Assembly (NCBI GenBank): GCA_900315705.1
Contig: ONAB01000022.1
Span: 1 to 53,575 of the forward strand
DNA from: an uncultured Bacteroidales bacterium
GTDB lineage: Bacteria; Bacteroidota; Bacteroidia; Bacteroidales; WCHB1-69
Length of the DNA: 53,575 nucleotides
Direction of reading: 5' to 3'
Shown: in pieces, positions 1 through 53,575 of the stretch
Layout of the letters: the number at the start of each line of letters is the position of its first letter
Numbering within the stretch: the first letter of the stretch is position 1
The notes under the pieces: model-generated
Database searches by the model: none
Told to the model about the DNA's origin: nothing
The model's input: only the letters and a program-made list of their open reading frames with translations
Made by a program: the position numbers and the translations under genes

Positions 1-1
1 T

Positions 2-766
2 GAGCTGTATGGTCTCAGTGCTGCCAAGATGTCGGTGATACTGGGCTTCGGCGCAAACCAGTATCGGCTGTACGAGGACGGCGAGGTGCCCAGCGAAAGC
101 AACGGGAAAATGATCCGCAGTGCGATGAACCCGCGGGTTTTTCTCGATTTGGTGAAAAGTTCGAGGCATCAGCTTACCGAAAAAGAGTATGCAAAGATTT
201 CAGCTCGTGTGCGGGAGGTTGTTGACCAGTCTGAGCAGTGTGCTGAAGAGCAGCGAGCGGTCGAACGGCTATTCCGAAGCGGCAGAGGGCTTGCCAACGG
301 TTTCGCACCGGTATCTACCAAGAGACTGAAAAACCTGTTGTTGTATGTGTTGGGACAAATGGGTGAAACCTACCAGACGAAAATGAACAAAGTGCTGTTC
401 TACATCGACTTTCTATCCTATCGCGAGCGCGGGATGGCCATTTCGGGCCTCGCCTACAATGCCATCGAGTTCGGTCCCGTGCCGCAACGTTGGGACAGGG
501 TTTACAGTGCGTTCGATGAGGTGGAAGAACGGTTGAGACTGGTCCAGAATCAGGAATGCGTGTCGTTAGAGGCGGCGGGTGAAGCGGACATGAGCTGTTT
601 CTCCGAACAGGAAATGGCGATAATCAACGAAGTATGTGCGAAAGTCAAAAACATGACTTCGCGCGCCATTTCGAAAATGAGCCATGAGGAACCCGCCTGG
701 AAAGACCACGTCGGCGACACCGGAACCATCCCCTTCAGTGACGCTTTCAAACTGGTCGGGATGTAA
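2..766 (+). CDS. HTH plus SocA/Panacea-domain antitoxin, 5' truncated
   Basis: The frame is open from base 2 and has no start inside the window, so the N-terminus lies upstream. The first codons read ELYGLSAAKMSVILGFG and continue into NQYRLYEDGEVPS, the pattern of the helix-turn-helix joined to a SocA-like (DUF4065, Panacea) antitoxin domain. The Panacea part spans the C-terminal two thirds, with a conserved core around KMNKVLFYIDFLSYRERGMAISGLAYNA. Such proteins neutralise a toxin encoded next to them and usually repress their own operon through the HTH. The partner toxin must be upstream, outside the window, because the next gene downstream is an acetyltransferase. A decayed copy of the end of this gene lies at 2328-2394. 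The family call is firm; the toxin partner is unknown. Confidence 0.8.
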   Translation, partial: ELYGLSAAKMSVILGFGANQYRLYEDGEVPSESNGKMIRSAMNPRVFLDLVKSSRHQLTEKEYAKISARVREVVDQSEQCAEEQRAVERLFRSGRGLANGFAPVSTKRLKNLLLYVLGQMGETYQTKMNKVLFYIDFLSYRERGMAISGLAYNAIEFGPVPQRWDRVYSAFDEVEERLRLVQNQECVSLEAAGEADMSCFSEQEMAIINEVCAKVKNMTSRAISKMSHEEPAWKDHVGDTGTIPFSDAFKLVGM

Positions 767-864
767 TAATCCTCGCCCTTTACTTCCACCCCAGTGCAAC
801 AACGGCATATTCAAAATTCTGCATAGAAAAGGAAGAATAATTTCGCTTACTGTGTGAGATTTTG

Positions 865-872
865 TATTTTTG
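865..872 (+). promoter_or_regulatory. Bacteroidota -7 promoter element (TATTTTTG)
   Basis: TATTTTTG matches the Bacteroidota sigma-factor -7 consensus TAnnTTTG. It lies about 70 bases before the start of the CAT-like gene at 944 and after the antitoxin stop at 766. Confidence 0.55.
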
Positions 873-943
873 CCAACTCATCAACCGGCCACGATGTCTG
901 GATTACCGGCAATGAATATTAAGAATTCGGAGAACGATACGAT

Positions 944-1573
944 ATGAAACACGAAATCAACCCCAAAGACTCGCCGCGCGGATTTGCTTTCGAGCTGTGG
1001 AAAACGGCTGGGATGCCGAAGGTGACCATTTTCAAGACCTTCGATATCACCAGATTGATTAAGGTCGCCAAGCGGAGCAGGATGAAGACCAATATGCTGA
1101 TATGCTGGTGCATCGGACATGCGGCAAGCCCTATCAAGGAGTTCTATACGCTGCCTGCCGGCGGACATCTGTGGCTGTACGATCGTCTGGCGGTCAACAC
1201 CGTTGTGAAGACAGCGAACGGCACCGTTCGCCTCTGCGATATTCCCTTTTCGGAGGATATTCATCAGTTCAACGAAGAGTATCTGCGGCTGACCCGTCAG
1301 GTGCACGACACGAACGAAGACCATCTTCTCGGCGACGAATATATGGCCGTTGACACTTCGACGTTGGCGGAATGCGAGATTGACGGTGTGGCAAGTGTCT
1401 ATTCCGAACTGTTCACCAATCCTTTCCTGGCCTGGGGCAAATACCGCCGAGGGCTCTTCAAAACGACCTTGCCCATCTCGTTCCAGTTCCACCACGCCCA
1501 GATGGACGGTTTCGAGGCGGCGCGCTTCCTCAATGGGCTGCAGGAGACTATGAAAGGGCTCACAATACGATAA
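944..1573 (+). CDS. Chloramphenicol acetyltransferase-like acyltransferase
   Basis: This 209-residue protein has the length of a type A (CatA) chloramphenicol acetyltransferase, a cytoplasmic trimer that moves acetyl from acetyl-CoA to a hydroxyl group. The catalytic HHxxxDG motif is present as HHAQMDG at residues 183-189. The N-terminus also follows the family (F.LWKTAGMPKVTIFKTFDITRL). Many chromosomal Bacteroidota members are distant from the resistance enzymes and have unknown acceptors, so drug resistance is not implied. A -7 element lies at 865-872. The tyrosine phosphatase starts about 24 bases downstream and may be co-transcribed, although it has its own promoter-like sequence. Confidence 0.8.
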   Translation: MKHEINPKDSPRGFAFELWKTAGMPKVTIFKTFDITRLIKVAKRSRMKTNMLICWCIGHAASPIKEFYTLPAGGHLWLYDRLAVNTVVKTANGTVRLCDIPFSEDIHQFNEEYLRLTRQVHDTNEDHLLGDEYMAVDTSTLAECEIDGVASVYSELFTNPFLAWGKYRRGLFKTTLPISFQFHHAQMDGFEAARFLNGLQETMKGLTIR

Positions 1574-1596
1574 ATATCGCATTTTTGCACTGTATT

Positions 1597-2307
1597 ATGA
1601 GGATGTTTGTCAAATATAGGCTCAATTTGCGCGATTTGGGCGGAATCGCCACTGCCGACGGGAGTTGCATCCCGCACGGACTGTTCCTGCGCAGTGGAAA
1701 ACTGTCGGTGCTTACCCGGAAGCAGTGCGCCCGGCTGTGCCGGACTTACAATATCCGCTGCGTGATCGACCTACGCACTGAGGTGGAGGCCGCCGAATTC
1801 CCTGACCCGCTGCCCGACGGGGTGGAATACATCAGTATGCCGCTGTTCAAAGGGGCCGCCATAGGCATCACCCACGAAACAGGCTCCGATCCGATGACTA
1901 TCATCCGCAGCTTGCGTCGTCATCCTGAACGGCTGAAGGCGATGGCTCCCAATTTCGAGGAGCTCTACCGCCGAATGGTCACTGATCCAGGGAGCCGCCA
2001 ACAGCTCGACACAATTGTCGCCCTGCTGTTGGAAAACAAACGCAACGGTCGCTGCACCCTCTTCCATTGCACCGCCGGTAAAGACCGCACAGGTATCGTC
2101 AGTATGGCACTGTTACGAAAGTTCGGTGTCAGTGACCGCAACATCATCAAAGACTACCTGCACACCAACCGCAACGCCTTTCTCCCCGCTCTTGGCAAAA
2201 GCATCGGGATATTCCTGATGACCGGAAGCATAGAAATAGCCCGCACCGTTTTCAAGGCCTATATGGCGTATCGTCACCTCATCGAAGTCGCCATCAGCGA
2301 GTACTGA
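1597..2307 (+). CDS. Tyrosine-protein phosphatase (PTP-loop, Y_phosphatase3 type)
   Basis: The signature loop HCTAGKDRTG places the catalytic cysteine at about residue 158, with the invariant arginine six positions later. An N-terminal LRDLGGI motif is typical of the Y_phosphatase3 branch that includes IphP and MptpB-like enzymes. These remove phosphate from phosphotyrosine and sometimes from phosphoinositides. No signal peptide is evident, so the protein is probably cytoplasmic. The start is set at ATG 1597; a TTG twelve bases upstream sits inside a promoter-like CATTTTTG (1580-1587) and is unlikely to be used, while ATG 1603 is an alternative. The substrate is unknown. Confidence 0.82.
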   Translation: MRMFVKYRLNLRDLGGIATADGSCIPHGLFLRSGKLSVLTRKQCARLCRTYNIRCVIDLRTEVEAAEFPDPLPDGVEYISMPLFKGAAIGITHETGSDPMTIIRSLRRHPERLKAMAPNFEELYRRMVTDPGSRQQLDTIVALLLENKRNGRCTLFHCTAGKDRTGIVSMALLRKFGVSDRNIIKDYLHTNRNAFLPALGKSIGIFLMTGSIEIARTVFKAYMAYRHLIEVAISEY

Positions 2308-2327
2308 ACATTTTCTTTCGCCGTAGG

Positions 2328-2394
2328 AAGCTGTGTGCGAGTCAAAACTTGACTTCGTGGGCCATTTCGAGAATGAGCCAAGAAGAACTCGCTA
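2328..2394 (+). pseudogene. Decayed tail of a SocA/Panacea antitoxin gene
   Basis: This stretch is a degenerate copy of bases 629-700 inside the first gene of the window. One frame reads TSWAISRMSQEELARL, against TSRAISKMSHEEPAW in the intact gene. A one-base deletion just before it breaks the frame. It has no start codon and lies between the phosphatase stop and the AraC gene. It is best explained as what is left of a second antitoxin gene or of a partial duplication. Confidence 0.65.
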
Positions 2395-2415
2395 GGCTTG
2401 AAGTGAACAGAAACG

Positions 2416-2465
2416 TTACTGGAAACTCATCCTAAACACCAGCGGGGAAACACTTTCGTCGCGCC
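2416..2465 (-). pseudogene. Remnant of an AraC-family C-terminus
   Basis: On the minus strand, about 16 codons ending RRDESVSPLVFRMSFQ and a stop lie directly after the intact AraC gene. They match the end of an AraC DNA-binding domain (compare RRAVGVSPKAFRTGGK at the end of the intact gene). A very similar remnant lies at about 10030-10095. It is too short to function, and looks like the tail of a deleted paralogue. Confidence 0.55.
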
Positions 2466-3353
2466 TTATTTTCCCCCTGTCCTGAATGCCTTCGGGCTCA
2501 CGCCGACCGCGCGGCGGAAGAAGGTGCCGAAATGGCTCTGGTTCTGGAAGCCGAGGCGGTCGGAAATCTCCTGGACAGAAAGCGTGGAGGTCCGCAACAG
2601 CGACTTGGCTTTTCGAATCAGGATTTCGCTGATACAGTCGCCGGCGGTACTGCCCGTCACCTGTTTCACCACATTGGCCACATACGTGGATGTAAGGTGC
2701 AACTCGTCGGCATACCATTTGATGTCGTGATGCTCGTGGCAGCATTGATCCACCAAAGACAGAAATCGTCCCGTCAATTCATCAGCACGGGAAAGCGGTT
2801 TCTGCGACGCAAGATTGTCGGTGAAAAATCCGTAAAGAAAAGAGACGAGTGATCGAATAAGGTGCAGGATAGTCGTCTGCCGATTCGGGGTTTCCTTCCG
2901 CATCAGTTCCTCTACGAGATCAAGATAGAGCATTATCGTCTGCATATTGGGAGCATCAATCTGAGAGGCGGGGCGGACGTATGCGTAATGCAATTTGTCG
3001 TATGGCAATGAAAGCATCAGTTTCTCCGCAATGACAGGCGAAAAGGAGAGCAGCCGAATCTTCAAGTCCGGGCTGCTGCTGTTATAATGCAGCTCGTGGT
3101 CATTGAAGATAAATGCTGCAGCCGGCGCTTTCATTTCGATGCCAACCTGGTTGAATATTGCACTGAGCGTGCCTTGCGTGATGAAAAGGATCGCATAATG
3201 ATTAGCGCGAAAGTACTCAGGCGTTTCCTCACTTAGGTAATTCCCTATTTCAGCCACCTGAATCTCGTTGTTGTGCCACGAGGTTCGCTTTATGATTTTT
3301 TCCGAATCATACATAACAGGCAAATCGCCGTTTCTCTTCTTTTCAACATTCAT
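2466..3353 (-). CDS. AraC-family transcriptional regulator
   Basis: This 295-residue protein ends in a two-helix-turn-helix AraC/XylS domain over roughly the last 100 residues, including TSTYVANVVKQVTG and the closing motif DRLGFQNQSHFGTFFRRAVGVSPKAFR. The N-terminal part resembles a cupin sensor domain that would bind a small effector, which cannot be named from sequence. The frame is open back to a TTG at 3428, but that codon is part of the promoter element at 3426-3433, so I place the start at ATG 3353. The gene is divergent from the glycosyltransferase operon at 3548 and is a plausible regulator of it. Confidence 0.85.
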   Translation of the reverse strand: MNVEKKRNGDLPVMYDSEKIIKRTSWHNNEIQVAEIGNYLSEETPEYFRANHYAILFITQGTLSAIFNQVGIEMKAPAAAFIFNDHELHYNSSSPDLKIRLLSFSPVIAEKLMLSLPYDKLHYAYVRPASQIDAPNMQTIMLYLDLVEELMRKETPNRQTTILHLIRSLVSFLYGFFTDNLASQKPLSRADELTGRFLSLVDQCCHEHHDIKWYADELHLTSTYVANVVKQVTGSTAGDCISEILIRKAKSLLRTSTLSVQEISDRLGFQNQSHFGTFFRRAVGVSPKAFRTGGK

Positions 3354-3425
3354 AACATCTATGATTTTATGTTTTAGAACAATAAATATTACAACCAGAA
3401 CAATTAAATCTTCAATAAAACTCGG

Positions 3426-3433
3426 CAAAGATA
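3426..3433 (-). promoter_or_regulatory. -7 promoter element of the AraC gene (TATCTTTG)
   Basis: TATCTTTG on the minus strand fits TAnnTTTG and lies about 73 bases before ATG 3353. Its presence argues against translation starting at the TTG embedded in it. Confidence 0.55.
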
Positions 3434-3510
3434 CAATTTTTTCAAATCAAATATATGAAATAGAACATATTTTGTTGTCTTGAGGACATTGCCATAGCAT
3501 ATAACGGATG

Positions 3511-3518
3511 TACTTTTG
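3511..3518 (+). promoter_or_regulatory. -7 promoter element of the glycosyltransferase operon (TACTTTTG)
   Basis: TACTTTTG fits TAnnTTTG and lies 30 bases before ATG 3548. The intergenic region is shared with the divergent AraC promoter. Confidence 0.55.
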
Positions 3519-3547
3519 CAAAATTGTTTTCATTAATTCCATTCTTT

Positions 3548-4714
3548 ATGAGAATCCTCTTTGTCATAGACACTTACGACACCAACAACAACGGTACCAG
3601 CATCTCGGCGCAGCGTTTTGCCGCCGAATTGCGCCGACGCGGGCACGAGGTGAAAATCCTCACTTCTGGAGAACCTGGCGAAGACCGTTTTGCCTTGCCC
3701 ACGTACAAGATGCCCATATTCCAGCCGTTGATGGACAAACACAACTTCAACTTTGCCTATAATGAAAAAAAGACCATTCGGGAAGCCGTCGAATGGGCTG
3801 ACATCATACATTGCTTCCTCCCGTTCGCCATCGAGGTGGAAGCCAAACGCTATGCCGACAAGATTGGGAAGCCCTCGACCGCCGCTTTCCACATCCAGCC
3901 GCAAAACCTTTGGTCGTCAGTGGGATTGGGCAAGGTGGATTGGATTCAGGACGGCACTTATCGGAGTTTCCGTACATTTCTGTACAACAAGTTCCGCCAC
4001 GTCCACGCCCCGTCGCAATTTATGGCCGATGAGATCAAGAAACGAGGTTACACCGCCAAAATCCACGTCATTTCCAATGGCATCCAAGACGCCTTCCTGG
4101 AGGCCGGGCATCTCGTCCATCAACAGGGCAGGCCAGCCAAATCGTCTGAATTTGAGGACAAAATACCGATCATTATGATTGGCCGTCTTTCTCAGGAGAA
4201 AAGGCAGGATGTAATCATCAATTCGGTGCAATATTCGAAATATGCCGACAAAATACAGCTGATTTTTGCCGGAAAAGGTCCCGAGTACGATCGTTATGTG
4301 GAACTTGGAAAGCAGTTGAAAAATCCGCCCCAATTTGTCTATCTCGAGCAACAGAAACTGATTGACTTACTGCTGCAATGCGACTTGTACGTGCACGCCA
4401 GCGATATGGAGAGCGAGGCCATCTCTTGCATCGAGGCCTTTGCCACCGGGCTGGTGCCGGTCATCGCCAACTCGGAGGTCAGCGCCACCCCGCAGTTCGC
4501 CCTCGACGGACGCAGTCTCTTCAGGGCTGGCAGTCCCAAAGACCTTGCCCGCGCCATCGACTACTGGCTTGACCATCCGAATGAACGGGAATATATGGGC
4601 GAACTTTACCGTGTGGCGGCCAAGAGATATAGTCTGGCCAACTCGGTAAGAATGTTCGAGGAAATGTTGAACGAGGAGATTGAAGACAATGCGAAACTGT
4701 CCGCTCAAGCTTAA
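3548..4714 (+). CDS. Glycosyltransferase family 4 (GT-B fold)
   Basis: This 388-residue protein has the two-domain GT-B layout of GT4 enzymes, which transfer a sugar from a nucleotide-sugar donor. The N-terminal domain begins MRILFVIDTYDTNNNGTS with the acceptor-side loop. The C-terminal donor domain shows MIGRLSQEKRQDVII, FAGKGPEYDRY and the E-x7-E region (DMESEAISCIEAFATGLVPVI). It resembles diacylglycerol or mannosyl glycosyltransferases, but the acceptor cannot be told. ATG 3548 is preferred over an upstream in-frame ATG at 3524, which lies only six bases after the -7 element. It is the first gene of an operon with the esterase and PCMD genes. Confidence 0.85.
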   Translation: MRILFVIDTYDTNNNGTSISAQRFAAELRRRGHEVKILTSGEPGEDRFALPTYKMPIFQPLMDKHNFNFAYNEKKTIREAVEWADIIHCFLPFAIEVEAKRYADKIGKPSTAAFHIQPQNLWSSVGLGKVDWIQDGTYRSFRTFLYNKFRHVHAPSQFMADEIKKRGYTAKIHVISNGIQDAFLEAGHLVHQQGRPAKSSEFEDKIPIIMIGRLSQEKRQDVIINSVQYSKYADKIQLIFAGKGPEYDRYVELGKQLKNPPQFVYLEQQKLIDLLLQCDLYVHASDMESEAISCIEAFATGLVPVIANSEVSATPQFALDGRSLFRAGSPKDLARAIDYWLDHPNEREYMGELYRVAAKRYSLANSVRMFEEMLNEEIEDNAKLSAQA

Positions 4715-5837
4715 AACCACTTTGTTCATCTTAGCACTCCTGCTTTCTGTTTCGGTTCATTCACAAACGGAAGAAGCCACATCTCCTGTAATCCATACAG
4801 ATGGCTCTGTCTCTTTTTTCTATAAAAACCCTTCAGCAAAGCGAGTCAAATTATTCTGCGACTGTGATTTGCGTAACAATAACTATATAATTGAGAGGGA
4901 AAATTTGCAGTCCGTCCGTATGAAACCAGACAGCAGCAGCGTGTTCACCTTTACCACAAAACCACTCACCCCGGAAGTTTATACCTACCAGTTCAAGACA
5001 CGCGGACGACGATATGTGGATCCAGACAATGCAGACTCCATTCGTGTTTTGAAGACCAGACGGAGCGTTTTTGTTATTCCCGGTTCTACCTTGTCTGATT
5101 TATGCATTAAAGATTCTTTACACGGCAGAATTGAATTTTTCGAGATATGGGACACGGCCTGTGGAAAGACACGGCGCATACTTTTGTACCTTCCTCCCGA
5201 CTATGACCACAACGAGCAACCCTACCCTGTTCTATACTTGTTGCACGGCATCAATGGGTACGAAAGGGCTTGGCAAGACAAAGGGCGTGCCGTGCAGCAG
5301 GTGGACAAACTGATACGACAAGAAAAGATTGTACCTATGGTTGTGGTGATGCCGGATGTGAATCCGCGAAAACTTATCGGGCAAAAAGAGACGATAGGTA
5401 TGATGCGGAACTTGCTTCATTATCCCTCTTGGTTGCATCGCGATTTCGAACAGGTGTTCCCACAAATGGACAGTCTGTTGTCTATCCACTATCGTATATC
5501 CTCCGACAGAAAATCGCGGGCTGTCGCCGGACTATCCGCAGGAGCTATGCAATCCTGCAACCTCGCCAATGTAAATGAAAACCGCTTCCAATATGTGGGC
5601 TTGTTCTCTCCCGTAGTGCATCGTAAACAACTGCCGACAAATCAGAGTACTATTTACTGGATTGGATCCGGAAAAGGGGACATCTTCCATTCACAAAGCT
5701 GCCGATTCGTCAAAAAGATAAAAGACAAGCAAACTTCTTTTGTCTATTATAACACTAGCGGAGGACATACTTGGCGAAATTGGAGACACTATCTGTCAGA
5801 ATTTCTTCAATTCATTTTTAAAAGCACGGACAAATGA
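4689..5837 (+). CDS. Secreted esterase (enterochelin/feruloyl esterase-like)
   Basis: This 382-residue protein starts with a signal peptide (LFILALLLSVSVHSQ). An N-terminal immunoglobulin-like (E-set) module covers about residues 30-120, followed by an esterase D-type alpha/beta hydrolase domain. Visible hydrolase features are YPVLYLLHGINGYERAW, the nucleophile elbow GLSAG with serine at about residue 283, and a C-terminal GGHTWRNWRHYL carrying the catalytic histidine. The family de-esterifies feruloylated or acetylated carbohydrate and hydrolyses enterochelin-like esters. The gene overlaps the glycosyltransferase end. ATG 4689 is chosen because an AGGAG lies about 10 bases before it; a TTG at 4680 is the alternative. 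The real substrate is unknown. Confidence 0.78.
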   Translation: MRNCPLKLKTTLFILALLLSVSVHSQTEEATSPVIHTDGSVSFFYKNPSAKRVKLFCDCDLRNNNYIIERENLQSVRMKPDSSSVFTFTTKPLTPEVYTYQFKTRGRRYVDPDNADSIRVLKTRRSVFVIPGSTLSDLCIKDSLHGRIEFFEIWDTACGKTRRILLYLPPDYDHNEQPYPVLYLLHGINGYERAWQDKGRAVQQVDKLIRQEKIVPMVVVMPDVNPRKLIGQKETIGMMRNLLHYPSWLHRDFEQVFPQMDSLLSIHYRISSDRKSRAVAGLSAGAMQSCNLANVNENRFQYVGLFSPVVHRKQLPTNQSTIYWIGSGKGDIFHSQSCRFVKKIKDKQTSFVYYNTSGGHTWRNWRHYLSEFLQFIFKSTDK

Positions 5838-6787
5838 GAAAATATTTCTTTCTGTTTTTGGCATCTATCCTGAGTATGTCCCTTTATTCCCAAGAGCGAA
5901 TCGAATATCTGCCATACGGCAAAATGGACTCCTGGACGGTGCGTTACATCAAGGAATCTGTCTTGTTGGGCGGCAAGACCCGTGCGCTGTATGTCATCGC
6001 CAAGACTGACACCCTACGGCAGAACAAGCCCTATCCCTACGGCAGGAATGGTTCTCCTTGGGGCACGAGCAATGCCTACGCCAAAGTGTGCGGGGTGGAG
6101 AAAGCCGCCGTGTCGGTCACTCCAGAGCGGCGGGGCAAGGGCTTCTGCTGTCGGTTGGAGACCACACTGCAGACCGTCAAAGCCGTTGGCATCGATCTCA
6201 AGGCATTGGCCACCGGCAGCATCTATACCGGCCGACTGCTCGACCCTGTGACTTTGGAAGGGGTCAAAGTGCCGATGAAAGCCATTGATATGGGCATTCC
6301 GTTCACGAAACGACCGACGGCTCTGATGCTTGACTACAAAGCGGTTATACAGCAGGGCAAGTCAATGGTACGGGCCACAGGATCCACTAAAGTGACCACT
6401 GTTCAAGGGCAGGATGCGGGTGAGATCATCCTGTTTCTGCAACACCGTTGGGAAGACGCCGACGGCAACATCTTCGCCTATCGCGTAGGAACGGCATCGG
6501 AACGCATCACGAAAAGTGTCCCCGACTGGAAAAACAGCCATCGCGTGCCCATACGCTATGGGGACATAACCAAGGCCCCAAACTACAAGTCTTGGGAGAA
6601 ATTGTCAAAAAACCGCTTTATGGCCCGCAATTCAAAAGGAAAGATGGTTCCTGTGCAAGAAATTGGCTATAAAGCGGATGCGACGCCCACCCATCTGATT
6701 CTGCAGATCTCCGCCGGCTGTCAGGAAGCCTTCACTGGCTGTCCAGGCAATGTGTTGTGGGTTGACAACATACGGCTGGTGTACTGA
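5834..6787 (+). CDS. PCMD-like secreted carbohydrate-associated protein
   Basis: This 317-residue protein has a signal peptide (MRKYFFLFLASILSMSLYSQ) and is translationally coupled to the esterase by an ATGA overlap. The pattern after the signal (YGKMDSWTV, then SPWGTSNAYAK and the closing NVLWVDNIRLVY) resembles the PCMD (putative carbohydrate metabolism) domain found in Bacteroidota surface proteins, a jelly-roll-like fold. No catalytic residues can be assigned. Coupling to an esterase suggests a joint role at the envelope in binding or trimming glycan. The domain call is by eye and moderate. Confidence 0.6.
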   Translation: MRKYFFLFLASILSMSLYSQERIEYLPYGKMDSWTVRYIKESVLLGGKTRALYVIAKTDTLRQNKPYPYGRNGSPWGTSNAYAKVCGVEKAAVSVTPERRGKGFCCRLETTLQTVKAVGIDLKALATGSIYTGRLLDPVTLEGVKVPMKAIDMGIPFTKRPTALMLDYKAVIQQGKSMVRATGSTKVTTVQGQDAGEIILFLQHRWEDADGNIFAYRVGTASERITKSVPDWKNSHRVPIRYGDITKAPNYKSWEKLSKNRFMARNSKGKMVPVQEIGYKADATPTHLILQISAGCQEAFTGCPGNVLWVDNIRLVY

Positions 6788-6811
6788 CCTGAAATCAAAG
6801 CTCAATCACAC

Positions 6812-6848
6812 AATCCCGCAAGTCTGATGCAGATTGCGGGATTTTTTA
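6812..6848. terminator. Intrinsic terminator between convergent genes
   Basis: A perfect 10-bp stem AATCCCGCAA / TTGCGGGATT with a 12-base loop is followed on the plus strand by a T run. It lies 24 bases after the PCMD gene stop. The gene on the other strand ends at 6907, so it may also stop convergent transcription. Confidence 0.85.
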
Positions 6849-6906
6849 TGCGATGCTGGGAAACGATTTTTTTGCGACGATGGAAAGCGCCGCCTCCTAG
6901 AAGAAA

Positions 6907-8862
6907 TCATCTCGTCACGACAACTTTCCGCGCAGGGCGGTCGCCGACTTTGACGATATAAACGCCGGGAGCGAGTCCACGGTCGCCTACCCGGCGGCCT
7001 TCCATATTGAATATGCTCACTGCGCATCCGTCGCAGCCTTCCACCATAATATTGCTGTTCAGGCCCTTGATGATAATATCCTCTATTTCAACATCTTCAA
7101 TACCGACAGTACCGCCAACATAGCAATTGCCTTCAAAATAGGCAGCACCGCCACTAATGGTATTACCCGTTGTAAGCGTGGGTGTAGAGGGGGCGGAAAT
7201 AAATGTGGACGAGCTACTGCCGCCACCAGGACCACCGCCACCGCCAGGACCGCCACCCGTGCTAATGGAGGGTGTATAGAACGCCACGGCATTGTCACCG
7301 TAGGTTATGGTGTACCAACTATTGCTGCTGACAGAAGAAGACTGGATATAGGGTTGGTTGATAGAACTGCTGTTCTCAATGCCGCCCACGGCAATGATAA
7401 CGCCGCCGTTAACATATATCTTCTTCTGCTCTTCGCTGTTGGCATCAATGGCCACTTCGGGCGAGCTGGCACCGATGGCATAGACGAGGCCGCCGTTGAG
7501 ATAGCAGTTGCCGTTGGCATCGATGCCGTCGTTGTTGGTGGCGCGCGAATATACATAGCCACCTGTGATGGTCATATCCCGCCCTGAGTTGATGCCATCG
7601 TCGTATGCGTTGACAAAGATCTCACCACCAGTGATTTCCAATGTGTTCTTACACTCAATGCCCTCGCCATTGGTACCAGTTGTGGTCACCTTGATGTTGC
7701 CGTCGCTGATGGTCATCCCGCCGCTGTAGGTGTAGCTGTTGCCGTTCTGCGACTTGAGGCCGGCCTTGATGCCCTTGGGCGACGAATAGTAGTCGCTGCT
7801 GACATTGTCGGTGTTGCCTGTATAGTTGGTGTTCTCGGTCGAGCCATTGTTGTAATAGAGACCGCCGCTTGTGGCAACGGTGATGTCACCGCCGCTGATG
7901 GTCAGCACATCGTCGCATTTCAAGCCTTTGCCGCCGGAGCCGGTGGAGGTGAGATTGAACGTGCCGCCGCTGATGTTGATGTCCCCATCTGCGCTCATCC
8001 CGCAAGCCGCCTTGGTCTCCAGGTCGTCCTCATCCCAGGTACCGTTGCCTGTGGTCGTCACGTTAATCAAAGGGTCACCGGAAATGAATATGTCGCCTCC
8101 GCACTTGATTCCTTTGGCCGCAACAACAGTGCTGTTGATGGTGATGTTGCCGCCTTCGATATAGATGTTACCCGAGTCCTCGTCCTCGTGGTCGGTGGTT
8201 TCGCCCGTCGAGGTGTCGCCGTCAAGGTCACATTGGATGCCGTCATCGCCTGTGCCGCTAATATTGATGGTGCCGCTCTCCATCAGGAAATACTGGTTGC
8301 ACGATATGCCGTCGCCCACGGCGGAGGTGACGTTGAGGGTGACGTTCTTCAAGGTCATATACTCACCCGTCTTGATGCCGTGTTTCACGTTGCCCACCAC
8401 GTTGAGCGTGCCCTGCTGCTTGAATTCGGCGTGGCCTTTCACGTAGAGGCAGCCCTTCTGCGAGCCGCTGGCCGCATCGACAAGCGTGTTAGTAGTGCCG
8501 GTGATCACCTTCACGTTGATGCGCTTGCCATTCTGGATGTGGACGGCTGCGCCGCTATAGACCGGGGTGGTGTTGGTCAATGTGAGGCCGTTGAGCTCAA
8601 TAGTGGCCTTGTAGGACCCCGACATATAGAACTCTCCATCACTGGATGTGCCGCTGAGATTGTAGGCAATCTCCGTGGCTAAGCTATCGCTCTGTGCGAT
8701 GCTGACGTGCGCTCCGCTCTGCGTTATGGTGAGGTACTGGCTGGCGATGCTGTCAGCAGTGACGGTGGCCGCACTACCGCTATAGACGACGCTGACGTTC
8801 TGGGCCTGCGCTGCTCCTATTGCAAGCAACAAAGCGATAATAAGAATACTGTTTTTTTTCAT
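6907..8862 (-). CDS. Secreted Cthe_2159-type beta-helix protein with C-terminal sorting domain
   Basis: This 651-residue protein has a clear signal peptide (LLLAIGAAQAQ). The body is a long run of strand repeats such as GDGISCNQYFLMESGTINIS, GDDGIQCD and KGLKCDDVLTISGGDI, the pattern of the Cthe_2159 carbohydrate-binding parallel beta-helix (PF14262) that binds acidic polysaccharide with calcium. A Gly/Ser-rich linker (GGGPGGGGGPGGGSSSS) precedes a C-terminal segment ending MEGRRVGDRGLAPGVYIVKV and KVVVTR, which looks like a type IX secretion sorting domain. It is therefore probably exported to the cell surface. It stands alone on the minus strand, divergent from the second AraC gene. No -7 element could be found upstream. 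Confidence 0.75.
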   Translation of the reverse strand: MKKNSILIIALLLAIGAAQAQNVSVVYSGSAATVTADSIASQYLTITQSGAHVSIAQSDSLATEIAYNLSGTSSDGEFYMSGSYKATIELNGLTLTNTTPVYSGAAVHIQNGKRINVKVITGTTNTLVDAASGSQKGCLYVKGHAEFKQQGTLNVVGNVKHGIKTGEYMTLKNVTLNVTSAVGDGISCNQYFLMESGTINISGTGDDGIQCDLDGDTSTGETTDHEDEDSGNIYIEGGNITINSTVVAAKGIKCGGDIFISGDPLINVTTTGNGTWDEDDLETKAACGMSADGDINISGGTFNLTSTGSGGKGLKCDDVLTISGGDITVATSGGLYYNNGSTENTNYTGNTDNVSSDYYSSPKGIKAGLKSQNGNSYTYSGGMTISDGNIKVTTTGTNGEGIECKNTLEITGGEIFVNAYDDGINSGRDMTITGGYVYSRATNNDGIDANGNCYLNGGLVYAIGASSPEVAIDANSEEQKKIYVNGGVIIAVGGIENSSSINQPYIQSSSVSSNSWYTITYGDNAVAFYTPSISTGGGPGGGGGPGGGSSSSTFISAPSTPTLTTGNTISGGAAYFEGNCYVGGTVGIEDVEIEDIIIKGLNSNIMVEGCDGCAVSIFNMEGRRVGDRGLAPGVYIVKVGDRPARKVVVTR

Positions 8863-9038
8863 AAAGATGACGATTTTGTTATTACTTATTCTATTTCCGA
8901 AGGATTATTAACTCCAGTGTACTACCATAATGGATTTTGATGGCAAAAAAACAAATTAATTTTCTTTCCATAAATATCATATCGTTGGTTTTGTTTATCA
9001 AAAATTCCGACAGTGGAATTGTTATCAGAAATAATCAG

Positions 9039-9046
9039 TATTTTTG
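9039..9046 (+). promoter_or_regulatory. -7 promoter element of the second AraC gene (TATTTTTG)
   Basis: TATTTTTG fits TAnnTTTG, with a TTG 17 bases upstream (9019-9021) as a possible -33 element. In-frame start codons before it (8937 onward) would lie outside the transcript. Confidence 0.55.
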
Positions 9047-9080
9047 CATCGTGAAAAAGATACCATCTGATATTCACCCG

Positions 9081-9902
9081 ATGAACCTTTATCCCCAGAA
9101 AATCAAGGAGGAAGGCATTGTGGTTTTCAATGATGTGAGGGGGTTGCCCTCCGGTGACGAGCCATTCGTCTCGCCAGACTATGTCATTTGTATCGGTCAC
9201 AAAGGGCGCATCAACCTCATGTACGACGACATCGCCGACTATTCGGAGCAGCGCACCGTCGGGGTTATCTTCCCCAATCACAGACTGTTGAAAGTGGACA
9301 AAACCGACGACTATCGTGCCACATTGATTGTGGTCAGGGCATCGCTTCTGAAAGACCCGATGCTACAAATCATCAACCAGCTTCGTTACCGCTACGAGCC
9401 GCATCCCAACGTGAAGCTCGACAGGCATGAATACAAGATGATTACGAGTGTGGTGGAGGGGATGTGTGAAATCACACGCCTCCAACTTCCCGACCATCGG
9501 ATGCTGATGACACGCCTGTTGGAATTTCTCCTGCGGCTGTTAAATCACTACCGCAAGAGCAAGTTGAACGAGACACACGCCGACAAGCGTGTCAGCGCCC
9601 GTTTCCTCGCCGAGCTCAAGCAGCATTTCCGAGAGCACCGCGACGCGGGCTTCTATGCCCAACAGGCCTGCTTGTCGGCCAAACATTTCAGCACTGTTAT
9701 CAAGGAGGAGACTGGCCACACCGCCGCCCACTGGATACACACCCAGGTGGTGGCCGAAGCCAAGATGCTCCTGCATATGCGTCGCGACCTCACCATACAG
9801 GCCATCGCCGATATGTTGGGCTTCGAGGAACAAGCTACTTTCAGCCGTTACTTCCGCCGCGAAACAGGGATGTCCCCCACCGAATTCCGCAACAGCGAGT
9901 AA
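9081..9902 (+). CDS. AraC-family transcriptional regulator
   Basis: This protein of about 273 residues ends in an AraC/XylS helix-turn-helix domain (YAQQACLSAKHFSTVIKEETG, then IADMLGFEEQATFSRYFRRE and GMSPTEFRNSE). The N-terminal part is a cupin-like sensor domain. The reading frame extends upstream to 8937, but a -7 element at 9039-9046 means those codons are not transcribed. I take ATG 9081; GTG 9051 would be a near-leaderless alternative. It is divergent from the large beta-helix protein gene, which it may control. Confidence 0.83.
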   Translation: MNLYPQKIKEEGIVVFNDVRGLPSGDEPFVSPDYVICIGHKGRINLMYDDIADYSEQRTVGVIFPNHRLLKVDKTDDYRATLIVVRASLLKDPMLQIINQLRYRYEPHPNVKLDRHEYKMITSVVEGMCEITRLQLPDHRMLMTRLLEFLLRLLNHYRKSKLNETHADKRVSARFLAELKQHFREHRDAGFYAQQACLSAKHFSTVIKEETGHTAAHWIHTQVVAEAKMLLHMRRDLTIQAIADMLGFEEQATFSRYFRRETGMSPTEFRNSE

Positions 9903-10029
9903 CTGTCATTATCGCAGTAATCCTTTAGCGATGGAAAACGACGTGACGGGGCGGCATCTGAGTGATTGTTGTTTACTGTTACCTCTTGTCTTGGGTTTTT
10001 GTATAGGTGATGCGTGTGTAGATAGTGAT

Positions 10030-10095
10030 CCTTCCTGAAACTTTTCCTAAACGCAAGCGGGGAGACGCCTTCGTTACGTTTGAAGAACTGCTGAA
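10030..10095 (-). pseudogene. Remnant of an AraC-family C-terminus
   Basis: On the minus strand one frame reads FFKRNEGVSPLAFRKSFRKD, the end of an AraC DNA-binding domain. It closely matches the remnant at 2416-2465 (RRDESVSPLVFRMSFQ). Neither has an upstream DNA-binding domain. As at 2416, it lies next to an intact AraC gene, here just past the 3' end of the plus-strand AraC gene. Confidence 0.5.
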
Positions 10096-10168
10096 CAATA
10101 TTCACGTCGAATTTTGATGTGAATATTGTATTTTTTTCATCATGTCGCATTGGATACCATAATTTTTG

Positions 10169-10176
10169 TATCTTTG
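10169..10176 (+). promoter_or_regulatory. -7 promoter element of the Fic gene (TATCTTTG)
   Basis: TATCTTTG lies 37 bases before ATG 10213 and excludes an upstream in-frame ATG at 10126. Confidence 0.55.
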
Positions 10177-10212
10177 CAGCGAAAAGAAAAACTATTTGTT
10201 TCAAACCCTGAT

Positions 10213-11319
10213 ATGAAAACCCCGTATTGGATATGGCAATATGACGAATGGCCCCGTTTCTGCTGGAACAATGACAGCATCATCGCTCCATTAGCGCAGG
10301 TTCGGGAAAAACAAGGACGGCTGTTGGGGCTGATGGATGGCTTGGGGTTTGACGTACAATGTGCCTCCTCACTCGAGGTGATGACGGAAGACGTGTTGCG
10401 TAGCAGTGAGATAGAAGGGTTGCTCCTCAATGCCGAGAATGTGCGTTCTTCGGTGGCGCGGCATCTCGGACTTGACATCGGCGGATTGTCCCATTCGGAC
10501 CACTATACCGAAGGCGTGGTGCAGGTGATGATGGATGCCGTACAACAAGCCGACACCCCGTTGACCGAAGAACGGCTGTTCAACTGGCACGCGGCATTGT
10601 TCCCCACCGGAAGAAGCGGCGCCACCCCCATCACCGTGGCGGCTTGGCGCACAGGCGAAGAACCGATGTTGGTGGTGAGCGGTGCCTTGGGAAAGGAGAA
10701 AATCCACTACGAAGCACCGCCGTCAGACGATGTGGCTCGTCAGATGCAACAGTTTATACAATGGTTTAACAGCGAACCCGCCACCGACCCTGTGTTGAAG
10801 GCCGCCATCTCGCACCTTTGGTTTGTCAACATTCACCCCTTTGACGACGGCAACGGCCGCCTGGCACGCACGCTTACCGATATGCTGTTGGCACGGGCCG
10901 ACAGATCCCCACATCGTTTCTACAGTATGTCGGCGGCCATCTTGCGTGACAGGAGCAACTACTATGATTTGCTGGAGTATATGGGCAAACACGGGTTGGA
11001 CATCACCCGATGGCTTATGTGGTTCCTGCAAACCATGGAAAACGCCATCGACACCGCGGTTGAGAGAACCCAGCGGGCGATACGGAAATCGCTGTTTTGG
11101 CAGAAGTACCGCACTATTGCGCTGAATGAACGACAAATCAAAGTCGTCAACCGGCTTTGGGATGGGTTTGAGGGCAAACTCAACACCAGCAAATGGGCGA
11201 AGATGACCAAGACTTCCGCAGCCACCGCCTTGCGCGACATTCAGGACCTTGTGGACAAAGGCATCCTTTGCCGCACTGAAGAAGGAGGCCGTAGTACCAA
11301 TTATAGATTGATTGAATAG
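10213..11319 (+). CDS. Fic family protein (DUF4172 type), class II with inhibitory helix
   Basis: This 368-residue protein begins with the DUF4172 pattern (WIWQYDEWPRFCWNNDSI) and carries the Fic core motif HPFDDGNGRLAR with its catalytic histidine at about residue 208. Fic enzymes usually transfer AMP from ATP to a hydroxyl side chain of a target protein. An N-terminal inhibitory motif [ST]xxxE[GN] is visible as SSEIEG at residues 64-69, so this is a class II, self-inhibited Fic. A C-terminal winged-helix-like segment (TSAATALRDIQDLVDKGIL) may bind DNA. The start is fixed by the -7 element at 10169. No separate antitoxin gene is adjacent, as expected for class II. Confidence 0.88.
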   Translation: MKTPYWIWQYDEWPRFCWNNDSIIAPLAQVREKQGRLLGLMDGLGFDVQCASSLEVMTEDVLRSSEIEGLLLNAENVRSSVARHLGLDIGGLSHSDHYTEGVVQVMMDAVQQADTPLTEERLFNWHAALFPTGRSGATPITVAAWRTGEEPMLVVSGALGKEKIHYEAPPSDDVARQMQQFIQWFNSEPATDPVLKAAISHLWFVNIHPFDDGNGRLARTLTDMLLARADRSPHRFYSMSAAILRDRSNYYDLLEYMGKHGLDITRWLMWFLQTMENAIDTAVERTQRAIRKSLFWQKYRTIALNERQIKVVNRLWDGFEGKLNTSKWAKMTKTSAATALRDIQDLVDKGILCRTEEGGRSTNYRLIE

Positions 11320-11351
11320 CCAAGTAATTACAAACTTAAACATAATCCCTT

Positions 11352-11915
11352 ATGAAACAACCGATTAAAACAACCGAAGCCATTTTCCCGATGCCCGTTC
11401 TGCTCGTCGCCACCTACAACGAGGACGGCACCGTTGACGTGATGAACGCCGCCTGGGGCACGATGCTCGACCGCGACCGCGTGGCCCTCAACCTCACCGA
11501 AACCCACAAAACGGTGGAGAACATCAAGCAACGCAAGGGCTTTGTGGTCCACATCGCCGACGCCGCCCACGTGGTGGAGGCCGACTATTTCGGTGTGGTG
11601 TCGGGCCACAAGGAGAAAGACAAGTTCGCCAAGAGCGGTCTCACCGCCACCAAATCCTCATTGGTGGATGCTCCCGTCATCAACGAGCTGCCCATCGCGA
11701 TGGAGTGCGAATTTATTGAATACCAAGGCGATGACACAGGATTGGGGGTCATCGGCAAGGTGCTGCAGACCTCCGTGGAGGCCGACAAGATGAAGGAGGG
11801 CAAAGTGGATATCGACGCCCTGAAGGCCATCGCCTTCGACCCTTACACGCACGGTTACTATCTTGTCGCCCAGCGCGTTGGCGAAGCCTTCAAGGATGGG
11901 ATGAAGATGAAATAA
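11352..11915 (+). CDS. Flavin reductase-like FMN-binding protein
   Basis: This 187-residue protein shows the flavin-reductase-like split-barrel pattern. It begins with PMPVLLVATYNEDGTVDVMNAAWGTM and then shows RVALNLTETHKTVENI, the FMN-binding region that follows the strand VxLxL. Such proteins use NAD(P)H to reduce FMN or serve as flavoproteins with their own substrates. No signal peptide is present. The gene lies between the Fic gene (32 bases upstream) and pepD (15 bases downstream), and is probably co-transcribed with pepD. Confidence 0.8.
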   Translation: MKQPIKTTEAIFPMPVLLVATYNEDGTVDVMNAAWGTMLDRDRVALNLTETHKTVENIKQRKGFVVHIADAAHVVEADYFGVVSGHKEKDKFAKSGLTATKSSLVDAPVINELPIAMECEFIEYQGDDTGLGVIGKVLQTSVEADKMKEGKVDIDALKAIAFDPYTHGYYLVAQRVGEAFKDGMKMK

Positions 11916-11930
11916 TTTACCCCCAAAAAT

Positions 11931-13370
11931 ATGACAACCAACAACATCAATACCGACCGTGTTTTCAGCATCTTCCGCGAGCTGAACCGGATTCCGCGCC
12001 CCTCGCACCACGAGGAGCGCATCGCCGACTACCTTTGCCAGTTCGCCGAGCGGCTGCATCTGGAGTACGAGCGCGACAAGGAGAACTGCGTGGTGATTCG
12101 CAAGCCCGCAAGCCCAGGACACGAGGCGGCCGAGCCCATCGTGCTGCTCAACCATATGGATATGGTCTGCGTGGGTATGAACAACCCGCTCAACGACCCC
12201 ATCGAGGCTTACGAGGAGAACGGCTGGATGAAGGCCCGCGGCACCTCGCTGGGCGCCGACAACGGCATCGGGCTGTCGATGGCCCTGGCCGTGCTCGAAG
12301 ACGACCGCATCGTACACCCCGCCCTGGAAGTCATCACCACGACCAACGAAGAGGACGGTATGTCGGGCGCCTCGCAGCTCAGCAAGGACTTCCTCAAAGG
12401 CCGCAAGGTCATCAACCTCGACTCGGAGGACTACGACACCATCACCACTGGGGCTGCCGGTGCCTGTCTGCAGTTCCACCGCATTCCCGTGAAACGGCTG
12501 CCGGCACCCAAAGACGGCCAATGGCACCGTATCCGCATCGCCGGCGGATTAGGCGGCCACTCCGGCGTCGATATCAACAAGGGACGATGCAGCGCGATGG
12601 AGCAGACTAAAATCATCCTGAAGGTAATCAACAAGGAAGAAGATATCGAAGTTGCTGACATCCAGATCGGTGAAGCCAACGCCTCGATTGCATCGTCGGG
12701 CGAGATGGTGATTTGGACCGAAAACAATGGGGCTTCCGAGTTCATGAAAGAGCTGTTGGACAACATCAACCAGACGTTCCAGAGACAATATGCCGGCACC
12801 GACCCGCGCATCACCTGCAGTATGGAGGCGTGCGAGAAGCGGGAGACGGTCATCCCCAAAGAGACTGTCGCGGCGTTGGTCCGCAGTTTGGAGAAGGTGC
12901 CGCAGGGCGTGGTGAAGATGAGTGAGGTGATGCCCGGCACGGTGGAAACCTCCAACAATGTGGGGCGCATCGTGGCGGAAGAAGACCATCTTTTCGTCTC
13001 TACCCATACCCGCAGCTTCGTTGACGACGACATGGCCACGTTGAGCAAGACGATTGCCGCGACCTTTGCCAATGCCGGCGCCGTTTCCGAGGTCGTGATG
13101 TCGGCCCCGGCGTGGCAGGAGGACCAGCAGTCGCCGTTCCTGCAGCGGGTCAGCGACACGTTCCAAGACGTGTTAGGCTGGCGTCCCCGTATGGTGGCGA
13201 TGCACTTCGTGCTGGAGGCGGGCTTCTTCGTGCAGCACTATCCCGGCATCCAGATCGCCAGCATCGGCCCGCGCATCGTGGAGCCGCACTCCACCAGCGA
13301 GCGCGTGGAGCTCTCAACCATCCACGACATCTGGCGGGTGCTGATCGAATTGCTGGAGCGGTTGGCGTAA
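11931..13370 (+). CDS. pepD: Aminoacyl-histidine dipeptidase (M20 family)
   Basis: This 479-residue protein has the length and motifs of PepD (peptidase D, carnosinase-type), a cytoplasmic zinc dipeptidase that cuts Xaa-His dipeptides. Metal-ligand and catalytic segments are visible: LLNHMDMVCVG, LGADNGIG and TTNEEDGMSGA, with the lid domain between. The C-terminal histidine region is VEPHSTSERVELS. It is followed 47 bases later by a symporter, and the two could serve peptide and amino acid use together. Confidence 0.92.
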   Translation: MTTNNINTDRVFSIFRELNRIPRPSHHEERIADYLCQFAERLHLEYERDKENCVVIRKPASPGHEAAEPIVLLNHMDMVCVGMNNPLNDPIEAYEENGWMKARGTSLGADNGIGLSMALAVLEDDRIVHPALEVITTTNEEDGMSGASQLSKDFLKGRKVINLDSEDYDTITTGAAGACLQFHRIPVKRLPAPKDGQWHRIRIAGGLGGHSGVDINKGRCSAMEQTKIILKVINKEEDIEVADIQIGEANASIASSGEMVIWTENNGASEFMKELLDNINQTFQRQYAGTDPRITCSMEACEKRETVIPKETVAALVRSLEKVPQGVVKMSEVMPGTVETSNNVGRIVAEEDHLFVSTHTRSFVDDDMATLSKTIAATFANAGAVSEVVMSAPAWQEDQQSPFLQRVSDTFQDVLGWRPRMVAMHFVLEAGFFVQHYPGIQIASIGPRIVEPHSTSERVELSTIHDIWRVLIELLERLA

Positions 13371-13417
13371 CAACCTGTCAATAAACCTTTTCAAAATCTT
13401 TCCAACGACTTCTTCTT

Positions 13418-14626
13418 ATGAAAAAGTTATCCCTTACCACCCAAATAGGCATTGCCCTGCTGCTGGCGGTGCTGGTTGGCGTGCTACTGCACAACCAGGC
13501 CGACTTCGTTAACACGTACATCAAGCCTATCGGCATCATCTTCCTGAACCTGCTGAAGTTCATCGTGGTGCCGTTGGTCCTCTTTTCGATTATGGCTGGC
13601 ATCTTGTCAATGAACGACATCTCCAAGGTGGGCAAGTTAGGATTGCGTGCGCTGCTCTATTTTATGACCACGACCATTTTCGCGGTGACGCTGGGATTGG
13701 TTGTTCCTAGTCTTCTCAGAGGCATCCTGCCGACCATACATATCAGCACAGAAGCAGTGACGGAGGTCGTCGAAACGCCTCGTCTGTCGATGATGGAACA
13801 GCTGGTGGAGATGTTTCCGAGCAACATCCTTGAGCCGGTAAGTTCGATGGCGATGATGCAGATTATCGTGATCGCCTTGTTTTTCGGCATCGCGATGGTG
13901 CACGTAGGCGAAAAGGGTGAGATGGCCCGCAAAGTGACGCTCAGTTTCAACGATGTGGTAGGCAAGATTTTGGAGTACATTATGGCATTGGCCCCTATCG
14001 GTGTGTTCTGTATGCTGACCCCCGTGGTGGTGGAAAACGGTCCGGCGGTACTCGGTTCCTACGCGGCGCTGTTGGCCTTGGCCTATTTCTGTTTCGCCGT
14101 ACACGCTGGTGTGGTATATTCTTCGGCGGTGGGGCTGCTGGGCGGTCTTTCGCCGTTGAAGTTCTTCAAGGGGATGCAGCCGGCTATGCTGTTCGCCTTC
14201 TCCAGCGACTCGTCGGTGGCCACCCTACCTTACACGATGCAGTGCACCGAGAAAATGGGGGTCAACAAAGACATCGGGCGGTTCGTACTTTCGTTGGGCG
14301 CGACCATCAATATGGATGGAGTGGCCATCTATTTGGGTGTGGCTGCTGTGTTTATGGCCAACTGCTGCGGCATTGATCTCACGATGAGCCAGTACCTGGC
14401 CATCGCGTTCGCCTCCACAGTGGCATCCATCGGCACGCCGGGCATTCCGGGAGGCAGCTTGGCCCTGATGGCGATGGTGTTCGCCTCGGCCGGCATCCCT
14501 GTCGAGTGCGTGGCCGTGGCCGCCGGCATCGACCGCATCATCGATATGGGTCGCACCGTGATGTCGGTCACTGGCGACGCCTCGTGCGCGGTGGTGATGC
14601 AGCGGATTTTGGGCAGAAAGATATAA
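13418..14626 (+). CDS. Dicarboxylate/amino acid:cation symporter (DAACS family)
   Basis: This 402-residue inner-membrane protein has about eight hydrophobic helices and the glutamate-transporter-homologue signature. Visible motifs are FSSDSSVATLPYT (the serine-rich hairpin), LGATINMDGVAIYLGVAAVF (NMDGT-like, with V in place of T) and IGTPGIPGGSLALMAMVF. Members carry glutamate, aspartate, serine or C4-dicarboxylates with sodium or protons. The substrate cannot be decided, and the NMDG-V variation makes assignment to GltP or SstT unsafe. Confidence 0.88.
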   Translation: MKKLSLTTQIGIALLLAVLVGVLLHNQADFVNTYIKPIGIIFLNLLKFIVVPLVLFSIMAGILSMNDISKVGKLGLRALLYFMTTTIFAVTLGLVVPSLLRGILPTIHISTEAVTEVVETPRLSMMEQLVEMFPSNILEPVSSMAMMQIIVIALFFGIAMVHVGEKGEMARKVTLSFNDVVGKILEYIMALAPIGVFCMLTPVVVENGPAVLGSYAALLALAYFCFAVHAGVVYSSAVGLLGGLSPLKFFKGMQPAMLFAFSSDSSVATLPYTMQCTEKMGVNKDIGRFVLSLGATINMDGVAIYLGVAAVFMANCCGIDLTMSQYLAIAFASTVASIGTPGIPGGSLALMAMVFASAGIPVECVAVAAGIDRIIDMGRTVMSVTGDASCAVVMQRILGRKI

Positions 14627-14646
14627 CAACTAACAAACAAGAATTT

Positions 14647-15147
14647 ATGAATAAGCACTTCAGCATCCGTCCGGCGAAGCCCGAAGAGGCGGGTCTCGTC
14701 TTAGAATTCATCAAGAAGTTGGCTGTCTATGAGAAATGCGCCGACGAGGTGGTGGCCGACGAGGCCACCGTCTATCACTCCCTGTTTGTGGAGCGTTCCG
14801 CCGAGGTGGTCTTCGCGGAGGAAGACGGCGCAGTGGTCGGCTTCGCCCTCTTCTTCCACAACTTCTCCACCTTCGTGGGACGCAAGGGACTCTATCTCGA
14901 AGACCTCTTCATCCTTCCCGAGAAGCGGGGCCGCGGCTACGGCAAATCCCTGCTGAAGCATCTGGCCAAGATCGCCGTGGAGCGTAATTGCGGCCGTATG
15001 GAGTGGATCTGCCTCGACTGGAACGAGCCCGCCCTGAAAGTCTATCGCAGCATCGGGGCCGTCCCGATGGACGAATGGACGGTGCAGCGGTTGGACGAGG
15101 GGGCGTTGAAGCGGTTCGCGGATACTTTCGACCAGCCAAAATTATAA
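14647..15147 (+). CDS. GNAT N-acetyltransferase, SSAT/thialysine type
   Basis: This 166-residue protein has the GNAT acetyl-CoA loop in LYLEDLFILPEKRGRGYGKSLLKHLAKIA. The closing segment RMEWICLDWNEPALKVYRSIGA and DEWTVQRLD are typical of the spermidine/thialysine acetyltransferase (SAT1/SAT2) branch. It would acetylate a small amine or a lysine-like substrate in the cytoplasm. The frame continues upstream into the symporter gene in a different frame, but ATG 14647 is the first start after the symporter stop at 14626. Confidence 0.82.
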   Translation: MNKHFSIRPAKPEEAGLVLEFIKKLAVYEKCADEVVADEATVYHSLFVERSAEVVFAEEDGAVVGFALFFHNFSTFVGRKGLYLEDLFILPEKRGRGYGKSLLKHLAKIAVERNCGRMEWICLDWNEPALKVYRSIGAVPMDEWTVQRLDEGALKRFADTFDQPKL

Positions 15148-15158
15148 CGAAAAAGATG

Positions 15159-15166
15159 TATCTTTG
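15159..15166 (+). promoter_or_regulatory. -7 promoter element of the flavodoxin gene (TATCTTTG)
   Basis: TATCTTTG lies 22 bases before ATG 15189 and separates this gene from the GNAT gene. Confidence 0.55.
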
Positions 15167-15188
15167 CGGCTCTAAAAAACTGAAAAAA

Positions 15189-15731
15189 ATGAAAAACATC
15201 ACCTTTATCGTCGCTGCGTGCTGCCTGATGATGGCCGCGTGCGCTCAGTCGCCCAAAAGCGCTGAAAACCCAAACAATTCACAAAACAATTCCAAAGAGA
15301 TGAAAAAGACATTGATCGTTTATTTCTCTGCCACTGGCACCACCAAGGCCGCCGCGCAGAAACTCGCCCAGGAGTTCAACGCCGACCTTTACGAAATCAC
15401 TCCGGAACAGCCTTACACCGCCGCCGACCTCGACTGGCGAGACAAGAAATCCCGCTCCACGCTGGAAATGCAGGACAAGAGTTCCCGTCCCGCCATCAAG
15501 GGCAAATGCGAGAATATCGCCGACTACGAGACCGTGTGGATCGGCTTCCCCGTGTGGTGGTACACCGCCCCCACCATCGTCAACACCTTCATCGAGGCCC
15601 ACGACCTGAGCGGCAAGGTGCTCAACGTGTTCGCCACCAGCGGCGGCAGCCCCGTGGAGCCGTGCGCCGCCGACCTCAAGAAGGCCTACCCGCAGTACAA
15701 CTGGGGCGAGAGCAGACTGATGAATCGCTAA
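15189..15731 (+). CDS. Flavodoxin-like lipoprotein
   Basis: This 180-residue protein begins with a lipoprotein signal (MKNITFIVAACCLMMAACAQ, lipid on the cysteine of MMAAC). It continues with a low-complexity Asn/Ser linker and a flavodoxin domain. The FMN phosphate loop is LIVYFSATGTTKAAAQ, and the ring-binding loops are GFPVWWYTAPTIVNTFIE and FATSGGSP. Flavodoxins of this Flavodoxin_4 type carry FMN and shuttle electrons or reduce quinones. The lipobox places this one outside the inner membrane, which is uncommon for a flavodoxin. Its start follows from the -7 element at 15159. Confidence 0.85.
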   Translation: MKNITFIVAACCLMMAACAQSPKSAENPNNSQNNSKEMKKTLIVYFSATGTTKAAAQKLAQEFNADLYEITPEQPYTAADLDWRDKKSRSTLEMQDKSSRPAIKGKCENIADYETVWIGFPVWWYTAPTIVNTFIEAHDLSGKVLNVFATSGGSPVEPCAADLKKAYPQYNWGESRLMNR

Positions 15732-15754
15732 CATTCCATCAATAAGAATTAATC

Positions 15755-15786
15755 ACGCAAGGGCTCTAGGGCTCTTGCGTTTTTTT
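15755..15786 (+). terminator. Intrinsic terminator after the flavodoxin gene
   Basis: A stem of ACGCAAGGGC against GCTCTTGCGT with a short loop is followed by seven T. The next gene has its own -7 element just beyond it. Confidence 0.82.
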
Positions 15787-15788
15787 AT

Positions 15789-15796
15789 TATTTTTG
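15789..15796 (+). promoter_or_regulatory. -7 promoter element of the preA-like gene (TATTTTTG)
   Basis: TATTTTTG overlaps the end of the terminator T tract and lies 22 bases before ATG 15818. Confidence 0.5.
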
Positions 15797-15817
15797 CAAT
15801 GTCAAAAAATAGTTAAT

Positions 15818-17290
15818 ATGAAGCGAATGAATATCTATGAAGAGGCCAACCGCTGCCTGCTGTGTCAAGATGCCCCTTGCACGAAAGCCTGCGAACACGG
15901 GGACCCGGCGAGAGCCATCCGTGCCATCCGTTTTGGCAATGAGGCGCTGGTTAACCGTTGGATTGCCGACTGCTCTGACGCCGACTTGGATGTAGCCCAG
16001 CAGGCTTGCATCCACTATGACGAACCTGTGCGCATTAAGGATTTGCTCCGCACTGTTCGCCCTGACGAGACGAGAGAAACCCTTCCCGACTTGAGCATCG
16101 ACTTTTGCGGACTGCATTGCGAGAATCCCTTTTTCCTGGCCTCCTCTTCCATTTGCACGAATTATGAGATGGTGGCGCGCGCTTTTGAGGCGGGATGGGC
16201 CGGCGTTTACTACAAAACCATCTGTTTGCAAGATATTCAGGAGGTGTCGCCACGCTTTGACGCAGTCCACAACAATGGCCAACACGGCGATTTTTATGGT
16301 TTTCGCAATATGGAGCAGCTGAGCGAGAATCCTGCGGAAGTGGATTTTGACATCCTGCATCGTCTGAAACAGGATTATCCCACGAAGATTGTCATCGCTT
16401 CCATTATGGGCCAAACGGAGGAGGAGTGGATTGAATTGGCGAAGAGGGCCGAGGCTGCCGGTGTGGATGCCGTGGAACTCAACTTCTCCTGTCCGCAGAT
16501 GCGGCTCGCGGGTATGGGCAGCGATGTGGGACAGAATCCGGAACTGGTTCTGTTTTACACTGCCTATGTGAAAAACAGTGTCCATATCCCCGTCATCCCG
16601 AAGATGACTCCCAACATCACGCATATCAACCAGCCGGCTTTGTCTGCCTTCCTTGCCAATGCCGATGCCATTTCGGCCATCAACACCATCAAGAGTGTGA
16701 CGATGTCGGACGAGGCTGCCGTTTCGGGCTTCAAGACGGTTTCCGGTCTTTCCGGCCGTGCCGTCAAACCCATTGCACTCCGATGTATTTTGAATATGGC
16801 TCAGAACTCCGCCATCCGGGGCGCCCACGGCAAATCAGTGGAATTGAGCGGCATAGGCGGCATCGAGACGTGGCGGGATGCGCTGGAGTTCATCCAGCTG
16901 GGCTGCAACAATGTGCAGGTATGCACGGCTGTGATGCAGTATGGATATCGCATCATTGACGACCTCGTGCTGGGCTTGCAACACTATATGGCCCAACGGG
17001 GAGTGTCGCGCGTGTCCGACCTGGTGGGCGAACAGTTGCCAGCGTTTGTGCAGCCGTCCGACCTGGACCGCCAGACCCTTGTCTATCCGAAAATAGATCA
17101 TAACTTGTGTGTTGGTTGCGGGCGTTGCGAGATATCGTGCAGCGACGGCGGCCATCAGGCCATCCTTTTCGATCACGCCACGCGTCGGCCCCGCATTGTG
17201 GGCGCGAAGTGTGTCGGCTGCCATCTCTGTCGGTTGGTCTGTCCCGCCGGCGCCATCGGCCTCGCCAACCGAATTCCGAAGAAACAATAG
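15818..17290 (+). CDS. PreA-like dihydropyrimidine dehydrogenase with extra N-terminal Fe-S module
   Basis: This 490-residue protein has a central dihydroorotate/dihydropyrimidine dehydrogenase barrel. FMN and substrate regions include ASSSICTNYEMV, VELNFSCPQM, IPKMTPNIT and LSGIGGIETWRDALEFI. Two C-terminal 4Fe-4S motifs follow (CVGCGRCEISC and CVGCHLCRLVCP). This is the layout of PreA, which reduces uracil and thymine with electrons from NADH. Unlike the E. coli subunit, it also has an N-terminal cysteine module (CLLCQDAPCTKACEHGDPAR) of the sort found on the PreT/GltD partner. No PreT gene is adjacent, so the electron donor is unclear. The start is set by the -7 element at 15789. Confidence 0.83.
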   Translation: MKRMNIYEEANRCLLCQDAPCTKACEHGDPARAIRAIRFGNEALVNRWIADCSDADLDVAQQACIHYDEPVRIKDLLRTVRPDETRETLPDLSIDFCGLHCENPFFLASSSICTNYEMVARAFEAGWAGVYYKTICLQDIQEVSPRFDAVHNNGQHGDFYGFRNMEQLSENPAEVDFDILHRLKQDYPTKIVIASIMGQTEEEWIELAKRAEAAGVDAVELNFSCPQMRLAGMGSDVGQNPELVLFYTAYVKNSVHIPVIPKMTPNITHINQPALSAFLANADAISAINTIKSVTMSDEAAVSGFKTVSGLSGRAVKPIALRCILNMAQNSAIRGAHGKSVELSGIGGIETWRDALEFIQLGCNNVQVCTAVMQYGYRIIDDLVLGLQHYMAQRGVSRVSDLVGEQLPAFVQPSDLDRQTLVYPKIDHNLCVGCGRCEISCSDGGHQAILFDHATRRPRIVGAKCVGCHLCRLVCPAGAIGLANRIPKKQ

Positions 17291-17348
17291 TGGAGTATGA
17301 CACTTTTCCAAGACCATATAAATGATTAACAATAAAATACAGAATACT

Positions 17349-17978
17349 ATGAAGAAAATAATGGTTATCGACGGCGGTCCGCGCCGCAATATGAACACCG
17401 CCGCCATATTGGAATCCTTCGCCAATGGCGCGAAAGAGGCCGGTGCAGAAGTGAAACTTGTCCGCCTCTACGATATGGACTACAAGGGCTGTATGTCGTG
17501 TATGGCCTGCAAACTCAAAGGCAAAGCCTCGAACATCTGCAAGTTCAAGGATGCCTTGACCCCAGTTCTGGAGGAGATTGCCGAAGCCGACGGTCTGGTG
17601 CTCGGCTCCCCGATCTACTTCGGCGACGTGACCGGCCAGATGCGCACCTTCCTGGAGCGGCTGGCTTTCCCGTGGCTCTCTTACAACGACTACAGTATGA
17701 CTGCTCCCAAGAGGATGCCGGTCCTACTGATAGAGACTATGAACGGCACACCTGAAAGGAACAACAGCCAAGGCTACGGCTCAATGGAACACTGCATCGC
17801 CGCCTCGCTTGGCAACCCCGAACGTCTGGTCGCCTACAACACCTACCAGGTGAAAAACTACGACCGCTATGAACTGGCCGGCTTCTCCGAAGAGGCCAAA
17901 CGGAAATACCGCGAAGAGCATTGGGAAGAGGACCTGCAGAAGGCCTTCGAGGCTGGCAAGCGTATGGCAGAGAAGTAA
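17349..17978 (+). CDS. NADPH-dependent FMN reductase / iron-sulfur flavoprotein family
   Basis: This 209-residue flavodoxin-fold protein has an FMN phosphate loop (DGGPRRNMNTAAILESFANGA) and the Cys cluster CMSCMACK, followed later by CKFKD. This pattern is typical of the iron-sulfur flavoprotein/NAD(P)H oxidoreductase group. The ring-binding loop is LGSPIYFGDVTGQMRTFLERL. It likely moves electrons between reduced carriers and an unknown acceptor in the cytoplasm. It follows the PreA-like gene by 58 bases and may share its transcript. A hairpin at 18003-18034 closes the unit. Confidence 0.82.
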   Translation: MKKIMVIDGGPRRNMNTAAILESFANGAKEAGAEVKLVRLYDMDYKGCMSCMACKLKGKASNICKFKDALTPVLEEIAEADGLVLGSPIYFGDVTGQMRTFLERLAFPWLSYNDYSMTAPKRMPVLLIETMNGTPERNNSQGYGSMEHCIAASLGNPERLVAYNTYQVKNYDRYELAGFSEEAKRKYREEHWEEDLQKAFEAGKRMAEK

Positions 17979-18002
17979 CCGCTTTCGAGCATCAAAATCA
18001 CG

Positions 18003-18034
18003 CAAGGGTTTTACGACTCTTGCATTTTTTTCAA
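18003..18034 (+). terminator. Probable intrinsic terminator
   Basis: GCAAGGG and CTCTTGC form an imperfect stem with an eight-base loop, followed by a T run. It lies about 25 bases after the flavoprotein stop and resembles the terminator at 15755. Confidence 0.6.
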
Positions 18035-18045
18035 AAAAAACAAAA

Positions 18046-18102
18046 ATATCGCCCACGATATAAATATTTTTTGTATTTTTGCATCGTGAACGATATAAAT
18101 AT
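18046..18102 (+). promoter_or_regulatory. Paired operator flanking the ohrR-like promoter
   Basis: Two copies of ATCG-N4-CGATATAAATAT occur at 18048-18067 and 18083-18102, 35 bases apart. Each is a short palindrome (ATCG/CGAT) followed by the same AT tail; the 13-base ACGATATAAATAT repeat is exact. A -7 element TATTTTTG at 18074-18081 lies between them. The layout suits autoregulation by the MarR/OhrR-type protein encoded at 18110, which would block RNA polymerase on both sides of -7. The binding itself is inferred. Confidence 0.68.
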
Positions 18103-18109
18103 GTAAGTA

Positions 18110-18553
18110 ATGACATACGAGCAACTTAAACTAAATAACCAACTCTGTTTCCGTCTTTATACGGCGGCGAGGCTCACCGTGGGCGCATATCACCCATACC
18201 TTGACCCGTTGGGCATCACCTATCCGCAGTATCTCGTGCTGCTCGTGTTGTGGGAGCAGGATAAACAGCCGGTGTGCGACATCGCCAAGCGGCTGATGCT
18301 CGACACGAACACCGTCACTCCCCTACTCCAGCGTATGGAAAAATCGGGGCTGCTCCGGCGCACGAAAGGCAAAACGGACACGCGACAGCGCATCGTGTCG
18401 CTGACCGAAAAGGGCTCAGCCCTGCGTGAGCAGGCAAAGCACATCCCCGAATGCCTGAGCGCGAACATTTTGGAGAAAATGGGCTCTTTAGAGGAATTAA
18501 CAACGTTAGTACCCGCCCTTGACAAACTTATCGAAGGATTGAGTGAACGATAA
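18110..18553 (+). CDS. MarR-family regulator, OhrR-like
   Basis: This 147-residue winged-helix protein has the OhrR pattern: KLNNQLCFRLYTAARL with the peroxide-sensing cysteine at residue 13, then LGITYPQYLVLLVLWEQD and the DNA-binding CDIAKRLMLDTNTVTPLLQRMEKSGL. In OhrR proteins, oxidation of this cysteine by organic peroxides releases the operator. Two matching palindromes flank its promoter at 18046-18102. The next gene is a glutathione peroxidase, a fitting target for a peroxide sensor. No ohrA-type hydroperoxide reductase gene is in the window. Confidence 0.86.
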   Translation: MTYEQLKLNNQLCFRLYTAARLTVGAYHPYLDPLGITYPQYLVLLVLWEQDKQPVCDIAKRLMLDTNTVTPLLQRMEKSGLLRRTKGKTDTRQRIVSLTEKGSALREQAKHIPECLSANILEKMGSLEELTTLVPALDKLIEGLSER

Positions 18554-18576
18554 ATCGGTCAAAACCCAATTACCCC

Positions 18577-18597
18577 AAGTCTCAAGTCTTAAGTCTC
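18577..18597. repeat. Heptamer tandem array (AAGTCTC x3)
   Basis: Three adjacent 7-base units: AAGTCTC, AAGTCTT, AAGTCTC. It lies between the ohrR-like gene and the glutathione peroxidase gene, and is one of several 7-base arrays in this window. Confidence 0.7.
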
Positions 18598-18653
18598 ACA
18601 TCAAAGATAATTCGAATAATTTAAATAAAAGTATTACTTAAAACAATAAAGAA

Positions 18654-19202
18654 ATGGCTACTATTTATGATTTCAAGGCCCTGAACAACAAGGGCGAAGA
18701 GGTGGATATGGCGCAATACCGCGGCAACGTCCTAATGATTGTCAACACCGCTTCCAAATGCGGTTTCACCCCGCAATACGACGGACTGGAGGCACTGTAC
18801 AAGAAGTACAAAGACCAAGGTCTCGTGATTCTCGGTTTCCCGTGCGACCAGTTCAAGCACCAGGAGCCCGGCTCCGACGCGGAAATTGCGGAGTTCTGCC
18901 GCCTCAACCACGGCGTCACCTTCCCGCTGATGAAAAAGATCGACGTTTTCGGCGAAAATGCCCACCCGATTTTCAAATATCTGACCCAAACCGTGCCCAC
19001 TGAAGAGGTGAAAGGACTGAAAAACAAGGCCACGATGGCTCTCGTGGACGGTCTGAGCAAATCTGAAGGTCGCGAGGAAGGCGGTGTGCGCTGGAATTTC
19101 ACCAAGTTCCTCATCTCTAAAGACGGCAGCATCGTCAAACGCTTCCCGCCTGTGGCCACGCCCGAGGATATGGAGGCAGATGTTGAATCTATGTTGAAAT
19201 AA
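18654..19202 (+). CDS. Glutathione peroxidase-family thiol peroxidase (cytosolic)
   Basis: This 182-residue protein lacks a signal peptide. It has the GPx fold motifs VNTASKCGFTPQYDGLEALYKKY with the peroxidatic cysteine, LGFPCDQFKHQEPG with the conserved glutamine, and WNFTKFLISKDG with the tryptophan and asparagine of the active-site tetrad. The active residue is cysteine, not selenocysteine. Bacterial enzymes of this type usually reduce hydroperoxides with thioredoxin. It follows the OhrR-like gene by 100 bases and is probably in its regulon. A second, exported member is encoded at 19996. Confidence 0.92.
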   Translation: MATIYDFKALNNKGEEVDMAQYRGNVLMIVNTASKCGFTPQYDGLEALYKKYKDQGLVILGFPCDQFKHQEPGSDAEIAEFCRLNHGVTFPLMKKIDVFGENAHPIFKYLTQTVPTEEVKGLKNKATMALVDGLSKSEGREEGGVRWNFTKFLISKDGSIVKRFPPVATPEDMEADVESMLK

Positions 19203-19209
19203 TTCGATT

Positions 19210-19986
19210 ATGATCCTCTATTTTTCAGGCACGGGCAACAGCTTGGCCATCAGCCGCCACATCGCGGAGAAGCTCAACGAAACGGTGATGCCGCTCAGTC
19301 AGGCGGTGCATCAGGATTTGTCGCGTGAGCGACGCATCGGGCTGGTCTATCCCAGCTACTGGTTCAATGCGCCGCGGGCGGTGACGGAGTTGCTGCCGCG
19401 GCTGCAGCTGCCCAAGGAGGGGTACGTCTTCATCGTCATCCCTTGCGGCGCGCAGGCCGGCAACGCCATCCATACGGTTCAGAAACTGCTGGCCGACAAG
19501 GGGTTGCCGTTAGCGTACAGCCAGAAAATCCGCGTGCCCGACAACAGCGCCGTCGGCTTCGGGCGCGACCCCAACAAGCAGGTCTGGAAGTTCGAGAAAT
19601 ACGCCGCGCGGTTGGAGCGCATCACCGAGGAGATTGCCGCTGGAACGCATAGTTTGCATTACGCGTGGTGGGGACCAATAGGCGCGCTGTGTGCCCGTCC
19701 CGGTATGCAACGCCGCACATTGCCGATGCTCACGCCCGCCGTCAACGCTGACCTCTGCGTTGGCTGTGGCATCTGCGCCGACGTGTGCCCGCAAGGCAAC
19801 ATCGCCCTCACCGAAGGCAAAGCCCTTTGCGGCGACAACTGCACGCAGTGTCTCGCCTGCGTCCATTTCTGCCCGCAGCAGGCCGTGGAACTCAACCGCA
19901 AGCCCACGCCCAAAGCGCACCAATACCACCACCCAAAAATAACGGTGGGAGATATGAAAAAGAATGTATTTTCGCAATCCAAATAA
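19210..19986 (+). CDS. EFR1-type flavodoxin-ferredoxin fusion
   Basis: This 258-residue protein joins an N-terminal flavodoxin domain (ILYFSGTGNSLAISRHIAEKL) to a C-terminal 2x4Fe-4S ferredoxin (CVGCGICADVCPQ and CTQCLACVHFCPQ). This is the layout of the EFR1 family, small electron carriers common in anaerobes. It starts seven bases after the glutathione peroxidase stop, so the two are almost certainly co-transcribed. It may deliver electrons for peroxide or flavin reduction; that link is inference from position. Confidence 0.88.
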   Translation: MILYFSGTGNSLAISRHIAEKLNETVMPLSQAVHQDLSRERRIGLVYPSYWFNAPRAVTELLPRLQLPKEGYVFIVIPCGAQAGNAIHTVQKLLADKGLPLAYSQKIRVPDNSAVGFGRDPNKQVWKFEKYAARLERITEEIAAGTHSLHYAWWGPIGALCARPGMQRRTLPMLTPAVNADLCVGCGICADVCPQGNIALTEGKALCGDNCTQCLACVHFCPQQAVELNRKPTPKAHQYHHPKITVGDMKKNVFSQSK

Positions 19987-19995
19987 AAAAGAATT

Positions 19996-20640
19996 ATGAA
20001 ACATCTCAACTATTACCTCTCGATTCTCGCCATAGCATTGTGCGTCAACTGCTTTGGGCAAAAAAACATTGACCAGAAATTGCCGAAAGACATCTATGGT
20101 TTCACCGTCAAGGACATCAAAGGCGATGATGTGTCGCTGGCCGACTACCAAGGCAAGGTGCTGCTCATCGTCAATGTGGCCAGCAAATGCGGCCTCACCC
20201 CGCAGTATGAAGGTCTTGAAGCCCTGTATCTGAAATACAAGGACCAGGGGCTGGAGATTCTGGCGTTCCCCTGCAACCAGTTCCTGGAACAAGAGCCGGG
20301 CACGAACGAGGAGATACTGGACTTTTGTTCTGTCAACTATAACGTCACGTTCCCGCTGTTCGACAAAATCGATGTGAACGGCAAGGAGGAGAGTCCGCTC
20401 TATACGTTTCTGAAAGCCAAAGCCCCGTTCAAAGGCTACCCGGAAGGATATGAGATATTCGCCTCACAGCTCACTATGATTCATCAGAAAACCGGCAGTG
20501 GATTTGAGAAAGGCGACGCCATCAAGTGGAATTTCGGCAAATTCCTAGTCTCCAAAGATGGCAAGACCATCCTGCGTTTCGAGCCGATGGTATCGCCGGA
20601 AGATATGGAAGCTGACATCCAGCGCTTGCTGGCGAAATGA
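19996..20640 (+). CDS. Exported glutathione peroxidase-family protein
   Basis: This 214-residue protein has an N-terminal signal segment ([17 protein letters not shown]) and then a GPx domain. It shows [23 protein letters not shown] with the active cysteine, [14 protein letters not shown] and [12 protein letters not shown]. The signal implies a periplasmic or outer location, making a two-compartment pair with the cytosolic enzyme at 18654. A cysteine within the signal (CVNCFGQ) is not a clear lipobox. The gene is nine bases after the EFR1 stop, probably in one operon. Confidence 0.88.
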
Positions 20641-20731
20641 TGGGAAAAATGCGGCATATTAACAGACTATCCCTCCTTTACCGAACAGAAATTTTAGTTT
20701 TTCAGGCAACACAAATCAAAACAACGAGAAT

Positions 20732-21421
20732 ATGACCCTGCAAGAAGCCATTGTTGCCCGCCACAGTGTGCGGCAATACATTGAAAAGCCCATCGAGGCG
20801 GAGAAAGTCCAACAATTGCAAACCCTCATCGACGAGTGCAACCGCGAGGGTGGATTGCATATACAGTTAGTGACAGAGGAACCCAACGCCTTTGCCGGCG
20901 GGATGGCCAAATACGGTAAGTTCCGCGGCGTGCGCAACTACATCGCTATGATCTGCAAGAAGGGCGACGATGTGAAACTCGGTTACTATGGCGAGAAGGT
21001 GATCCTGTTGGCACAAACGCTCGGGCTGAACACCTGCTGGGTGGGACTCTCCTTCCGCAAACAACCCGACCAGTACAAGGTGGACGCCGGCGAGACGCTT
21101 GTCTGCGTGGTGTCGCTCGGCTACGGTGCCAACCAAGGGGTGCAGCACCCGCAGAAACGGACTATCGCCGATGTGACGGACGACCGCCGCACCGCTGACC
21201 ACGGGAAGCCCTTCCCCGAGTGGTTCGTGCGAGGCGCGGAGGCCGCATTATTGGCGCCCACAGCCGTGAACCAGCAGAAGTTCGTATTTGTTCTGCACGA
21301 TGGCAACCGTGTGGAGGCCAAGGCGAAGTTCTCCCTCATCGGCTATGCCAAACTCGACCTCGGCATCGCCAAGTGTCACTTCGAGGTGGGAGCGGGGAAA
21401 GAGAATTTCGAGTGGGCGTGA
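20732..21421 (+). CDS. Nitroreductase (TM1586-like, PF14512)
   Basis: This 229-residue protein starts MTLQEAIVARHSVRQYIEKPIE, the FMN-binding opening of nitroreductases. It then shows KYGKFRGVRNYIAMI and GLNTCWVGLSF, and repeats a nitroreductase-like half near EWFVRGAEAALLAPTAVNQQKF. This doubled, single-chain layout is typical of the TM1586 subgroup. Such enzymes use NAD(P)H to reduce nitro groups, quinones or flavins. It sits at the end of the redox neighbourhood. A palindromic AT-rich segment follows at 21426-21478. Confidence 0.83.
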   Translation: MTLQEAIVARHSVRQYIEKPIEAEKVQQLQTLIDECNREGGLHIQLVTEEPNAFAGGMAKYGKFRGVRNYIAMICKKGDDVKLGYYGEKVILLAQTLGLNTCWVGLSFRKQPDQYKVDAGETLVCVVSLGYGANQGVQHPQKRTIADVTDDRRTADHGKPFPEWFVRGAEAALLAPTAVNQQKFVFVLHDGNRVEAKAKFSLIGYAKLDLGIAKCHFEVGAGKENFEWA

Positions 21422-21425
21422 GATT

Positions 21426-21478
21426 TTTATGCAATAATCATTCTGTACTGCATAAAAAAGTATATATTTTATGCAATA
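21426..21478. repeat. Inverted/direct repeats of TTTTATGCA
   Basis: TTTTATGCA occurs at about 21426 and again at 21467-21475, with its inverse TGCATAAAA at 21449-21457. The last two can form a hairpin with a 9-base loop, without a strong T tract. It may be a weak terminator after the nitroreductase gene or a binding site. Confidence 0.5.
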
Positions 21479-21531
21479 CGTGATGTTGATTGAACAAAAA
21501 TTGTATTTTGCTGTTGAAAAAAAAGTGGAAA

Positions 21532-21933
21532 ATGAAGAATATTGTGATTACCGTAATGCTGCTGGCATTGTTTTGCACCAGTTGCGGATTTGGCGATTGT
21601 GGTGAGGACATACACTTTCGTACTGATTCTATTTCAAATAACATTTATCAAGAAAAATATCGTTGTTTTTGTGGCGGGGCGACAACCACGGATGTCATCT
21701 ATGTATATATCACAGATTCAGCCTCTTTCAGAAAATATGTCGGCGACTACGATGATCAAGACTATATTTTTGTAAAATGCAGAAATGACTCGATAGTGGA
21801 TGTCTATCAGAAAAAAGACGTGGGTGTCATTGAGCATATTTACAAGACCAAGATGATAAATAGCTACAACATCAATGATTTGAAGAGAAAAAAGAAGTTT
21901 GATATCCCTTGTAAAAAGAAGTGGAGATTATAA
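21532..21933 (+). CDS. Hypothetical lipoprotein
   Basis: This 133-residue protein has a lipoprotein signal (MKNIVITVMLLALFCTSCGF, lipid on the cysteine of CTSC). The mature part is polar and has several cysteines (GFGDCGEDIHF, YRCFCGGATTTD) and a basic tail (KKKFDIPCKKKWRL). No family is recognised. Its size, export signal and AT-rich composition resemble the three candidate immunity proteins at 48273, 49652 and 51206, so it could be an orphan of that kind, but no direct sequence match was seen. The start is placed at ATG 21532, before the hydrophobic core. Confidence 0.65.
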   Translation: MKNIVITVMLLALFCTSCGFGDCGEDIHFRTDSISNNIYQEKYRCFCGGATTTDVIYVYITDSASFRKYVGDYDDQDYIFVKCRNDSIVDVYQKKDVGVIEHIYKTKMINSYNINDLKRKKKFDIPCKKKWRL

Positions 21934-22056
21934 CCTTTTCGGGGACTTCAAGTACATACTATGATAGTTCATAAAATCAAGGCAACAACAAAATGAAAGC
22001 TTTACTGATATTTGAACATCCATTCGCAACCTGGAAATTGAAAAACATTAACTGTT

Positions 22057-23184
22057 ATGGAGGAAAATAATCACAAAATGATGGATCGTAATACACAAAT
22101 TATCCGCACCAGTTGGATCGGCATTGCCGCCAACGTGCTTTTGGCGGCTTTCAAGGCCGGTGTCGGCATTGTGGCCAGCAGTGTGGCCATCGTGATGGAC
22201 GCCGTCAACAACCTCAGCGACGCGCTGTCGAGCGTCATCACCATCGTAGGCACGAAGCTCTCGCAGCGTCCCGCCGACCGCAAACATCCTTTCGGCTTCG
22301 GGCGCATCGAGTATTTCAGCGCCATCATCATCGCCGTCATCGTGCTGTCGGCGGGCATCACCTCGCTCATCGAGTCGGTGAAGAAGATCTTCCACCCCAC
22401 GGAGCCGAGCTACACGACGGTGACGCTCGTGGTCATCGTGGTGGCCATCGCGGTGAAGATCGTGTTGGGGCTGTTTGTGAAACGCAAGGGCTCGCAGTTG
22501 AAGAGCGATGCGCTGATTGCCTCCGGCTTCGACGCGCTGTTCGATGCTATCATCACCTTGGCCACGCTTGTGTCGGCAGGCATTATGCTGCTGTGGAACG
22601 TTTCCATCGACGGCTACCTTGGCGCGCTGATCTCGCTCGTCATCATCAAGGCCGGTATCGAGATGCTCGCCTCGCCCGTCAACGAGCTGTTGGGCACCAG
22701 CATCCCGGCGGAGCTCACCTCCCAGATCAAGCAGGAGGTCGGCGAGTTCGAGGGCGTTCACGGGGTGTATGACCTCATCCTCCACAACTACGGTCCCGAC
22801 GTGAAGATCGGCTCGTTGCACGTCAGCGTCTATGACACGATGTCGGCGCACGACATCCACGGGCTCACGCGCAAGATCTCCACGCAGATGTTCATGCGGC
22901 ACGGCATCATCATGACCGTCGGGGTTTATGCCATCGCCACCGGCGAGAACCGGATGGCCGAGTTGCAGACGCAGGTGATACAGACGTTGACCGCCCACAA
23001 AGAGATTGTGCAGGTACACGGTTTCTACTATTCGGAGCGCGACAAGATGCTCTCCGTCGATGTGGTGCCCGACATTTCCGTCCACGATGACGCCGCCCTC
23101 ATCGCGCAACTCACCGCCGAAATCCAGCCCTTGGTGCCAGGGATGCAAGTTGTGGTCGTGGTGGACCATAATTACAGCGAGTGA
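22057..23184 (+). CDS. Cation diffusion facilitator transporter
   Basis: This 375-residue inner-membrane protein has about six transmembrane helices and a C-terminal cytoplasmic domain. The first metal-site helix is seen as IVMDAVNNLSDALSS, followed by the family loop KHPFGFGRIEYFSAIIIAVIV. The fifth helix carries GFDALFDAIITL instead of the HxxxD of zinc exporters, so the metal is not assigned. CDF proteins export divalent metals such as Zn, Fe or Mn in exchange for protons. A decayed copy of the end of such a gene (QQVMVDHNFCE) occurs at about 26690-26731. Confidence 0.9.
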   Translation: MEENNHKMMDRNTQIIRTSWIGIAANVLLAAFKAGVGIVASSVAIVMDAVNNLSDALSSVITIVGTKLSQRPADRKHPFGFGRIEYFSAIIIAVIVLSAGITSLIESVKKIFHPTEPSYTTVTLVVIVVAIAVKIVLGLFVKRKGSQLKSDALIASGFDALFDAIITLATLVSAGIMLLWNVSIDGYLGALISLVIIKAGIEMLASPVNELLGTSIPAELTSQIKQEVGEFEGVHGVYDLILHNYGPDVKIGSLHVSVYDTMSAHDIHGLTRKISTQMFMRHGIIMTVGVYAIATGENRMAELQTQVIQTLTAHKEIVQVHGFYYSERDKMLSVDVVPDISVHDDAALIAQLTAEIQPLVPGMQVVVVVDHNYSE

Positions 23185-23216
23185 GGGGGCGGGAGTTCCT
23201 GTGCGCAACAATTTTT

Positions 23217-23224
23217 TACCTTTG
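23217..23224 (+). promoter_or_regulatory. -7 promoter element of the carbonic anhydrase gene (TACCTTTG)
   Basis: TACCTTTG fits TAnnTTTG and lies 21 bases before ATG 23246. It shows that the long upstream extension of this frame is not translated. Confidence 0.5.
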
Positions 23225-23245
23225 CCACCCAAAATTAAAGAGACA

Positions 23246-23791
23246 ATGATCGACCAAATTATCGCTTTCAACAAAACCTTCGTGGCGCAGAAGGGCTACG
23301 AACAATACCTCACCGACAAGTACCCCGACAAGAAGTTGGCGGTGCTGTCGTGTATGGACACGCGGCTGACGGAGCTGCTGCCCGCCGCGCTCGGACTGAA
23401 AAACGGCGACGCGAAAATCATCAAGAACGCCGGTGGGCTGGTGATTTCCGCCTTCGACTCGGCGATGCGTAGTCTGATCGTGGCCATCTACGAGCTCGGG
23501 GTGGAGGAGATTATGGTGGTGGCGCACTCGCACTGCGGGGCCTGCCATATGAGCTACGACCACTTCCACCACGAGATGATCGCCCGCGGCGTGACCGACG
23601 AAACGCTCGCCACCATCCGCCAATGCGGCATCGACCTGAACCATTGGTTGGAGGGCTTCAAGGACACCCCGACCTCCGTCCGCAAGACCGTGGAAACCAT
23701 CCGCACGCACCCGCTCGTGCCGAAGGATATCGTGGTGCGGGGATTCATTATCGATTCGGAAACGGGGGCGCTGGAGGAGATTGAGGGATGA
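23246..23791 (+). CDS. Beta-class carbonic anhydrase
   Basis: This 181-residue cytoplasmic enzyme interconverts CO2 and bicarbonate. The zinc ligands of beta-CAs are present: CMDTRL (Cys and the Asp-Arg dyad) and HSHCGAC (His and Cys). The regions between them, IIKNAGGLVISAFDSAMRSL and YELGVEEIMVV, are typical. It resembles the Rv1284-like clade. The start follows a -7 element at 23217. Its stop overlaps the start of the next gene. Confidence 0.92.
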   Translation: MIDQIIAFNKTFVAQKGYEQYLTDKYPDKKLAVLSCMDTRLTELLPAALGLKNGDAKIIKNAGGLVISAFDSAMRSLIVAIYELGVEEIMVVAHSHCGACHMSYDHFHHEMIARGVTDETLATIRQCGIDLNHWLEGFKDTPTSVRKTVETIRTHPLVPKDIVVRGFIIDSETGALEEIEG

Positions 23792-24219
23792 TGTTGACCG
23801 TCCGCCATATACGCCATTGGTACGAGCCGAAACTGCCGCACGCCGTCTTCATCAACGGGTTTTTCGCCGGAATGATGAGGGACCACGACCTGCGCATTGA
23901 GGCACCGCCCGGAACATACAGCCTTAAAGTGCAGTTCGGAGGCCCGCTGCGTTTGGGCAAAAGTGGCAAGAGCATCGACCTGTCGCTGTCGTCCACCGCA
24001 GAGGTGGAGATACCGCAAAACGGTGAGGTCCTCTGCACGTTCCACGACCGCGAGCGACTCTGGAACATCCTGTTCGACATCGACCTTGTCCTCTGGATTA
24101 TCTCCTGGTTCGTTACGATGCCCACGCTCTACAAGATTCTTTCCAATGTCTTCTTCGCGATTTGGCTGATACGGTTGGTGGTGATAAGGAAGCGATATTA
24201 CAAGATTGTGACATCTTGA
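23788..24219 (+). CDS. Hypothetical membrane protein coupled to carbonic anhydrase
   Basis: This 143-residue protein starts within the carbonic anhydrase stop (ATGATG), with GGAGGAG about 10 bases before, so it is translationally coupled. The N-terminal 90 residues are predicted strands without signal peptide (HAVFINGFFAGMMRDHDLRIEAPPG). Two hydrophobic helices lie near the C-terminus (LVLWIISWFVTM and ILSNVFFAIWLIRLVVI). No family is recognised. Coupling suggests a role near CO2/bicarbonate handling, but there is no direct support. Confidence 0.65.
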   Translation: MMLTVRHIRHWYEPKLPHAVFINGFFAGMMRDHDLRIEAPPGTYSLKVQFGGPLRLGKSGKSIDLSLSSTAEVEIPQNGEVLCTFHDRERLWNILFDIDLVLWIISWFVTMPTLYKILSNVFFAIWLIRLVVIRKRYYKIVTS

Positions 24220-24234
24220 TTCATCTAAAAAAAG

Positions 24235-24242
24235 TATTTTTG
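24235..24242 (+). promoter_or_regulatory. -7 promoter element (TATTTTTG)
   Basis: TATTTTTG lies 17 bases before ATG 24259, with a TTG at 24216-24218 as a possible -33 element. Confidence 0.58.
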
Positions 24243-24258
24243 CATTTTCTCTGTTTTT

Positions 24259-26655
24259 ATGAGCAATCCTCTTTTCAATATACGAAACGGCCTGTTCGTC
24301 ATCGCCTTTTTGCTGACCGTCAGCGTGCAAGCGCAGCAGCGCGACCGGTTAGGCGAACTTGACGTGGTGTGCCGCAACGAAATCGTGACCCACACCTCCG
24401 TGGCCCCCGACGGCACGCTTTGGATGGCGACCAAATGCGGGGAAATTTACCGCGCTGACGACATCCATTCACCGTGGCGCATCCTGAAAGAAGGTTCCTT
24501 GGGCGGCGACCAAGGTGAAACCTTTGAGAATATTGTGGCCTACGACCGCAACACAGCTGTCATTGTGGGCAATATGTGGCGCGGCTATTTCAGGCGAACG
24601 ACCTCAGGGGGCCAATCGTGGGATGAAATCAAGTATGACAGTAAACGGGGATATGAGTGGTTCCACCCTGTCTGGCGCGGCCAAGGAGGAATGATGTGGA
24701 CGGGCTCCCAGAACGGTTATTTGGCATTCAGTACCGACAGCGGGCGCACTTTCTCCGTACTGTATAATACGGCCTTCAACGACAAGACGGACATCCGGGA
24801 CATCTATATGCTCTCGGCCGACAGCGGCTGGATTGCCACCCGTGAAGGAGGGCTATACAGCACCTCCGACAACTGGCGAACCTGCCATCGTTTGCCCACG
24901 GCCAACCATAAGGGCGTGAGTTGTGTCCGACCGTGGAAGAACTATCTGATGGTGACGCAAGGCGGCAAAAGTTACTACATCGCAATCGGTGGGGATGGCC
25001 GCTGGCAAAGCACCCCGCTGGCACTACGGGACTTCGAGGTGGACTCTGCCACCGGAATGTTGTGGGCACTAAACGACAACAAGGAAGTCGTCCTAATGGA
25101 AGATATCGACCGCTGGAAACCGATGGGTGTGAGCGCGCTGTTCATCATCGGGATGCACGAAGGCCGTCTCTATTGCCGGGTCAACGAAGGGGTGATGCGT
25201 GTGGATGCCAACGGGGTAGTGGACCAATGTCCGTTCCTCACGGCTGAGAAGTCCCTCGCTAAACCGGAAAAGATCTTCAAGCATGGGGATTTTCAGTGGG
25301 GCTTCGATGAAAAAAGCGTCTATCTCCGCGACCGCAAAGGCTGGTACCGCGTGGCACGTCCGCTCGACATTGCCGGTGCAACCCCTGATCCTGACCGCGA
25401 GGACCGTATCATCATTCTGAACTATGCGGGGGAGAACTTCAGCGTGGACACTGCCGGCCTCGTGGAGCCTTACATTTACCCACAACCGTTAACCGCTTTC
25501 GTCAAACCGGGTCTGCAAAGTTTGGAGATGATGACCTTCTCAACCTTGGGACACCAAGTTTATAAAGAAACCATCGGTTTTCGCCGCGATGGCGACCGTC
25601 TGGTGGAGAAAACCCATACGGAAACCAGAGAGAACTACGACCCTCACCTCCGCAACGGACCCACGAAAAAGACCACCCCTGCGGCTGATGATGGCGATTC
25701 CAACACTCGACAACTTCCGGTGGCGTCCTTAGAAAAAGCCTTGTTGACCCTCGGCGAGCGTTACCACCAGTATCCTACACCGCAGGATTTCGGTTTGGCC
25801 GATACCACGTTGGATTTGCACAAGGTCTATGCCGCCGGGAGCATACGCAGCACTAATCAGTACGGCTACAATGTCACCTTTGTCAACCAGTCAGGCGACA
25901 CGCTCACGGTTTGGGGGCAAACCTCCGCCCATGTTGACCTTGGCGGAAGCACGCACTATCCGTGGCTTCTGCCGATGACCGTATGCTGGCGCGAGGCAGA
26001 ATTCTTCACCTACCAACCTGTCCTGTGGCAGGCTCTGCGCGAGGCGATGCCCGACAGTATGTTGTTGCGTGAGTTCCTCGACAACAGCACCCTGCACCCA
26101 AGATACTCCCTGCAAAGTGGGGATTTGATATTCCTGAACAACAATCGCTCGGATATGGAGAAAGCCATCACGGCCAGCACAGGCGAATATTCGCACGTGG
26201 CGTTAGTAGAACGCGATAGCGCGGATGACGTGTGGGTCGTCGAAGCCTCGCCAAAGAAGGGTGTGCAGCGAATACCCTACAGCCAATTCGAAATGGAAAA
26301 CAACCTCGGATTCTTCCGAGGGAATATCGACATCTACCGTCTCACTGTGCCTTTCGACACTCTTACGGTTATCGCCCGTGCCAAAAGTCTGGTCGGGAAA
26401 CCCTACGACAACGCCTTTCTGCCCGACAATGATGCTTACTACTGTTCGGAGCTCATCCAGGTGGCCTTCGGCGACATTTTCCCGTTGAAGCCGATGAACT
26501 GGCGCGATGCCGAAGGGAATTTGCCCGAATACTGGATCAGGCATTTTGAAGAACTCGGCGTGCCCGTTCCCGAGGATGTTTCCGGCACCAATCCTACGGA
26601 CATGAGCCGTTCTCCGCTGCTGAAGAAGTTAAATAGCAAAGGACTCACCCTTTAG
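24259..26655 (+). CDS. Secreted beta-propeller fused to YiiX-type permuted NlpC/P60 hydrolase
   Basis: This 798-residue protein has a signal peptide (LFVIAFLLTVSVQAQ). About residues 30-300 show propeller-like repeats with blade motifs (PDGTLWMATKCGEIY, TDSGRTFSVLYN, ADSGWIATREGGLYSTSDNW) of the BNR/YCF48 type. A middle region of about 250 residues has no recognised fold. The C-terminal 200 residues match YiiX/YebB-like circularly permuted NlpC/P60 cysteine hydrolases: SGDLIFLNNN, then EYSHVALVE with histidine at about 646, and YYCSELIQVAFG with cysteine at about 729. The likely target is a peptide or lipid-linked amide at the envelope. It has its own promoter at 24235. Confidence 0.75.
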   Translation: MSNPLFNIRNGLFVIAFLLTVSVQAQQRDRLGELDVVCRNEIVTHTSVAPDGTLWMATKCGEIYRADDIHSPWRILKEGSLGGDQGETFENIVAYDRNTAVIVGNMWRGYFRRTTSGGQSWDEIKYDSKRGYEWFHPVWRGQGGMMWTGSQNGYLAFSTDSGRTFSVLYNTAFNDKTDIRDIYMLSADSGWIATREGGLYSTSDNWRTCHRLPTANHKGVSCVRPWKNYLMVTQGGKSYYIAIGGDGRWQSTPLALRDFEVDSATGMLWALNDNKEVVLMEDIDRWKPMGVSALFIIGMHEGRLYCRVNEGVMRVDANGVVDQCPFLTAEKSLAKPEKIFKHGDFQWGFDEKSVYLRDRKGWYRVARPLDIAGATPDPDREDRIIILNYAGENFSVDTAGLVEPYIYPQPLTAFVKPGLQSLEMMTFSTLGHQVYKETIGFRRDGDRLVEKTHTETRENYDPHLRNGPTKKTTPAADDGDSNTRQLPVASLEKALLTLGERYHQYPTPQDFGLADTTLDLHKVYAAGSIRSTNQYGYNVTFVNQSGDTLTVWGQTSAHVDLGGSTHYPWLLPMTVCWREAEFFTYQPVLWQALREAMPDSMLLREFLDNSTLHPRYSLQSGDLIFLNNNRSDMEKAITASTGEYSHVALVERDSADDVWVVEASPKKGVQRIPYSQFEMENNLGFFRGNIDIYRLTVPFDTLTVIARAKSLVGKPYDNAFLPDNDAYYCSELIQVAFGDIFPLKPMNWRDAEGNLPEYWIRHFEELGVPVPEDVSGTNPTDMSRSPLLKKLNSKGLTL

Positions 26656-26675
26656 GCATCGTCACGCGGGAACTG

Positions 26676-26731
26676 CCCATCGTCTCGCGGTAGAACAGCA
26701 GGTGATGGTGGACCACAACTTCTGCGAGTGA
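26676..26731 (+). pseudogene. Remnant of a CDF transporter 3' end
   Basis: One frame ends VEQQVMVDHNFCE plus stop, against QVVVVVDHNYSE plus stop in the CDF gene ending at 23184. The similarity carries on past the stop (GAGTGATGGGGCG against GAGTGAGGGGGCG). It has no start and is only about 15 codons long. It marks a duplication or deletion event here. Confidence 0.5.
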
Positions 26732-26763
26732 TGGGGCGTTGGATAAGATTGAAATAAAAAAAT

Positions 26764-27120
26764 ATGGAAATAACTCTTCTTTTAGAATACACCGACCGTG
26801 CGCAGTTGCGGCAGTGGCTCGCCGAAAACCACCCCTCCGCTAAGGAGTGCTGGGTGGCGACTTATCGTGGCAAAGAACCGTTGCCCGGCCCTTGTTTGCC
26901 CTACCTCGCAGTGGTGGAGGAAGCGCTCTGCTTCGGCTGGATCGACAGCACCTGCAAGCGCCTGCCCGACGGACGCCTGGCGCAACGCCTCTCACCGCGC
27001 CGCAAAAACAGCCATTGGACAGAGCGCAACCGGCAACGCTGCGCCGACCTGGATCAACGCGGCCTGATGACGGATGCGGGAAGGGAGGCGCTAACTGACA
27101 ATACAAGCAGGAACCGTTAA
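26764..27120 (+). CDS. YdeI/OmpD-associated family protein, C-terminally truncated
   Basis: This 118-residue protein matches the N-terminal part of the YdeI-type (bacteriocin-protection-like) family: LRQWLAENHPSAKECWVATY, VVEEALCFGWIDSTCKRL and RLSPRRKNSHWTERNRQR. Family members are usually about 190-200 residues. Here the homology ends at DAGREALT and a stop follows after a few unrelated codons (DNTSRNR), exactly where the convergent C10 peptidase gene ends. The gene therefore seems to have lost its C-terminal part by rearrangement. Its function may be lost. Confidence 0.65.
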   Translation: MEITLLLEYTDRAQLRQWLAENHPSAKECWVATYRGKEPLPGPCLPYLAVVEEALCFGWIDSTCKRLPDGRLAQRLSPRRKNSHWTERNRQRCADLDQRGLMTDAGREALTDNTSRNR

Positions 27121-28133
27121 CGCACTACGAATTTAGCAGTCTTCCGATACCCCTTGCCCTTTATTTGCAAGAAATAAAATCCATTTTCCAAGTCCGCCAC
27201 GGGAATTGTTCCGAAAGTGGGACCATTCATAATCTCTTGGCCCAAAACATTGAAAATGGAATAATTAACCTGCTCGCAAGGGAGATTTTTCAAATAGAGA
27301 ACATCAGAAACAGGATTGGGATAGACTTCCAGTGATTGTTGGCGGGAATACTCCTGAACAGCCGTAGGAGAAGGGATTATATCCACAATAATCCCCTCCA
27401 ACTTGGTCATCCCGTAGTAAAAATTAGGATCCGGGATGCTGTACCAGTTATCCAAAGAGCCGCCGTAACCGAAGTTGATATGGAACTTGCCATCCGTTTC
27501 GCGGTAACCATCCACCACCACATTGTGCCCGGCCGTCCCCTCGGGATTTTCAACGGCCAAGTGGGCGGGATAACCGGCCTTCAAATTGGAAATCAGGGTC
27601 GCGTACATAAGAGAATCGGGGGTACGGAACAAACGGCTGTTGGCAAATCCGAACCGTTGATAGGCATCATACGCCTGGTCCACCGCGAATGTGCCGGAGC
27701 CTTGCGAGGAATAGACCTGCGTGCAGGCCGTGCCGCAAGCGAAAATCAGCGCCGCGACCAACTCATCCGACAGTTCCTCGTCGCGCCCAAAAGCAGCATC
27801 CACGGAGTCCAACATCTTGTTCAACTGCGGGAATGAGGGAAATTGCAACACCTCCCAATCATCGTCAATATTGAAATTTCTGCCTAAGTAGTGATGGGCA
27901 TAATCGTCGTTGTCAGAAAAACGAGTGTTCTGTGTCGTTTGCAAATAATTGACAATCTGCGCCATTGCCACTGCCGGGCATCCGGCATAGCTATAGGAAT
28001 AGTCATTCATCGGGTCGCGCGGACAAAGTTGGTTGTAGGGATAATCCTGATCCCACTGCGTGGTGAGGAGAGGCGTTTGCGCCCATCCGGTCAAGACACA
28101 CAACAAAAACAATATCGATAAAAGTTTCTTCAT
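27117..28133 (-). CDS. C10-family cysteine peptidase with type IX sorting domain
   Basis: This 338-residue protein has a signal peptide (LLSILFLLCVLTGWAQ) followed closely by a C10 (streptopain-like) papain-fold domain. The catalytic cysteine is in YSYAGCPAVAMAQIVNY (about residue 52), and the histidine is in GHNVVVDGYRETDGKFHINFGYGG (about residue 203). The 120-residue propeptide normal for streptopain is absent. The C-terminal 80 residues (LEVYPNPVSDVLYLKNL, then GFYFLQI) form a type IX secretion sorting domain. ATG 28133 is chosen over 28148 because it directly precedes the signal core. The FISUMP gene lies 66 bases upstream and may share its transcript. Confidence 0.85.
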   Translation of the reverse strand: MKKLLSILFLLCVLTGWAQTPLLTTQWDQDYPYNQLCPRDPMNDYSYSYAGCPAVAMAQIVNYLQTTQNTRFSDNDDYAHHYLGRNFNIDDDWEVLQFPSFPQLNKMLDSVDAAFGRDEELSDELVAALIFACGTACTQVYSSQGSGTFAVDQAYDAYQRFGFANSRLFRTPDSLMYATLISNLKAGYPAHLAVENPEGTAGHNVVVDGYRETDGKFHINFGYGGSLDNWYSIPDPNFYYGMTKLEGIIVDIIPSPTAVQEYSRQQSLEVYPNPVSDVLYLKNLPCEQVNYSIFNVLGQEIMNGPTFGTIPVADLENGFYFLQIKGKGYRKTAKFVVR

Positions 28134-28199
28134 CTTATTCAAAAACAATTAATGACACTCAAAGGAGGAGTATTAGTATTATAAAAGATTCGTTCCCTT

Positions 28200-29837
28200 T
28201 TAATCGTGAATGCAACGGACTGACAACCCATAATAACTGGGGTGGCTATGCCACGACGGCGTGCTAGAACCCATAGTCAATGAAAAATGCCGACAATTAT
28301 CATCACCGGACCTACTAGAACTCCAAAAATAAGCAGCTCCGGAAAAATCATAATATCCGTTATGAAAACCGCCTGCGGGCATAGCCCCAAAGCCGGTGGC
28401 ATTATTGGTGGTAATATTATTGCCTACTGCGCAAGAATTGGATGAATAACCCCATCCTATCGTGGAGGCCAACGATTTTGCTATATAATGAGCACTGTAG
28501 TACTCGCACCAATACTGGCTCTGGCTATGAACATAGCCCTCAAGCTGGCTCCACTCATTCATACTGGGCAAATGCCATCGTTCGGGACATAAATTCAAGA
28601 CAGGAGCTCCGCCGGCCGCCGCTGTCCAATTGTACAACAACCCGTAAAGCGGCACTATGGTGGAATCGTTGTGCGGATAGTACCAATAAGCCACATTCGA
28701 TGAGGTTGTACTTCCGTGCTGGATAGGGGTGCCGTCGGAGTAGTGTCGGGTACGCAGATTCTCTTTCATCCAGCACTGGTTGCCTAACTGCAGGGTATGG
28801 TAGACATTGCCGTCAATGTCGGTAACGGTGTCCGTACCGCAATAAAACGGGGGCCAGGTGGTGAAGCTCACCTCATCCCCGTATGCCGTACCCATAATGT
28901 TTGTGGCGTATGCCCGCACATAGTATGTAGTTGTGGACACCAGTCCCGTGAGGTTGCTGGCAAAGACGCCCGTGCTGTCGCCATCATTCGTGTGGTTGTC
29001 GCTGACCGTGGGATTGTGCGAGGTGCTCCAGCACACGCCGCGGGCTGTCACGGGGGCGCCGCCATCGGATACCACATTGCCGCCTCCCGCCGCCGTAGTG
29101 TCTGTATAATGAACAACCAAATTCGTAGATACCGTCGGCAAAAAACAGAGCGCTTGCGAAAAATTCAATGTAAAATTCGGATAAAAGAGTTGTGTTTCAA
29201 TATGCTCACTCTCCACCTCCGCTCCGCAAATATCAGCATAGCCCACATACAGCATCCTGTCATTGGAATTGTACGGATTGATGGTAACAGATTTCATCGA
29301 ATGGCTAATAGCCTGGCCTTCCCCCAGATAATCTATGCCTAAGGATCCTCCCCCACGGCTGCATACCATTTTGATGGAGGATGTTTTACCGTTCTGACGG
29401 GCTGTCATCACGTATGTGCCCGCCGATGGAAGGGTGACTCGGAAATGGTGAAGACCCCTGGATAGCGACGTTGCCTGGAATGTCTCCACTATCCCGCGCA
29501 TATCCGCAATCTCCAAATGCACCGGATCCTCCTCCGGCACGGCCAGGTCAAACTCAGTGGTGCCGTCGCACGGGTTCGGATTACTCTGTGACAAAGTGAG
29601 ACCTCTGTTCTCCAAATAATCGTCCTCTATCCCCGTATCAAAAAACATTGTCAGCGTCGTGTCGGGCCAATAGATTGTTTCCTGCCAGTTCTTGGTCAGG
29701 TTGGTAATGGACACACGGTTCAGTTGGACATAATTGCTGTCTACATCTTGAGCTGTGAAAGTGACCGTAATATTAACTTGCGGGAAGAGTGCCATACCCG
29801 CAAGCACAAGAAGCATAGAGAGGAAAAATCTTTTCAT
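28200..29837 (-). CDS. Secreted FISUMP-domain protein with Fn3-like module
   Basis: This 545-residue protein has a signal peptide (FFLSMLLVLAGMALFPQ). A segment at about residues 80-160 (LSQSNPNPCDGTTEFDLAVP, then GTYVMTARQNGK) looks like a secretion sorting-type beta domain placed inside the chain. An Fn3-like module follows (GGAPVTARGVCWSTS, then TTYYVRAYATN). The C-terminal third is a FISUMP (Fibrobacter succinogenes major paralogous, TIGR02145) domain: DIDGNVYHTLQLGNQCWMKE and closing SSSRSGDDNCRHF. Such proteins are cell-surface or secreted and have no known activity. A -7 element for this strand lies at 29861-29868. Confidence 0.75.
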   Translation of the reverse strand: MKRFFLSMLLVLAGMALFPQVNITVTFTAQDVDSNYVQLNRVSITNLTKNWQETIYWPDTTLTMFFDTGIEDDYLENRGLTLSQSNPNPCDGTTEFDLAVPEEDPVHLEIADMRGIVETFQATSLSRGLHHFRVTLPSAGTYVMTARQNGKTSSIKMVCSRGGGSLGIDYLGEGQAISHSMKSVTINPYNSNDRMLYVGYADICGAEVESEHIETQLFYPNFTLNFSQALCFLPTVSTNLVVHYTDTTAAGGGNVVSDGGAPVTARGVCWSTSHNPTVSDNHTNDGDSTGVFASNLTGLVSTTTYYVRAYATNIMGTAYGDEVSFTTWPPFYCGTDTVTDIDGNVYHTLQLGNQCWMKENLRTRHYSDGTPIQHGSTTSSNVAYWYYPHNDSTIVPLYGLLYNWTAAAGGAPVLNLCPERWHLPSMNEWSQLEGYVHSQSQYWCEYYSAHYIAKSLASTIGWGYSSNSCAVGNNITTNNATGFGAMPAGGFHNGYYDFSGAAYFWSSSRSGDDNCRHFSLTMGSSTPSWHSHPSYYGLSVRCIHD

Positions 29838-29860
29838 CCTTTTTTTATTATGGTTGCTGC

Positions 29861-29868
29861 AAAAATAA
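29861..29868 (-). promoter_or_regulatory. -7 promoter element of the FISUMP gene (TATTTTTG)
   Basis: TATTTTTG on the minus strand lies 24 bases before ATG 29837. A divergent -7 element at 29910 serves the opposite gene. Confidence 0.55.
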
Positions 29869-29909
29869 AAAAAATACCGAAAGAATTGTCCCGTATGTCA
29901 TTTTTTGCT

Positions 29910-29917
29910 TATTTTTG
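29910..29917 (+). promoter_or_regulatory. -7 promoter element of the propeller gene (TATTTTTG)
   Basis: TATTTTTG lies 33 bases before ATG 29950. A start at 29905 in the same frame would overlap it and is rejected. Confidence 0.55.
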
Positions 29918-29949
29918 CGACTGCAAATCCAAGTTCTTTCTTAATAATT

Positions 29950-30918
29950 ATGCTTAAAAATATTCTATTCGGCTGTTTGCTCTGTGTTTCTTTGTTTGGG
30001 TATGGTCAAAAAACAATCCTTTATGACAAAAACACCTCTTCCATCCCCGAGGACGACCTCTTGAGCATCGCCATTGACGGTCAAGGCAACAAATGGATAG
30101 GGAGTGCCCGTTCCGGTCTTCTGGTTTTCGACGGGGAATCCTATACCACGTTTTCAGAAATGAAAGGAGACTTCTTCACCCCCATTTTCAAAGATTCCAA
30201 AGGGAATATGTGGGTGTCTTTCTCAGCTCTTGTGGAAACTGTGGGCAGCGTAGATGTTTTGGCCCGTTATGACGGTTCGCGGTGGTGGTGGTATAAAGCG
30301 GAAGATATAGGTCCTTATAACATATCGGTCACCGACATTTGTGAAGGGAAGGATGGGACGCTCTATTTCGCCGGTCCCGAAGGATTTCTGGTAATGTTGA
30401 AAGACAACAAGTGGGAGCTGCTGGATCTTCCGGAAAAAGATATGGTGGCGTTGTCTGTCGCCGTGCGTGACGACGGTGTCATCGCCCTCGGCTTCGGGCG
30501 TCCCGACTGCGGACTGCTGATCTACCAAGATGGCAAATGGAAGAGTTATTCCGAGAAAGGTTCACCCTTGGTTATCAATGTGGTGCGTGCTTTGAAGTTT
30601 ACCGATGACGGAGCTTTGATCATCGGTTATGGCGGAGGTTTTGGAGATGGTGGTTTTTCTGTGATGAAGGGCAAAAAGTGGACCCACTTTAACAAGTCCA
30701 ATTCCGGCATCTCCGACCATATGGTCCGCGACATTGAGTTTGACGGAAAGAACTATTGGATGGCGACAAACAACGGACTGGTGAAGTTTGACGGGAAGAA
30801 GGTCACATCGACTTTTTTCCGTAATGGTATGTTCAAAAATGTCATCAACGAAATTGCCATAGAGAATGGTACCCTTTGGATTACCACCAATTTCGGACTG
30901 ATAAAGTACGTTCCGTAA
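29950..30918 (+). CDS. Exported two-component-regulator-type beta-propeller protein
   Basis: This 322-residue protein has a signal peptide (MLKNILFGCLLCVSLFGYGQ) and at least five propeller blades of the two-component regulator propeller type: GQGNKWIGSARSGLLVFDG, SKGNMWVSFSAL, KDGTLYFAGPEGFL, KNYWMATNNGLVKFDG and NGTLWITTNFGLIKY. In hybrid sensor kinases these blades sense oligosaccharides, but here there is no kinase or membrane helix after them, so it is a free exported propeller. A ligand cannot be named. Confidence 0.78.
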   Translation: MLKNILFGCLLCVSLFGYGQKTILYDKNTSSIPEDDLLSIAIDGQGNKWIGSARSGLLVFDGESYTTFSEMKGDFFTPIFKDSKGNMWVSFSALVETVGSVDVLARYDGSRWWWYKAEDIGPYNISVTDICEGKDGTLYFAGPEGFLVMLKDNKWELLDLPEKDMVALSVAVRDDGVIALGFGRPDCGLLIYQDGKWKSYSEKGSPLVINVVRALKFTDDGALIIGYGGGFGDGGFSVMKGKKWTHFNKSNSGISDHMVRDIEFDGKNYWMATNNGLVKFDGKKVTSTFFRNGMFKNVINEIAIENGTLWITTNFGLIKYVP

Positions 30919-30957
30919 ACGGATGTTCCAGTAGGGCTATACCTGATTTTAGTAACC

Positions 30958-31896
30958 CTACTTCACCCGCAACACACTGAAGGCCCCAAACAAGCCGAAC
31001 CCGTTTTCGATGTTCGTATAGGTGTGCAGCGGCTCAAGCAACAGGAAATTGAGTTCGTTGTCTTCCGTGAGGGTGCTTTCGTACAGGTAAGTGCCCCTGT
31101 CAAGGAAAAATAAATAGTATTCGGCAGGTCCTTCCTCTTCGTCATCATCCCAATCATCCCAATCATCCCAATCATCATTTTCATAGATGTCGGCATCCAA
31201 CAGAAAACGCATCACAGCACCGTCGCGGCCTTCGTCGGAGATGTATTCAAACTCATTGGTGCCATCATACAGCCATTCGCTGGAATACCACCAACCTGTG
31301 CTCCACCCCTCGTCTCCGTTAAATATTTGGACTGGGTGATGCGATTTCAGCGCGTAGGCGTTCTCCTCCCCCTGCACATCGCGCCACTGCACATACACAT
31401 CCCTGTGCGGCCAATTGTAGATATCACCCCAATGGGAGTCGTGGTCAACGGCCACCGTGTCGAAAACAAAACCGACATCGTGCGTCATCGGTACCGTGCA
31501 GGAGGACGCAATATCCGGATATCCCGGATAGGTGGCCCGGATATGATAAGTGCCGCCCTCCACAACAGGAAACTCCTGACGGGTAATGATATAACGGCTG
31601 TGAGCAATGTCGTACGGGGCGCGCACCCAATGGTCGCCGTCGGCGGAAAGCTCCACAATGGCGTCTGAGATATTGGGGAAGTCACCCGTGTCGCCGCCAT
31701 AAAGCAGCTTGGTGCTCGACAACAGTATGTAGGTCGTGTCCAGCTGCGGACAAAGACGGGCGTACAACACCAGTTTCCGGGTTTCGTTGAACTGACCCTC
31801 GAGGTCCACATCATCCACACATCCGACAAAAGCACAGGTGGTCAGAACACAACTGATGAACAGAATGATTCGCGTTATGGTTCGTTTGATTTTCAT
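30958..31896 (-). CDS. DUF4249 outer-membrane lipoprotein
   Basis: This 312-residue protein has a lipoprotein signal (ILFISCVLTTCAFVGCVDD) and the DUF4249 pattern early on (LVLYARLCPQLDTTYILLSSTKLL). DUF4249 proteins are regularly encoded next to a TonB-dependent receptor, as here, where the receptor gene ends eight bases upstream. An acidic insert near residues 240-255 (YENDDWDDWDDWDDDEEE) comes from a 9-base tandem repeat at about 31146-31180. The function is not known, but it probably acts with the receptor in substrate capture or assembly. Confidence 0.8.
   Translation of the reverse strand: MKIKRTITRIILFISCVLTTCAFVGCVDDVDLEGQFNETRKLVLYARLCPQLDTTYILLSSTKLLYGGDTGDFPNISDAIVELSADGDHWVRAPYDIAHSRYIITRQEFPVVEGGTYHIRATYPGYPDIASSCTVPMTHDVGFVFDTVAVDHDSHWGDIYNWPHRDVYVQWRDVQGEENAYALKSHHPVQIFNGDEGWSTGWWYSSEWLYDGTNEFEYISDEGRDGAVMRFLLDADIYENDDWDDWDDWDDDEEEGPAEYYLFFLDRGTYLYESTLTEDNELNFLLLEPLHTYTNIENGFGLFGAFSVLRVK
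31146..31180. repeat. 9-base tandem repeat inside the DUF4249 gene
   Basis: The unit CATCCCAAT occurs about three times, encoding the acidic DDW triplets on the minus strand. It keeps the frame, so copy number changes would vary only the length of the acidic loop. Confidence 0.6.
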
Positions 31897-31904
31897 AGTT
31901 GTCT

Positions 31905-34370
31905 TTAGAATTTGAAATGATACGTGAACGTCGGAATAATCGGGAAAATGCTAACCTGCTGGATCTTATTGACAATATCAGGACCGTTTTCCGTATAGAC
32001 ATATTCCTGAGTGGTAAAATAGAAGAAGGGATTGTGGTGATTGTACAGATTGTAGATGCTGATCTCAAAGATGCTCTTCCCGTTGTTTTTCTTGTGCGGC
32101 TTGATGAACTGCACGCCCACGTCAAGGTGATGGAAAGGCTTCATTCGGAAGTCATTCTTCTTCCCATAGTTCTCCACATAGCCCATATACTGGTTGAAGG
32201 AATTTTCCTCAGGCGTAAGATAGTTCTCCAGATAGCTGTCCAGATTCTCGGCAGGATAGAGGGAGGTGGGCAGCGTGACCGCGTTGCCGGTGGCGAAGAC
32301 CCACGACAGGGAGAGGTTCACCCAGGACGCCGGCGAGTACATCAGCACAAGGGACACGTCGTGGCGGCGGTCGTAGCGGGCGAAGAAGGGCTCCCCGAAG
32401 TTCAGCTCCTCGAACTGCTGCTTGGTCCACGACAGCGTGTAGCCTATCCAGCCGGTGAATTTCCCGACCTCCTTGCGCACGAGGAGCTCCGCCCCATACG
32501 ACCATCCCCGGCCGGAGGTCACATTGTCGGTCCATCGGCTCTGGAAAGCCCCCGGCATCTCCTCATCCAGAATATTCTGAACCATACTGGTGAAAAATGA
32601 GGAACCCTCCTTGTACGCCAGAATATGGTTCATCCACTTGTAGTATCCCTCCAACGAGAACGACAGGCGCGGATTCTTCAAATCATAGTGGATGCCGAAA
32701 GCGACCTGCTGGGAACGTTGCGGACGGATGGTCTCCGTGACGGGCACCCACAGATCCGTGGGAAGGCCTATGGTGCTGGTGGAGAGCAGGATCATACTCT
32801 GGCTCATCATCGCGTACGAGGCTTTCAAGGCCAGGTTCGACAGGATGTTGTAGCTCATCGCAAGGCGCGGCTCCGGCGAGAACCAGGTCTTCCTCGGCAC
32901 CGAAAAGGCCACCAGACGGACACCCGGGTTGATCCGGAAACGGTTCCGTATGTTGATTTCATCCTCCACATAGATGGCATATTCCAACCCCTTCGCCTTC
33001 TCCACGTTCCGCATCGTGAGGGTGTCGGCCTTCATAGTGGCGGCATTGGGCCGCGCCACGTGATAGGTTACCGCCGCCCCGGCGAGCAGATGGTGCGTGG
33101 CATTGGGCCGGTATGTCACGTCGTATTTCAACGTGTAGTCGCGGATGCCCGAACTGAAATCCGAACTGAAAGACTCGTTTTCAGGATTGTTGATGCCAGA
33201 GAAATATTTGTAACTCATATAGGTGTTCATCTTATAATCGTTGAAAACGAACGAGAGGTTCGAGAACACCTTGTTGGTGAACAGATGGTTCCATCGGGCA
33301 GTAGCCGTGGCGTTCTGCCAGAAAAGCCCCATCTTGTACTTGTCGTACTCCCCTACCGTACCGTAATTGTCCGTCTCGGAAAGATGGAACTTGTCGCGCC
33401 CGAAATAGGCGCTGAAATAGAGCTTGTCCTTTTTGCCCAGGTCGAAATTGAGCTTGCCGTTCAAGTCAAAGAAATAGTAACCGGTGGCCGTGCCCTGCGT
33501 GGCGATTTTCATAATGGGAACCAGGAAAAGGTCAAGATAGGTGGTACGGCCCGAAAGCATAAAGGATGCCTTCTTCTTGATGATCGGCCCCTCCACCATC
33601 ACATTGGAGGAGATCAGCCCGATGCCTCCCTCGCAGTGGTAGCTCTCCTTGTTGCCGTCCTTCATATTGATGTCGATGACGGACGAGAGCCGCCCGCCGT
33701 AACGGGCCGGGAAGCCGCCCTTCACCAGCTCCACCGACTTGATGGCGTCCCCGTTGAAGATAGAAAAGAACCCCAGCAGATGGCTGGCGTTGTAGATGGT
33801 GGCCTCGTCGAGAATGATCAGGTTCTGGTCGGGCCCGCCCCCGCGCACGTAAATGCCGGAGGTGCCCTCCGAGGCCGACTGCACACCGGGCAGGAGCAGC
33901 AGCGTCTTGAAGACATCCTTCTCGCCGAACAGCATCGGCACATTCTGTATCTCCTTGGTGGACAACTTGATGGAGCTCATCTTCACCTGCTCGGTATTCG
34001 TCTTCTCCGCCGTGATAGTCACCGCTTCCAGCATAGTGACCTTCGACAATCGGGCATCATACTCGATATCTTCCGGCCTTTTAATCCACAAAGTGTCATT
34101 GACAAAACCAAAACTGTTGAACACCAAAAACATACCGCTTCGATAAGGAAGTGTGATGGTATAGAAGCCGTAGGTGTTGGTGGTGGTGCTTTTTTGCGAA
34201 ACAGGCTCGTAAATCAGGCCTCCCGGTAGCGACTCCCAACTGCCGCTTTCGTAAAGATGGCCGCTCACCGTGATGTTCTGCCCGGACAACAGTCCGTGGA
34301 GAAGCAGGCAAAGCAACAGGCAAACAGCTTTCAGACAATGATTTGGTATATTATTAGAATCTTTTTTCAT
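31905..34370 (-). CDS. TonB-dependent outer-membrane receptor
   Basis: This 821-residue protein has a signal peptide (LKAVCLLLCLLLHGLLSGQ). An N-terminal carboxypeptidase-like regulatory domain follows (VSGHLYESGSWESLPGGLIY), then a plug domain (LFGEKDVFKTLLLLPGVQSASEGTSGIYVRGGG) and a 22-strand-type barrel ending in an aromatic residue (YHFKF). It imports a large substrate using TonB energy; the substrate is not known. The start is ATG 34370, since in-frame codons upstream lie before the -7 element at 34421-34428 or lack signal character. The DUF4249 gene follows in the same operon. Confidence 0.9.
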   Translation of the reverse strand: MKKDSNNIPNHCLKAVCLLLCLLLHGLLSGQNITVSGHLYESGSWESLPGGLIYEPVSQKSTTTNTYGFYTITLPYRSGMFLVFNSFGFVNDTLWIKRPEDIEYDARLSKVTMLEAVTITAEKTNTEQVKMSSIKLSTKEIQNVPMLFGEKDVFKTLLLLPGVQSASEGTSGIYVRGGGPDQNLIILDEATIYNASHLLGFFSIFNGDAIKSVELVKGGFPARYGGRLSSVIDINMKDGNKESYHCEGGIGLISSNVMVEGPIIKKKASFMLSGRTTYLDLFLVPIMKIATQGTATGYYFFDLNGKLNFDLGKKDKLYFSAYFGRDKFHLSETDNYGTVGEYDKYKMGLFWQNATATARWNHLFTNKVFSNLSFVFNDYKMNTYMSYKYFSGINNPENESFSSDFSSGIRDYTLKYDVTYRPNATHHLLAGAAVTYHVARPNAATMKADTLTMRNVEKAKGLEYAIYVEDEINIRNRFRINPGVRLVAFSVPRKTWFSPEPRLAMSYNILSNLALKASYAMMSQSMILLSTSTIGLPTDLWVPVTETIRPQRSQQVAFGIHYDLKNPRLSFSLEGYYKWMNHILAYKEGSSFFTSMVQNILDEEMPGAFQSRWTDNVTSGRGWSYGAELLVRKEVGKFTGWIGYTLSWTKQQFEELNFGEPFFARYDRRHDVSLVLMYSPASWVNLSLSWVFATGNAVTLPTSLYPAENLDSYLENYLTPEENSFNQYMGYVENYGKKNDFRMKPFHHLDVGVQFIKPHKKNNGKSIFEISIYNLYNHHNPFFYFTTQEYVYTENGPDIVNKIQQVSIFPIIPTFTYHFKF

Positions 34371-34420
34371 TGGAAATAACAATAAAAAGACATACGCGGC
34401 AATCTTCCGAATTGCCACGG

Positions 34421-34428
34421 CAAAAATA
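34421..34428 (-). promoter_or_regulatory. -7 promoter element of the TonB receptor operon (TATTTTTG)
   Basis: TATTTTTG on the minus strand lies 50 bases before ATG 34370. A divergent element is at 34465. Confidence 0.55.
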
Positions 34429-34464
34429 ATGATAATATTCCATACAACCATATCAGAAATTGCT

Positions 34465-34472
34465 TATTTTTG
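34465..34472 (+). promoter_or_regulatory. -7 promoter element (TATTTTTG)
   Basis: TATTTTTG lies 19 bases before ATG 34492 and only 36 bases from the divergent element, so the two promoters overlap. Confidence 0.55.
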
Positions 34473-34491
34473 TGGGTTGAAAACGCAAAAG

Positions 34492-34785
34492 ATGAAAAGA
34501 CATTTGCCACTTTTAGCAGCCATACTCCTCTCTATATGCACCTGCTCTATTGCATACCCGCAACGCCAGTACTATGTCGGGGTTCCCAACCACGTGGATT
34601 ATGTCCGGGACTCCGCCCGGATTGTGCTGGACCTGCTGCCCTGGAACGCGAATGGACGTCTGTTGGAACAAGAGATGCCGCGTTATCTGGAGCCGCTCAA
34701 GAAGTTCCTGGATGAACACCCTGGCCACGATAGCCGACCCGTCCGTTGTCGCTATTTGATACCGTTTTACTATGGGATGATGTAG
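34492..34785 (+). CDS. Short exported protein, possibly a truncated OmpA-like gene
   Basis: This 97-residue protein has a signal peptide (MKRHLPLLAAILLSICTCSIAYPQ). The mature part includes EQEMPRYLEPLKKFLDEHPGH, which recalls the helix and turn of an OmpA-type peptidoglycan-binding domain (LEPLxxFLxEHP). The expected continuation (xGHTD) is missing and the frame ends in unrelated codons (LIPFYYGMM). This suggests a gene cut short, or a small unrelated envelope protein. A clear promoter precedes it. Confidence 0.45.
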   Translation: MKRHLPLLAAILLSICTCSIAYPQRQYYVGVPNHVDYVRDSARIVLDLLPWNANGRLLEQEMPRYLEPLKKFLDEHPGHDSRPVRCRYLIPFYYGMM

Positions 34786-34887
34786 GGCATTCTCAAATGT
34801 TGGCCGCTGAATTCGTTCTGCGAAAATCTGCGTGCTCTGCGGGATAATAAAACGCCCGCCGAACTCTCAGAATGACGCAGAAAGTTG
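34786..34887. other. Intergenic stretch with TCTGCG-type repeats
   Basis: No gene is seen. The unit TCTGCG occurs three times within about 30 bases (around 34818-34845). Dispersed intergenic words of this kind are familiar from Bacteroidota genomes, but I cannot count copies beyond this window. Confidence 0.35.
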
Positions 34888-34923
34888 AAAAAAACGTAGA
34901 GACGTACCAAGGCGCGTCTCTAC
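34888..34923 (-). terminator. Intrinsic terminator of the tRNA-Gly gene
   Basis: On the minus strand, GTAGAGACG pairs with CGTCTCTAC around a ten-base centre, followed by G and seven T. It starts six bases after the tRNA end. The GTAGAGACG palindrome also resembles a widespread bacterial intergenic hairpin. Confidence 0.8.
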
Positions 34924-34928
34924 AGATG

Positions 34929-35001
34929 AGCGGTAGACGGGGTTCGAACCCGCGACCTGCGGCTTGGGAAGCCGCCGCTCTGCCAACTGAGCTACTACCG
35001 C
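34929..35001 (-). tRNA. tRNA-Gly (CCC)
   Basis: The minus strand folds as a full tRNA: acceptor stem GCGGTAG/CTACCGC, D arm GCTCAGTTGGCAGAGC, anticodon stem GCGGC/GCCGC with loop TTCCCAA, and T arm GCGGG-TTCGAAC-CCCGT. The anticodon CCC reads the glycine codon GGG. CCA is not encoded. A terminator follows at 34888-34923. Confidence 0.95.
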
Positions 35002-35005
35002 GTTT

Positions 35006-35019
35006 AGAGTTAAGAGTTA
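35006..35019. repeat. Heptamer tandem pair (AGAGTTA x2)
   Basis: Two adjacent AGAGTTA units lie five bases from the 5' end of the tRNA gene, and belong to the same class as the other 7-base arrays. Confidence 0.5.
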
Positions 35020-35045
35020 ACTCCCGTATTGCCAAAGAACGTACT

Positions 35046-35073
35046 GTTCACTGATCACTGTTCACTGTTCACT
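35046..35073. repeat. Heptamer tandem array (GTTCACT x4)
   Basis: Four adjacent units: GTTCACT, GATCACT, GTTCACT, GTTCACT. The last overlaps the stop codon of ychF on the minus strand. Confidence 0.75.
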
Positions 35074-36169
35074 AAACATTGAAACGAATGTGCAGGATGT
35101 CGCCGTCTTGCACTTCGTAGTTCTTGCCTTCGACCGCCAACTTGCCGGCCTCTTTGCATTTCAGCTCCGACCCGTATTTCACCAGGTCGTCGTATTTGAT
35201 GACCTCCGCACGGATGAAGCCGCGCTCCAGGTCGCTGTGGATGACGCCTGCTGCCTGCGGTGCGAGCATACCCCGCGTGATCGTCCAGGCTCTGTTCTCC
35301 TTGCCACCCACGGTGAAGAAGGAGATGAGGTCCAGCATCTTGTAGGCTGCACGGATCACCTTGTTCACACCCGGCTCGGTCAAGCCCACGTCGGCGAGAA
35401 ACACCTCACGGTCTTCCTCACTCTCCAACTCTGCAATCTCACTCTCGATCTTGGCCGCGATGACCAGCATCTCTCCTCCATTCTCCTCCACATATTTCTT
35501 CACCGCCTCGGAATAGGCGTTGCCGCTCACGGCGTCGCTGTCGTTGACATTGCAGACGAACAGCACAGGCTTCTCCGTCAACAGCATCATATCCGCCACC
35601 ACGGCCTTTTCGTCAGCCGTGACTTCCAAGGTGCGCACATTCTGGAAACCTTCCAGATGTTCCTTATATTTCTTCAGCACTTCATAATCGTGCTTAGCAT
35701 TCTTGTCACCAATCTTGGCCGCCTTCTCCACTTTGGAGATTTTACGCTCAATCTGCTCCAAGTCCTTGCATTGCAACTCGAAATCGACAATCTCGATGTC
35801 GCGCACCGGATCGATGGATCCCTCCTCGTGAGGCAGGGCCGGGTTGTCGAAGCAGCGCAACACGTGGATGAGCGCGTCGCAGAGACGCACGTCAGCCAGG
35901 AAACTGTTGCCGATGCCGGCGCCTTGGCTGGCACCCTTGGCCAGACCCGGAATGTCCACAATATCCAAGTTGGCAAACACCAGCTTGTCGGCCTGGATAA
36001 AGGTGTTGATGTTGGTAAGACGCTCGTCAGGCACAGCGCACACGCCGATGTTGGACTTGTTAGTGCTATACGCAAAGTCCGTCACCTCCGCCTTCGTGTT
36101 GGAGATGCAGTTGAACATCGTGGTCTTGCCCGAGTTCGTGAGTCCGATTATGCCGCATTTTAATCCCAT
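35072..36169 (-). CDS. ychF: Redox-regulated P-loop ATPase YchF
   Basis: This 365-residue protein is a near-universal Obg-family P-loop protein that binds ATP rather than GTP and associates with ribosomes. Visible motifs are the P-loop GLTNSGKTTMFN, the switch DIPGLAKGASQGAGIGNSFL, the specificity region with FVCNVNDSD where GTPases have NKxD, and the C-terminal TGS-like domain (AWTITRGMLAPQAAGVIHSDLERGFIRAEVI). It follows the NifU-like gene by 16 bases. Its stop lies inside a heptamer array. Confidence 0.95.
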   Translation of the reverse strand: MGLKCGIIGLTNSGKTTMFNCISNTKAEVTDFAYSTNKSNIGVCAVPDERLTNINTFIQADKLVFANLDIVDIPGLAKGASQGAGIGNSFLADVRLCDALIHVLRCFDNPALPHEEGSIDPVRDIEIVDFELQCKDLEQIERKISKVEKAAKIGDKNAKHDYEVLKKYKEHLEGFQNVRTLEVTADEKAVVADMMLLTEKPVLFVCNVNDSDAVSGNAYSEAVKKYVEENGGEMLVIAAKIESEIAELESEEDREVFLADVGLTEPGVNKVIRAAYKMLDLISFFTVGGKENRAWTITRGMLAPQAAGVIHSDLERGFIRAEVIKYDDLVKYGSELKCKEAGKLAVEGKNYEVQDGDILHIRFNV

Positions 36170-36185
36170 ATGAACTGCTAACTAA

Positions 36186-36434
36186 TCAAAAACCGAGGAC
36201 AACGTCTTCCACGTGGTCAATCTCGGGGAGGTATTGCTTAAGGGTTTGTTCCACGCCGTTCTTGAGGGTCATTTTGGCGTGCGGGCAACTGCCGCAGGCG
36301 CCCTGCAACTTCACTTCCACGACATTGTCGGGGCGGAGTTGTATGAACTCGATGTCGCCGCCGTCCTGCTGAAGGTAGGGGCGTATCTGATCGATAATCG
36401 CGATAACTTTCTGTTCTAACGTGACATTATCCAT
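36186..36434 (-). CDS. NifU-like Fe-S scaffold (C-terminal domain type)
   Basis: This 82-residue protein is a stand-alone NifU C-terminal domain with the cluster-binding motif CGSCPHA and the usual opening VIDQIRPYLQQDGGDIEF pattern. It assembles and hands on 4Fe-4S clusters in the cytoplasm. It shares a short operon with ychF. A -7 element lies at 36462-36469, divergent from the permease gene. Confidence 0.92.
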   Translation of the reverse strand: MDNVTLEQKVIAIIDQIRPYLQQDGGDIEFIQLRPDNVVEVKLQGACGSCPHAKMTLKNGVEQTLKQYLPEIDHVEDVVLGF

Positions 36435-36461
36435 ACGGGTGGTTTTTTATTTAAGCGGCGG

Positions 36462-36469
36462 CAAAAGTA
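36462..36469 (-). promoter_or_regulatory. -7 promoter element of the nifU-ychF operon (TACTTTTG)
   Basis: TACTTTTG on the minus strand lies 28 bases before ATG 36434. Confidence 0.5.
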
Positions 36470-36516
36470 CAAAAATTTCTTCATTGTCATCCTTATCACC
36501 TTCCGATTTTTTTGTG

Positions 36517-36524
36517 TACATTTG
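36517..36524 (+). promoter_or_regulatory. -7 promoter element of the permease-uvrC operon (TACATTTG)
   Basis: TACATTTG fits TAnnTTTG and lies 23 bases before ATG 36547. It rules out the upstream in-frame start at 36421. Confidence 0.5.
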
Positions 36525-36546
36525 CAACTTCAAAAAAATCGGGAAG

Positions 36547-37557
36547 ATGAAACGTCGCAGACATCTCATTTGGTCCTTGTTGTTCGGCGTGCTGCTGCTG
36601 ACAAGCGCGGTGCTGGCCACATTCGTCGGGGTCATCCACATCCCCGCCGACGTGCTGTGGCACAGTTTCCTGCACAAGTTCGGCCTGGCGGGCAGCGCTG
36701 CAGTGCCGGAGTTTTACGAGATCACGCTGTGGCAACTGCGATTGCCGCGCATCGTGATGAGCCTGCTGGCGGGCGCCTCGCTGGCCATCTGCGGCTGCGT
36801 GTTCCAGAGCATCTTCCGCAACCCCATCTGCGACCCCTACATCCTGGGCATCTCCTCGGGGGCCTCTCTGGGCGCCACCATCGCCATCATCGTGGGCTGG
36901 GACACCTTTGTGTTCGGCATCACCCTGCCGGCCCTCGTCACGGCCATCCTGACGCTGCTGCTCATTATGGGCATCGCCCGTCTACGCGGCCGGCACAGCA
37001 CCCAGACTCTGCTTCTCACCGGCATCGCCCTCAACTTCTTCATCTCCGCCGTCATAACCCTCCTGATGGTGGTCAACCAACAGGAGATACACAAGATTTT
37101 CTTCTGGACGATGGGCAGCGTGGCCACCGTCTCGTGGCGCGACATCGCCTGCCTGCTCCCCGTGATGGCGATTGTCATTATAATATTGTATAGATACGCC
37201 AAGGAGCTCAACATCTTGCAACTCGGCACCGAATCGGCACAGAGCCTGGGGGTCAACGCGCAACGCACCACCCACGTCACGCTGATCGCCTCGTCGGTGC
37301 TCATCGGGGTGGTGGTCTCCTTCTGCGGCGTCATCGGCTTCATAGGGCTGATTGTGCCCCACATTGCCCGCCTCATCTTCGGCAGCGACAACCGCCATCT
37401 GTTCACCTACTCGCTCTTCTTCGGGGCCCTCTTCCTGCTGGTGGCCGACACCTTGGCCCGCACGCTGGCCGCCCCGGCGGAGTTGCCAGTGGGCAGCATC
37501 ACCGCCCTGGCCGGCGCCCCCTATTTCATTTATCTCCTACTCCGAAAAAAACAGTGA
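36547..37557 (+). CDS. FecCD-family ABC transporter permease
   Basis: This 336-residue inner-membrane protein has about ten hydrophobic helices and FecCD/BtuC signatures: LRLPRIVMSLLAGASLAICGCVFQSIFRNP, PYILGISSGASLG, and GVIGFIGLIVPHIARLIFGSDNR. It forms the membrane channel of an ABC importer for iron-siderophore, haem or cobalamin. No ATPase or binding-protein gene is adjacent; its partners must be elsewhere. The stop overlaps the GTG start of uvrC. Confidence 0.9.
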   Translation: MKRRRHLIWSLLFGVLLLTSAVLATFVGVIHIPADVLWHSFLHKFGLAGSAAVPEFYEITLWQLRLPRIVMSLLAGASLAICGCVFQSIFRNPICDPYILGISSGASLGATIAIIVGWDTFVFGITLPALVTAILTLLLIMGIARLRGRHSTQTLLLTGIALNFFISAVITLLMVVNQQEIHKIFFWTMGSVATVSWRDIACLLPVMAIVIIILYRYAKELNILQLGTESAQSLGVNAQRTTHVTLIASSVLIGVVVSFCGVIGFIGLIVPHIARLIFGSDNRHLFTYSLFFGALFLLVADTLARTLAAPAELPVGSITALAGAPYFIYLLLRKKQ

Positions 37558-39335
37558 AGACCGTTCCCGACAACATACAACTCATCCTGCGTTCCCTGCC
37601 TGAGAAGCCGGGCGTGTACCGTTTTTTCGACGCCGACGGCACCATCCTCTATGTCGGCAAGGCCAAACGGCTCAAGCGGCGCGTCTCCTCCTACTTCAAC
37701 AAGGAGCACGACTCCTCGAAAGTAAGGATGCTGGTCACCAAAATCCGTGACATCCAGACCACTGTGGTGGACAACGAGTGGGAGGCACTCCTTCTGGAGA
37801 ACAGTATGATCAAGCAGTTCAAGCCGCGGTACAACATTATGCTCAAAGACGACAAGACCTACCCGTGGATTGCCGTCACGAAAGAGGAGTTTCCCCGCAT
37901 ATTCGCCACTCGCCACCCGGAGCCCGACAAAATGCACCTCTTCGGTCCCTACTCGTCGGTGAAGCAGATGAACGTGCTGCTGGACACCATCGCCGAGATG
38001 TTCCCGCTGCGCAACTGCCGGCGACTGGTGCGCAACGAGCGGCCCTGTATGCAGTACCAGCTCAAAAAGTGCGCCGCCCCCTGCTGCGGTCTCATCACCG
38101 CCGAGCAATACCAGGAGAACATCCGCAAGATTCTCGACATCATCAAAGGGAACCGCAAGGAGGTAATCCGCCAGCTCAAGGAGGAGATGATGAAACACGC
38201 CGAGAAGTGGGAGTTCGAGAAGGCTGGCGCCATCAAGCGGCAAATCGACACGCTGTCGGAATACGTGGCCAAGTCGGTGGTGGTCAGCACCAGCATCACC
38301 CGTCTGGACGTGTTCGGGATGGAACAGGACGACGAGTGCGCCTACATCAGTTTCCTGCGGGTGGTGGACGGCGCCATCGTGCAAGCGCACACTCTGGAGA
38401 TCGACAACAAACTGGACAGCAGCGACGAGGAGCTGCTCTGGAGCGGCATCCTGGAGATGCAGGAGCGACTCGGCGGGCTCTCCCCCACCCTGCTGGTGCC
38501 GATGGACCTCACTATCGCTCCCGACGGCTGGGAGGTGACCGTGCCCCAGCGCGGCGAGAAGCGCAAGTTGCTGGAACTGGCCGAACGCAACGCCCATTTC
38601 TATATGCTGGAGAAGAAAAAGCGGCAGGACCTCGTCAACCCCGAGCGGCGTAGCCAGAGGGTGCTGATGGCCCTGCAGCAGGCCCTGGGGATGAAGACCC
38701 TGCCGCGCCATATCGAGTGCTTCGACAACTCCAACACCCAAGGCGAGGAGCCCGTGGCCGCAATGATCTGCTTCCTTGACGGCAAGCCCGCCAAGAAGGA
38801 GTACCGCCACTACAACATCAAGACCGTGGTCGGGGCCGACGACTTCGCCTCGATGGAGGAGGTCATCTACCGCCGCTACCACCGCCTGCTCGAGGAGGAG
38901 AAGCCCCTGCCCGACCTGGTGGTCATCGACGGCGGCAAGGGCCAGCTCAACGCCGCCTACCGCTCCATACAGGCCCTCCATATCGAGGACCGGCTGATGG
39001 TGGTGGGCATCGCCAAGCGGCTGGAGGACATCTACAAGGTGGGCGACGAGTTCCCGGTTTATATCGACAAGAAGTCGGAGGCGCAGAAGTTGTTGCAGCA
39101 AGTGCGCGACGAGGTGCACCACTTCGGCATCACCCATCACCGCAAGCGCCGCTCCAAGGCGAGCATCGCCTCCATACTGGACGACGCCCCCGGCATCGGC
39201 CCCGTGCTCAAGCAGCGGCTGCTCGCCACCTTCAAGTCGGTGAAGCGCATCCGCGAGGCCTCCGAGCAGCAGTTGGCCGAGGTGGTGGGCCCAAAAAAGG
39301 CCGCCGACCTGTATGCCTATTTGCAGGACAAATAA
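37554..39335 (+). CDS. uvrC: Excinuclease ABC subunit C
   Basis: This 593-residue protein has the N-terminal GIY-YIG nuclease (PGVYRFFDADGTILYVGKAKRLKRRVSSYF), the UVR segment (EMMKHAEKWEFEKAGAIKRQ), the RNase H-like nuclease region (RHIECFDNSNTQGEEPVAAM and VVIDGGKGQL) and C-terminal helix-hairpin-helix motifs (DDAPGIGPVLKQRLLATF). It makes both incisions in nucleotide excision repair with UvrA/B. The GTG start overlaps the permease stop by four bases, indicating coupling to a functionally unrelated gene. Confidence 0.95.
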   Translation: MKTVPDNIQLILRSLPEKPGVYRFFDADGTILYVGKAKRLKRRVSSYFNKEHDSSKVRMLVTKIRDIQTTVVDNEWEALLLENSMIKQFKPRYNIMLKDDKTYPWIAVTKEEFPRIFATRHPEPDKMHLFGPYSSVKQMNVLLDTIAEMFPLRNCRRLVRNERPCMQYQLKKCAAPCCGLITAEQYQENIRKILDIIKGNRKEVIRQLKEEMMKHAEKWEFEKAGAIKRQIDTLSEYVAKSVVVSTSITRLDVFGMEQDDECAYISFLRVVDGAIVQAHTLEIDNKLDSSDEELLWSGILEMQERLGGLSPTLLVPMDLTIAPDGWEVTVPQRGEKRKLLELAERNAHFYMLEKKKRQDLVNPERRSQRVLMALQQALGMKTLPRHIECFDNSNTQGEEPVAAMICFLDGKPAKKEYRHYNIKTVVGADDFASMEEVIYRRYHRLLEEEKPLPDLVVIDGGKGQLNAAYRSIQALHIEDRLMVVGIAKRLEDIYKVGDEFPVYIDKKSEAQKLLQQVRDEVHHFGITHHRKRRSKASIASILDDAPGIGPVLKQRLLATFKSVKRIREASEQQLAEVVGPKKAADLYAYLQDK

Positions 39336-39362
39336 TATTTCTCTACATATTTATAATTTGTG

Positions 39363-39370
39363 TATCTTTG
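39363..39370 (+). promoter_or_regulatory. -7 promoter element of the bamD operon (TATCTTTG)
   Basis: TATCTTTG lies 16 bases before ATG 39387 and starts the block bamD-rpoZ-coaBC-DUF4835-recN. Confidence 0.55.
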
Positions 39371-39386
39371 CCCGTTTTGAAGTACT

Positions 39387-40301
39387 ATGGTGAAGAAGAT
39401 AGTTAATATATTGATAATGATATTATTAGCTTCTTCCGCGGTAGGTTATGCCGCGGATTTGGCAAGCGTTGTGTCGCCAAAAGGCGGGGCCTCGGTGTGC
39501 GTACAGGACACTTCGCGCCCGAAATCCAAGACGGCAAAACCGAAAAAAGAGCGTGTCAACATCAAGAAGGTGACGTTCGAGAACTTCGACCAGTGTTATG
39601 AGCGGGCGATGAAATATTACAACAACCAGATGTACCTTTCCGCCGCTGGCCTCTTCGAGGACCTGTACCCGCTCTCCCTCGGCACCCCGCGCGCCGACAC
39701 CATCCTCTACACCTTCGCCCAGTGCTACTACAAGAACAAAGATTACAATATGGCCGCGTTCCACTTCCGCGACTATGTGCGCCGCTATCCCAACACCGAA
39801 CGCACCGAGGATGCCTTCTACTACTGCATTTCCTCCATCTACAACACCTCCCCTGACTATTATCTGGACCAGTCGAGCACCGACTACGCCATCGAGGAGA
39901 TCAAGACCTTCCTGGTGACCTATCCCAACAACAGCCACATCGAGGAGTGCAACGTGATGCTGGACGACCTGCGGCTCAAGCTGGCCCGCAAGGACCTTGA
40001 AATCCTCATCCTGTACTACAACACCGACCATTACGAGGCCTGTCAGATTGCGGCCAAGAACTTCTTCAACGAGTATTCCTACTCCCCGCTGATGCCGGAA
40101 GCCGTCTATTATCTTGTCCTCAACAATTACGAATACGCGAGAAAGAGTGTGGAGCGCAAGAAAATCGAGCGGTACAAAGCCTGCATCGAAGCCTGCGAAC
40201 GGATGGAGCGCGACTATAAGGACAGCAAATACTACAAGGAGACGGCCAAAATCGCACAAGAGGCCCAAAAACAACTCCAGAAATTACAAGCAAAATCTTA
40301 A
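39387..40301 (+). CDS. bamD: Outer-membrane assembly factor BamD
   Basis: This 304-residue protein has an N-terminal signal segment (IVNILIMILLASSAVGYAAD) and TPR-like repeats of the BamD type: YERAMKYYNNQMYLSAAGLFEDLYP, then CYYKNKDYNMAAFHFRDYVRRYPNTER and AIEEIKTFLVTYPNN. BamD is part of the BAM machine that folds outer-membrane barrels. BamD is normally a lipoprotein, but no lipobox cysteine follows the signal here; the only early cysteine is in GGASVCVQD. Position before rpoZ and coaBC supports the identity. Confidence 0.85.
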   Translation: MVKKIVNILIMILLASSAVGYAADLASVVSPKGGASVCVQDTSRPKSKTAKPKKERVNIKKVTFENFDQCYERAMKYYNNQMYLSAAGLFEDLYPLSLGTPRADTILYTFAQCYYKNKDYNMAAFHFRDYVRRYPNTERTEDAFYYCISSIYNTSPDYYLDQSSTDYAIEEIKTFLVTYPNNSHIEECNVMLDDLRLKLARKDLEILILYYNTDHYEACQIAAKNFFNEYSYSPLMPEAVYYLVLNNYEYARKSVERKKIERYKACIEACERMERDYKDSKYYKETAKIAQEAQKQLQKLQAKS

Positions 40302-40319
40302 ATAACAATATTTTATTTT

Positions 40320-40649
40320 ATGAAAGCAGCTGATTATAAGAAATTAAAGATTGACCACTTCGCCAAAACCAAGGACATCCGCCAATATGACAAGCAGACG
40401 GGCAATTATTACAAGAGCATCGTCATTATGTCGAAGCGTGCCGACCAGATTGCGAACGACCTGAAGCAGGAGTTCCAGGAGCAGTCGCAGCAGTACGCCT
40501 CCAACACGGAGACGCTGGAAGAGGTTTTCGAGAACCGCGAGCAGATTGAACTCTCCAAGTTCTACGAGCAGCTTCCGAAGCCCACACAGTTGGCGTTGTA
40601 CGAGTTCGAGCACGACCAGATCTATTTCAAAGACGAAGAGGAACTCTAA
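40320..40649 (+). CDS. rpoZ: RNA polymerase omega subunit, Bacteroidota type
   Basis: This 109-residue protein matches the divergent omega (RpoZ/Rpb6) of Bacteroidota: TGNYYKSIVIMSKRADQIANDLKQEF and an acidic tail (FYEQLPKPTQLALYEFEHDQIYF). Omega binds the beta' subunit and aids polymerase assembly. It lies 18 bases after bamD and just before coaBC, a conserved order in the phylum. Confidence 0.88.
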   Translation: MKAADYKKLKIDHFAKTKDIRQYDKQTGNYYKSIVIMSKRADQIANDLKQEFQEQSQQYASNTETLEEVFENREQIELSKFYEQLPKPTQLALYEFEHDQIYFKDEEEL

Positions 40650-40655
40650 ACCATT

Positions 40656-41870
40656 ATGGCTGAAACGGGCAAACATATAGTTCTCGGCATCACGGGGGGC
40701 ATCGCGGCATACAAGTCGCTGACGCTCATTCGGTTGTTCAAGAGCCACGGCTACGAAGTCCGAGTGACGGCCACGCGCCACGCGTTGGAGTTCGTCACCC
40801 CGCTGACCATAGAGACGCTGTCGCAGAACAAGCTCTACAGCGAGTTGTTCGACCCGACGGAGCACCGTGACGTGCAGCACATCAGTATGGCCGACTGGGC
40901 CGACTGTGTGGTGGTGGCGCCGGCCACGGCCAACATCATCGGCAAGTACGCCCACGGCATTGCCGACGATGCGCTCTCCACGCTGCTCCTGGCAGCCCCG
41001 AAGCCCATCTTCATCGCCCCCGCGATGAACGACCGTATGTTCGCCGAGCCGACCGTGCAGCACAACATCGAGTTGTTGCGCCAAAAGGGCTGTCACATCA
41101 TTGACCCGCAAAGTGGATTCTTAGCCTGTGGCACCACCGGCACGGGCCGTATGGAGGAGCCGGAGAATATCTTCACCATAGTACATCAACACCTTCAAAC
41201 TCCGCAACTCCTGTCCGGCAAAAAAGTGATGATCACCGCCGGTCCCACCTACGAGCCCATCGACCCTGTGCGCTTCATCGGCAACCACTCTTCCGGACTG
41301 ATGGGGTTCTCCCTGGCGGAGGCCGCCGCCGAAGCGGGCGCTGACGTCACCCTCGTCACGGGCCCCACCCAGCTGGCCACCCGCCATCCGCGCATCACGC
41401 GTGTGGACGTGACCACCGCCCAACAGATGTTCGACCAGTGTATGGCCATCGCTGAGCAGCAGGACATTATGATAATGTCAGCCGCCGTGGCCGACTTCAC
41501 ACCCGAGCAGACCGCTCCGGAGAAAATCAAGAAGACCTCCGACCATCTCGACCTGCATCTGGTCAAGACCAAGGACATCCTCGCCACCATCGGGCAGCAG
41601 AAGCGCCCCGACCAATTCCTTGTCGGCTTCGCATTGGAAACCGAGAACGAAAAAGCCAACGCCCTCAAGAAACTGCATACTAAAAACGCGGACCTCATCG
41701 TTCTCAACTCGCTGCGCACCGAAGGTGCCGGCTTCAGAACACAAACCAACAAGGTGCTGATGATCACCCGCGATGAACAGACTTTCGAGAGCGAACTGAA
41801 GGACAAGAAGGAAATCGCGCGCGACATCATCCATCTGGTTTTCAATCTTACCCAAACACAATCGCATTAA
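40656..41870 (+). CDS. coaBC: Phosphopantothenoylcysteine decarboxylase / phosphopantothenate-cysteine ligase
   Basis: This 404-residue bifunctional enzyme makes two steps of coenzyme A synthesis. The N-terminal CoaC flavoprotein half shows LGITGGIAAYKSLTLIRLF, VVAPATANIIGKYAHGIADD and PAMNDRMF. The C-terminal CoaB half shows ITAGPTYEPIDPVRFIGNHSSGLMG, MSAAVADFTPE and the KIKK loop. It starts six bases after rpoZ. Confidence 0.95.
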   Translation: MAETGKHIVLGITGGIAAYKSLTLIRLFKSHGYEVRVTATRHALEFVTPLTIETLSQNKLYSELFDPTEHRDVQHISMADWADCVVVAPATANIIGKYAHGIADDALSTLLLAAPKPIFIAPAMNDRMFAEPTVQHNIELLRQKGCHIIDPQSGFLACGTTGTGRMEEPENIFTIVHQHLQTPQLLSGKKVMITAGPTYEPIDPVRFIGNHSSGLMGFSLAEAAAEAGADVTLVTGPTQLATRHPRITRVDVTTAQQMFDQCMAIAEQQDIMIMSAAVADFTPEQTAPEKIKKTSDHLDLHLVKTKDILATIGQQKRPDQFLVGFALETENEKANALKKLHTKNADLIVLNSLRTEGAGFRTQTNKVLMITRDEQTFESELKDKKEIARDIIHLVFNLTQTQSH

Positions 41871-41881
41871 CACAGCGCATT

Positions 41882-42790
41882 ATGATGAAAAGAATCCTGT
41901 TTCTGGTTATCGCCCTGTTCATTGGCGGCCTCTTGCACGCCCAGGACTTCCAATGCCAGGTCTCCGTCAACGCCCACGCGGTCACGGGCGGCTCCAACCA
42001 GCAACGCTACAATGACTTGCAGCAGAAACTGTACCAGTTCATCCACGACCGCAAGTGGTGCCAATACAATCTCAAGATGAACGAGCGCATCGAATGCGCC
42101 CTGCAAATCAATCTGACCAAAGTGTCGGGCGACGTGATGGAGGGCACAATGACCATCCTGCTGCAACGCCCTGTCTATAAGGCCAGCTACAAGACCACCC
42201 TGCTCAATTTCCAGGACAAGAACATCCAGTTTACCTACGCCGAGGGCGACCCGTTGGAGTATGCCGACAACCAGAACCTCAACCAGTTCACCTCGTTGAT
42301 CGCCTATTACCTCAACCTCTTCCTCGCCGTCGAGTTCGACAGTTTCTCGATGAACGGCGGTTCTCCCTATTTCTCCAACCTGCAATCCATTGTCAACCTG
42401 AACCAATCCGCCAAGGAGAAAGGATGGAGTGTGGCCGACAATGGTCAGAGCAACCGTTACTGGATTATGGAGAACTTCACCAACAGCACATACAGCAAGT
42501 TGCACGACTTCTATTACCAATATCATCGTTTGGGGCTGGACGTGATGAGCGAATCACCCGATGCCGGACGCGCCGTCATATTGGAGAGTCTCCGTCTGCT
42601 GCAACAAGTCAGCCAGCAGCGCTCCAACCTGGCCGCCGTGAAGATCATTGCCGCCACCAAGTGCGATGAAATCATCAACATCTTCAAGGAGGGTCTTCCC
42701 AGCGAGAAATCTCAGGTCATCAACCTGATGAAACAAATCGACCCCTCTAACGCCTCCCGCTACGACGCCATCAACTCCTCCTCCAAATAG
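41882..42790 (+). CDS. DUF4835 family exported protein
   Basis: This 302-residue protein has a signal peptide (ILFLVIALFIGGLLHAQ). The motif order after it matches DUF4835: QDFQCQVSVNA, FIHDRKWCQYNLKMNERIECALQINL, and NQFTSLIAYYLNLFLAVEFDSFS. The family is confined to Bacteroidota and nearly always lies between coaBC and recN, as here. It probably acts at the outer membrane, perhaps with BamD in the same operon, but its role is unknown. Confidence 0.85.
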   Translation: MMKRILFLVIALFIGGLLHAQDFQCQVSVNAHAVTGGSNQQRYNDLQQKLYQFIHDRKWCQYNLKMNERIECALQINLTKVSGDVMEGTMTILLQRPVYKASYKTTLLNFQDKNIQFTYAEGDPLEYADNQNLNQFTSLIAYYLNLFLAVEFDSFSMNGGSPYFSNLQSIVNLNQSAKEKGWSVADNGQSNRYWIMENFTNSTYSKLHDFYYQYHRLGLDVMSESPDAGRAVILESLRLLQQVSQQRSNLAAVKIIAATKCDEIINIFKEGLPSEKSQVINLMKQIDPSNASRYDAINSSSK

Positions 42791-42796
42791 CCCTGT

Positions 42797-44458
42797 ATGT
42801 TACGCGCGCTGCAGATAGAGAACTACGCGCTCATCCGTTCCTTAGAGATAGCGTTCGACAAGGGGTTCACCGTCATCACCGGCGAGACCGGCGCGGGCAA
42901 GTCCATTTTGATGGGCGCCTTGTCACTCATCCTCGGCAGCCGCGCCGAAACCGACGTGCTCCACGACAAGACACGCAAGTGCATTGTGGAGGGAGTCTTC
43001 GACATCGAAGGGTTATCACTCCAAGGCTTTTTCGAGGAAAACGACCTCGACTACCAGCCCTTGACCACGCTGCGCAGAGAAATCAACGAGCACGGCAAGT
43101 CGCGGGCGTTCATCAACGACACCCCGGTGAACCTGACCACGCTGCGCACTTTGGCATCCTCTCTTATCGACATCCATTCGCAGCACCAGAACCTGTTGCT
43201 GCTCGACTCGACTTTCCGGTTGGGCATTCTCGACCAATACGCCGACAACGCCTCCCTGCGCACCAACTACCATAACGCGCTTACCCATTATCTGCAAGTG
43301 GAGCAACAGCGCCAAGAGCTGAAAACGGCGTGTGCCGAAGCCGCCTTACGACAAGAGTACCTCCAATTCACCCTCGACGAACTCGACAAGGCCCAACTCC
43401 AATCCGACGAGCAGGAACAGATCGAGCAGTCCATCCGTCTGCTCAGCCACGCCGAAGAGATTAAAACACACTTGTACGCCGCCACCCAGCAGCTCTCGGA
43501 AAGCGAGCAGGGGAACGTACTTCAGGAGCTCAAGGCCATCCAGAGTGAATGCCAACCGTTGCACGGCCTCGGCCCTGACATCGACGACATCCTGCGCCGG
43601 CTTGACGAAGCCATCGTTGAGTTAGGGGACATCTCCTACGAAATCTCCCGCAAGGAGAGCGAGGTGGAAGTCAATCCCGCGGAGCTGGAGCGGCTCAACG
43701 AGCGCATCGACCTCATATACACTTTGCAGCACAAATACCAAGTGGACAGCGTATCCGGGCTATTGGAGTTGGCAGAGAAACTACGGCAAGAGCTCACGCA
43801 GCAATCCGACAACGAGGAGCGGCTGCACGAGTTGGAGCGTGAGAGCACGCAGGCGGAACAAGCCGCCCGCAACCTCGCAACCCAGCTCTCGAAAAGTCGG
43901 CAGAAGGCCATTCCGGCTTTCCAGAAGGAATTAGGGCAACGCCTGTCCCAGTTGGGTATGCCGGACAGCCGCATCGAGATTCGTCTGGAGCAGGACACGG
44001 AGATGCATCCTTCGGGCATCGACCGGATCAGCATTCTCTTCAGTGCCAACAAGGGCGTGGAGCCCGCCGATCTGAGCAAAGTCGCCTCCGGGGGCGAGAT
44101 GTCGCGCATTATGCTGGCGCTGAAGTCCATCATCACGGATTCAACACTGCTGCCCACTGTCATTTTCGACGAGATTGACACGGGCATTTCCGGCGAAACC
44201 GCCAACAAGGTGGCCGCGGTGATGCACGCGCTGTCGCTCCGCCACCAAGTGATCGCCATCACCCACCTGCCGCAGATTGCAGCCAAGGGCGACCAGCACT
44301 ACCGGGTGTTCAAGGAGAACCGTGGCGGGCAGGCCGTTACCGACCTGCAGCTACTGGAGGGTGACAGCCGTGTGGAGGCCCTGGCAGGGATGCTTGGCGG
44401 CGACCACATCACCGACACCGCGCGCGCCACGGCCCGCGAACTTTTGCATATACAATGA
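42797..44458 (+). CDS. recN: DNA repair protein RecN
   Basis: This 553-residue SMC-like ATPase has Walker A (VITGETGAGKSILMGAL), a long coiled-coil middle part rich in Glu/Gln/Arg, the ABC signature (VASGGEMSRIMLALK) and Walker B (PTVIFDEIDTGISGE), followed by HQVIAITHLPQIAAKGDQHY. It helps repair double-strand breaks by homologous recombination. Length is normal for the family. It starts six bases after the DUF4835 gene. Confidence 0.95.
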   Translation: MLRALQIENYALIRSLEIAFDKGFTVITGETGAGKSILMGALSLILGSRAETDVLHDKTRKCIVEGVFDIEGLSLQGFFEENDLDYQPLTTLRREINEHGKSRAFINDTPVNLTTLRTLASSLIDIHSQHQNLLLLDSTFRLGILDQYADNASLRTNYHNALTHYLQVEQQRQELKTACAEAALRQEYLQFTLDELDKAQLQSDEQEQIEQSIRLLSHAEEIKTHLYAATQQLSESEQGNVLQELKAIQSECQPLHGLGPDIDDILRRLDEAIVELGDISYEISRKESEVEVNPAELERLNERIDLIYTLQHKYQVDSVSGLLELAEKLRQELTQQSDNEERLHELERESTQAEQAARNLATQLSKSRQKAIPAFQKELGQRLSQLGMPDSRIEIRLEQDTEMHPSGIDRISILFSANKGVEPADLSKVASGGEMSRIMLALKSIITDSTLLPTVIFDEIDTGISGETANKVAAVMHALSLRHQVIAITHLPQIAAKGDQHYRVFKENRGGQAVTDLQLLEGDSRVEALAGMLGGDHITDTARATARELLHIQ

Positions 44459-44490
44459 TTATTTGATACACCTCATAAAAAAACATCACG

Positions 44491-45174
44491 ATGAAACATT
44501 TCGCCATACTTCTTCTCACCGGCCTTCTGCTTGCCAGCGCCCCTGCCGCACAGGCACAGCGCAACAAAATCCAGCAACAAAGCAAATTCATCTTTATGAG
44601 CTCCCTGAGCTATGCCGGTGGCGTCGGCGACATCCGTCTGGCCAGTTACGACTGCCACGACCTCATCCTGCCGCCGAAACTCGAAGACGAGGACCTGCTC
44701 AAAACCGTCCGCAACAAGAACTTCAACATCCAGGTGCACCAACTCTTCGCCTACCAGTTCAACAACTTCTTCTATATGGGCATCGGCACGGGCATCGACT
44801 TTTGGAACCGCACGGCTTTTGTGCCGCTCTACCTTAACTTCAGCGTCAATATGATGCAGACCAAGGTGGCCCCGATGGCCTTTATCAACCTGGGCTGGGG
44901 ATTCAAGTGGTACATCTCCTCGCGCCCCGACATCGTGAACCGTGTGATTCACGGCAGCAACTGGGGCCCGATGGGCGAAGGGGGACTCGGCATTCGCATC
45001 CAGCTCACCGACAAGGTGGGGCTGATGTTGGCCGGCACCTACAAAGTGCAGTACTCCAAAATCCGCTACACCATCCCTGTGGAGAACGAGACCGACTACT
45101 CCGCCGACTTCGCCAACAGCATCCAGCCTGCCATCTACCATTTCGCCGGTTTCAAAGTGGGCGTCATTTACTAA
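44491..45174 (+). CDS. Small outer-membrane beta-barrel protein
   Basis: This 227-residue protein has a signal peptide (HFAILLLTGLLLASAPAAQAQ) and alternating hydrophobic strands such as NNFFYMGIGTGIDFWNRTAFVPLYLNF and VAPMAFINLGWGFKW, ending in a terminal aromatic (FKVGVIY). This matches the outer-membrane beta-barrel (OMP_b-brl) class, likely eight to ten strands. No specific function is recognised. It lies between recN and xseB in the same direction. Confidence 0.7.
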   Translation: MKHFAILLLTGLLLASAPAAQAQRNKIQQQSKFIFMSSLSYAGGVGDIRLASYDCHDLILPPKLEDEDLLKTVRNKNFNIQVHQLFAYQFNNFFYMGIGTGIDFWNRTAFVPLYLNFSVNMMQTKVAPMAFINLGWGFKWYISSRPDIVNRVIHGSNWGPMGEGGLGIRIQLTDKVGLMLAGTYKVQYSKIRYTIPVENETDYSADFANSIQPAIYHFAGFKVGVIY

Positions 45175-45191
45175 TAACAGAAGCAAGCACT

Positions 45192-45386
45192 ATGAAAGAG
45201 AACCCTACCTATACCGAAGCATTCGAGCAACTGCAGCAGATTGTCAAGCAGATGGAGGACGCCGACATCTCCGTGGACGATTTGGCGGACAACATCAAGA
45301 AGGCCACCAAGCTCATCAAGATTTGCAAGGACAAACTCACCAAGACCGAGGAGGAAGTCAACAAAACCATCGCCGAACTCTCGTGA
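45192..45386 (+). CDS. xseB: Exodeoxyribonuclease VII small subunit
   Basis: This 64-residue protein has the XseB pattern YTEAFEQLQQIVKQMEDADISVDDLADNIKKATKLIKICKDKL, an all-helical subunit. It joins XseA to degrade single-stranded DNA. The xseA gene is not in the window. The start ATG 45192 follows the barrel gene by 17 bases. Confidence 0.9.
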   Translation: MKENPTYTEAFEQLQQIVKQMEDADISVDDLADNIKKATKLIKICKDKLTKTEEEVNKTIAELS

Positions 45387-45387
45387 A

Positions 45388-46038
45388 ATGTCCACTTTCG
45401 AGCTTATCGACCACGACATAGAATCCTATTGCGAGGAGCACAGCTCGCCCGAAAGCGACCTGCTTTACCGGCTCAACCGCCAGACACATCTGGAGACCAT
45501 CAATCCGAGGATGCTGTCGGAGCAGTTGCAGGGGTTGTTCCTGACCTTTGTGTCGAAGATGCTGCGTCCCCGGAACGTGGTGGAGGTGGGCACCTTCACC
45601 GGCTACTCCGCACTTTGCCTGGCCGAGGGACTGGCCGAGGGCGGGGTCCTGCACACCATCGAGCACAACGTGGAGTATGAGGACCGCATCCGCGACTACT
45701 TCAGCCAGTCGCCCTACGGGAGAAACATCGTGCTGCACATCGGCGACGCGCAACAGGTCATCCCGGAATTGGACACAGTGTGGGACCTGGCCTTCATTGA
45801 CGCGGAGAAGGAGGATTACGAGGCCTTCTACGAATTGCTGCTGCCGCGCACCCGACGGGGAGGATTCATCCTGGTGGACAACACCCTGTGGAACGGGAAA
45901 GTCGTGGGCGAGGTGGCACACAACGACCGCGACACGCACGCCATCGCGCAGTTCAACGACAGAGTGCAGCGTGACAAACGGGTAAGGAACCTGCTGTTGC
46001 CTTTCCGCGACGGCATAATGATGATTGAAAAACTATAG
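45388..46038 (+). CDS. O-methyltransferase (class I SAM-dependent)
   Basis: This 216-residue enzyme shows the methyltransferase_3 (COMT-like) pattern: VVEVGTFTGYSALCLAEGLAEGG for SAM binding, HIGDAQQVIPEL, AFIDAEKEDYEAFYELLLP and ILVDNTLWNGKVV. These need a divalent cation and methylate small catechol-like hydroxyls; the bacterial substrate is not known. It starts one base after the xseB stop and is followed three bases later by trmD. Confidence 0.88.
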   Translation: MSTFELIDHDIESYCEEHSSPESDLLYRLNRQTHLETINPRMLSEQLQGLFLTFVSKMLRPRNVVEVGTFTGYSALCLAEGLAEGGVLHTIEHNVEYEDRIRDYFSQSPYGRNIVLHIGDAQQVIPELDTVWDLAFIDAEKEDYEAFYELLLPRTRRGGFILVDNTLWNGKVVGEVAHNDRDTHAIAQFNDRVQRDKRVRNLLLPFRDGIMMIEKL

Positions 46039-46041
46039 ACT

Positions 46042-46722
46042 ATGCGCATAGACATTCTCACCTTGTTTCCCGATATGTTCCGCGGGGCTTTTGAAAACTC
46101 CATCCTGAAGCGGGCTGTGGCCAAGCAGCTGTTGGAGTTGCACACGCACGACATCCGCGCCTACACCACCGACAAGCATCACAAGACCGACGACTATCCG
46201 TTCGGCGGCGAGGCCGGGATGGTGATGATGATAGAGCCCATCGCCCGCTGCATCGAGCTGTTGCAGAGCGAGCGCACCTACGACGGCATCTACCTGATGG
46301 CCCCCGACGGGAAGCCTTTCGTGCAGAGCAAGGCCAACGAGATGTCGCTGTTGAACAACATCATCCTGTTGTGCGGCCACTACAAGGGCGTGGACGAGCG
46401 CGTGCGCGAGCTTTACGTGACCGAGGACATCAGCATCGGCGACTACGTGCTCTCCGGCGGCGAACTGGCCGCGATGGTGGTCACCGACGCCGTGGCGCGC
46501 GTCATCCCCGGTGTCATCGGCGACGGCACCTCCGCACTCTCCGACTCGTTCCAGGACGGCCTGCTCTCCCCGCCCGTCTATACCCGCCCCGCCGATTTCC
46601 GCGGCCATCGTGTGCCCGATGTGCTCCTCTCCGGCAACGAGAAACTTATCAAAGAGTGGAAGTTTGAACAACAAATGATACGCACCAAAGAAAGAAGACC
46701 TGACCTGCTACAAGACCTGTAA
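46042..46722 (+). CDS. trmD: tRNA (guanine-N1)-methyltransferase
   Basis: This 226-residue protein methylates G37 of tRNAs with G36 and protects the reading frame. The trefoil-knot SPOUT motifs are visible: [51 protein letters not shown] and [28 protein letters not shown]. The stop overlaps the next start by one base. Confidence 0.95.
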
Positions 46723-47987
46723 TGATGGATTTCCGGAAAGAGTTGGTTTCTGACAACTGGCATTTCAACATCCTGTTCGCCCTGTTGATGCTCGCATTGG
46801 TATCCCTGCCGATCACCAACTGGCTGATGCTGCCCATCGCCATCGCGATGCTCGTCAATTGGGTGTCGGAGTGGAACTGGAGGGAAAAGTGGGAGAATGT
46901 AAAGGCCCACCGGGCTGTTCCCGCGCTCTTCATCTTTACCGCCATCTATCTAATATCCCTTTACGGACTGCTGATATCTGCTAACAAAAGCGCCGCCCTC
47001 CCCGCCTTCGACTGCGGGTTGTGGCTGCTGGTCGCCCCGTTGGTCATATTCTCCTACAAGCCAGAGCACTTCACCGCCACACGCCGCAAGGCGCTCTTCA
47101 CCGCCTTCATTGCCGGGTGCGTGCTGCACTGCGTTCTCATCCTCCCGTTCGGATGCTACCGTTCCCTCTACAGCGGCGAGAGCAAATATATGTACTACAT
47201 ATTCCTCTCCGTCTTCAAGCACCCCTCCTATGTGGCAATGTATATGACCTTTGCCCTGCTCTTGCTGCTCAAGTACACCAAAAGCGACTGGCGCACTATG
47301 AAGACCTGGGCACGGATTCTCGTTCTGGGTGCGATGGGCCTGCTCTTCCTCACCATCATCCTGTTGCAATCCAAGGCCGGACTGGCGTGTCTGTTTCTGA
47401 TAACCTTCATCTGGATTGTATATTACTTTGCGATACGCCGGCATCATCCAGTGATCAGCATCATTATCCTGGCCGGCATCGTGGCCGGCATCATCGGGGT
47501 TTACCAGTCGGGCATCATCCGCAACAACCGTGCGATGGACTCCATCGAGCAGATGAAGGAGCGGAAGGAGCAACCATACGGCAAGGGCAGCAGCGAGGTG
47601 CGCATCACCCTGTGGAAATCCGCCAGCGAAGTGGCACGGGAGTCGCAGCCCTGGGGCACGGGCACTGGCGACGCCCTCGAGGACCTGAAGCTGCACGCCC
47701 TTGAGAAGAACTACAGCAATCTGCTTGAGCACAACTACAACGCCCATTGCCAGTACATTCAGGCGCTAATCGAAACGGGCATCATCGGGCTGATGATTTT
47801 GCTCGCCTACTGCCTATATCCCCTCTATTACAGCGTCCGCAAAAAGAACATCCTCTATTTCTCGTTCGCTCTGCTGGTCATCCTGAACATCGCGGTGGAG
47901 TGTATGTTCCACACCCGTTCCGGCGCCGACTTCATCGCCTTGATGAACGTGCTGATGTTCATTGAAGCAGGAAGAGTTGAGAGTTGA
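46722..47987 (+). CDS. O-antigen ligase / polymerase family membrane protein
   Basis: This 421-residue protein has about eleven hydrophobic helices and the Wzy_C-type large periplasmic loop near the C-terminus (WGTGTGDALEDLKLHALEK, then LEHNYNAHCQYIQALIETGIIGL) with the conserved histidine region. Such proteins ligate O-antigen to lipid A-core or polymerise glycan repeats. No lipopolysaccharide gene cluster is nearby. The stop codon lies inside a heptamer array, so the C-terminus (EAGRVES) is partly repeat-derived. Confidence 0.85.
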   Translation: MMDFRKELVSDNWHFNILFALLMLALVSLPITNWLMLPIAIAMLVNWVSEWNWREKWENVKAHRAVPALFIFTAIYLISLYGLLISANKSAALPAFDCGLWLLVAPLVIFSYKPEHFTATRRKALFTAFIAGCVLHCVLILPFGCYRSLYSGESKYMYYIFLSVFKHPSYVAMYMTFALLLLLKYTKSDWRTMKTWARILVLGAMGLLFLTIILLQSKAGLACLFLITFIWIVYYFAIRRHHPVISIIILAGIVAGIIGVYQSGIIRNNRAMDSIEQMKERKEQPYGKGSSEVRITLWKSASEVARESQPWGTGTGDALEDLKLHALEKNYSNLLEHNYNAHCQYIQALIETGIIGLMILLAYCLYPLYYSVRKKNILYFSFALLVILNIAVECMFHTRSGADFIALMNVLMFIEAGRVES

Positions 47988-48007
47988 GAATTGAGAATTG
48001 AGAGTTG
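47973..48007. repeat. Heptamer tandem array (AGAGTTG x5)
   Basis: Five adjacent units: AGAGTTG, AGAGTTG, AGAATTG, AGAATTG, AGAGTTG. They overlap the stop codon of the O-antigen ligase gene and run into repeat copy A. Confidence 0.8.
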
Positions 48008-48262
48008 TTTAGCGTTGTCAGATTGTGGCGACGTTGTTGTAAGAGCGATGTGCACATTGCCTCCGCAACGTGGCATTGTGGCGGAAGCGTGACGCGCGCC
48101 AAGATGTTGGTTGTTGCGCCCCTTATCCCCGTTAGGGGATGCATATCTGTAGCCGATGGCGTTCCCCCACGTGTTCCCACATCCCCGTAGGGGATGCACA
48201 GGACGATATGGTCGGCAGCGGTTCATCGGCAGTGGTTTTGGAGGTGGCGAAAATACGATAAT
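48001..48262. repeat. Interspersed repeat copy A (paired hairpins)
   Basis: This is one of two direct copies of a repeat; copy B is at 50945-51165. Shared segments include AGAGTTGTT, GTGACGCGCGCCAA, ATGTTGGTTG and GGTTCATC. Two small hairpins occur: ATCCCCGTTAGGGGAT at 48125-48140 and ATCCCCGTAGGGGAT at 48181-48195. On the minus strand it has a -7-like TATTTTCG (48248-48255) and an ATG at 48226 starting a short frame MNRCRPYRP. It lies directly after the first RHS cassette. It could be a palindromic (REP-like) or MITE-like element. Confidence 0.72.
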
Positions 48263-48272
48263 TTTCCGTCTG

Positions 48273-48788
48273 TCAAATCTTCACACGTCTTTTGCCTTTT
48301 CTGTTTTTTTTAATAACATTATCTCTTTCCCCTTTCACCTTCACATACAAAGGATGCTCTCGAATGTATTTTTTGTATTCTTCTTTGCTCTGAAAATCAT
48401 CAGTAAAACACAAACCATAAATATCGTCAGTCAAAAAAATATCACATTCATATTCAACTTCGTTGAGTATAACATTGTTGTTGCCTGGCCAACCATAACT
48501 CCAATCACAAGGCATAGCCATATATGGATTCATGGAATTCAAACTGCATAACGATACATTAATGCTATCCCTGACAAACACATTACAACAATCATTTTCC
48601 ACTTTTCTTGTAACAATTTTAAACTTTTTACTATCATTATAAGCATATATTATCATATAATCGTTTGTAGAATCAATTTTCTCAACAATCAACTCATATT
48701 GAATACTTTCACAATCATCAGGTATTTGTGCAAAACCATTGCTGAAAATTGAAAACAGAAAAAATATCACAACAATTTTTTTCATCAT
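48273..48788 (-). CDS. Exported candidate immunity protein of RHS cassette 1
   Basis: This 171-residue protein has a signal peptide (KKIVVIFFLFSIFSNGFAQ) and an AT-rich, poorly conserved mature part with several cysteines (NDCCNVFVRD, CDWSYGW). It starts seven bases after the RHS cassette 1 stop on the same strand, the position of an immunity gene. No family is recognised. Export suggests the paired toxin acts outside the cytoplasm. A role as immunity protein is inference from position and from the two parallel pairs. Confidence 0.6.
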   Translation of the reverse strand: MMKKIVVIFFLFSIFSNGFAQIPDDCESIQYELIVEKIDSTNDYMIIYAYNDSKKFKIVTRKVENDCCNVFVRDSINVSLCSLNSMNPYMAMPCDWSYGWPGNNNVILNEVEYECDIFLTDDIYGLCFTDDFQSKEEYKKYIREHPLYVKVKGERDNVIKKNRKGKRRVKI

Positions 48789-48795
48789 TCTTCTA

Positions 48796-49530
48796 TCAAT
48801 ATACTTTTGTCGTCTTTAAATTCTTTTCGTTAACTCCATATTTAGCATTCCAATCTATCCATTTTGCACTATCACAGTCGGTCGGGTTATCTTGTGCATC
48901 ATAACAATATCGGTTAATTGGTCCAGATTGAGGTATAGCACCACTATGTGCTCTTCTATACAATGGGTTGCTGGATCCAATTGCTGAAGAAATAACATTT
49001 TCCGACATTGCAATCTTTGCCCCTTTGTATGCTTCTGTGATTTCATGCAGACTTGTTCTGCCGGGTAATCCATAAAATTCATCCATATCTTTTAATTCAG
49101 ATGGAATCACCGTTTGCTTAGCTACAGAAAACTGATTAATCCATACACCATCTATTGTTTCACCATACAGTTCATTTCCACCAAAGGCACCACCAAACAT
49201 ATATTCAGAATCAGTTCCTTTTTTATTGTTTATGGCATTTATCTCAACTTTTACGGATATGTCATTAACAGCATCCAAAAACAATTGCCCTTCTTTTGAG
49301 ACAGGGCCTTTACCTCTATATTTTGCGCTTAATATCCCATTATTATCTATTTTAACAGAAATACCGAACTCTTTTGCGCCTTTCCTTACTTCTTTAAAAA
49401 AATCTTTTGAAGCCTCACCACTAATAATGACCTCTTCCCCATTCGGATCCACCAACTTCACCGGATTATCAGCGCAATACGTGTAAGGTGATAACGATGG
49501 ATATTTTGCACTCATCGGGTCAACACTCAA
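48796..49530 (-). CDS. RHS cassette 1: RHS-core end plus LHEITEA toxin-like domain
   Basis: The 244-codon frame begins at the end of an RHS core (SVDPMSAKYPSLSPYTYCADNPVKLVDPNGEE), then a C-terminal domain of about 210 residues. That domain has GGAFGG, the motif SLHEITEAY (about residues 160-168) and HSGAIPQ. The same order, with MLHEVTEAF and HNQASPQP, occurs in cassette 3, so they are paralogous. The HE pair plus the later histidine may form a metal site. No ATG precedes the core; only a TTG is available, and the upstream core is deleted and out of frame (49531-49561). It may be a silent donor cassette rather than an expressed gene. Confidence 0.65.
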   Translation of the reverse strand: MSVDPMSAKYPSLSPYTYCADNPVKLVDPNGEEVIISGEASKDFFKEVRKGAKEFGISVKIDNNGILSAKYRGKGPVSKEGQLFLDAVNDISVKVEINAINNKKGTDSEYMFGGAFGGNELYGETIDGVWINQFSVAKQTVIPSELKDMDEFYGLPGRTSLHEITEAYKGAKIAMSENVISSAIGSSNPLYRRAHSGAIPQSGPINRYCYDAQDNPTDCDSAKWIDWNAKYGVNEKNLKTTKVY

Positions 49531-49561
49531 CCAGGTTCTTTTGCGGAGAAGGTGTGAAGGG
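49531..49561 (-). pseudogene. Deleted, frame-shifted RHS core junction
   Basis: Just upstream of cassette 1 on the minus strand the frame reads HTFSAKE, as in cassettes 2 and 3, but is followed directly by WLSVDPM in another frame. The 20 or so residues between these motifs in the other cassettes (ETGLSYFGSRYYSSDL) are missing, and the frame shifts at the join. Confidence 0.65.
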
Positions 49562-49568
49562 CGGCCTG

Positions 49569-49596
49569 TGATCGGTGAGCGGTGAACAATGAACCG
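49569..49596. repeat. Degenerate heptamer array (TGANCRR x4)
   Basis: Four adjacent 7-base units: TGATCGG, TGAGCGG, TGAACAA, TGAACCG. It lies directly upstream of the damaged core of RHS cassette 1. Confidence 0.55.
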
Positions 49597-49651
49597 ACTG
49601 TGGTAGGACGATATGTGGGATTGGGGGCAGGCATAATAATTTTCAATTGAT

Positions 49652-50095
49652 TTATTTTCTGCGAGTAAGAACTATCGGTATTCGCAAATGATAAGTCCAA
49701 TCTTGATTAATATTTTTATGATATTTTATATAAAACGTTTTTTTTTGAAATAAATTGAAAGTCTTCTTTGCAATTTTTAAACTGTCTATTTTTGACAATT
49801 TCACAGTTTTATCCAAATATTCTATCCTTATGGATTTAACATGAATACAATAATTGTTTATATAAAAGTCAATATCAACCAATGCTCTTATCGAATCTCT
49901 TATATTTTGAAAAGAAAAAATAATAGGGCTATTTGGTGTAAAAAACAAGTTGAAATCATGAAAGTCCATTATTACAAAAGAGTCGTCCATCTCATTGGGT
50001 GCTTCTTTAATAGGAATAATCATTTTATGTGATTGACCTAAACAAAACACAACGGAAGAGACAACTATGAAAAACATACATGTTAATTTTTCCAT
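49652..50095 (-). CDS. Exported candidate immunity protein of RHS cassette 2
   Basis: This 147-residue protein has a signal peptide (LTCMFFIVVSSVVFCLGQ) and a mature part of mixed strands ending in a basic tail (IPIVLTRRK). It overlaps the end of the RHS cassette 2 frame by 13 bases, so translation is coupled. No family is recognised. It is AT-rich compared with the housekeeping genes. Its role as an exported immunity protein is inferred from position. Confidence 0.6.
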   Translation of the reverse strand: MEKLTCMFFIVVSSVVFCLGQSHKMIIPIKEAPNEMDDSFVIMDFHDFNLFFTPNSPIIFSFQNIRDSIRALVDIDFYINNYCIHVKSIRIEYLDKTVKLSKIDSLKIAKKTFNLFQKKTFYIKYHKNINQDWTYHLRIPIVLTRRK

Positions 50096-51126
50096 GGCAT
50101 TAAAGGATAAAAATTTTCTATTAAATGTTTCGAATGATTACTTCTTCTGAGAGGATAATTATTGTCATAAGCACCTCCTCTATTTGCTCCTGAATGATCT
50201 TTAAAATCCTCAGTAACTATTTTCATATTGGTTGATGAGAAAACATCTAACAGAGCATCTACAGAAGTATTATATTCATCATTATCTCCTAAAAGCGGAC
50301 TTCGTGGAAATACGGTATTAATATTACATCCATATTCTGTGACAACACTTGTCTCAAACAACATAGCTTCTACCTCGTTGTGTATTGATCTTTGCCCTTG
50401 TCCCTTTTCATCTTGATAAGCATGAAAAAGTTCATGAGAAATTGTGCCAATAGTATTCTGTCCTTGAGTAACGATGACACCACCTGATTTTCCATTCACA
50501 TCATCATTTGCACAGAAATAAGGAGTGCTGTAATTGTTGTCCAAGTTGTCTGTAATAGAATATACATTGTCTGAAGAAGTAAGTTCGCCTAATAATTTTT
50601 TCCCGCCTCTAGTTGAATTTATTTGATTTAAAGTATTAACCTTGCCTATTATACTTTTATCTTGCCCATCATAAATCATTCCTTGAGTATATTTAATACG
50701 AGAGCCATCTTCTCCAATCAGCCAAATCTCCTCCCCATTCGGATCCACCAGCTTCACCGGGTTATCCGCGCAGTACACATACGGACTCAACGACGGATAT
50801 TTCCCACTCATCGGATCGACGCTGAGCCAGAGGCTCAAATCGGAACTATAATAGCGTGATCCAAAATAAGATAGGCCTGTTTCTATGTCGCGTTCTTTGG
50901 CGGAGAAGGTGTGAGAGGAGTGGAGAGTATAATGTGGAGAGAGGAGAGTTGTTGTAGCGCCGTCACATTGTGGTGGCGTTGCGGCGGAAACGTGACGCGC
51001 GCCAAAATGTTGGTTGCCGCGCCCCCCATCCCCGTCAGGGGATGCATCTCTGTAGAGGACGTTCCCGCGAGAGGACAAAATCCCCGTTAGGGGATTCATA
51101 AGGCGGTGTGGTCGGCAACGGTTCAT
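50083..51126 (-). CDS. RHS cassette 2: RHS-core end plus HExxH metallopeptidase-like domain
   Basis: The 347-residue frame starts inside interspersed repeat copy B (residues 1-70, MNRCRPHRLMNPLTG...). At about residue 72 it enters an RHS core end (HTFSAKERDIETGLSYFGSRYY, then SVDPMSGKYPSLSPYVYCADNP). The remaining 210 residues are a variable tip with a zincin motif HELFH at 231-235 and a following HNEVEAMLFE with candidate third-ligand glutamates at 251 and 253. This fits RHS-associated metallopeptidase toxins. No signal peptide is visible. If translated from ATG 51126 the product would be a free tip without the shell that normally encases it. Confidence 0.68.
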   Translation of the reverse strand: MNRCRPHRLMNPLTGILSSRGNVLYRDASPDGDGGRGNQHFGARHVSAATPPQCDGATTTLLSPHYTLHSSHTFSAKERDIETGLSYFGSRYYSSDLSLWLSVDPMSGKYPSLSPYVYCADNPVKLVDPNGEEIWLIGEDGSRIKYTQGMIYDGQDKSIIGKVNTLNQINSTRGGKKLLGELTSSDNVYSITDNLDNNYSTPYFCANDDVNGKSGGVIVTQGQNTIGTISHELFHAYQDEKGQGQRSIHNEVEAMLFETSVVTEYGCNINTVFPRSPLLGDNDEYNTSVDALLDVFSSTNMKIVTEDFKDHSGANRGGAYDNNYPLRRSNHSKHLIENFYPLMPWKN

Positions 51127-51165
51127 CAGCGGTGTGTTTTTGATGGGGCGAAAATAGGAAATTTT
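50945..51165. repeat. Interspersed repeat copy B (paired hairpins)
   Basis: This is the second direct copy of the repeat at 48001-48262. Hairpins lie at 51028-51043 (ATCCCCGTCAGGGGAT) and 51079-51096 (AATCCCCGTTAGGGGATT). The minus-strand -7-like TATTTTCG (51149-51156) and ATG (51126) lie at nearly the same relative position as in copy A. Here the encoded MNRCRP frame is fused in frame to the RHS core of cassette 2. It lies directly after the immunity gene of cassette 3. Confidence 0.75.
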
Positions 51166-51205
51166 TGGTGTCAGGTTAATGTGCGAAATTTTGGTGGTGT
51201 TATAA

Positions 51206-51751
51206 TTACAGAGGTCTAAACGAGTTGTCTCTGATTTTTTTCAGCCTGCGTTTCGTGCATTTTTTTTGATAGCAAAGCCCGTCAAGGTTGGGTGACAGAT
51301 ATACATTGGTGTACCTGTGGTGATTTCTAACCGTGATGTGGTGTCTTTCTATGAAAACAATGTAATTCACCGCAGGATTCAAAAAAAGCAAATGCTTCTT
51401 GAATTGAGGATACAACACAAAATAATATGATTCACCCTCACGGATTTTATTCCTGTGTTTTCGATTTTGCCACGATACAACAAGCCGTTCTCTTCCATCT
51501 TTGTTTTCTAATATCAACTCGTAATAATCCACATTATGTAACTGCTTTTTTAACGTATAGTCTATGTAATCCAAACCCGAAACAATAGATAGTCTCTTGA
51601 CGTTAAAGGTGTCTCTCTCAATTTCGGCACAGACTTTATATTTGTACTCGCCTATTTTTACGCTGTCCGCGCCATTTTCACATTGGCCCAATGTTTTTAT
51701 CGTAAATGAAAAAGAAACAACTATTGATAATATTAATCCTTGCAGGTTCAT
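51206..51751 (-). CDS. Exported candidate immunity protein of RHS cassette 3
   Basis: This 181-residue protein has an N-terminal signal segment (MNLQGLILSIVVSFSFTIKTLGQ) and a mature domain with YKYKVCAEIERDTFNVKRL and a basic C-terminus (CYQKKCTKRRLKKIRD). Its start overlaps the cassette 3 stop by one base, so it is coupled. No family is recognised. It completes the third RHS-tip plus exported-protein pair. Confidence 0.6.
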   Translation of the reverse strand: MNLQGLILSIVVSFSFTIKTLGQCENGADSVKIGEYKYKVCAEIERDTFNVKRLSIVSGLDYIDYTLKKQLHNVDYYELILENKDGRERLVVSWQNRKHRNKIREGESYYFVLYPQFKKHLLFLNPAVNYIVFIERHHITVRNHHRYTNVYLSPNLDGLCYQKKCTKRRLKKIRDNSFRPL

Positions 51752-52611
51752 TACTGATATTTTTTTAAAGTATCTCGAAGAAATCGAATCACCTTTGCAA
51801 AATTTCTTATCGATTGATGACTGACATATTCGGAATATGGTTGTGGTGAGGCTTGGTTGTGTGATTGCTCATAAAGATGATATGTTGGATTTCCAGGGAT
51901 GGCTGGCTCAATATTAACGTTATTCTCTAGAGAGATTTTTCCTGCTTCAAATGCTTCTGTCACCTCGTGCAACATACAATTGTCTTTTCCAATATTATGT
52001 TTTAATGAGTACTGTGTTGTACCATTCGGGGATGTGAAAGATTCCATGTTTCCATAGTAATCTATACCTGCAAGTAGTAGTGGATTGACCGTCTGTTTGG
52101 CATCAACCGACCCGTCTGGATTTATATGTGTTCCCATATGAGCTCCACCTTCAAAGGATAATCCTTGGATGTCATCAATGTCATTAGCGGAAATCCTCAC
52201 ATGTACATTATTGTCGTTCAATGCTTCTCGTAGTTTTGCATCGCTTTCAGTCTTAACCTCTCCAGAATATGAAATTTTTCCAGTTTTAGAATCTCTGTAC
52301 AATTTCAGATTTGTGGAACTTTTCAATTGTTTAAAGGCCAATTCCCATTCATCTCCTGTTATCCACACATCTTCTCCATCCGGGTCCACAAACTTCACTG
52401 GATTATCCGCGCAATACACATAGGGGCTCAGAGATGGATATTTCGAGGCCATCGGATCCACGCTCAACCAGATGCTCAAGTCGGAGGAATAATATCTTGA
52501 ACCAAAGTAAGATAGCCCGGTTTCCGCATCGCGTTCTTTGGCGGAGAAGGTGTGATTATCCGCAAAGAGCCTCGAAAAGGGAGAAACGGTATGTGTAAAC
52601 TGTTGGTTCAT
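51751..52611 (-). CDS. RHS cassette 3: RHS-core end plus LHEVTEA toxin-like domain, own promoter
   Basis: This 286-residue protein starts MNQQFTHTVSPFSRLF and enters the RHS core end within 20 residues (HTFSAKERDAETGLSYFGSR, then SVDPMASKYPSLSPYVYCADNPVKF). The C-terminal 205-residue domain has FEGGAHMG, the motif MLHEVTEAFEAGKI (HE at about 215-216) and HNQASPQP, which match cassette 1. A -7 element at 52631-52638 lies 20 bases before ATG 52611, so this orphan tip appears to be transcribed alone. No shell domain or signal peptide is present. The activity is unknown; a metal-dependent hydrolase is a guess from the HE and later His. Confidence 0.7.
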   Translation of the reverse strand: MNQQFTHTVSPFSRLFADNHTFSAKERDAETGLSYFGSRYYSSDLSIWLSVDPMASKYPSLSPYVYCADNPVKFVDPDGEDVWITGDEWELAFKQLKSSTNLKLYRDSKTGKISYSGEVKTESDAKLREALNDNNVHVRISANDIDDIQGLSFEGGAHMGTHINPDGSVDAKQTVNPLLLAGIDYYGNMESFTSPNGTTQYSLKHNIGKDNCMLHEVTEAFEAGKISLENNVNIEPAIPGNPTYHLYEQSHNQASPQPYSEYVSHQSIRNFAKVIRFLRDTLKKYQ

Positions 52612-52630
52612 ACACAATTGTTAGGTGAGG

Positions 52631-52638
52631 CAAAAATA
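52631..52638 (-). promoter_or_regulatory. -7 promoter element of RHS cassette 3 (TATTTTTG)
   Basis: TATTTTTG on the minus strand lies 20 bases before ATG 52611. Confidence 0.55.
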
Positions 52639-52837
52639 GCATTTTTTTCGATATGAAAAAAAAGGCCATATTTGCGCCATATTTTTTTCCGGCAATCGCC
52701 TGGAAGCACCTGTATGCAAGGGATTGCAGGTGTTGTGACCGTGACAAAACTGTGCCATTACCCGTGAAAACACGCCTTTTCAATCCGATGCTACAAACTA
52801 TTATATATACAACAATTTTTTTTAATCAAAATCACTT
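52639..52837. other. AT-rich intergenic region between RHS cassette 3 and the recombinase
   Basis: No gene is seen. A direct repeat GCCATATTT occurs twice at about 52664-52685. This divergent region should hold the recombinase promoter, but no clean TAnnTTTG is visible close to its start. An attachment site cannot be recognised. Confidence 0.35.
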
Positions 52838-53575
52838 ATGGCAACACCTTTCATCGATTTCAGACCCGCCGAGGTCAGAAAGAACAAAGAGACCTACATC
52901 CTTTACTACGTGCTTGACCCCGCCAGCGACAAACTCAAGCGGATGCGCATACGCTGCAACCGTGTCAAGTGTCCCAGGGAGCGACTCAAATACGCCAATC
53001 TGATTTGTGCGGAAATCAACAGAAAACTCTACAACGGCTGGAACCCGCTGACTGGCGAGGAGTCCACATCGACGAAACGGGTCTCCATTGTGGAGGCGGC
53101 CACGGACTTTGTCCGCCAAAAGGAGAAGGACCTCCGCAAGGACACCGTGCGCAGCTACAGGTCCAAACTGTCGTTCTTCACCGGATGGTGCGGGAGAACC
53201 GGCATATCGAACTGGCTCTGCGGGCGCTTCACCAGCAGCCAGGCGGCGAACATTCTCGACGAATACGGAGGAGGAAGAAGCATCTGCGCATTCAACAGTA
53301 TGCTCCAGTTCCTGAAAAGCCTGTTCCGGTCGTTTGTCTCCCGCGGCCTCGCCGCGCACAACCCATTTGCCGCGTTCAAGGCGAAGAAGAGGGAGGCCAA
53401 GCGCAGGGTCACCATCCCGAAACAGGACCGCCGGAGAATCCTCGGCTACTTCCACAAACGCGGTATGAACGGGTACGTCGCGATGATCCGGCTGTGCTTC
53501 AAATACCTGGTCCGGCCAAAAGAGATTCTTATGCTCAGGGTCCGCGACATCGACTTCGACACGGGGCTCCTCCGC
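52838..53575 (+). CDS. Tyrosine recombinase (integrase family), 3' truncated by window edge
   Basis: The frame is open from ATG 52838 to the last base (246 codons) and continues beyond. The N-terminal 90 residues form an arm/DNA-binding domain (KETYILYYVLDPASDKLKRMRIRCN), then a SAM-like core-binding domain (SIVEAATDFVRQKEKDLRKDTVRSYRSKLSFF). The catalytic domain has begun at KAKKREAKRRVTIPKQDRR, and the first active-site arginine is in KYLVRPKEILMLRVRDIDF. The remaining active residues and tyrosine lie outside. It may belong to a mobile element or act on sites near the RHS array. Confidence 0.85.
   Translation, partial: MATPFIDFRPAEVRKNKETYILYYVLDPASDKLKRMRIRCNRVKCPRERLKYANLICAEINRKLYNGWNPLTGEESTSTKRVSIVEAATDFVRQKEKDLRKDTVRSYRSKLSFFTGWCGRTGISNWLCGRFTSSQAANILDEYGGGRSICAFNSMLQFLKSLFRSFVSRGLAAHNPFAAFKAKKREAKRRVTIPKQDRRRILGYFHKRGMNGYVAMIRLCFKYLVRPKEILMLRVRDIDFDTGLLR

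Follow-up and report, generated by a model that had tools for sequence, protein, structure and literature searches.

How three RHS core ends, each joined to its own C-terminal tip and followed by a small gene, can be of use where they stand apart from an RHS shell gene is the question raised by one end of a contig from an uncultured Bacteroidales bacterium. The stretch analysed here (53,575 nucleotides, hereafter the window) suggests an answer that, taken as a whole, we consider fairly likely: the modules would constitute an exchangeable array of toxin tips and immunity genes, most probably belonging to a locus with a divergent recombinase, a T9SS-tailed protein and an RHS shell.

All three modules lie on the minus strand and, as described in an earlier note on this DNA, consist of an RHS core end, a tip of about 200 residues and a downstream gene. 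Frame A (52611-51751, ATG start) contains a core end of 62 aa (52369..52554; TIGR03696, E 2.8e-17) and tip A, 205 aa with the motif HEVTEA (51751..52368); immunity candidate A (51206..51751, 181 aa) overlaps the frame by 1 base. Frame B (51126-50083) starts with an ATG and a 71-aa in-frame leader from 51126, and continues into the core end (50728..50913; TIGR03696, E 4.6e-16) and tip B, 214 aa with the zinc-protease-like motif HELFH (50083..50727); immunity candidate B (49652..50095, 147 aa) overlaps by 13 bases. Frame C (49530-48796) starts with TTG and comprises a core end (49436..49535) and tip C, 211 aa with the motif HEITEA (48796..49431), with immunity candidate C (48273..48788, 171 aa) 7 bases downstream. 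The offsets (A -1, B -13, C +7) are those given previously. Modules A and B exceed the cut-off of TIGR03696, the RHS core profile, whereas module C reaches 24.4 bits against a cut-off of 32.5 and matches the second half of the profile only. The cores coincide with direct repeats D1/D2 (110-207 nt, 75-78% identity). A D3 repeat on the same strand (48070..48265), which shares 80% identity with the leader of module B, is the leader remnant of a further module whose core and tip are gone. Promoter-like elements, TATTTTTG (TAnnTTTG; 52631..52638, minus strand) and TATTTTCG (51149..51156, minus strand), are located 27 nt 5′ of the module A ATG and 30 nt 5′ of the module B ATG, respectively. In module C the leader and the core occupy different reading frames, so that frame C starts at internal codons only. 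The window array is one of several such sites, since the genome contains 17 core-end matches at E <= 0.01. Further modules are found on contigs C12, C3 and C5, and one more lies downstream of the shell on C4 (C3, C4, C5, C12, C18 and C31 are contigs of this genome; G012, G027, G030 and G041 are other genomes).

The statement that the array has no shell gene is correct for the window, yet this absence is probably an assembly effect. Divergent from the array, the plus strand carries the N-terminal part (246 codons) of a tyrosine recombinase gene (integrase; 52838..53575), which is cut by the contig end, and contig C4 carries the C-terminus of such a recombinase together with a shell. On C4, the recombinase end at the contig end is directly followed by the T9SS-tailed gene and then by an RHS shell of 3139 aa that bears a signal peptide, SpvB, a TcB-like middle domain and RHS repeats. 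The complete order (modules, recombinase, T9SS-like gene, shell) is present on one contig of a relative, G027. The T9SS tail is sub-threshold in two relatives, and the T9SS component SprA is present. The BC shells of Tc toxins are likewise composed of SpvB, a TcB-like middle domain and an RHS shell with a hypervariable C-terminus; the C4 shell shares these domains but unites them in one polypeptide that starts with a signal peptide, and it has linked immunity genes and a T9SS-tailed neighbor. Delivery by a type VI secretion system as the default reading was given low weight: the search for VipA gave no match, none of the shell's six Pfam matches is PAAR, and the shell carries a signal peptide, although a Bacteroidales-type T6SS is still conceivable. 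The TssD search matched nothing anywhere, controls included, and is thus uninformative on T6SS.

Several sequence traces point to exchange. The core of module C is identical to the C4 shell core over 100 nt (100%), against 76-86% for 11 other type I modules (76 and 80% for A and B), but a stretch of this length is close to a k-mer length and the assembler may have joined its flanks wrongly. The match nonetheless supplies the full-length RHS gene with a core corresponding in DNA to a cassette core that the earlier note had proposed to look for. A tip C homologue (68%) in a related species (G041) is fused to a shell frame of 2519 aa, open at the contig end, and is followed by a 79% identical homologue of immunity C; among the window's three tips, C is the one seen on a shell elsewhere. 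For module A the trace is a breakpoint at the core/tip boundary: compared with the copy of another species, the core is 78-82% identical and the tip 98-100%, with about 57% past the immunity stop. Both observations, this breakpoint and the occurrence of tip C as shell-fused in one species and orphan in another, support the suggestion of tip exchange. Pairs also recur together, as had been anticipated: tip B and immunity B in G030 (62% and 37%), and a 90% identical copy of immunity A behind tip A in G012. Among 58 tips (66 before duplicate removal; the C18 module, L043, is outside the set) there are 70 homologous tip pairs, of which the strongest 12 coincide exactly with the 12 whose immunity genes are homologous too, and every homologous immunity pair has a homologous tip pair; loci L062-L067 were chosen for carrying tip C relatives, which inflates the tip C family pairs and the HExxE counts in this set. 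At the level of sequence, then, the core end common to shell and modules is the exchange border, and tip and immunity move jointly among array, shell and other species.

The recombinase might offer a second way to move modules. The fragment in the window gives sub-threshold matches to Pfam integrase profiles and is 63% identical over 247 residues to a complete relative; for the four complete relatives the PF00589 score is 77-82 bits (cut-off 27.1), and a second copy, 89% identical, is located on C31. At identities of at least 54%, 12/12 recombinase loci are accompanied by modules and/or the T9SS-like gene and shell, compared with 0/41 at 42% or less, in a scan where some loci have short flanks or represent one contig under two names. 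Tyrosine recombinases next to arrays of exchangeable units are familiar from integrons and shufflons, and the enzyme could itself shift modules site-specifically, as a tip-switching device of this kind. We regard this as unlikely, though worth weighing. The recombinase sits between array and shell, and in 10/12 loci at >=54% identity the modules begin on its divergent side, at a distance of 277-345 nt. This proximal module has a conserved promoter-like element, a leader beginning mostly with MNQ or MSQ and, upstream, the element TGGCGCAAANATNNCC (52664..52679, minus strand, between recombinase and first module), a candidate recombinase site or regulatory element derived from an alignment of 15 recombinase-proximal regions. 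The element has a single match in the window and its exact pattern occurs once each in 12 of the 30 loci scanned (with the same caveat on flanks and contig names), but in these loci it is found only beside the recombinase; contigs C12, C3 and C5 carry modules and no match to the window recombinase. Synonymous conservation is elevated over the opening codons of the core, as a recombination site there might cause, but also elsewhere (47/50 sequences kept in the codon table, with module C, the C4 shell and a C5 hybrid left out), and is therefore not decisive for such a site. Finally, stretches shared exactly, which four genomes have within the core or next to it, start at varied points; together with the module A breakpoint at the core/tip border, this is the pattern expected of homologous recombination, with which the breakpoints are consistent. 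In an integron the recombinase is accompanied by attI and attC sites; the comparable candidate here is the conserved element beside the recombinase. Unlike the units of integrons and shufflons, those described here share coding homology and apparently move through it.

The three tips had been considered different, but A and C prove to be distantly homologous (30% identity, E 7e-10). Tip B is 30% identical to the tip of the C4 shell and scores 16.3 bits with PF14891 (Peptidase M91), below the cut-off of 25, which two modules on C31 pass (57.4 and 45.9 bits). The predicted model of tip C (pLDDT 79, pTM 0.79) is weakly zincin-like, and Foldseek found no confident match to it in the PDB; the single-sequence model of tip B failed (pLDDT 31). 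Searches of tips A/C and B against sequences of solved structures gave chance-like matches only. In this genome, 7/20 tips contain HExxH or HE[ILVM]xE[AS], where shuffles lead one to expect 0.07.

The downstream genes point to the envelope. According to a home-made predictor, immunity candidates A, B and C all begin with an export-like signal, as had been noted, and export or membrane signals occur in 54/57 immunity candidates vs 36/105 control frames (the candidate taken being whichever frame was longest between -120 and +260 nt, which at L095:17090 is the next module). This makes envelope-acting or Sec-exported toxins likely. The proposed site of action, periplasm or envelope, is thereby favored indirectly, but a toxin that crosses its producer's own periplasm would account for the signals equally. 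Immunities A and C have no detectable homology to each other, and none of the three candidates in the window matches Pfam, with NCBIfam giving them chance-level matches only. Such genes, for none of which immunity activity is known, might instead encode exported proteins that serve surface proteases as partners or substrates; we find this very unlikely, as the pairs are inherited together and, in short loci of 4 genomes (where the tip C search was negative), relatives of immunity C occur on their own, with neither tip nor core, like orphan immunity genes. Even less probable is the idea that the modules are intracellular toxin-antitoxin pairs, as reported for Salmonella orphan rhs in the available part of one paper (PMC7043789). 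It would fit modules that look expressed and whose frames mostly (46/49) have no export signal of their own, but an immunity protein with an export or membrane signal would make no contact with a cytoplasmic toxin. Classification as a type II toxin-antitoxin was set aside for the same predicted export, since an antitoxin of that type is cytoplasmic.

The earlier term "storage array" may be too passive for the orphan tip/immunity modules. An in-frame ATG leader is present in 38/42 orphan modules, and 24 of those 38 have a promoter-like element vs 1.8 expected in single-base shuffles; a module that has a leader of its own together with such an element is probably expressed. The leaders contain GGGGAT palindromes, which were considered as att sites, and leader copies occur elsewhere in the genome. 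dN/dS is 0.12 (median) for the cores, about 0.19 for tip C and about 0.21 for tip B (9 own-genome modules kept, three left out; 35/36 pairs usable). These values, the leaders and promoter-like elements, and the co-inheritance of tip and immunity weigh against modules being dead fragments displaced from the shell and now functionless. The out-of-frame leader of module C, the tipless leader remnant and the 4/42 orphan modules in which, as in module C, an in-frame ATG leader is missing are what such decay would leave, and as a general explanation it appears quite improbable; pure pseudogene debris was put low on the same grounds.

The preferred explanation, the exchangeable array, can be assembled into a mechanism. 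The locus would read array, tyrosine recombinase, T9SS-tailed protein and very large signal-peptide RHS shell, and the displayed tip would be swapped through recombination within the core. The shell would carry this tip across its own cell envelope to neighbors, in whose periplasm or envelope tips A and C (HExxE) and B (HExxH) may act as zincin-like metallo-hydrolases. Exported immunity would shield the producer, and that of stored modules would protect against siblings displaying the corresponding tip. The orphan tips, being mostly without export signals, would remain in the cytoplasm, apart from their envelope target.

Several known systems show parts of this arrangement. Enterobacterial orphan rhs-CT/rhsI modules, as far as the accessible sections of two reports describe them (PMC3967940, PMC3150448), are displaced tips with immunity and a conserved core end, can become deliverable via recombination with the main rhs gene, and occur shell-fused in other strains. 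The likeness here lies in the core-end DNA homology to a shell of the same genome and in tip C being shell-fused elsewhere. According to the same sections, the enterobacterial orphans usually do not have translation initiation signals (a tendency, not an absolute rule), in contrast to the leaders of most modules here; the signal-peptide shell, the exported-looking immunity and a recombinase separating the array from the T9SS-like gene and shell also differ from them. Polymorphic toxins include standalone toxin-immunity cassettes that donate 3′ replacements, RHS repeats in Sec-exported toxins, and metallopeptidase domains such as HopH1/NleD-like ones, and the portion available of that survey describes neither a locus-associated recombinase nor lineage-wide export signals on immunity (PMC3482391). 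TANFOR toxins of Bacteroidetes are large, mostly have a signal peptide, lie near T9SS substrates, and combine variable C-terminal tips with downstream immunity; their N-terminal domain is another, and a module array with recombinase is not described in the part of the paper at hand (PMC7073777). Among the literature matches listed (titles and abstract beginnings, few subscription journals, no bioRxiv), a recombinase between RHS shell and tip array is undescribed.

Orphan rhs arrays, described from enterobacteria in the sources above, are now extended to uncultured Bacteroidales, where the delivery setting differs: there is a signal peptide, a T9SS-tailed neighbor, no VipA match, and antidotes that look exported nearly always. 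Evidence at the level of breakpoints indicates that the unit of exchange is tip plus immunity, between species too. The conserved recombinase is named as a candidate whose part in tip switching is directly testable. Should this dedicated recombinase, placed between a T9SS-linked RHS shell and a bank of expressed modules aimed at the envelope, drive the switching, a prospect we hold only tentatively and think rather improbable, the locus would be a programmed weapon-switching device of gut Bacteroidales of ruminants and their relatives.

At the right end of the window (48273..52611) lie three minus-strand modules, A, B and C. Each opens with a leader, followed by the terminal part of an RHS core, its tip (205-214 residues) and a small gene, the immunity candidate, whose product has an export-like signal. 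The offsets between tip and immunity gene described in the earlier note are correct for all three. Module C is followed by the remnant of another leader, which has neither core nor tip. Sequence comparison shows distant homology between tips A and C (30% identity, E 7e-10); it also relates tip B to the tip of a shell, a full-length RHS gene, elsewhere in the same genome (30% identity, E 5e-20). The immunity genes of these two tip pairs show no detectable relationship.

The window is the entire contig C25 of a 3.0 Mb genome in 47 contigs, which contains 17 core-end matches at E <= 0.01. Among them, besides the C4 and C32 genes described below, are an array of four modules on C31, two further modules on C12 and, on C3 and C5, a second type of core. 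This second type, MGGYRYFFNGQE (loci L040 and L041), has shell-like frames whose ends lie at the ends of both contigs, and orphan tip/immunity modules of its own. A hybrid module on C5 (L041:4670-5518) fuses a second-type leader and core start to the core end and tip of type I, the core type of modules A-C; the joined part shows small length changes and the frame stays open across it. The type I shell on C4 (3139 aa) carries a signal peptide and SpvB, FG-GAP, TcB-like and RHS domains, and the gene upstream of it has a T9SS sorting domain (27.9 bits, cut-off 27). The genome encodes the T9SS protein SprA; a search for the T6SS protein VipA found none. C32 carries a Tc-like SpvB/TcB/RHS gene (L042:232-6318; 2028 aa) whose tip is Ntox23 and which adjoins a T9SS-tailed gene. 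The search range of 260 nt downstream of the RHS gene, cut short by the contig end after 231 nt, contained no immunity candidate. An additional RHS-end frame on C18 (L043:2533-3516), containing the motif HELLHSYHH and followed by a gene whose product looks exported, was left out of the counted set.

The window array is divergent from a tyrosine recombinase gene (52838..53575, plus strand) that runs off the contig end. The fragment by itself gives weak matches to integrase profiles, and four complete relatives match PF00589 (77-82 bits). C31 has the same arrangement (recombinase fragment 89% identical), and its final 99 nt are identical to those of C25, as at an assembly fork. At the end of C4 is the C-terminal part of a recombinase of this kind, and immediately downstream of it come the T9SS gene, single copy in this genome, and the shell; the contig joined to C4 would be C25 or C31. 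In relative G027, a single contig holds modules, recombinase, T9SS-like gene, a 3094-aa shell, an immunity gene and then further modules; other relatives show parts of this order, bounded by their contigs.

The linkage was surveyed in 53 recombinase loci from public genomes. Modules and/or a T9SS-like gene plus shell are present in all 12 loci with a recombinase of at least 54% identity, and in none of the 41 at or below 42%. In 10 of the 12, modules lie 277-345 nt from the recombinase on the divergent side; the T9SS-like gene also occurs in 10. The two loci without a module are L114, with only 183 nt available on the divergent side, and L159, which covers only the last 62 recombinase residues and lacks a module within 10 kb. 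The recombinase-bearing relatives are recorded as Bacteroidales, many of ruminant origin and one from horse faeces. Genomes G011 and G030 have a truncated recombinase with modules on both sides; at L101, L102 and L081/L130 the flanked remnant spans about 150-240 residues, as if shell and recombinase end had been lost. Recombinases 37-42% identical to that of the window (L100, L103, L104, L105, L107, L108) sit in different contexts, several adjoining genes of phage-like appearance (by eye), and the RHS-linked recombinase may therefore be a derived branch.

A full-length RHS gene matching a cassette core at the DNA level, which the earlier note had in view, is present: the core end of module C (49535-49436) shares 100 identical nt with the C4 shell core; identity to that shell core is 76-86% in the genome's 11 other type I modules. 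To the left of this stretch lies an out-of-frame orphan leader in module C versus shell sequence in C4, and to the right tip C versus the present shell tip. Because 100 nt is close to the 99-nt overlap at the contig ends, the flanks may have been wrongly paired by the assembler; the stretch itself is genuinely present at both sites, but the C4 shell may carry another tip than the assembly shows. A relative of tip C (68%) in G041, a member of the same genus, lies within a shell frame of 2519 aa that runs open to the contig end, and a homologous immunity gene (79%) comes after it. Module A and its counterpart in G012, another member of the genus, are 98-100% identical in the tip, 78-82% in the core and 78-98% in the immunity gene, falling to about 57% beyond its end. 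Since the two genomes are only 75% and 79% identical at the DNA level in recombinase and T9SS gene, respectively, and the cores likewise diverge, tip A and its immunity gene have very probably been transferred recently between species. Seven module pairs in four genomes, whose tips were not found related, share identical stretches of 75-108 nt within the core or next to it; the start points of these stretches vary, which fits homologous recombination. The recombinase may take part in tip exchange, as its tight linkage to modules and shell suggests; the breakpoints, and modules distant from it, favour ordinary homologous recombination.

Tips and immunity genes are inherited together. The 58 distinct tips compared form 70 homologous tip pairs. 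Homologous immunity genes accompany exactly the 12 strongest of these pairs and none of the remaining 58, and within this set no homologous immunity pair occurs without a homologous tip pair. An additional search gave a further pair in G012 (tip A 98%, immunity A 90%) and a remote one in G055 (tip 30%, immunity 27%). Immunity C has matches in 8 of 105 family genomes. In its own genome, G041 and G082 it occurs with the tip; in G019, G057, G058 and G065, where a search for tip C gave no match, it stands in 2-3.5 kb of sequence that contains neither tip nor core; and in G005 the match is weak and lies inside a 594-residue frame. The standalone relatives (L170, L171, L172, L173) are 67-75% identical, that of G058 having an in-frame stop.

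An in-frame ATG leader is present in 38 of 42 orphan type I modules, module C being among the four without one. In 24 of these 38, TAnnTT[TC]G, which resembles the Bacteroidetes -7 promoter consensus, lies 15-60 nt upstream of a leader ATG (1.8 expected from shuffles). The median core dN/dS in the genome is 0.12; values are 0.19 for tip C against G041, 0.21 for tip B against G030 and 0.27-0.45 for immunity genes, and tip A differs too little from G012 for an estimate. ATG leaders are usual here, in contrast to enterobacterial orphan rhs modules, which according to their authors usually lack translation initiation signals (PMC3967940, PMC3150448).

With a simple home-made predictor, export or membrane signals are called in 54 of 57 immunity candidates (17/19 in this genome). 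The same predictor calls them in 36 of 105 control frames (window 19/40, other loci 17/65) and in 13 of 53 size-matched ones. HExxH or HExxE-type motifs occur in 7 of 20 own-genome tips (0.07 expected); two tips are M91 domains over the cut-off, and one DUF4347 match falls below threshold. Ntox44 and Ntox23 tips and one weak GH19 match were also found. The predicted structure of tip C is of fair quality (pLDDT 79, pTM 0.79), and the best structure matches on a second look are zincin-like and weak. The likeliest toxin target is the envelope or periplasm; alternatively, immunity may be needed because the toxin crosses the producer's own periplasm.

Earlier work has described orphan modules of tip and immunity gene and how these recombine onto the main gene, as well as standalone cassettes and metallopeptidase tips (PMC3967940, PMC3150448, PMC3482391). 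As far as the literature was searched, what is new is a conserved recombinase between the array and a T9SS-linked shell, nearly universal export signals on the immunity candidates of this lineage, and orphan modules that bear leaders and promoter-like elements.
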